Shown in pieces: positions 1-32,727 of a stretch of 32,727 bases of DNA (positions are counted from its first letter, which is position 1; the number at the start of each line of letters is the position of its first letter). The stretch covers positions 1 to 32,727 of the forward strand of contig AQUH01000010.1 of NCBI GenBank assembly GCA_000371745.1, written 5' to 3'. Position numbers and translations under genes: made by a program. The notes under the pieces were generated by a model. It made no database searches. It was not told the origin of the DNA and saw only the letters and a list, made by a program, of their open reading frames with translations. The stretch is from an alpha proteobacterium SCGC AAA280-B11 (GTDB lineage Bacteria > Pseudomonadota > Alphaproteobacteria > Pelagibacterales > Pelagibacteraceae).

Positions 1-575
1 ATACTTTTAACAAGAGCGTCGATAAAAAGTGGTTCGCTCTCATAATGTGGTATTACCTGTAAGCCCGGTTGCCATCTCATGTCCATCAAATTTCTGTAAA
101 CTTCATCGCAAACAGTTGCTGTAGTTGCGGAAGCATATTGTGGGTACAAAGGAAAAATAATAATTTTTTCACAACCCTCTTTTTTTAAAAAGTCTAGTTT
201 GCTTTTTAAACTTGGATTTCCATATCTCATCCCAAAATCAACAATGATATTATTACTTCCAATTTTGTTCTTTAATTTTTTTGCCTGACTATCCGTGTAA
301 TATCGAAGTGGTGACTGGTTAATATCATTCATCCAAATTTTTTTATAAGCGTGTGCTGTTTTTGAGGGCCTAAAGGTTAATATAAATAAGTTTAAAATTA
401 TTTGCCAAATAATGGGGTTAAGTTCTATGACCCTTCTGTCTGATAAAAACTCTTTTAAATATTTTCTAATGTCCCACCAGCCAGTCGTGTCTGGTGTGCC
501 AAGATTGACGAGCAACACTCCTGTTTTGCCAAATTTTATCTTGGGGTGATTAATTTTTTCCAAATCGAAACTCAT
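1..575 (-). CDS. hemH: Ferrochelatase, N-terminal part; runs off the left edge
   Basis: Reverse translation from the ATG at 575 gives MSFDLEKINHPKIKFGKTGVLLVNLGTPDTTGWWDIRKYLKEFLSDRRVIE...FPLYPQYASATTATVCDEVYR, typical of ferrochelatase. The start overlaps the hemE stop (ATGA). Confidence 0.93.
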   Translation of the reverse strand, partial: MSFDLEKINHPKIKFGKTGVLLVNLGTPDTTGWWDIRKYLKEFLSDRRVIELNPIIWQIILNLFILTFRPSKTAHAYKKIWMNDINQSPLRYYTDSQAKKLKNKIGSNNIIVDFGMRYGNPSLKSKLDFLKKEGCEKIIIFPLYPQYASATTATVCDEVYRNLMDMRWQPGLQVIPHYESEPLFIDALVKS

Positions 576-1582
576 AAATTATAACTCCTTACAAAATCAA
601 CCAACTTCTTAACATTGCTGGGGTTGGTTTGTGGCAGTATTCCATGCCCCAAATTAAAAATATAGGGTTTGTCTTTAAAAAAATCTAAATATTTCTTTGC
701 CTCTTTGAACATTTTTTTATTACTTCCTAATAAAAATTTTGGGTTCAGCCCCCCTTGAAAAGTTATATTTTGAGTTAAATCTAATTTATTAAGATTAATA
801 TCGTGATCAAGGCTAATACCGCTCGGTTTTACCTTTTTTATAAAATAATTAATGTTTTTATTAATTCCTTTTGGAAAACAAATTACCGGATTATTCGGGT
901 ATTTTTTTTTTATTTTATTAACAATATTTTTGTTTGGGTTGATACAAAACTCATTTAAATCCTTTTCTTTTATTAAGCCTGCCCAACTATCGAATAGTTG
1001 TATAATATCTGCACCTGCTTGTATTTGTTTTTCGCAGTGTATAAAAACTAAATGTTCTAATCTTTTAATTATTTTTATTATTTCTTTTTTTTTTGTTTTT
1101 TTTAAAAAATTTATATTTTTTTTTGGCGACATTTTGTTGAGCATGTAAACTAAAAGTGTCCATGGTGCTCCTGCGAATCCTATTAAAGACTTTTCTTGTG
1201 GTATTTTGTTTTTTAATTTTTTTAATATTTTATAAACGTTGGTTAAATTATTAGTAAATTCTTTATCTGTTAAATTATAAAATTTATTTGAGTTATATTT
1301 GTTTAAAATTGGACCAACATTTTCTTTAAATTCTACCTTTTGTCCGACAGCACTTAATATTAGCAAAATATCGGAAAAGATAATAACTGCGTCTAAATCA
1401 AATTTATTTATTGGTTGTAGTGAAACGGTTGTAGCGTCGTTCACGTTTAAGCAAAATTTTACAAAATCTTTATTTTTTTTTCTTATTTTTTTATATTCTG
1501 GTAAATATCTACCTGCTTGGCGCATAAACCAAATAGGTAAATTTTTTTCTTTATGTAAAAGACAGTTAAGTAAACTACTCAT
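572..1582 (-). CDS. hemE: Uroporphyrinogen decarboxylase
   Basis: Full-length ORF with N-terminal PIWFMRQAGRYLPEYKKIR and the GAPWTLLVYML and FNLGHGILPQTNPSNV motifs. Confidence 0.96.
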   Translation of the reverse strand: MSSLLNCLLHKEKNLPIWFMRQAGRYLPEYKKIRKKNKDFVKFCLNVNDATTVSLQPINKFDLDAVIIFSDILLILSAVGQKVEFKENVGPILNKYNSNKFYNLTDKEFTNNLTNVYKILKKLKNKIPQEKSLIGFAGAPWTLLVYMLNKMSPKKNINFLKKTKKKEIIKIIKRLEHLVFIHCEKQIQAGADIIQLFDSWAGLIKEKDLNEFCINPNKNIVNKIKKKYPNNPVICFPKGINKNINYFIKKVKPSGISLDHDINLNKLDLTQNITFQGGLNPKFLLGSNKKMFKEAKKYLDFFKDKPYIFNLGHGILPQTNPSNVKKLVDFVRSYNL

Positions 1583-1859
1583 TAATAAATATTAGTTAAA
1601 ATAGTAGTATTATATGGTTCTGTTAGTAATGTGTTTATGTTTTTATTAACATTTTATTAACACTCTTTTGTTAATTAATTTTATTTAATAACTTTGTGAT
1701 TTTAACAATTATCTAAAGTTATTAACGATATTAAAAATTAAAAATACCGAGTTACCAATGTTATTAATTTAATAACAATACTTTATTAAGTGTTAATGCT
1801 TGTTAATTTTAAAACTACAAGTGTATAAACTACATTAATAAACATTTATCCACACATCT
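1583..1859. promoter_or_regulatory. Putative chromosomal replication origin (oriC)
   Basis: AT-rich noncoding gap between divergent hemE and the DUF299 gene, the oriC location known from Caulobacter and relatives. It has a perfect TTATCCACA DnaA box at 1846-1854, 8/9 matches at 1820-1828 (reverse), 1643-1651 and 1654-1662, and repeated TTATTAAC. Confidence 0.7.
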
Positions 1860-2675
1860 ATGAACAGAAAATATAATGTATTTTTAGTTTCAGATTCAAC
1901 CGGGGAAACGCTAGATCGGATATTTTTGGCTCTAAAAGCGCAATTTGAAAATTTTAACAACACTCTGCACCATTTTTCTTTTGTTAGGACTGAAACTCAA
2001 ATTAAAACATTGCTGGAAAAGTGTAACAAATTAGGAAATCCAATAATTTTGTATACGTTAGTGGAGACCTCTATCACCTCTGTTTTGATAGAAGAGACAA
2101 AAAAAAATAAAATCCCCTGTTTTGGAGTATTAGATTATTTAATTCCAAAGTTTGAAGAGGTTTTAAATAGAAAAGCAAATCATAAGCCCAGCGGCCAACA
2201 TGCTTTAAATAAAGAATATTATAAAAAAATATCAGCAATGCAGTTTAGCATCGAGCATGATGACGGGCAGAAATTAGAAACTATTTTGGAATCAGATATA
2301 ATTATTTTAGGAATTAGCAGAACAAGCAAAACGCCAACCACCATCTATCTTGCAAATAAAGGTTTTAAATCCTCAAATATTCCAATGGTTCCTAATCAAA
2401 AAATACCGGAAGAAGTTTTAAAAAATAAAAAAGTAACAATAGTTGGACTTGTGGCCGACCCAGAGAGGCTTGTTGATATAAGAAAAAATAGGCTTAGCAC
2501 TTTAAGTGAAGACAAGCACACTTCTTATGTTGATTTAGATAAAATTAAAGATGAGCTTGAGGAAAGTAAAAAAATTTTTAAAACAAATAATATTCCAACA
2601 ATTGATGTTACAAGAAAATCAGTTGAAGAAATAGCGGCCTCAATCATAAAGATACACGAAATAAAAAATAGTTAA
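1860..2675 (+). CDS. ppsR: DUF299 kinase/pyrophosphorylase (PEP synthase/PPDK regulatory protein family)
   Basis: VFLVSDSTGETLDRI at the N-terminus, ILGISRTSKTPTTIYLANKG (P-loop-like) and VGLVADPERLVDIRKNRL are family hallmarks. Confidence 0.93.
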   Translation: MNRKYNVFLVSDSTGETLDRIFLALKAQFENFNNTLHHFSFVRTETQIKTLLEKCNKLGNPIILYTLVETSITSVLIEETKKNKIPCFGVLDYLIPKFEEVLNRKANHKPSGQHALNKEYYKKISAMQFSIEHDDGQKLETILESDIIILGISRTSKTPTTIYLANKGFKSSNIPMVPNQKIPEEVLKNKKVTIVGLVADPERLVDIRKNRLSTLSEDKHTSYVDLDKIKDELEESKKIFKTNNIPTIDVTRKSVEEIAASIIKIHEIKNS

Positions 2676-3262
2676 TGAAAGATATAATTTTAGCATCCGC
2701 AAGTGGGATAAGGCTAAAAATATTAAAAGATTATGGTTTTAATGTTAGGGCTATTCCGGCGGGCATAGATGAAGATGAAATAAAAAACTCATTGTTAAAT
2801 GATAGATTTACGTCTTTTGATATTTCACGAGCTCTCGCAGAAACAAAAGCAAAAAAAATAAGCAGCAAATTTATGAATGAAATGGTTTTGGGTGCTGATC
2901 AAGTTTTAGATTTTCAGGGCAAGATATTTAACAAACCAGAGAATATGGAATCAGCTCTTAACTTAATGAAAAAGTTAAATGGAAATATTCATTTTATATT
3001 TAGCTCTATTTGTTTAAGTAAAAATAATGCTGTTATTTGGATGCACACCGAAAAAGTCATTTTAAAAATGAAAAAATTGTCAGATGAATTTATTAAAAAT
3101 TATTTAGATAAAGTGGGTTTGGAAATAATAAAACAATACGGGGTTTACCAAATCGAGGGCCAGGGTAAAGAATTATTTGAACAAATCCAAGGAGACGAAT
3201 ATTCTGTTATGGGAATGCCAATTAAGCAATTAATGAATTATTATAAAATAAATGAAAAATAA
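2675..3262 (+). CDS. maf: Maf family nucleotide pyrophosphatase
   Basis: ILASASGIRLKIL, VLGADQVLDFQGKIFNKP and the C-terminal YQIEGQGKELFEQIQGDEYSVMGMP match Maf proteins. Confidence 0.93.
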   Translation: MKDIILASASGIRLKILKDYGFNVRAIPAGIDEDEIKNSLLNDRFTSFDISRALAETKAKKISSKFMNEMVLGADQVLDFQGKIFNKPENMESALNLMKKLNGNIHFIFSSICLSKNNAVIWMHTEKVILKMKKLSDEFIKNYLDKVGLEIIKQYGVYQIEGQGKELFEQIQGDEYSVMGMPIKQLMNYYKINEK

Positions 3263-3644
3263 AAAAAAATTTGTGGTTATTGGTAACCCAATAAAACATT
3301 CTTTATCTCCCTTTTTGCATAATTATTGGTTTAAAAAACTTAAATTAAATTGTGAGTATAAAAAATTAAAAATAATTATGAACCCGGCGATGATTGTTAC
3401 TTGGTTAACAGGCTTATCAATCTTATGGGTTCTAGGATTTAATACTATCTTTTCTTTGTGGTTATCGATTAAATTTTTATTTGTAATTATTCTATCCGGC
3501 TATCATGGTTTTTTATCCAAATGTTTGAAGGATTTTGCGCTAGATAGAAATACTAGAAGCTCAAAATTTTTTAGGTTTATAAATGAAATACCAACTATAA
3601 TATTGATAATCATTGTTTTTTTAGTTATTTTTAAACCCGCTTGA
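3252..3644 (+). CDS. Chimeric ORF: N-terminal fragment of shikimate dehydrogenase (AroE) joined to C-terminal part of HemJ
   Basis: The first ~38 aa, MKNKKKFVVIGNPIKHSLSPFLHNYWFKKL, are AroE-like. From about residue 42, IMNPAMIVTWLTGLSILW...SGYHGFLSKCLKDFALDRNTRSSKFFRFINEIPTIILIIIVFLVIFKP is HemJ (UPF0093)-like. Neither protein is complete. Confidence 0.85.
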   Translation: MKNKKKFVVIGNPIKHSLSPFLHNYWFKKLKLNCEYKKLKIIMNPAMIVTWLTGLSILWVLGFNTIFSLWLSIKFLFVIILSGYHGFLSKCLKDFALDRNTRSSKFFRFINEIPTIILIIIVFLVIFKPA

Positions 3645-3711
3645 AATGTAAGTTAATAGCTGTTATATTCTTTTCCACACCTTAAGTTTCACAAGACAAT
3701 CCCAAATTATA

Positions 3712-4983
3712 ATGAATTTACAAGAATTAAAAAATAAAACCCCAGCAGATTTAATTTTAGAAGCTGAAAAACTTGGCATAGAAAACCCAAGCACAATGCG
3801 TAAGCAAGAAATCTTGTTTGCCATTCTTAAAAAATTTGCAGAAAAAAATGAAAAAATTACTGGAAGCGGAGTTCTAGAAACTTTGCAAGATGGCTTTGGT
3901 TTTTTAAGAGCTACGGAGTCAAATTATTTGCCAGGTCCAGACGATATTTATGTAAGCCCAAGTCAAATTAGAAGATTTGGTCTTCGAAAAGGAGACACGG
4001 TTGAGGGTGAGATTAGAGCGCCAAAAGATTCAGAAAGATATTTTGCTCTTCTGCAGGTTAGTAAAATAAATTTTGAAGATCCTGAAAAATCTAGAAATAA
4101 AATAAACTTTGATAACCTAACACCTTTATATCCAGATGAACGTATTAAGTTGGAAGTAGAATCTAATAAAGCGGAAAAGAAACCAGATTTAACAGCAAGA
4201 CTAATAGACCTTGTGACCCCAATTGGAAAAGGACAAAGAGCTTTAATTGTATCGCCTCCAAGAGCAGGAAAGACAGTAATACTTCAAAACATTGCCCATT
4301 CAATCACGGCAAATCATCCGGAAATTTATTTAATAGTTTTGCTTATAGATGAAAGACCAGAGGAAGTTACGGACATGCAACGTTCTGTGAAAGGCGAAGT
4401 AGTAAGCTCAACGTTTGATGAACCGGCAATGAGGCACGTTCAAGTAGCCGAGATGGTTATTGAAAAAGCAAAAAGGTTAGCAGAGCACAAAAAAGATGTT
4501 GTTATTTTATTAGATTCAATCACTCGATTAGGTAGAGCTTATAACGCCGTTGTCCCAAGTTCAGGAAAAGTATTAACGGGCGGTGTGGATGCCAATGCTT
4601 TACAAAGACCAAAAAGATTTTTTGGAGCAGCTAGAAATATCGAAGAGGGCGGATCACTTACAATTATTTCAACGGCATTAATTGAAACAGGTTCAAGAAT
4701 GGACGAAGTTATTTTTGAAGAATTTAAAGGAACAGGTAATGCCGAAGTTATCCTAGATAGAAAAATTGCTGATAAGAGAATTTTCCCAGCAATTGATATT
4801 ACTAAATCTGGCACTCGAAAAGAGGATTTATTATTTAAGAAAGAAGATCTCCAAAAGATGAATGTTTTGAGAAGATTAATAGCTCCTATGGGTAACATGG
4901 AAGCAATAGAATTTTTAATTGGAAAATTAAGAGAGACAAAAAATAACGCTGAATTTTTTGACTCTATGAATAAGTCTTCTTAA
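3712..4983 (+). CDS. rho: Transcription termination factor Rho
   Basis: GFGFLR...[24 protein letters not shown] (RNA-binding domain), [14 protein letters not shown] (Walker A), [25 protein letters not shown]. Confidence 0.98.
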
Positions 4984-5637
4984 TTAGTGAATTCTTCTTT
5001 CAGAATCTGGATTATTCCCAAGGATATAAAAATTTATTATTTGGTTTATTAATAGATTTCTCTCAAGTACCGTTTTTGCCTCAAGCAAACCTTGTTTTTC
5101 ACTAACAGAAAAAGGACATATCATTGATAAGGAATTTATTAACTGATCGGCCTCAACCTTTTCTACAATTTTCCAATCTGTAGATAGATGATGGATTTTA
5201 AATAGCTTTCTAGCTTTATCTATTAATTGAAGTACATCAATTTTATCATTAAATTTTATTTTTTCTAAATCATCTAAAAATTCATCATAGGTCACTCTAA
5301 ATTTTCTATAAGGAAGATCTGTCTCTGCTTCGTCCAAAACTCTAAATCTAATTAAACCTTTTAAATTTATTAAATATCTACCATCAGCTGTTTTGGTGTG
5401 ACTGTCTATTTTCCCAAGACAACCAACGCTAAATACTTCTGGCTTTTTTGGATTATTACTTTGTTTAGTTTGGATCATGCCAATCATTTTATTTGATGCT
5501 AGAGCATCTTCGATCATTTTTTTATATCTTGGCTCAAATATATTTAATGGCAAAATTGTATTTGGAAAGAACACCGCATTTGCAAGTGGAAAAATAGATA
5601 TCTCTTGAGGAATTTCTTTTTTATTTAGAGTTGTCAT
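4984..5637 (-). CDS. LON peptidase N-terminal domain protein
   Basis: ISIFPLANAVFFPNTILPLNIFEPRYKKMIEDAL...GMIQT...VGCLGKI...LINLKGLIRFRV is the LON substrate-binding domain without protease or AAA domains. Confidence 0.9.
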   Translation of the reverse strand: MTTLNKKEIPQEISIFPLANAVFFPNTILPLNIFEPRYKKMIEDALASNKMIGMIQTKQSNNPKKPEVFSVGCLGKIDSHTKTADGRYLINLKGLIRFRVLDEAETDLPYRKFRVTYDEFLDDLEKIKFNDKIDVLQLIDKARKLFKIHHLSTDWKIVEKVEADQLINSLSMICPFSVSEKQGLLEAKTVLERNLLINQIINFYILGNNPDSERRIH

Positions 5638-5728
5638 TATGAATGAATATAGTGTTTAATTTGATTTATTCAATTTCACTTTTCAATTGATTAAAATTTA
5701 TTTTTGTTTAATTTCACTGAATTATTAA

Positions 5729-5803
5729 GCGGGTGTAGCTCAGTGGTAGAGCGAATCGTTGCCAACGATTAGGTCGTGGGTTCAATTCCCTTCACCCGCT
5801 CCA
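5729..5803 (+). tRNA. tRNA-Gly(GCC)
   Basis: Cloverleaf: acceptor GCGGGTG/CACCCGC, D-arm GCTCAGTGGTAGAGC, anticodon arm AATCG-TTGCCAA-CGATT, T-arm GTGGGTTCAATTCCCTT (imperfect stem), ending TCCA. Confidence 0.95.
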
Positions 5804-5805
5804 AA
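5781..5805 (+). repeat. att-like direct repeat, copy 1 (within the tRNA-Gly 3' end)
   Basis: TTCAATTCCCTTCACCCGCTCCAAA, identical to 7024-7048. Confidence 0.88.
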
Positions 5806-5806
5806 T

Positions 5807-6805
5807 CTATAAAGTTAGCAATAATTTATATAATCTTATATTTTCAATATATAATTTAACACATTTACAGAAATTAATTATGGTATTGCTGTATTTTTTT
5901 TCTAATAATACTTTATTTGTTAGGTCTTCATTAATAGATTTTTCACAAGAATCCATAATTCCAAGAATAACTTTTTGAGTTTGGTTGCCAGGGAATATTT
6001 TTAAAAAATTGTTAATATTTTTTGGTATTTCTTGTTTTTTAAAGATTAAGTCTTCATTAAAATAATAACGATTATCTTTTTTTATAAAATTGAAATTAAC
6101 GTTATTATTATTTAATCCTTCAACAAATAAAGACTGATTTGGAATATTAAAAGATTTGTATTCTTCAGGAAAAAATCCCCAAGTGATAAAAAACTCAATA
6201 GGATCCATATCCGATGTGTATTCACAACATATTTCTTCATCTTTTTCCATTAATTGGTTATTGGCAATAGATACAGATTTATCATCTACTAGATATTTTT
6301 TTCCATGATAATGAAAATTAATTATATCTAATATAGGCATTAAAACTTTTTCATTATTTTTGTTTGTAGTAGATCTTGTTAAAAAAGTAACAAAAACAAA
6401 TTGTTCATTATTATTTAAATGTTCAAAGTGTTTTAAATGATTTAGCAAAATTTTTTTTAAAAACGAATTTTTTTCTACAATTTGAATCATTAAGTCCTTT
6501 TCTAAAGGATCACAAAAGCAGGGATGGTGTTCTTTATAAAATTCTATACTAGGAAGTGTTTTTATATACGCATTTAGAAAATCAATATGAGGATATTCAA
6601 TTTTTTTACCATCTAAAAAATCAAGAAAATCTTTTGCATTAATTGTTAAAATAAATGGCACTTTAATTAATGTCTCTTCTTGTTTTAATTGTTTTTTAGC
6701 AAAGAAACCCCAACCCGAATCTTTATTATATTTTGTATATAAGTCATCATGTATGTAGCCGTCATATTTTTTAAATAATTCTATTAAATAATTGACCTGT
6801 GACAT
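5807..6805 (-). CDS. SET-domain protein, Rubisco LSMT/SETD-like lysine methyltransferase
   Basis: N-terminal GWGFFAKKQLKQEETLIKVPFILTINAKDF, central PILDIINFHYHG and EEICCEYTSDMDPIEFFITWGFFPEEY resemble the SET core (GxG, N-H, E-x-x-x-x-Y) followed by a C-terminal helical region. Confidence 0.75.
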   Translation of the reverse strand: MSQVNYLIELFKKYDGYIHDDLYTKYNKDSGWGFFAKKQLKQEETLIKVPFILTINAKDFLDFLDGKKIEYPHIDFLNAYIKTLPSIEFYKEHHPCFCDPLEKDLMIQIVEKNSFLKKILLNHLKHFEHLNNNEQFVFVTFLTRSTTNKNNEKVLMPILDIINFHYHGKKYLVDDKSVSIANNQLMEKDEEICCEYTSDMDPIEFFITWGFFPEEYKSFNIPNQSLFVEGLNNNNVNFNFIKKDNRYYFNEDLIFKKQEIPKNINNFLKIFPGNQTQKVILGIMDSCEKSINEDLTNKVLLEKKYSNTIINFCKCVKLYIENIRLYKLLLTL

Positions 6806-6952
6806 TATTATTTTTTAAATGTCTGTAATTATTTTTTAAGAATAAATTTTATATAAAGAATCTATATGTAATTTTTATTTGCTGATTAATTAAACTATAA
6901 AGATAATTTTAAAAAACTTACGCACTTGTCACACACTTTGGTCCAGAATCTC

Positions 6953-6986
6953 AGGCAGACAACTTTCTAAAATAGGCAGACAACTT
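6953..6986. repeat. Pair of 13-bp direct repeats AGGCAGACAACTT (6953-6965, 6974-6986)
   Basis: Direct sequence identity, 21-bp start-to-start spacing; flanked by the inverted repeat TCCAGAA (6942-6948) / TTCTGGA (6988-6994). Confidence 0.8.
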
Positions 6987-7023
6987 CTTCTGGAAGCATT
7001 GATTTTACTAGCATAGCGAGGTC

Positions 7024-7048
7024 TTCAATTCCCTTCACCCGCTCCAAA
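7024..7048 (+). repeat. att-like direct repeat, copy 2 (displaced tRNA-Gly 3' end)
   Basis: TTCAATTCCCTTCACCCGCTCCAAA, identical to 5781-5805, with no tRNA 5' part upstream. Confidence 0.88.
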
Positions 7049-7090
7049 ACAGCAAACAAAATAACTTTAATCTGATATAAGAAAGTAATT

Positions 7091-7429
7091 ATGGAGCTTC
7101 ATAAAAAAAAATGCATCCCTTGTCGAGGTGATATTCCTCCTTTTACCAAGGAACAGATTGATGAATATTTAAAATATTTAGCAGATTGGAAAGTTCAGAT
7201 TAACGATACAAAAGCTTTTTATTTAACAAGAGTTTATAAATTTTCTAACTTTGAAAAAAGCTTAAGTTTTATAAATAAAGTTTCAAATATTGCTGAAGAA
7301 GAGGCTCATCATCCAGATTTAAAATTTGGATGGGGTTATGCTGAGATTATTATATTCACCCATGCAATTAATGGACTTTCGTTAAGTGATTTTATCTTAG
7401 CCTCTAAGATAGATATGATTAGTGTCTAA
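7091..7429 (+). CDS. phhB: Pterin-4a-carbinolamine dehydratase
   Basis: CIPCRGDIPPFTKEQIDEYLKYLADWKV...YKFSNFEKSLSFINKVSNIAEEEAHHPDLKFGWGYAEIIIFTHAINGLSLSDFILA. Confidence 0.93.
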   Translation: MELHKKKCIPCRGDIPPFTKEQIDEYLKYLADWKVQINDTKAFYLTRVYKFSNFEKSLSFINKVSNIAEEEAHHPDLKFGWGYAEIIIFTHAINGLSLSDFILASKIDMISV

Positions 7430-8978
7430 AGTTTCTAATTCCAGTAAATACCATAGCAATCCCAGCTTTATCAGCCGCTGAAATTACTTCGTCATCCTTA
7501 ATAGATCCGCCTGGTTGGATAACAGCTTTAATTCCAATTTTTATAAGTTCGCTCAATCCATCGGCAAAGGGGAAAAAAGCATCAGATGCCGCAACACTTC
7601 CTTTTATTTCATTTGCAAAAAATTGATTAGCATTTTCACAGGCAATTTTGCTTGAAGCTAATCTGTTAGTTTGTCCAGCTCCAATACCAAGAGTTTTATT
7701 GTTTTTGGCTATAACAATAGCGTTTGATTTTACAAATTTACAAACTTTAAATGCAAAAATTAAATCGTCCAATTCTTTATCTGTTGGTTTATTTTTAGTT
7801 ACAAACTTTAATTCTTTTTTATTAATTTCAATTTGATCTTTGTCTTGGATTAAGAAATTATCGCCTAAAAATGTGTAAGATAATTTGTCTTGCTCTTTAA
7901 TATTTTCTAAAGAAATTAATCTTAAGTTTTTCTTTTTCTCAAAAATTTCTAAGCTTTTTTTAGTAAAACTTCGTGCAATAATAACTTCATAGAATGTTTT
8001 GGTAATCTCAGTTGCCAGTTTTTCATCGATTTCGCCATTAAAGCTTACAATACCTCCAAAAGCACTAATAGGATCACTGCTAAGGGCCAATTCGTAAGCT
8101 TTTGAGGCATTTTCTGCGGTAGCACAGCCAGAAGGGTTGTTATGTTTAACAATGACGCATGAACTGCCACTTTCGCCAAGTTCTTTAGATATAGATACTG
8201 CTGAATACATATCTAAGTAGTTATTATAACTAAGCTCTTTTCCTTGAAGTTGTTTTATTTTGGATAAAAAATCATTCTTATAATTAATTTTGTAAACGGA
8301 TGCTTGTTGGTGAGGATTTTCACCATATCTTAACTTGTCTTTAAGTTGGCCTGCAATTGTAATTTTTTTTGGAAATTTATTATCTGTGAATCCATTCATC
8401 CAATTAGATATTACAGAGTCATAATAAGCTGTTTCAAGAAAGGCATCAGTTGCAAGTTTTTTTCTAAAATCAAATGACGTTGATCCTTTGTTATTATTTA
8501 ACTCTTTGATTAAATCTGAATATTGATCTGTGCTTGAGATAACGGTAGTAAATTTAAAATTTTTAGCAGAGGATCTAACCAATGCTGGTCCGCCGATATC
8601 AATATTCTCAATCATAGTGTCGAAATCTGCTTTTTCTAAAAGTTTTTTTTCAAACGGGTAAAGATTAACGATGAGTAGATTTATAAGCTCTATATTTTCT
8701 TTTTTAATTTGATTTAAATGTTCAACATCATCACCTTTCGCAAGAAGACCACCGTGAATTTTTGGGTGCAATGTTTTAAGTCTGCCATCTAATATTTCAG
8801 GAGACTTCGTGTATTCTGAGATTTCAGTACATTGAAACCCAAGATCTTTAATAAATTTATAGCTTCCGCCTGTACTAATAATTTCTACATTATTTTTTTT
8901 TAAACATTCTAGTACTTCTTTTAAATTCGTCTTATCTGAAACAGAAATTAAGGCTTTTTTAATTTTGATAAGTTGCAT
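7419..8978 (-). CDS. purH: Bifunctional AICAR formyltransferase / IMP cyclohydrolase
   Basis: ALISVSDKTNLKEVLECL, STGGSYKFIKDLG, LDGRLKTLHPKIHGGLLA, KHNNPSGCATA, GIGAGQTNRLASSKIA, SDAFFPFADGL. Confidence 0.97.
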   Translation of the reverse strand: MQLIKIKKALISVSDKTNLKEVLECLKKNNVEIISTGGSYKFIKDLGFQCTEISEYTKSPEILDGRLKTLHPKIHGGLLAKGDDVEHLNQIKKENIELINLLIVNLYPFEKKLLEKADFDTMIENIDIGGPALVRSSAKNFKFTTVISSTDQYSDLIKELNNNKGSTSFDFRKKLATDAFLETAYYDSVISNWMNGFTDNKFPKKITIAGQLKDKLRYGENPHQQASVYKINYKNDFLSKIKQLQGKELSYNNYLDMYSAVSISKELGESGSSCVIVKHNNPSGCATAENASKAYELALSSDPISAFGGIVSFNGEIDEKLATEITKTFYEVIIARSFTKKSLEIFEKKKNLRLISLENIKEQDKLSYTFLGDNFLIQDKDQIEINKKELKFVTKNKPTDKELDDLIFAFKVCKFVKSNAIVIAKNNKTLGIGAGQTNRLASSKIACENANQFFANEIKGSVAASDAFFPFADGLSELIKIGIKAVIQPGGSIKDDEVISAADKAGIAMVFTGIRNFRH

Positions 8979-9002
8979 GAAGAAGTATTTGGTATACGAT
9001 TT

Positions 9003-10655
9003 TTATTTGGCTTTTTCTAGATGCCAAATAATATTTGTGATCTCATTTTCTATATTTCCTTCAAGAAGAATAAATGAAGACTCCTTAATATTGCTTGAAT
9101 CGCCGAAATAAAGATTTTTTTCAATTTTAGTTGGTATTTGAGGGCTCCTAAAGATCCAGCCATCGCCTTCAGGTGAACTTAGTAGAATGTCATTACCCAT
9201 AGTTTTTGTTATACGAATATCTGGGTGAATATGAAATCTCACACTAAAGCTTAAATTATTATTCTCCAAGTCTTTGCAACGCAATGTATCAATTCCCTCA
9301 ATATGATTTTTAGTTTTGAATAAAGTTATTTGACGTTCGTGCAATGTTTTAAATTTTTTTTCATACCCGTTATGACCAACAATACATTGAAGGTATTCTT
9401 TTTCATTTTTAAATTCTTTTTTGTAAACTGAATGTTTTTCAATGAGAGAATTTCCAAAGTATTTTCTAATTTGAGTATTTTTTTGAAAGATACAAGAAGA
9501 GGTATCGTTAACCGTCAATGTTGATTGAGCGGCTGTGGATGAGCTTAAATAAGACAATTCTTCACCAAGATTTTTGCCAGACCCAGAATTACAAATAAAT
9601 TTTATTCCATTTGAGCAAAGTTCAAATGATAAAGCTCCAGCTTGATAATTTTTTGAATACAGAGTTGATGCTGGATTGTTAGCATCAATGAATAATTCAA
9701 TTTTTTTTGATTTAATTTTTGCATACCCGCAAAAAATATTATCCATATCACTAAATTCATATCCTCTAGATTCTAAAAACTCATAAAATTTTTCCGTATT
9801 CATATGGTTTGCTCCATTAAACAAAGGAATGTCTCCATTTGAAAATCTCAAGAACTTAAAACAGATGCCAAGAGCATTAATATAACTATTAATAAAAGCA
9901 GGTGTTTGTTTTTGAGACAAAATTAGCCATTCTTTAATCAAAACAAGAAAATATAAAGCCCAATACAAATCTTCTGGATTTTTACTTTTTACAAAACCAT
10001 CTTTGTTTATAAAATTATTAAGTTCACTCTCTAGATTATTAAGACCAGATCTAGTGTAGTCTTCATATTGTTCAAAAGAATTTCCAACCAATATTATTGC
10101 AGCTAAAGATTTTATTTTCTCAACACCGGGGTCAACAAGATTTATATTTTGATATAAGTGTTTTGTTTGTTTAACAATATTGTTTATGACTTTGCTTCTA
10201 AAGATAAGATCACTATTTTTAAAAATGATTTCATAACTTGATATCCAAAATATTAAGCGCATAGTTAATGTTTCAAGCGACCAATATTTATAATTGTAAT
10301 TTGCAAAATTATTGATCCATTGATCAACAATTAAGCAGGCTAATTCTTTCTCAGTTTTAATATTAAGGGCGGGTAGCCATGAAAAATTATGAAGTTTGTT
10401 TATTTTATTGTCTTCAAGATTAGTAATTTTCCAGATGTTTGTTGTAAATTTTCTGACAGTATTAAGGATAACGGCATCGTTATTAATAAGATCTTGAATT
10501 AGAAAAATATTTGAAGATTCAAAAATACGGTGAGGTTGAATACCTCCAAGCGATATATTGTAACTTGAACTACTAAATTTTTTTTCTCGCGATCGTTCTT
10601 GAAATCGTTTTTTTAAAGATAAAAGATAAAGATTAAATGTATTAAAGTTTGACAC
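9003..10655 (-). CDS. Heparinase II/III family protein
   Basis: Size, gene context (rpe-heparinase-purH, common in alphaproteobacteria) and motifs such as LASLIVDQWI-like N-terminus, ARLIFWISSYE-like helix, GDIPLFNGAN and FICNSGSG. Confidence 0.83.
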   Translation of the reverse strand: MSNFNTFNLYLLSLKKRFQERSREKKFSSSSYNISLGGIQPHRIFESSNIFLIQDLINNDAVILNTVRKFTTNIWKITNLEDNKINKLHNFSWLPALNIKTEKELACLIVDQWINNFANYNYKYWSLETLTMRLIFWISSYEIIFKNSDLIFRSKVINNIVKQTKHLYQNINLVDPGVEKIKSLAAIILVGNSFEQYEDYTRSGLNNLESELNNFINKDGFVKSKNPEDLYWALYFLVLIKEWLILSQKQTPAFINSYINALGICFKFLRFSNGDIPLFNGANHMNTEKFYEFLESRGYEFSDMDNIFCGYAKIKSKKIELFIDANNPASTLYSKNYQAGALSFELCSNGIKFICNSGSGKNLGEELSYLSSSTAAQSTLTVNDTSSCIFQKNTQIRKYFGNSLIEKHSVYKKEFKNEKEYLQCIVGHNGYEKKFKTLHERQITLFKTKNHIEGIDTLRCKDLENNNLSFSVRFHIHPDIRITKTMGNDILLSSPEGDGWIFRSPQIPTKIEKNLYFGDSSNIKESSFILLEGNIENEITNIIWHLEKAK

Positions 10656-11315
10656 TTAAGCACAATTTCTTAATTTAAGAATATTTTCTTCCAAGGAACC
10701 ACCTGTAAAAATAGTCGTTCCTGACACTAGAATATTAGCGCCTGCTTTTACAGCAAGAGGTGCTGTTTCGAAGTTTATGCCACCATCAATTTCAATATCA
10801 ATCTTTAATTTTTTCTCATTAACTATCTGTCTTAACTCTTTAACTTTTGGAAGAACTTCGCTCATAAAACTTTGACCTGCAAATCCGGGGTTAACGCTCA
10901 TAATTAAAATAAGATCAATTTCATTAATCACATCCATAAGAACACTAATAGGTGTTTTTGGATTAAGAGAAACTCCAGCTTTTTTTCCTAAAGATTTGAT
11001 TGTTTTTACTGCTCTTTTAAGATTATCCGTTGCCTCGGGATGAATAGTAATTATGTCAGAACCTGCCTCTGCAAAATCTTTAATATATTTTTCAACAGGA
11101 GAGATCATCAAATGCACATCAAATGGAAGTTTTGTGCATTTTCTAATCATCTTTATAATAGGAGGACCCATAGTAATATTAGGGACAAAGTGGCCATCCA
11201 TAACATCAACGTGAATTAAATCTGCACCAGCTTTTTCTAAACTTTTAATTTCTTCACCTAGAATACTAAAATCAGCAGATAAGATAGAAGGCGATATTTT
11301 TATATTTTGTGTCAC
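10656..11315 (-). CDS. rpe: Ribulose-phosphate 3-epimerase
   Basis: ISPSILSADFSILGEEIKSLEKAGADLIHVDVMDGHFVPNITMGPPII...LIMSVNPGFAGQSFM...IDGGIN. Confidence 0.97.
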   Translation of the reverse strand: MTQNIKISPSILSADFSILGEEIKSLEKAGADLIHVDVMDGHFVPNITMGPPIIKMIRKCTKLPFDVHLMISPVEKYIKDFAEAGSDIITIHPEATDNLKRAVKTIKSLGKKAGVSLNPKTPISVLMDVINEIDLILIMSVNPGFAGQSFMSEVLPKVKELRQIVNEKKLKIDIEIDGGINFETAPLAVKAGANILVSGTTIFTGGSLEENILKLRNCA

Positions 11316-11370
11316 TTGAACACAATTAAATGAATTTAAGAAATTTGAAATGTTTTTTTTGATGTAAAAA

Positions 11371-11404
11371 AAAGGCCCCTAAGTATTTAAACTAGGGGCC
11401 TTTT
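11371..11404 (-). terminator. Rho-independent-like terminator of the MFS gene
   Basis: AAAGGCCCCTA / TAGGGGCCTTT hairpin; read on the minus strand it ends in a run of U (plus strand aaaaaaaa before ggcccc), just downstream of the stop at 11433. Confidence 0.85.
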
Positions 11405-11432
11405 ATTAAACGATTAAATCGTTTTTAAATGC

Positions 11433-13067
11433 TTATTTTTCTAAGTTAACGTTTCTTTCTTCTGTTATAAAGAAAGTTCCAATTACAAATGTTCCAAGTG
11501 CAACAATGATTGGATACCATAGACCGTAGTAAACATCGCCTTTTAATGCCACCATAGCAAACGCTGTGGTTGGTAGTAATCCACCAAACCATCCGTTTCC
11601 AATGTGATAAGGTAATGACATTGATGTGTAACGAATTCTAGTTGGGAACATCTCAACTAACATCGCAGCAATCGGTCCATAAACCATAGTCACATAGATA
11701 ACTAGAATAACTAGTATTGCTAAAACCATCGGCTTGTTTATTTCCTCAGGGTCAGCTTTTGCTGGGTAACCTGCGGCATTAACAGCCTCAGTGAACTTAG
11801 CAGTAAAGTCAGCAGCAGCAGCTTTTGGATCAGCTACTTTCTTCGCATCATATGATTGGATCACTTTGTCACCAATTTTGATTGAAGCAGTAGTTCCAGC
11901 AGGAGCATCTGCGTTAGTATAGTTAACTGATCTTCTAGCTAAACTTGCTTTTGCTATATCGCACGAACTTGTGAACGACTTTGTTCCTGTCGGGTTAAAC
12001 TGGAACTGACAATCATTAGGATCAGCAGTTACAACAACCGGAGCAGAATTAATAGCAGCTTCAAGTTTTGGATTAGCATAGTGAGTCAAACCTTTAAACA
12101 GCGGGAAGTAAGTAATAGCCGCAAGCAGACATCCTGCCATGATTATTTTCTTTCTTCCGATGTTGTCAGACATGATACCAAAAACGATAAAGAACGGAGT
12201 TCCAATCACTAATGATATGGCAATCAAAATGTTAGCTGTAGCACTGTCAACTTTTAAAGTTTGAGTTAAGAAAAACAGAGCGTAGAATTGTCCAGTATAC
12301 CAGACAACTGCTTGACCCGCTGTTAATCCTAAAAGAGCTAAGATAACTATTTTAGCATTTTTCCACTCAGCAAAAGATTCTGTAAGTGGTGCTTTTGATC
12401 CTTTACCTTGCTTCTTCATTCTCGCGAATACTGGAGACTCATTCATCGCTAAACGAATCCAAACAGAAATTCCAAGAAGAATTGCAGATAATAAGAATGG
12501 TATTCTCCATCCCCAATCAGCAAACTGTTCTTCACCAAGATATGTTCTTATTCCAAGAATAACTAATAGAGATAAGAATAATCCTAATGTTGCAGTTGTT
12601 TGAATGAAAGATGTGAAGTAACCACGTCTATCAGCTGGAGCATGTTCAGCCACATAAGTTGCCGCGCCACCGTATTCACCGCCCAGAGCAAGACCCTGAA
12701 GAATTCGAAGTGAAATTAATGCTATTGGAGCTATCACTCCAACTTGAGCATAAGTAGGTAGAACACCAACCAAGAATGTTGCAAAACCCATGATGACAAT
12801 TGTTACTAAGAAAGTATGCTTTCTTCCTACCAAGTCACCTAAACGTCCGAATAAAATCGCTCCAAATGGACGAACGATAAAACCAGCAGCAAAAGCTAAC
12901 AAAGCAAAAATGAATGCTGTGTTAGGATCTGTACCAGCGAAGAACTGTTTAGCAATAATTGCCGCAAGTGAGCCGTATAAATAAAAATCATACCACTCAA
13001 ATACAGTCCCTAGAGAAGAGCCTACAACAACTAGGCGTTCTTCTTTCGTGAAACCACGTGAACTCAT
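11433..13067 (-). CDS. MFS transporter, metabolite:H+ symporter (MHS) type, with a soluble insertion
   Basis: GSSLGTVFEWYDFYLYGSLAAIIAKQFF, GRLGDLVGRKHTFL, GLALGGEYGGAATYVAEHAP, RIPFLLSAILL. An approximately 100-aa Ala-rich hydrophilic stretch interrupts the TM pattern. Confidence 0.92.
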   Translation of the reverse strand: MSSRGFTKEERLVVVGSSLGTVFEWYDFYLYGSLAAIIAKQFFAGTDPNTAFIFALLAFAAGFIVRPFGAILFGRLGDLVGRKHTFLVTIVIMGFATFLVGVLPTYAQVGVIAPIALISLRILQGLALGGEYGGAATYVAEHAPADRRGYFTSFIQTTATLGLFLSLLVILGIRTYLGEEQFADWGWRIPFLLSAILLGISVWIRLAMNESPVFARMKKQGKGSKAPLTESFAEWKNAKIVILALLGLTAGQAVVWYTGQFYALFFLTQTLKVDSATANILIAISLVIGTPFFIVFGIMSDNIGRKKIIMAGCLLAAITYFPLFKGLTHYANPKLEAAINSAPVVVTADPNDCQFQFNPTGTKSFTSSCDIAKASLARRSVNYTNADAPAGTTASIKIGDKVIQSYDAKKVADPKAAAADFTAKFTEAVNAAGYPAKADPEEINKPMVLAILVILVIYVTMVYGPIAAMLVEMFPTRIRYTSMSLPYHIGNGWFGGLLPTTAFAMVALKGDVYYGLWYPIIVALGTFVIGTFFITEERNVNLEK

Positions 13068-13216
13068 TAAACCCCCTTATTTTTTATTAGTGCGCAACCC
13101 TAACTGAAATAATTATTTATATAAAGCCATTTTTTTTCTTTGAAATTCATTGTTTTCTTCATTAACAGATGAATTTATTATAAGTAAAAACAACTAGGAG
13201 TTGCTATCAAGATTCT

Positions 13217-13384
13217 ATGAAAAAAAATTTTCAACAACAGGCAGAACAGGCATTAAAGGAAGTGGAGTTAAGAAAAAAAAATAATTCAGGAGAAAAAAAA
13301 CCAAAAGAAGTTAATGGTCCAAAAGGTTTAGAACCAACTCGTTATGGAGATTGGGAGACTAAAGGAATTACTTACGATTTTTAA
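13217..13384 (+). CDS. DUF1674 / succinate dehydrogenase assembly factor 4-like small protein (55 aa; absent from ORF track)
   Basis: Translation MKKNFQQQAEQALKEVELRKKNNSGEKKPKEVNGPKGLEPTRYGDWETKGITYDF; the C-terminal GPEPTRYGDWE-KGI-DF signature is diagnostic. Confidence 0.9.
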   Translation: MKKNFQQQAEQALKEVELRKKNNSGEKKPKEVNGPKGLEPTRYGDWETKGITYDF

Positions 13385-13385
13385 T

Positions 13386-15323
13386 TTACTTATTTAATCT
13401 ATTGTCGATTAAACTTTGCACCACACTTGGATCCGCAAGTGTAGAAGTGTCGCCTAAATTTTCAAATTGATTTTCAGCAACCTTTCTTAAAATTCTTCTC
13501 ATAATTTTTCCAGATCTAGTTTTAGGTAGTCCTGATGTATAATGAATAAGATCTGGAGTTGCTAAAGGCCCAATAATTTTTCTAACTAAATCTTTTAATT
13601 CTTTTGTTAGAGCATCGGACGCTAGTTCGCCTACTTTTAAAGTTACATAACAATACAAACCTTGGCCTTTAATATTATGTGGGTATCCTACAACCGCAGC
13701 TTCAGCAACTTTTGGATGAGCGACAAATGCACTTTCAATTTCAGCTGTTCCAAGATTGTGACCCGATACAATGATCACATCATCTACTCGACCTGTAATC
13801 CAATAATATCCATCTTCATCTCTCCTGCAGCCATCACCGGTAAAATATTTTCCATCGTGTTGTGAAAAATAGGTATCAATAAATCTTTGATGATCCCCGT
13901 ATACAGTTCGCATTTGTCCAGGCCATGAGTCCCCAATACATAATCTACCTTCGCATGCACCACTAAGTTCATTTCCTTTTTCATCAACTATTATAGGAAG
14001 TATTCCATAGAAAGGTTTTGTTGCTGAACCAGGTTTCATATCAATCGCACCGGGCTGAGGTGATATAAGAGCCGCTCCAGTTTCCGTTTGCCACCAAGTA
14101 TCAACTATTGGACAACGAGAATCTCCAACAACTCTATGGTACCAAAGCCAAGCCTCAGGATTAATAGGCTCTCCAACCGAACCTAAAAGTTTAAGTGATT
14201 TTCTACTTGTTTTTTTTACCATCTCATCACCTTCTCGCATTAAAGCTCGAAGTGCTGTTGGCGCTGTGTAGAAAATATTTACTTTATGCTTATCTATAAC
14301 CTGCCAAAAACGACTTGCATCGGGATAGCTCGGAACGCCTTCAAATACTAAAGTTGTTGCCCCATTAGATAGAGGGCCGTAGACGATATAACTATGACCC
14401 GTCACCCAACCAATGTCTGCAGTACACCAATAAATATCTCCATCCTTATAATTAAAAATATATTGGAATGTCATTGAAGCATAAACTAAATATCCACCCG
14501 TTGTATGCAATACTCCCTTCGGCTTTCCGGTTGATCCAGATGTGTAAAGAATAAACAAAGGATCTTCTGCATTCATTTCTTCAGGTTTGCATGTGGTAGA
14601 CATTTTATTAGTTAATTCGTGATACCAGACATCGCGCTTTTTATCGAAAGATACATTGCCCCCCGTTCTTTTAAGAACAATACATTTTTTAACATTAGGA
14701 CATTTCTTCAACGCTTCATCAATATTCTTTTTTAATGGAATAACTTTTTGTCCTCTTAATCCTTCATCAGCAGTAATTACGAATTCTGATTTACAATCTA
14801 ATATTCTATTAACAATAGAGTCTGGCGAGAAACCTCCAAATATTACAGAATGAATTGCTCCAATTCGAGTACAAGCGAGCATCGCATAGATACCCTCAGG
14901 AACCATCGGCATGTAAATAGTAACCCGATCTCCTTTTTTAATTCCAATTTCTTTTAGTCCGTTTGCAAGTTTACAAACTTCATCACTTAATTCTTGGTAA
15001 GTAATATTCTTAGATTCTTTTGGATCGTCGCCTTCAAAGATGATTGCAGTTTGTTTTGCTCTTTTTGGGAGATGCCTATCAATACAATTGTAGGAAACAT
15101 TTGTGACTCCATCATAGAACCATTTAATAGAAACTTTTTTTGTACTGTAAATTACGTCTTTGATTTTTGAATAAGGTTTAAACCAGTGAATTCTTTTGCC
15201 TTCTTTTGCCCAGAAGTTTTCGTTATCCGTAATAGACTCTTTATATTTAGTTTCGTACTGTTCTTTGTTAACGTAGGAATTTTTTGCCCAATCAACTGGT
15301 ACTTTAAAAAGTTTATCGCTCAA
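13386..15323 (-). CDS. acs: Acetate--CoA ligase (acetyl-CoA synthetase)
   Basis: [107 protein letters not shown]. Confidence 0.95.
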
Positions 15324-15341
15324 CGTCCCCCCTTATTTTTA

Positions 15342-15755
15342 TTAAATTCTACCCATCTTACATATTATTTTCCAGCTTTTTGAATCTATAGGCATTACCG
15401 ATAATCTGCTTTGTTTTATAAGGGGTAAATGAGAAATTTGCTTATTTCCCTTTATATCAGCAAGGGACACTGGCTCATTTAAGTCTTGAGAATAGCTTAA
15501 TTGAACTGCTACGAATTTTTTCTCTTTATCTGTTGGATCAGGAAATGCTGATTTAATAATTTTAACTATACCTATAATTTTTTTATCTTCATTAGAGTGA
15601 TAAAAAAAACAAAGATCACCTATTTTCATTTGCTTTAAGTAATTAGCAGCTTGATAATTTCTAACCCCATTCCAAACGGTTCCTTTAGAACCCGCTTTTT
15701 TTTGATTATCAAAAGACCATACTGACGGTTCTGATTTTACTAACCAATAGTTCAT
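15342..15755 (-). CDS. EVE domain-containing protein
   Basis: MNYWLVKSEPSVWSFDNQKK...TVWNGVRNYQAANYLKQMKIGDLCFFYHSNEDKKIIGIVKI. Confidence 0.94.
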   Translation of the reverse strand: MNYWLVKSEPSVWSFDNQKKAGSKGTVWNGVRNYQAANYLKQMKIGDLCFFYHSNEDKKIIGIVKIIKSAFPDPTDKEKKFVAVQLSYSQDLNEPVSLADIKGNKQISHLPLIKQSRLSVMPIDSKSWKIICKMGRI

Positions 15756-15850
15756 AAGATTTTTTTTGTATTTTTAAGTAGTGTCTGTGTCAAAACAAAG
15801 CCAAATTTAATTAAGTAAATCAATGATTTTTTAAAATGAATAATTTGATT

Positions 15851-16945
15851 TTAGTATTTAACCCCAGCTCCTTTTAAAAAAGGTGCCTCAGGATCCAAAG
15901 GCCATCTTGGTTTTGCAAGTACTTCAAGGTTATCTTCAATTCCACTTTTAAATCTTTCAATACCGGCCCAAGCAATCATCGCTCCATTATCGCTACATAA
16001 TTCTGCTGGTGGAAATAAATTTTCAAAATCCATTTCTTTACTTAGTTTTTCTAAATTTTTTCTAATGCTATGGTTTGCCGCAACGCCACCAGAAATTACG
16101 AAAACTTTTTTAGCTTTTTTGTATTTAGAACTAAATTCATTCATCGCGACTTTGCATTTAGAATATAAAATTTCATTGACTGTTTTTTGAAAAGAAGCTG
16201 CAAGATTTTCTTTGTCTTTGTCTGTTTTGATTTTTGGTAATAAATTTAAAATTGAAGTTTTAAGTCCAGCAAAAGACAAATTACATCCCGGATGATTTAA
16301 AATTGGTTTAGGCAAAACATAAGTTCTTTCATCACCATGCTTTGAAAGCTTTTCAAGTTTCGGCCCACCTGGAAATTCAAGTCCAATCATTTTTGCTGTT
16401 TTGTCAAAAGTTTCTCCAAGAGCATCATCAATGGTTGTTCCTATTCTTTTGTATTTTCCAATATCTTCAACTATTAAAAATTGGGTATGTCCTCCAGATA
16501 CTAGAAGCAAAAGATAAGGAAAATTTATTTTATTAAAAATTCTTGCTGTGAGAGCATGACCCTCCAGATGGTTAATTGCTAAAAATGGTTTTTTTAAAAT
16601 TCCTGCAATACTTTTTCCAGCGCTCAAACCAACCATTAAACAAACTAAAAGACCGGGCCCTGCTGTTGCTGCGACACCATCTAATTCTTCAAATTTATAT
16701 TTACTATCGTCTATTGCTTTTTTAATAATAAGATCAATTTTTTCAGCATGGGATCTTGCTGCATTTTCAGGAACTACCCCTCCGAATTTTAAGTGCTCAT
16801 CGACTTGGCTTGAGACAACATTGGATAGTATTTTAACGCTTCCATCTTTCTCTTCTCTAACAATAGAAGCTGCAGTTTCGTCACAACTAGTCTCGATTCC
16901 AAGAAACGTTAAATCTTTTTTCATAGATGTATTGAGTGTGATCAC
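15851..16945 (-). CDS. tsaD: tRNA N6-adenosine threonylcarbamoyltransferase
   Basis: LGIETSCDETAASIV, AINHLEGHALTARI, LLLLVSGGHTQFLIV, IDDALGETFDKTAKMIGLEFPGGP, VSGGVAANHSIRKNL. Confidence 0.97.
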   Translation of the reverse strand: MITLNTSMKKDLTFLGIETSCDETAASIVREEKDGSVKILSNVVSSQVDEHLKFGGVVPENAARSHAEKIDLIIKKAIDDSKYKFEELDGVAATAGPGLLVCLMVGLSAGKSIAGILKKPFLAINHLEGHALTARIFNKINFPYLLLLVSGGHTQFLIVEDIGKYKRIGTTIDDALGETFDKTAKMIGLEFPGGPKLEKLSKHGDERTYVLPKPILNHPGCNLSFAGLKTSILNLLPKIKTDKDKENLAASFQKTVNEILYSKCKVAMNEFSSKYKKAKKVFVISGGVAANHSIRKNLEKLSKEMDFENLFPPAELCSDNGAMIAWAGIERFKSGIEDNLEVLAKPRWPLDPEAPFLKGAGVKY

Positions 16946-17000
16946 CTGTCGCTATAAAAAGTAGCAATAATATATAACAAAATGTTATTAAATCAGCAAA

Positions 17001-17972
17001 ATGTTAAGAAATAAAAAAATTATTATCGGTACTAGAGGCAGCAGATTGTCCCTTGCTCAAACCGAACACTTCAGAGACGAGTTACTGCTTGCTTATCCAG
17101 GAATTAAATCAGATCAACTAGTTATCAAAATCATAAAAACATCTGGAGATAAATTTAAAACAGAAAACTTAGGCATGATGGGGGGCAAAGGCCTATTTGT
17201 TAAAGAACTAGAGGAGTGTTTGCTTGAAAAAACAATCGATGTTGCCGTTCATTCTCTTAAAGACGTACCAACTTTTTCATCAAACAAATTATCACTCGCT
17301 TGTTTTTTAAAGAGAACAGATGAACGTGATGCTTTTTTATCTCCTGTAGCAAACTCATTCTTAAATTTAAAGCCAGGCTCTACTATTGGAACTTCCTCAG
17401 TAAGACGATTTGCTCAATTAAAAAGATTAAGAGATGATCTAAAAATTATTCCAATGAGAGGAAATATCGACACCAGAATAAACAAAATGAAAGAGGGAAT
17501 TTTTGATTCAATCGTACTTGCAGCGTCAGGATTAAAAAGACTTGGGTTTCATTCGGAAGTAAAACAATATTTTGAAAAAGATGTGATAATCCCATCTGCT
17601 GGACAAGGAATCATAACTGTTCAATGTAGAGATGAAGATTCAGACATTAAGGAAATTTTAAAAGCAATAAACGATAAAGAAACGCAAATCTTAGCAGAGG
17701 CAGAACGTTCATTGCTAGAAGTGCTAAATGGTGCATGCGATACTCCAGTTGGAGCCAATGCTATTATTAATGATGAAGGAGAATTATTTTTGCAGGCAGA
17801 ATTATTATCTTTAGATGGTTCAAAATCTTTTAGAGCACATAAAACTGGAATTGCTGAAAAAGCAAAAAGCATAGGGATTGATGTAGCTGAAGAAATTTTA
17901 TCTAAGGCTGGAGACAATTTTATTATTTCGGAGACAAAACTTGCACATACTATTCACAAAAAGTCAGAATAG
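17001..17972 (+). CDS. hemC: Hydroxymethylbilane synthase (porphobilinogen deaminase)
   Basis: IIIGTRGSRLSLAQTEHF, GGKGLFVKELEECLLEKTIDVAVHSLKDVPT, IGTSSVRRFAQLKRLR, GACDTPVGANA. Confidence 0.97.
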   Translation: MLRNKKIIIGTRGSRLSLAQTEHFRDELLLAYPGIKSDQLVIKIIKTSGDKFKTENLGMMGGKGLFVKELEECLLEKTIDVAVHSLKDVPTFSSNKLSLACFLKRTDERDAFLSPVANSFLNLKPGSTIGTSSVRRFAQLKRLRDDLKIIPMRGNIDTRINKMKEGIFDSIVLAASGLKRLGFHSEVKQYFEKDVIIPSAGQGIITVQCRDEDSDIKEILKAINDKETQILAEAERSLLEVLNGACDTPVGANAIINDEGELFLQAELLSLDGSKSFRAHKTGIAEKAKSIGIDVAEEILSKAGDNFIISETKLAHTIHKKSE

Positions 17973-18633
17973 TTCTGAAATTTTAATTAAAAAATTAGCC
18001 GACCAAGGCCATCGCGTTACTAATTTTTCAATACTAAACATAAAACCAATAATAATTCCTGATATTAATTTTAAAGATTTTACCATAGTTATTTTTACGA
18101 GCTCTAACGCTGTTCAGAATTTAAAAAATATAAAAAATGTAAGTCATCTTAAATGTTTTTGCGTTGGAGAAGAAACGGCGGCAGCTGCAAAAAAAATTGG
18201 ATTCTTGAATATTCAAGTTGCGGGAGGAAACTATATTGAACTTCGTGATCTTATTTTTAAAAATTGTGACAAAGCTAAAGAAAACTTTATCTATGTTAGA
18301 GGAGAATTTATATCCAATGATTTAGAGGGAGATTTTAAAAAGCAGGGTTATAATTTAAAAAGTATTATCAATTATACTGCAGAACCCAATTTAAATATTG
18401 ACCATCAGTTAATTGAGGATTTAAAGAATAAACTTATAGATGTTATTTTTGTCTACTCAAAAAGAGCAGCAGACCAATTGCTAAAAATAATTTTGAATCA
18501 TAAAATTATGGATGATTTAGACAATTGTAGTTTGAATTGTATTAGCATTAATGTTGCAAATACTTTAAAAAGACTAAAGTGGAAAAGAATTAAGATTTTT
18601 TCACCAGGCGAAGAAGAATTATCTTTATTATAA
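17941..18633 (+). CDS. hemD: Uroporphyrinogen-III synthase
   Basis: HILFTKSQNSSEILIKKLADQGHRV, FTSSNAVQNLK, CVGEETAAAAKKIGF; directly downstream of and overlapping hemC. Confidence 0.85.
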   Translation: MHILFTKSQNSSEILIKKLADQGHRVTNFSILNIKPIIIPDINFKDFTIVIFTSSNAVQNLKNIKNVSHLKCFCVGEETAAAAKKIGFLNIQVAGGNYIELRDLIFKNCDKAKENFIYVRGEFISNDLEGDFKKQGYNLKSIINYTAEPNLNIDHQLIEDLKNKLIDVIFVYSKRAADQLLKIILNHKIMDDLDNCSLNCISINVANTLKRLKWKRIKIFSPGEEELSLL

Positions 18634-19512
18634 TTGAAGGATTTTTTAGTGATTATAGACGGAAAAAAATTTGCTCAAAAACTAAGAAATAAAGTTAAAC
18701 AAGAAATACAATCCGTAAAAAGAAAGACTGGGTTAACACCGGGTCTAACGGTTATTTTAGTTGGCAATAACACCCCAAGTGAAATTTATGTTAAAAATAA
18801 AGAGCTTTCAGCACAAGAGGTTGGCATTAATTCAAAGGTTTTAAGATTTAAAAGTACTATTTCAGAGGCAAAACTAACTTCAGTTATTCATAAATTAAAC
18901 AAAGATAAAAAAGTACACGGTATACTCGTTCAGCTTCCTCTGCCTAATCATATTAACGGTTCTAAAATTATAGAAGAAATAGATCCAAATAAAGACGTAG
19001 ATGGTTTCCATGCAATCAATGTTGGAAATTTGTCCTCAGGAAAAGATGCCTTAGTTCCGTGCACTCCACTTGGATGTTATTTAATGATTAAAAATGTTCG
19101 TAAAAATCTTTCTGGATTAAATGCGTTTATTATTGGCAGATCTAATTTAAATGGCAAACCGATGGCTCAATTATTATTAAAAGAAGATTGTACAGTTACT
19201 ATCGGTCATTCAAAAACAAAAAATTTAAAAGAATTATGTAAAAAAGCTGACATTGTTGTTGCAGCAGTCGGAAGAGCAAATTTAGTTAAAGGGGATTGGA
19301 TTAAAAAAGGAGCTATTGTTATTGATGTTGGAATTAATAGAGTTGAGAAAAAGGGCGGTTATAAAATAGTAGGGGATGTTGATTTCAAATCTGTTGTAAA
19401 AAAAGTAAAAGCTATTACTCCAGTGCCAGGAGGAGTAGGTCCCGTTACTATCGCCTGTCTTTTAAGTAATACTTTAAAAGCTTTTAAAACAATTCATCAT
19501 TTTAAAAAATAG
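18634..19512 (+). CDS. folD: Methylenetetrahydrofolate dehydrogenase / cyclohydrolase
   Basis: GLTVILVGNNTPSEIYVKNKELSAQEVGI, GILVQLPLPNHI, PNKDVDGFHAINVGNL, PVPGGVGPVTIACLLSNTL. Starts with TTG; a nearby internal start is possible. Confidence 0.96.
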   Translation: MKDFLVIIDGKKFAQKLRNKVKQEIQSVKRKTGLTPGLTVILVGNNTPSEIYVKNKELSAQEVGINSKVLRFKSTISEAKLTSVIHKLNKDKKVHGILVQLPLPNHINGSKIIEEIDPNKDVDGFHAINVGNLSSGKDALVPCTPLGCYLMIKNVRKNLSGLNAFIIGRSNLNGKPMAQLLLKEDCTVTIGHSKTKNLKELCKKADIVVAAVGRANLVKGDWIKKGAIVIDVGINRVEKKGGYKIVGDVDFKSVVKKVKAITPVPGGVGPVTIACLLSNTLKAFKTIHHFKK

Positions 19513-19515
19513 ATT

Positions 19516-19770
19516 ATGAAATTGAAAAAAATTTATATTGTTGTTTCTGTAGTTTGGGTTTTAATGATCACATCGTTACTTTCAGTTCGTTTTTTTGGAT
19601 GTTTTAATGAACCAGAAAAAATTAATGACAGCTTGAGTCATTGTTATAATTACTCTTTTACCAATGAAATTATAACTTTAATTATTTTAATTGTATTTTT
19701 ATTTCCCTTATATGCTTTGGTGCAAAAATTAAGAAAGTATGTGGAGAAAAAATTACTTTCTAAGAAGTAG
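19516..19770 (+). CDS. Small hypothetical membrane protein (84 aa, two predicted TM segments)
   Basis: ORF immediately after folD with two hydrophobic stretches and a Lys-rich C-terminus; overlaps the argG 3' end by 18 bp (convergent). Confidence 0.6.
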
Positions 19771-20943
19771 TGCGTTTTTTCTAATAAAATTTTCTACTCT
19801 TTTTTTATTAAAACTTTTGTTTTCTTCGAAAGAAACATTTTTCATAGAGTAAATACTTTTATCAGAAACTCTTGAAACAACACTTACGTTACCTTTATAT
19901 ATTTTTAATTTAATTTTTCCTTGAACCCTAGATCTTTTTTGGTCAATAATTTTCTGTAATTTTAATCTTTCTTTCGAATACCAGAAACCATTGTAAATTA
20001 ATTCTGCAAATCTTGACATTACGGCATCCTTTTTATGAGCCGTTTCCTTGTCTAGCGTAAGAGATTCAATTGCTCTATGTGCGAATAAAAGAATAGTTCC
20101 ACCTGGTGTTTCATAAACTCCTCGAGACTTAATTCCAATAAACCTATTCTCAACAAGATCCACTCTACCCACGCCATTTTTTCCACCAATGTTATTTAAA
20201 ATAGAGAGTAATTTACTTGGAGAATATTTTTTATTGTTAATACTAATAGGATCTCCATTTTTAAAACCAATCGTAATATAAGAAGCTTTGTTAGGAGCTT
20301 TTTCAGGAGAAATAGTTCTTTGGAATATGAATTCAGGAGCTGGTTTTGAAGGATCTTCTAAAACTTTTCCCTCAGTAGAAGTATGAAATAAATTATCATC
20401 AACCGAGAATGGTGGTGCACCTTTTTTATCACTTGGCACAGGAATATTATTTTTTTTAGCATATTTAATCAGATCGCTTCTTGATGCAAAATCCCAATCA
20501 CGCCATGGAGCAATGATTTTAATTTTTGGATTAAAATAATAGTACGCAAGCTCAAATCTCACCTGATCATTACCTTTGCCTGTTGATCCATGAGATACAG
20601 CATCTGCTTTAAATTTTTTTGCAATTTGAATTTGGCGTTTTGCAATAAGTGGGCGCGCAATAGAGGTCCCAAGTAAATAAATTCCTTCATACAGGGCGTT
20701 TCCTCTGATCATTGGAAAAATGTAATCTTTTACAAAAACATCTTTTAAGTCTTCAATAACTATATTTTTAACGCCAAGATTTGTTGCGTTTCTGATTATT
20801 TTTTTTCTGTCAATTTCCTGACCAAGGTCAGCAGTGTAAGCGATAATTTCTGCATGATAGTTTTCTTGTAACCAACGTAAAATGACTGAAGTATCAAGGC
20901 CTCCAGAATAAGCTAAAACAATTTTTTTAACTTTTTTTTTCAT
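19753..20943 (-). CDS. argG: Argininosuccinate synthase
   Basis: [69 protein letters not shown]. Confidence 0.97.
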
Positions 20944-20945
20944 TG

Positions 20946-21455
20946 TTAAATGAAATTACATTTTTTTTTAGCGGCTTCATAAGCATCGTTAAAACCACTT
21001 AACGAAAAAGTGTCAGTAGTTTTGGAACCTTTAGCTGATGTTGCCATAACTTTTGCTTGTGAAGATTTTTTCATTGTTTCTATCATTGAAACTTCCTCTT
21101 CATATTTTGTAAGCCAAGCAAAATTTTCTTCAGTTTCAAATTTAAATTCTTTTTTATCAACTGCGACGCTTACTTTAGAAGATGGTTTGTAATTGTATCC
21201 ACTTGTAACACTTACTTCATTTTGAATTTTGTCATTAGGTCTAAAAGTTACAAAAATTCTAGATTCTGCACGGTTAAGACTTTTTGGCTCCGAGGCTACA
21301 GGGCTTGATACGGCGTAACAAACTGTTTGGCCATTAACGTTAGTATTTTGTGCTGTCCAGTTTTTAAATTGTCCATCTTGCTTAATTTGAGCAAATATTT
21401 TTTGCTCAAAAGATAAAAGACAAATTATAGAAAAAAATAAAACTCTTAAGGACAT
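20946..21455 (-). CDS. Secreted protein, invasion-associated locus B (IalB)-like
   Basis: Signal-peptide-like N-terminus; [17 protein letters not shown]...IFVTFRP...[11 protein letters not shown] and C-terminal [17 protein letters not shown]. Confidence 0.78.
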
Positions 21456-22495
21456 GGGTTTGAATATATTAATTGAACATTGTTAATGTCTTTTATTATC
21501 TCATTAGTTAGCACGAGATCAATACTATCAATGTCCTTTTTTAACTGCTCCATTGAAGTTGCCCCAATAATTGTTGAGGTTACAAATTTTTGTATAGTGC
21601 AGAATTGAATAGCCATTTGTGCCAAATCCAGATCATATTTTTTTGCAACGTCATAGTAGGCTTGTACCGCTGGTTGCGTATTAGGAGTTCTATATCTATC
21701 AAATCTATTTCCCCACAAAACCTCTCTAGTGCCAGCAGGTTTTTTCCCACCTAAGTATTTCCCGCTTAAATGTCCGCCACCCAAAGGAGAGTAAGCAAGT
21801 AGTCCAATCTTTTCTCTAATAGAGATTTCTGCAAGACCAACCTCATAACTTCTATTAATAAGACTATAGGCATTTTGGATTGTTATCGGTTTTGGAATAT
21901 TATGTTTTTCAGCAAGCTTTAAATACTGACTTGTGCCCCAAGGAGTCTCATTAGATAGACCGTAGTATCTTATCTTTCCTGCCTTAATTAAAGAAGCCAT
22001 TGTTTCCATAGTTTCAAGTATAGGAACTATGTCAGCTGTTTCAGTATGTTCATATTCAAGTCCGCTAAAAATATTTAAAGGTCTGTCAGGCCAGTGCAGT
22101 TGATAAATATCAACGTGATCAGTTTGTAAATTTCTTAAACTATTATCGATTGCAATATTAATTTGTTTTTTATTAAGACGAGTTTCTGTTTCGCCTGGTC
22201 TAATCCAGTTCATCCCTGATCTGCCAGTCACCTTGTCAGCGATAATAAGGCTGTCTCTCTTTTTTGTTTTTTTTAACCAATTGCCAATAATTCTACTTGT
22301 TGTTCCGCATGTTTCTTTAGTAGGTGGTATTGAATATAATTCAGCGGTATCAAAAAAATTAATTCCTTTCGACACAGCGTAGTCCATTTGTTCAAAACCA
22401 TCTTGCTCAGTGTTTTGCGTTGAGCCCCAAGTCATCGTGCCAAGGCAAATTTGACTAATATTTAAATCGGTGTTTGGTATTTTATTGAATTTCAT
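21446..22495 (-). CDS. Aldo/keto reductase (Tas-like)
   Basis: NISQICLGTMTWGSTQNTEQDGFEQMDYAVSKGINFFDTAELYSIPP, DHVDIYQLHWPDRP, GLSNETPWG, LAYSPLGGGHLSGKY. Confidence 0.93.
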   Translation of the reverse strand: MKFNKIPNTDLNISQICLGTMTWGSTQNTEQDGFEQMDYAVSKGINFFDTAELYSIPPTKETCGTTSRIIGNWLKKTKKRDSLIIADKVTGRSGMNWIRPGETETRLNKKQINIAIDNSLRNLQTDHVDIYQLHWPDRPLNIFSGLEYEHTETADIVPILETMETMASLIKAGKIRYYGLSNETPWGTSQYLKLAEKHNIPKPITIQNAYSLINRSYEVGLAEISIREKIGLLAYSPLGGGHLSGKYLGGKKPAGTREVLWGNRFDRYRTPNTQPAVQAYYDVAKKYDLDLAQMAIQFCTIQKFVTSTIIGATSMEQLKKDIDSIDLVLTNEIIKDINNVQLIYSNPCP

Positions 22496-22545
22496 ATTTT
22501 AGTATTTTTTAAAAAACACAATGAGATAGCCTTTTTTTAAGCTTC

Positions 22546-22574
22546 TTGAAATAAACATATTTTAACATTATGTA
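22546..22574 (+). promoter_or_regulatory. Possible sigma70-type promoter upstream of the BI-1 family gene
   Basis: TTGAAA - 17 bp - TATGTA in the divergent intergenic region. Weakly informative in AT-rich DNA. Confidence 0.35.
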
Positions 22575-22604
22575 TTAGGTCAAACAAACATATAGGGAAA
22601 AGAC

Positions 22605-23360
22605 ATGAACTTAAAATACGGTCAAACAAGAGCTACGACACGTGCGGACTCAGGTGCCATAGATCAGGGCCTAAGATCCTACATGTTGAAAGTCTACAAT
22701 TACATGGCAACTGGTATTCTAGTTACAGGTTTTGTAGCGTTATTATTATTTAAATTTTCTGTAACAACAAATGAAGTTGGAACCATTAATGGTTTAACTC
22801 CACTTGGAAATGCGATTTATCATTCTGCATTAATGTGGGTAATTGCTCTAGCTCCCTTGGGAATTGTGATGTGGATGAGCTTTGGACTTGCAAAAATGTC
22901 TGCATCGAAAGCACAAACTTTGTTCTGGGTATTTGCAGCATTAATGGGCGCATCGCTCTCTTCAATATTTATGGTTTATGTTGGAACAAGTATCGCTCGT
23001 GTATTCTTTATTACAGCAGGAACGTTTGCTGCAATGAGTCTTTACGGTTACACGACAAAATCTGACTTAACTAAACTTGGCTCATTTTTAATGATGGGTT
23101 TAATTGGAATAGTTATCGCATCAATCGTAAATATTTTTCTTAAATCTTCTCAACTTGACTTTATCGTTTCAATACTTGGAGTTATAATTTTTGTTGGTCT
23201 GACTGCTTATGACACACAAAAAATTAAAGACATGTATTTTGATGGTGGAGATTCAGAAGTTATGGCAAAAAAATCTATTATGGGCGCCTTAACTTTATAC
23301 TTAGATTTCATTAACCTTTTTGTAATGTTACTAAGAATCTTCGGAGACAGAAGAGACTGA
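22605..23360 (+). CDS. Bax inhibitor-1/YccA family membrane protein
   Basis: LRSYMLKVYNYMATGILVTGFVAL, multiple TM segments, GLTAYDTQKIKDMY, LYLDFINLFVMLLRIFGDRRD. Confidence 0.94.
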   Translation: MNLKYGQTRATTRADSGAIDQGLRSYMLKVYNYMATGILVTGFVALLLFKFSVTTNEVGTINGLTPLGNAIYHSALMWVIALAPLGIVMWMSFGLAKMSASKAQTLFWVFAALMGASLSSIFMVYVGTSIARVFFITAGTFAAMSLYGYTTKSDLTKLGSFLMMGLIGIVIASIVNIFLKSSQLDFIVSILGVIIFVGLTAYDTQKIKDMYFDGGDSEVMAKKSIMGALTLYLDFINLFVMLLRIFGDRRD

Positions 23361-23372
23361 TAATAAATTTCA

Positions 23373-23395
23373 TAGCCCCAGAAAAACTGGGGCTA
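23373..23395 (+). terminator. Terminator-like hairpin after the BI-1 gene
   Basis: TAGCCCCAG-AAAAA-CTGGGGCTA, a perfect 9-bp stem 12 nt after the stop. No immediate U-tract. Confidence 0.55.
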
Positions 23396-23419
23396 TAACA
23401 TCAACAAAAATAATTTTTT

Positions 23420-24247
23420 TTGAATATAAAATTCTTAACTAATTTATTAAGAAGTATATTTTTTATTTTATTCTTAAGTTCTTATTCTTATTCTGGCGAA
23501 ATAATTAAATTTGTCTCTTTAGACAAAGACAAACCTCAGAATATTTCTGGAGAATTGTTTTTGCCACAAGAGATCAAAGGAAGAGTTCCAGCAATGGTAG
23601 TTGTGCATGGAACAGGAGGTATTGATGATAGAACTAAATATTTTGCTGAGAATTTACCAAAGTTTGGTATTGCAGTTTTTATAGTTGATTTCAAAAGTGG
23701 TATTTTTTCCTCACCAAGTGATCGTCCACCGGTAGATACTTTTTTACCAATGAGTTTTGCTGCTTTAAATATACTTAGAAACAATCCTAATATTGACCCT
23801 AAAAAGATTGGTATTATGGGATTTTCTTTAGGCGGAGCATTAACAACAATTTCATCCTTGCAAGAAAACAAAAATAAATGGATAGGAAAAGACAAGGAAG
23901 GGTTTAAAGTTCATGTGGCCTATTATCCAGTTTGCAGATATTTTTTATCAAAATTAGAATCTTCTTCGCAAATTAAATCGCCAATGAAAGTTTATTGGGG
24001 AACAAAAGATTCTTATGGTGATGGAGAGCACTGTCCGAAATTAAAAGATAGATTAACAACCATAAGCAAAAGTGAAGTTGAGCTAGAGTCATTTGAAGAC
24101 GGCTATCACGGCTTTGATGGAACTGTTAATGTATCTTTTAACGATCCAGCGGCAATCGGAGGAAGAGCCACTGTGATGGGTAATAATGTTTTTGCCGAGA
24201 AAGCTAGAAAAAGTTCAATTGACTTTATTATTAAACATCTAAAATAA
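23420..24247 (+). CDS. Dienelactone hydrolase family alpha/beta hydrolase, probably exported
   Basis: Signal-like N-terminus; VVVHGTGGIDDR, IGIMGFSLGGALTTISS (nucleophile elbow), SFEDGYHGFDG (catalytic His region). Confidence 0.85.
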   Translation: MNIKFLTNLLRSIFFILFLSSYSYSGEIIKFVSLDKDKPQNISGELFLPQEIKGRVPAMVVVHGTGGIDDRTKYFAENLPKFGIAVFIVDFKSGIFSSPSDRPPVDTFLPMSFAALNILRNNPNIDPKKIGIMGFSLGGALTTISSLQENKNKWIGKDKEGFKVHVAYYPVCRYFLSKLESSSQIKSPMKVYWGTKDSYGDGEHCPKLKDRLTTISKSEVELESFEDGYHGFDGTVNVSFNDPAAIGGRATVMGNNVFAEKARKSSIDFIIKHLK

Positions 24248-24260
24248 TATTATTTAATTT

Positions 24261-24833
24261 ATGAATCAGCAAAATTTAATAAAAGTAGACTGGTCAAAAA
24301 TACCAGTGCCCAAAGCAGATGTTTCTTTAGATCACCTTAATAATTATCAGATTCCAGAAATAAAACTTAAAAGCACTAAAGAAGAATTCGTTAATATAGG
24401 AAAACTGTCTGGTTTAAGTGTTATTTATATTTATCCTATGACGGGTCAGCCCAATGTAGCTTTGCCAAAAGACTGGGATGAAATACCGGGTGCTAGAGGA
24501 TGCACACCTCAATCCTGCAGTTTTAGAGATAATTTTTCTGAATTAACAAAACTTAATATTAAAAATATTTTTGGGCTTTCTAGTCAAACAACAGATTACC
24601 AAAAAGAATTAGCAACAAGACTACATCTTCCTTATGCAATCTTATCAGATGAAAAACTTGCATTTGCAAACGCTCTTAAGCTTCCAACGTTTAAAGTTGA
24701 TAATATGAACTTAATTAAGAGAATAACTTTAATTCTAGACGACAATAAAATTATTAAATATTTTTATCCTGTGTTCCCGCCCGATGAGAACGTTAATCAG
24801 GTAATAGCTTGGCTAAAGAATAGAAAATCTTAA
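24261..24833 (+). CDS. Peroxiredoxin / AhpC-TSA-type redoxin
   Basis: YIYPMTGQPNVALPKDWDEIPGARGCTPQSCSFRDNFSEL...GLSSQTTDYQKELATRLHLPYAILSDEKLAFANALKLPTF. Confidence 0.87.
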   Translation: MNQQNLIKVDWSKIPVPKADVSLDHLNNYQIPEIKLKSTKEEFVNIGKLSGLSVIYIYPMTGQPNVALPKDWDEIPGARGCTPQSCSFRDNFSELTKLNIKNIFGLSSQTTDYQKELATRLHLPYAILSDEKLAFANALKLPTFKVDNMNLIKRITLILDDNKIIKYFYPVFPPDENVNQVIAWLKNRKS

Positions 24834-24837
24834 TAAT

Positions 24838-24966
24838 CTAATTTCCTGAACATTTTTTAGAGCAGAATTTTACAGAATTCCAATTCTTTTCCCATTTTTT
24901 TCGCCAAAAAAAAACTCTATTACACGCTGGGCATATCTTTTGCGGTAATTCACTTTTCTTTCTCAA
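24838..24966 (-). CDS. DUF2256 small zinc-ribbon-like protein (absent from ORF track)
   Basis: Reverse frame from TTG: (M)RKKSELPQKICPACNRVFFWRKKWEKNWNSVKFCSKKCSGN; C-x2-C...W-R-K-K-W...KFCS-x2-C matches DUF2256. Confidence 0.85.
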   Translation of the reverse strand: MRKKSELPQKICPACNRVFFWRKKWEKNWNSVKFCSKKCSGN

Positions 24967-24967
24967 G

Positions 24968-25315
24968 TTATTTAATGACTTTTAAATATTTTGCAGAATG
25001 CTTTTTTGAAATAATCTTTAAAATAGAGTTTAAATTATCAGAGCTTTTAATCACGGAACCATTTGTTTCTTTTAATTGATATTTGTTTTTATCTTTATTA
25101 TTTAATTTTTTTAATATTTGAAAAAGAGGAGTTTCTGTAGCTTTTCTATAGATTTCAAAACTCACCATATTTTTACTCATATAAATTCCATAATCTTTCC
25201 ATTCACCAACGGAAACCATTGAGCCGTAAAGATTTAATATTTCTTGGAGTTCTTTTTTATTAAAAAAATTTTCTTTATTAAGATTGTTATTCTGGATTAG
25301 GCGAAACTTCATCAA
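24968..25315 (-). CDS. DUF2794-like protein
   Basis: KELQEILNLYGSMVSVGEWKDYGIYMSKNMVSFEIYRKATETPLFQILK resembles DUF2794 (LYGRMVAAGEWRDYAID...FRR..E.PLYRI). Confidence 0.75.
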   Translation of the reverse strand: MMKFRLIQNNNLNKENFFNKKELQEILNLYGSMVSVGEWKDYGIYMSKNMVSFEIYRKATETPLFQILKKLNNKDKNKYQLKETNGSVIKSSDNLNSILKIISKKHSAKYLKVIK

Positions 25316-25851
25316 TCGTATTTATGTTTTCGAATCATGTACACCTGTAAAGCAGTAAATACTAAACTTATTGGCACAATTCCAAATACTTTAAAGCTTA
25401 CCCAAAAAGCCTCAGTTTGTGTTCTCCAAATAATTTCATTTAAGATTCCTAAAAAAATAAAAAAATATATCCAGTGGTTAGTCACTTTGCTCCAGCCATC
25501 GTCAGAAATTTTTACGGTTTCAAATATATTCTTTAGTACAAGTTTTTTTTGAAAAAATTTTGTATAAACTAAAGCAGCTGCAAAAATGCCGTTAATAAAA
25601 GTCGGTTTCATAAAAAAAAATATTTTATTATTAAAGTAGATTGCAAGCCCGCCAAATACTGCAATGAAAGTAGCGCCAACAACTGCAATGACAGGGATTC
25701 TTTTTTCTATCATATAACTAATGATGACAGACAGTATTGTCGTCATTATTAACACAATGATTCCATTGTTCATTCCACTCTTTCTGTAAGTTAAAAAGAA
25801 TAGTAATAATGGACCTAGTTCTAGAAGAAATTTTATGAGACTTTTATTCAT
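25312..25851 (-). CDS. ispZ: Intracellular septation protein A / inner membrane-spanning protein YciB
   Basis: FLLELGPLLLFFLTY, KPTFINGIFAAALVYTKFFQKK, WSKVTNHWIYFFIFLGILNEIIWRTQTEAFWVSFKVFG. Confidence 0.92.
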   Translation of the reverse strand: MNKSLIKFLLELGPLLLFFLTYRKSGMNNGIIVLIMTTILSVIISYMIEKRIPVIAVVGATFIAVFGGLAIYFNNKIFFFMKPTFINGIFAAALVYTKFFQKKLVLKNIFETVKISDDGWSKVTNHWIYFFIFLGILNEIIWRTQTEAFWVSFKVFGIVPISLVFTALQVYMIRKHKYD

Positions 25852-26602
25852 TCACTTTTTATATATTGTTAATATATTTACTTTAAATTCAGGTTTATCG
25901 CTAGCAAAAGAATTCAAATATGATGTACGCGCTTACAATTTAAAAGTAATGGAGATTAACTTCAACATTGATGATGAAAAAAATAACAAAATAACTTTTA
26001 ACGCTGAAGCTGTAGGAATTGTAGGATTCTTTGTTAAAGTTTTAGCAAGTTCGACTGTTGAATTTGACAGTAAGGATAAAAACTTTTGGAAATACGAATA
26101 TCGTTATGACAAACCTACAACTAATAAATTCAGGTTAAATAAGATAAATTTTTCTAAAGAAAAAGTTTTGAGTTTTGAAACAGATCCACCTCGAACTGAA
26201 GATTTAACAAAAAAGGTTCCTTATCAAAAAGAAGACTATTTTGGCGTAATTGATCCTATATTTGCAGTTAAAAAGTTATTTTTAATCGATAAAAATAATT
26301 TTGATTGTAATAAAAAAATTAAAGTTTTCGACGGTAATATTTTTTATTATTTAGTTATGAAAAAAGAGAATAATCAAATGGAGCTTGATACAATTTTCTC
26401 TGATTACAAAGGAAAATTACAAAAATGTACTTTAGTCTATGAGCCAATTTCTGGTTACATTCCTGGAGATCCAAACACACCGGAGCAGTTCAAAGTTGAT
26501 CTTTATTTTGGAATTGTTGGGGATAACTATTTTCCAATTTATGCAACAACCAAAGGAAAAAAAGGTATTAGACTCAAGATGTATTTAAATATGATTAACT
26601 GA
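25835..26602 (+). CDS. DUF3108 domain-containing exported protein
   Basis: Signal-like N-terminus, then KEFKYDVRAYNLKVMEINFNID...GIVGFFVKVLASSTVEFDS; C-terminal LYFGIVGDNYFPIYATTKGKKGIRLKMYL. Confidence 0.7.
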   Translation: MRLLFIHFLYIVNIFTLNSGLSLAKEFKYDVRAYNLKVMEINFNIDDEKNNKITFNAEAVGIVGFFVKVLASSTVEFDSKDKNFWKYEYRYDKPTTNKFRLNKINFSKEKVLSFETDPPRTEDLTKKVPYQKEDYFGVIDPIFAVKKLFLIDKNNFDCNKKIKVFDGNIFYYLVMKKENNQMELDTIFSDYKGKLQKCTLVYEPISGYIPGDPNTPEQFKVDLYFGIVGDNYFPIYATTKGKKGIRLKMYLNMIN

Positions 26603-26641
26603 TCTATTGAATTTTTTATAAGAATCACTAATTTATTTTTA

Positions 26642-26971
26642 ATGCTTGAAAAAAAATTAAACAAAGCCAAGTTCTCAATCGGAGAAGTAGTGAGGCATCG
26701 TTTGTTTGATTTTAGAGGAGTCATTTACGATGTAGATTTTCAATTTAGTAATTCTGAAGAATGGTATCAATCAATTCCAAAAGCATCACGCCCTAGAAAA
26801 GATCAACCCTTTTATCATTTGTTAGCAGAGAATGATGAGATTACTTATGAAGCCTATGTTTCAGAACAAAATCTTTTAGCAGACGATCCAAATGAACCTG
26901 TTCGTCATCCTTTAGTAGATCAAATCTTTAAAGGTAAAAAAGGTGATCTTTATTTTAAACCTTGTAACTAA
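26642..26971 (+). CDS. hspQ: Heat shock protein HspQ
   Basis: KFSIGEVVRHRLFDFRGVIYDVDFQFSNSEEWYQSIP...RKDQPFYHLLAENDEITYEAYVSEQNLLADDPNEPVRHP. Confidence 0.95.
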   Translation: MLEKKLNKAKFSIGEVVRHRLFDFRGVIYDVDFQFSNSEEWYQSIPKASRPRKDQPFYHLLAENDEITYEAYVSEQNLLADDPNEPVRHPLVDQIFKGKKGDLYFKPCN

Positions 26972-26974
26972 AAT

Positions 26975-27871
26975 TTAAGAATTATTTTTATCAATTAATT
27001 TAATAATTGCTGAAAAATCAAGAGCACCATCTCCTTGGGAACTTAGATCTTTATATAATTTTAGTGCTGTTCTTGCCATTGTGGCAGATTGATTAATTTG
27101 TGTAGCAGCTTCTGTGGCCAAACCTAAATCTTTAATCATAAGATCAGTTCCAAAGCCGCCAGTATAATTTCTAGAGGCTGGAGCATTAGCGACAACTCCT
27201 GGATAGGGATTGTAAACCTCACTACTCCAACAACGACCACTAGAGGAGTTAATTATTCCAGCTAGAATATTAGGATCCATTCCCATGGAAACACCAAGAG
27301 ACATGGCTTCAGCAACGCCTATCATTGATATGCCAAGCAACATATTATTAGCTACTTTTGCTACCTGACCGTTGCCTGAGGGACCACAATGAACAATATT
27401 TTTTCCCATATTAGTAAGAATTGGTTTTGCCATATTAAAAATTCTTTCATCGCCACCCACCATGAATGTTAGAGTTCCAGATTGAGCGCCTCCAGTTCCT
27501 CCAGATACAGGAGCATCAAGCATGGGATTACCTTGAGACTCAGATTTCTTTGCAACATCTCTTGCGGTTTGAGGATCAATGGTTGATGAATCAATAACAC
27601 AAATTCCTTTTGGTATATTTTTTAAAATTCCATTTTCTCCTAAATAAACTTCTTTTACATGTGTTGAGGCAGGGAGCATTGTAATTACAATTTCGATACC
27701 TGAGCTTTTTACAACTTCAGCAGGTGAGTTTTTAGCTTCAGCACCAAGCGCAACTAATGGTTCGGCTAAGGATTTTACGATGTCATTTATTATTAGCTTA
27801 TGTCCGTTCTTAATTAGGTTTTTAACCATAGGCCCGCCCATATTGCCAAGTCCAATAAATCCAATTTTCAT
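26975..27871 (-). CDS. mmsB: 3-hydroxyisobutyrate dehydrogenase
   Basis: IGFIGLGNMGGPMVKNLIKNGH, DAPVSGGTGGAQSGTLTFMVGG, GNGQVAKVANNMLLGISMIGVAEAM, GGFGTDLMIKDLGLA. Confidence 0.94.
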   Translation of the reverse strand: MKIGFIGLGNMGGPMVKNLIKNGHKLIINDIVKSLAEPLVALGAEAKNSPAEVVKSSGIEIVITMLPASTHVKEVYLGENGILKNIPKGICVIDSSTIDPQTARDVAKKSESQGNPMLDAPVSGGTGGAQSGTLTFMVGGDERIFNMAKPILTNMGKNIVHCGPSGNGQVAKVANNMLLGISMIGVAEAMSLGVSMGMDPNILAGIINSSSGRCWSSEVYNPYPGVVANAPASRNYTGGFGTDLMIKDLGLATEAATQINQSATMARTALKLYKDLSSQGDGALDFSAIIKLIDKNNS

Positions 27872-27936
27872 ATAATTATTGCTATCATATTATTTGTTTT
27901 GTAACTTTAAATAAAAGTTAAATAATAGGGTATCTA

Positions 27937-28956
27937 ATGAAAATTTTAAAACAGCTTTTAATATCAATTTATTTTTTAGTATTTTTATCAACGCAGATTT
28001 CAGCCGCTGAAAAAATTAGTATTGTTGTTGGTGGAATAGGTAAACAAATTTATCTTCCAGCAAAACTTACAGAGGCGCTAGGTTATTTTAAAGAACAGGG
28101 TTTAAATGTCGAATTGATAGGAGAACAATCGCAAGCCGGAGTAAATGCAGCAAATGAAATGATAGCTGGAGTTGTTCAAGGCGTTGTAGGTTTTTATGAT
28201 CATACAATTGATCTGCAAGCAAAAGGAAAAGAAGTGATGTCGGTTGTGCAATTTAGCCAGGCACCAGGAGAAGTTGTTTTAGTATCCTCAAAATTAGCAG
28301 ATGTAATCAAATCGCCAAAAGATTTTAAAGGCAGAACTTTAGGAGTAACAGGACTTGGCTCTTCAACAAATTTTATCATGATGTATCTTTCGGTGAAGGC
28401 TGGACTTAAGCCATCAGACGTCACACCTTTAGCTGTTGGTGCTGGACACACTTTTATTGCAGCAATGAAACAAGGAAAGATAGATGTCGGCATAACGACA
28501 GAGCCAACAATTTCTACAATGTTAGCAAGTGGGGACGCTAAAATTTTAATTGATCAGAGACATCCAGAGGGAACTATAAAATCACTTGGAGGATTATATC
28601 CTGCCGCATGTTTATATATGTCTACAAAATGGATTAATTCACATCCAGACGAAGTTCAAAAACTTGCAAATGCATTTTATAAAACTATGAGGTTTATCGA
28701 CACTCACTCAGCTGCAGAAATAGCAGCATTGCTTCCGCCCGATTTTTATGGAGATTCTAAAGAACAGTACATAAAATCTTTAGCTGAAAGTAAACGTATG
28801 TTCACAAAAGATGGAGTAATGCCACAAGGTGGACCAGAGTCTGTTCTGAGAGTCCTGCAGGTTTTCAATGAGGCAGTTACAGGAAAGAAGATCGACCTTT
28901 CTAAAACTTATACAACTAAATACGTTAAAGCAGCAGCAGCTAAATATAAATTGTAA
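27937..28956 (+). CDS. ABC transporter substrate-binding protein (NitT/TauT/SsuA type)
   Basis: Signal peptide; ALGYFKEQGLNVELIGEQSQAGVNAANEMIAG...DFKGRTLGVTGLGSSTNFIMMYLSVKAGLKPSDV. Confidence 0.92.
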   Translation: MKILKQLLISIYFLVFLSTQISAAEKISIVVGGIGKQIYLPAKLTEALGYFKEQGLNVELIGEQSQAGVNAANEMIAGVVQGVVGFYDHTIDLQAKGKEVMSVVQFSQAPGEVVLVSSKLADVIKSPKDFKGRTLGVTGLGSSTNFIMMYLSVKAGLKPSDVTPLAVGAGHTFIAAMKQGKIDVGITTEPTISTMLASGDAKILIDQRHPEGTIKSLGGLYPAACLYMSTKWINSHPDEVQKLANAFYKTMRFIDTHSAAEIAALLPPDFYGDSKEQYIKSLAESKRMFTKDGVMPQGGPESVLRVLQVFNEAVTGKKIDLSKTYTTKYVKAAAAKYKL

Positions 28957-28975
28957 ATATATTTTAAAACCAGTT

Positions 28976-29755
28976 ATGAATTCAAATTTTTTGATCGAAC
29001 TGGAAAATGTTGACAGGCGTTTTACAAGCCCTGAAGGAAAAATTATTCAAGTTTTAGATAATTTTTCAATGACCGTTAAGCCAGGTGAATTCTGTGCTGT
29101 CGTTGGACCTACTGGATGTGGAAAATCAACTACTTTAAGTTTAATTTCTGGTTTAGCAAAAGCAAACGCTGGAAAAGTTCTAATCGAAGGAAAAGAGTTT
29201 GAAGGAATAGATTCTAGAGTTGGATATGTTTTTCAAACCGATGCAGTTTTTCCATGGAAAAATGTTTTGGATAATGTTGCTGTAGGACCTTTGTTTAGGG
29301 GTGTAGACAAAAAAGAAGCAATAGAGAAGTCTTTGGATTGGATAAAAAGAGTAGGCCTACAAGGATTTGAGCATCATTACCCTCATCAACTTAGCGGCGG
29401 CATGCGAAAAAGAGTTGCGTTAGCACAAACATTTATAAATTCTCCGGATATTTTACTTATGGATGAACCATTCTCTTCTTTAGATGTTCAAACTAAATTG
29501 TTAATGCAGCAAGAGCTTTTACAATTATGGTCTAAACATAAGGCTGCAGTTGTTTTCGTTACTCACGATATTGAAGAAGCAACTATACTTGCAGATAAAG
29601 TGTACGTTCTAAGCAAAAGACCCACAAAAGTTAAAAAAATTTATAATGTGGATATTGAAAGACCTAGAATAGTAACTGAGACTAGATACACAAAAAAATT
29701 TATTGAGATTTCAAAAAGCATATGGAACGATTTAAGCGAGGAAGTGAATATTTAA
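28976..29755 (+). CDS. ABC transporter ATP-binding protein (NitT/TauT type)
   Basis: GPTGCGKSTTLSLISGL (Walker A), HQLSGGMRKRVALAQTF (signature), ILLMDEPFSSLD (Walker B). The ORF-track start at 28868 overlaps the SBP gene; ATG 28976 (MNSNFLIELENVDRRF) fits better. Confidence 0.95.
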   Translation: MNSNFLIELENVDRRFTSPEGKIIQVLDNFSMTVKPGEFCAVVGPTGCGKSTTLSLISGLAKANAGKVLIEGKEFEGIDSRVGYVFQTDAVFPWKNVLDNVAVGPLFRGVDKKEAIEKSLDWIKRVGLQGFEHHYPHQLSGGMRKRVALAQTFINSPDILLMDEPFSSLDVQTKLLMQQELLQLWSKHKAAVVFVTHDIEEATILADKVYVLSKRPTKVKKIYNVDIERPRIVTETRYTKKFIEISKSIWNDLSEEVNI

Positions 29756-29756
29756 T

Positions 29757-30605
29757 ATGAGTGACCAAAATAATATAAATAGAGAAGAAGAAATTAAAAA
29801 GTTAGAAAAAATTTCTGTTGAAAAAGTAAAAGAACGTTGGAGATTTGTTATTTTTTATAGATTTATGTTTTTATTTGTTACATTGGGTGGTTGGGAAGTT
29901 TTAGGGCGCACCGGGACCATCGATCCATTTTTCTTTTCTATGCCATCATCAATTGCTTATCAGCTTTATATTTGGATTATTAAAGGAACATCACAAGGAC
30001 CTCTTTGGCTGCAGGTATTGGTTACTTTAGAAGAGACTGTTCTTGGATTTTTAATTGGAGCAGTAATGGGAATTATTTGTGGGATTGCACTTGGAAGAAA
30101 TAAGATGCTCGCAGATATTTTTAGTATTTACATTAAGATTGCAAATGCAATTCCAAGAATTGTTTTAGGATCAATTTTTATTATTGCTCTTGGACTTGGA
30201 ATGGCTTCAAAAGTTGCATTAGCAGTTGTAATGGTTTTCTTTGTTGTTTTTGGGAATGCATTTCAAGGAGTTCGAGAAGCAGATACCAATCTTATTGCAA
30301 ACGCTAGAGTATTAGGCGCAAGCGATCGTCAGGTTACTTTTAAAGTAGTCCTGCCTTCTGCTTTAAGTTGGATACTTGCCAGCTTACATATTAGTTTTGG
30401 TTTTGCATTAGTTGGAGCTGTGGTTGGAGAATTCTTAGGCTCCAAACAAGGAATAGGTTTGTTGATAGCGACCGCTCAAGGAGCATTTAATGCCGCTGGT
30501 GTTTTTGCAGCAATGATCGTTTTAGCTGTTGTAGCGCTTTTAGCTGATTATTTGATTACAAGGCTAGAAAATCGCCTTTTAAAATGGCGTCCCACCGTTC
30601 AATAG
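29757..30605 (+). CDS. ABC transporter permease (NitT/TauT type)
   Basis: LLWLQVLVTLEETVLGFLIGAVMGIICGIALGR...ANARVLGASDRQVTFKVVLPSALSWILASLHISFGFALVGAVVGEFLGSKQGIGLLI. Confidence 0.94.
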   Translation: MSDQNNINREEEIKKLEKISVEKVKERWRFVIFYRFMFLFVTLGGWEVLGRTGTIDPFFFSMPSSIAYQLYIWIIKGTSQGPLWLQVLVTLEETVLGFLIGAVMGIICGIALGRNKMLADIFSIYIKIANAIPRIVLGSIFIIALGLGMASKVALAVVMVFFVVFGNAFQGVREADTNLIANARVLGASDRQVTFKVVLPSALSWILASLHISFGFALVGAVVGEFLGSKQGIGLLIATAQGAFNAAGVFAAMIVLAVVALLADYLITRLENRLLKWRPTVQ

Positions 30606-30669
30606 TCGCCTTAATTAAAACATTATTAACTCAAAAGTTAGACAGAATATTTTATTAAAGTATAGACAA

Positions 30670-30720
30670 TGCTTAACTGAGTTATCTTTGATCCCCAATC
30701 TCCCTTATCTCAGTTAAGCA
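30670..30720. repeat. Perfect 12-bp inverted repeat with a 27-nt loop
   Basis: TGCTTAACTGAG (30670-30681) ... CTCAGTTAAGCA (30709-30720), exact reverse complements, between the permease gene and ccmC. Confidence 0.85.
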
Positions 30721-30764
30721 AACTTTCAATAACTCGAAACTTATAGTAAAAAAATTCCAATAAA

Positions 30765-31463
30765 ATGTTTGGAATATTTAAACCTAGAACCTTTTTTAAT
30801 TTAGCAAGTACTAGTATTTTTTGGCTAAAAATAATTTTTATTTTTTCTATAATTATTGGTTTAGGTTTGGCTCTAGTTTTTTCTCCAATTGATTATCTTC
30901 AAAAAGATACGGTGAGAATTATGTATGTTCATGTCCCATCGTCATGGATTTCGTTATTAATTTTTTTAATTATTGGAATATGTTCATTTATAAGTTTAAT
31001 TTTTAGAGTTAAAGTTTTTTCAGTTTATGCAAAAAGTGTAGCTCCTATAGGATTGGTTTTCTCTCTAATTTCCGTTGTGACGGGTTCATTATGGGGTTTT
31101 CCAACCTGGGGAACTTTTTGGAGTTGGGATGGTAGATTAACCTCGATGTTTATTTTAGTCTTAACTTATATTCTTTATGTTTTGTTATGGTCTTTTATAA
31201 AAGATTATAATTCTGCTGAAAAAATTACTAATATTGTTGGCGTAGTAGGATTGATAAATATACCAATTATTAAATTTTCAGTAGCATGGTGGAATTCGCT
31301 TCATCAACCATCAAGCATTACCCTGACAGCCGCACCCACAATACATAGCTCGATGTTAGCGCCATTGCTTATTATGTTCTTTAGTTTTTCCATTTTGTCG
31401 CTGATTATTTTCTTGATTAGATATAAATATGAAATTATAAATTTTAGAGTTAATAAAAAATGA
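30765..31463 (+). CDS. ccmC: Heme exporter/cytochrome c biogenesis protein CcmC
   Basis: QKDTVRIMYVHVPSSWISLL, SVVTGSLWGFPTWGTFWSWDGRLTSMFIL, KFSVAWWNSLHQPSSI. Confidence 0.96.
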   Translation: MFGIFKPRTFFNLASTSIFWLKIIFIFSIIIGLGLALVFSPIDYLQKDTVRIMYVHVPSSWISLLIFLIIGICSFISLIFRVKVFSVYAKSVAPIGLVFSLISVVTGSLWGFPTWGTFWSWDGRLTSMFILVLTYILYVLLWSFIKDYNSAEKITNIVGVVGLINIPIIKFSVAWWNSLHQPSSITLTAAPTIHSSMLAPLLIMFFSFSILSLIIFLIRYKYEIINFRVNKK

Positions 31464-31654
31464 TTTCAGAATTCTTAAATATGGGTGGTTACGGTTTGTA
31501 CATATGGTTATCATATGTATTCGCTGCACTGTCTTTAGTTTCTCTGTACTATTCTTCTGTTAAGAAATTAGCTTCTATCAAGAGTGCAGAACATCTTTAT
31601 CAAACTGAAAAAAACGAAGAAGCTTCAATTTCAGTACAAGCTAATAGATTTTGA
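31460..31654 (+). CDS. ccmD: Heme exporter protein CcmD
   Basis: Short ORF MGGYGLYIWLSYVFAALSLVSLYYSSVKK between ccmC and ccmE. Confidence 0.88.
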   Translation: MISEFLNMGGYGLYIWLSYVFAALSLVSLYYSSVKKLASIKSAEHLYQTEKNEEASISVQANRF

Positions 31655-31685
31655 TCTAATATCTAGTTAGAACTACTCTATTTTT

Positions 31686-32117
31686 ATGATGTTTAGTAAA
31701 TCTGCAAAGAACAGATTAAAATTTTTTATTCTCCTATTAATTTCTGCATCTATAATAATTTTTTTTATCTATAATAATTTAAAAAAAAATACGGTGTATT
31801 TTTATGCGCCACAAGAAATAAAAAATTTATCAGGGGTGCCTGCCAATAAAGTTAGACTTGGAGGTCTCGTTAAAGAAGGTTCATTAAAAAAAAATAATAA
31901 TACTTATATTTTTGTCATAACCGATTTAAAAAATGAAATTTTAGTTGAATATAATGGTTTATTGCCAAATTTATTTGCTGAGGGAAAAAGTGCTGTTGTA
32001 GAGGGATTCTTAAGGGATAAAAAATATTTTATAGCAAGCACTATACTTGCAAAACATGATGAAAATTATATGCCCCCAGAAGTTGCTAATGCCTTAAAGC
32101 AGAAAAAATCAAAATGA
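31686..32117 (+). CDS. ccmE: Cytochrome c maturation protein CcmE
   Basis: N-terminal TM, VRLGGLVKEGSLKK, FVITDLKNEILVEYNGLLPNLFAEGKSAVVEGFL, LAKHDENYMPPEV (heme-binding His). Confidence 0.96.
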   Translation: MMFSKSAKNRLKFFILLLISASIIIFFIYNNLKKNTVYFYAPQEIKNLSGVPANKVRLGGLVKEGSLKKNNNTYIFVITDLKNEILVEYNGLLPNLFAEGKSAVVEGFLRDKKYFIASTILAKHDENYMPPEVANALKQKKSK

Positions 32118-32727
32118 CCGCAGGCAGCATAGGTAACTTAGCTTTAATAGTTTGTATTATACTTAACATTTATTTAATTTTTTCTTTAACAACAAAAATA
32201 AGAAAAAAAAATTTTAAAGATTTAAAGAAAATAAAATTTATTAATAATAGTATTTTTATTTTATTATTGGTTTCATTTCTAACTTTGATTTATTGTTTTG
32301 TTATTTCTGATTTTGCAAACGTTGCGGTTTATCAAAACTCCCACACAACAAAACCTTTGCTTTATAAAATATCAGGCGCCTGGGGTAATCACGAAGGCAG
32401 TATGGTTTTATTTGTTCTTATTTTATCTTTGTTTTCTTTTTTATTCTCAAATAGCAAAGTAAATGAGGAATTAAAGATTTACACGATTTTTTTTTCAATC
32501 AATATTAATCCTTATTTTTTTAATTTTTTTAATTTTTACCTCTAATCCTTTTGATCAAATTGATCCAAAGCCATTACAAGGACTCGGTTTGAACCCAATT
32601 TTGCAAGATCCATTGTTAGTAATACATCCCCCATTTTTGTATTTTTGGGTACTTCGATATTAATTTTCTTTAGAACATTTACTTTGCCGTAACCAGATTC
32701 TAAATCTTTTATAATTAACATAATTTT
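32114..32727 (+). pseudogene. ccmF: Cytochrome c heme lyase subunit CcmF, 5' part, with apparent frameshifts; runs off the right edge
   Basis: N-terminus GSIGNLALIVCIIL...KPLLYKISGAWGNHEGSMVLFVLILSLFSFLF is CcmF. After the T-run at 32487-32495 the homology continues in another frame: LIFTSNPFDQIDPKPLQGLGLNPILQDPLLVIHPPFLYF. Confidence 0.85.

Follow-up and report, generated by a model that had tools for sequence, protein, structure and literature searches.

The window, which is the whole stretch of 32,727 nucleotides analysed here (contig AQUH01000010.1 of the alphaproteobacterium SCGC AAA280-B11, Pelagibacteraceae), raises the question of how a single gene has come to lie between a tRNA-Gly gene and a second, perfect copy of the 3' end of that tRNA. 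Streamlined marine bacteria exchange genes heavily and seemingly contain few mobile elements, and the vehicles of this exchange are mostly unknown. For SAR11, the mechanisms of gene exchange are unknown (PMC7542561).

The 25-bp repeat TTCAATTCCCTTCACCCGCTCCAAA occurs in the window in two exact copies, both on the plus strand, at 5781-5805 and 7024-7048. No further copy is found in the window when up to three mismatches are allowed, and none is found in any of 100 shuffled windows. Copy 1 is the 3' end of tRNA-Gly(GCC), which is intact, and copy 2 is not accompanied by a tRNA 5' part; the far boundary of the islet is a direct repeat of the tRNA 3' end. The two copies are 1,243 bp apart from start to start. 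The original prediction, which was made from the sequence of the window, described this pair as perfect att-like repeats with no tRNA 5' half at the second copy, and placed one ORF and roughly 220 bp of noncoding DNA between them; all of this is borne out by the measured layout, in which a single minus-strand ORF (5807-6805, 332 aa) terminates 1 bp from the left core and the remaining 218 bp (6806-7023) are noncoding. The islet contains no integrase gene, no integration or transfer gene, and no virion, packaging or phage-dependent gene, and an Rfam scan detects tRNAs only. With one ORF and no integrase, the islet is cargo-only, as one of the predicted options had it. Its left neighbours are rho and a LON-domain gene, and its right neighbours are phhB and purH. 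The features of the locus are as follows.

4984-5637, minus strand: LON substrate-binding-domain protein, left chromosomal neighbour (PF02190)
5729-5803, plus strand: tRNA-Gly(GCC), integration target, intact (ARAGORN; Rfam RF00005)
5781-5805, plus strand: attL core, copy 1 of the 25-bp repeat at the tRNA 3' end (exact repeat)
5806-5833, plus strand: left junction, without left-arm sites and with marginal likeness to the left ends of other elements
5807-6805, minus strand: cargo gene, 332 aa, SET-like (presumably LSMT-type), full length by alignment to homologs of 21-26% identity
6806-7023, no strand: right part of the islet, noncoding
6927-6938, plus strand: candidate extra arm-type site TGTCACACACTT, identical to the left-arm sites of G017 (another genus)
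6947-7023, plus strand: right-end module common to three other elements
6954-6965, plus strand: R1, GGCAGACAACTT, putative integrase arm-type site
6975-6986, plus strand: R2, GGCAGACAACTT, putative integrase arm-type site, 21 bp from R1
7024-7048, plus strand: attR core, copy 2 of the 25-bp repeat (exact repeat)
7049-7090, plus strand: attB chromosomal flank, colinear with the empty sites in L036 and L037
7091-7429, plus strand: pterin-4a-carbinolamine dehydratase (phhB), right chromosomal neighbour (PF01329)

In a hemJ-like ORF (UPF0093) elsewhere in the window, at 3252-3644, residues 9-62 match a second Pfam family, that of the shikimate dehydrogenase N-terminal domain (E 1e-9), and only the residues from 35 onward match at the rho-linked locus in relatives of the same genus. 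This ORF possibly represents a frameshift, a fusion or an assembly error.

The cargo had been predicted to be a SET-domain gene. PF00856 (SET) is the sole Pfam family matched by the window protein, but the match is weak (E = 0.17) and lies below the gathering score, so that the protein can at most be called SET-like. The same family is matched by two of three full-length homologs, with E values of 0.043 and 0.089, below the curated cut-off. The window ORF aligns end to end with homologs of 344-346 aa, and its DIIN/EEI..EY pattern is, we assume, that of an LSMT-type SET protein. A single-sequence AlphaFold model of the protein is unusable (pLDDT 34). From its sequence, the cargo may be a divergent SET-like methyltransferase, an enzyme activity that we treat as a lead only. 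The SET gene is not detected in 100 close relatives, and full-length homologs are present among 398 genomes of the order only at 21-26% identity, in another genus. In the three genomes that encode them (L124, L125, L126), the genes for these proteins of ~345 aa are flanked by a suf-type Fe-S gene cluster on one side and by glutamine synthetase on the other, a chromosomal locus that is unrelated to the tRNA-Gly site. Close relatives of the SET-like protein are absent from viral contigs, phages and plasmids. The SET gene and the second repeat are therefore not an ancestral possession of all relatives at this locus.

Empty sites, which the original prediction had proposed as a check, are found in two genomes of the same genus, G008 (L036) and G002 (L037). 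In both, a single core is followed by phhB ~45 bp on, and the core-phhB interval is colinear with 7049-7090 of the window. The exact core is present in 59 of 396 genomes of the family, and at least two copies are present in only five of these 59, namely G000 (the genome of the window), G001 and G009 of the window's genus and G017 and G038 of another genus. At these low counts, copy 2 of the window does not belong to a widespread repeat, and the 25-mer is not a frequent sequence unrelated to tRNA-Gly. The same site also holds other cargo in other genomes, as had been anticipated. The two cores in the tRNA-phhB interval are separated by 2.37 kb in G009 and by 23.8 kb in G001, and the interval contains other cargo with one core in G004, G018/G031, G032 and G040. 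As a separate observation, a peroxiredoxin (AhpC/TSA) gene is present in the tRNA-phhB interval of two distant genomes of the same genus (L117:3383-3946 and L033:3936-4499), once within a cassette and once close to phhB without visible ends.

For tyrosine integrases with lambda-type arm sites, short repeated sites flanking a core in a tRNA 3' end are expected. The right end of the window islet (6947-7048) consists, in this order, of two GGCAGACAACTT sites 21 bp apart, a 37-bp spacer and the core. By their position and repetition, the GGCAGACAACTT sites are putative arm-type sites, to which an integrase would bind. This right end recurs at 89-97% identity in three more genomes (G009, G003 and G001) and in no others among the 396 family genomes, and the cargo differs in all four. 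The cargo of G009 consists of a 280-aa protein without a Pfam match and a beta-lactamase-fold protein, that of G003 of two proteins without a convincing family, and that of G001 of a large gene set. The alignment of the right ends breaks off at AAATCTCA just before the first site, indicating that the cargo is joined directly at the arm sites. The left ends of G001, G009 and G003 have ~70 bp after the core in common, which close with one or two 11-bp GGCAGACAACT sites. Arm sites are absent from the left end of the window islet, where the first 28 bp after the core show only a marginal likeness to the other left ends (0.4-2% of the 28-mers of the window score equally). Neither the arm sites of the right end nor the lack of such sites at the left end formed part of the original prediction. 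The additional site TGTCACACACTT is located 15 bp before R1 and is identical to the left arms of G017; its degenerate pattern is expected 0.08 times per shuffled window. Its presence suggests a composite history of the islet.

The right-end pattern has no match in viral contigs, phages or plasmids. A degenerate tandem-arm pattern was detected in six viral contigs, but these candidates were dropped, because the contigs contain no related integrase, element gene or SET gene by tblastn and the sites are not beside a tRNA.

The most distant host of this right end is G003, in which purH, LON and phhB are 75%, 73% and 75% identical to those of the window, respectively. The right ends of G000 and G003 are identical at 69 of 74 positions (binomial p 5e-5 at the purH rate of 75%) and those of G001 and G003 at 72 of 74 (p 1e-7 against 75%), values that serve as a guide only, because the test ignores constraint on the end sequence. 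A right end that is 93% identical between hosts whose purH is 75% identical has moved horizontally. The closest ends are those of G001 and G003, whose hosts are far apart, and this incongruence points to transfer. These results bear on the possibility that cargo is exchanged at a hotspot by homologous or illegitimate recombination without an integrase, such that only the ends and flanks are common. Cargo does follow the tRNA with a single core at several loci of the family (L035, L042, L044), and recombination in SAR11 is reported to be high (PMC7542561). However, such exchange leaves unexplained the perfect second copy of the core and the paired arm sites, as well as near-identical ends in hosts with 25% different flanks, and we regard it as unlikely.

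A search for an integrase elsewhere, which had also been suggested at the outset, yields a matching element at tRNA-Gly in G001. This element of 23.8 kb (L033:3766-16001 plus L034:1-12053) encodes a tyrosine-type integrase of 411 aa, which matches a PHROG integrase family with an E value of 1.5e-12 and gives weak N-terminal Pfam matches. It also encodes a serine recombinase, an N6/N4 DNA methyltransferase, a Pif1/Dda-type helicase, a 1,125-aa fusion protein with Cas4-like, RNase H-like and AAA helicase domains, a trypsin-PDZ protease and an 8-repeat DUF4116 protein. Neither a relaxase nor a conjugation gene is identified in it. A 2.1-kb contig of G003 (L038) runs from cargo through R1, R2, the core and the left end to the 3' end of an integrase gene, which lies ~75 bp from the core and is 95% identical in nucleotide sequence to the integrase gene of G001. 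Because the right end, core, left end and integrase are present in one piece, this contig defines the attachment site and ties the integrase to the module. The G003 assembly is fragmented and L038 is not joined to a tRNA, so that the contig could represent a tandem, a circle or a copy located elsewhere. An integrase of the G001 type is not found in the window's own assembly, which is 55% complete. Integrases with 27-32% identity are encoded in G009, G349, G298 and G247, but they were not taken as evidence for the tRNA-Gly site, because no tRNA is present in the stretches of 12.6-18 kb around them.

The two integrase-bearing elements also have a noncoding stretch in common (L033:4650-4775, plus strand; L038:1925-2085, minus strand), which lies in front of a cargo ORF, shows 88% identity over 111 bp and is missing from 58 other relatives. 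This stretch, for which Rfam gives no match, folds as a long hairpin (z = -3.4; 2 of 200 shuffles are equally stable) and may serve as an origin of the element or as a leader RNA.

The original prediction had also allowed for a decayed phage. The 3' ends of tRNAs are used by phages as well, and a SAR11 prophage in tRNA-Val has been reported (PMC7542561), so that the islet might be the remnant of a prophage or a phage satellite. However, no virion or structural gene is recognised among the scanned ORFs of the 23.8-kb relative, in which some small ORFs lie outside the scan, and neither the integrase nor the SET-like protein nor the right end has a close relative in phages or viral contigs. The decayed-phage option is thus disfavoured, and we consider this origin very improbable.

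The repeat, the shared ends with swapped cargo and the partner integrase lead to the explanation that the window islet is a cargo-only derivative, comparable to a cis-mobilizable element (CIME), of a family of integrative elements that inserts into the 3' end of tRNA-Gly(GCC). We consider this explanation likely. The proposal that a tyrosine-recombinase attachment site at the tRNA 3' end bounds a cargo-only islet accordingly gains support from the empty sites, the other cargo and the matching integrase element. According to the proposed mechanism, the autonomous form, represented by the 23.8-kb segment of a sister genome, would supply a tyrosine integrase that binds the GGCAGACAACTT arm-type sites beside the core and cuts within the 25-bp core. 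Insertion would rebuild the tRNA 3' end and leave the second copy of the core at the far end. Cassettes would consist of two ends and one or two cargo genes, with the integrase supplied from elsewhere or the backbone deleted, and the window islet would be a case with one SET-like gene, the left arm sites of which were lost or never present. With its left arms missing for either reason, the islet is probably no longer excisable and now frozen.

Other islets at this tRNA differ in the state of their ends. The G009 islet has complete left and right ends, contains two cargo genes and no integrase, and retains both attL and attR. The peroxiredoxin gene of G001 and the gene for the 280-aa protein of G009 are each followed by AAATCTCA-GGCAGACAACTT (with one mismatch in G009), which passes straight into cargo or left-end-type sequence without an intervening core. 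Such coreless junctions are expected if, in two tandem cassettes, the first right arm recombines with the last left arm, an event that would join both cargos as a single unit. In G012, AAATCTCAGGCAGACAATTT stands behind a hydrolase gene and directly adjoins the phhB promoter region; this is a further state beyond the fused cassettes, in which the core is lost. In G017 (genus g6), three cores follow tRNA-Gly, a single-gene cassette encoding a 198-aa protein is located between the first two, and paired 11-bp sites stand beside the cores (TGTCACACACT on the left and GGCACACACTC on the right). In G038, the pairs are TGTCAGACAAT and TGTCAGACACT, and one element gene is a relative of a G001 gene (31% identity, E 4e-29). 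Variant paired arms in the same architecture in genus g6 (L039, L134, L136) indicate that this architecture is not peculiar to one genus. Stacked cassettes are seen at the same tRNA-Gly of genus g6 in L039:3738-6224, L134, L135 and L136.

Two alternatives exist within the explanation as a cargo-only derivative, and the probability that we assign to that explanation is the sum of theirs. In the first, a full integrase element carried the SET gene as its right-end cargo, and everything between the SET stop codon and the edge of the left core was deleted, so that the gene was never a one-gene mover. The slot just left of R1 does hold cargo in the integrase-bearing relatives, and the missing left arm sites and the end of the SET gene 1 bp after the core are as this deletion would leave them, but an endpoint exactly at the core edge requires either a coincidence or a second core-like site. 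In addition, the integrase-less G009 islet has both ends, so that one-step remnants are not generally needed. We give this alternative slightly less than an even chance. In the second, the SET gene moved as a small circle of core and arms by means of the integrase of another element, and the left arms were lost after insertion. Mobilisation of this kind in trans would account for the G009 islet with both ends and no integrase inside, for the one-gene cassette of genus g6 that is stacked with another insert at the same tRNA, and for the movement of the right end between divergent hosts. It is weakened by the absence of left arms from the window islet and by the lack of an integrase source in the 55% complete window assembly, and we hold it to be possible, a little short of probable.

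A more general proposal is that an attachment module of ~170 bp, composed of right arms, core and left arms, is portable and may be combined with interchangeable cargo of one or two genes. The module would be moved in trans by a tyrosine integrase, and the 12-bp arm repeats flanking the cargo would fuse cassettes by dropping the att site between them, giving an integron-like but tRNA-built system in streamlined, ocean-type bacteria. We regard this proposal as tentative and rather doubtful. If it is true, the entry and exit of single genes at a fixed tRNA site are explained by one integrase together with a short end sequence; the integrase and the two ends have been identified, as has the empty site.

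The kinds of elements with which this islet can be compared are known from several bacteria. CIMEs are cis-mobilizable elements described for elements related to ICESt1 (PMC5704250). In the part of that account compared here, they are att-bounded islands without integration and transfer genes, and they accrete in tandem with related elements at a tRNA or another target to give complex composite islands; in both respects the islets at tRNA-Gly are alike. They are unlike CIMEs in that the cargo can be one gene, in that the related autonomous element (G001) has no identified relaxase or conjugation gene, and in that composites are apparently formed when the entire att site between arm repeats is lost. 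Whereas a CIME has attL and attR, the window islet has both cores and the right arms without left arms, and its attL is incomplete.

Cassettes of this sort are on record from streamlined aquatic bacteria. In Ca. Actinomarinales, gene cassettes at tRNAs are recognisable by a direct repeat of the tRNA (PMC7771536), and fGI-2 of Ca. Methylopumilus comprises islands with a tRNA-Lys repeat, which range from 330 bp to 42 kb and from 1 to 63 genes (PMC10872708). These additive flexible genomic islands resemble the islets at tRNA-Gly, as far as the sections compared describe them, in being small tRNA-inserted cassettes that end in a direct repeat of the tRNA 3' end, and tRNA-repeat cassettes are therefore a kind already known. 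The lineages and the tRNAs are different, and the same sections describe the repeats but make no mention of arm-type end modules shared with an integrase element or of fusion junctions.

Tycheposons of Prochlorococcus are tRNA-targeted cargo elements of marine bacteria with a tyrosine recombinase and are 4-200 kb in size, according to the portions of the accounts compared (PMC10872708, PMC11389934). The 23.8-kb relative in G001, which has a recombinase, would fit this general description, a likeness drawn from the description only. Unlike the tycheposons so described, the window islet is 1.24 kb in size and has neither a recombinase nor a replication gene. The cassettes also resemble MITEs and CALINs, which are non-autonomous and depend on transposases and integrons, respectively (PMC11389934). 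In these, short ends are recognised by an enzyme encoded elsewhere, and cassette arrays lack a recombinase. By contrast, the core at which the tRNA-Gly cassettes recombine is the 3' end of a tRNA, accompanied by separate arm-type sites, and not a transposon end or an attC site. As far as the compared portions of this literature show, with tycheposons compared by description, what would be new here is the end module common to the cassettes and the integrase element, the fusion junctions, and the occurrence of such a site in the window's family.
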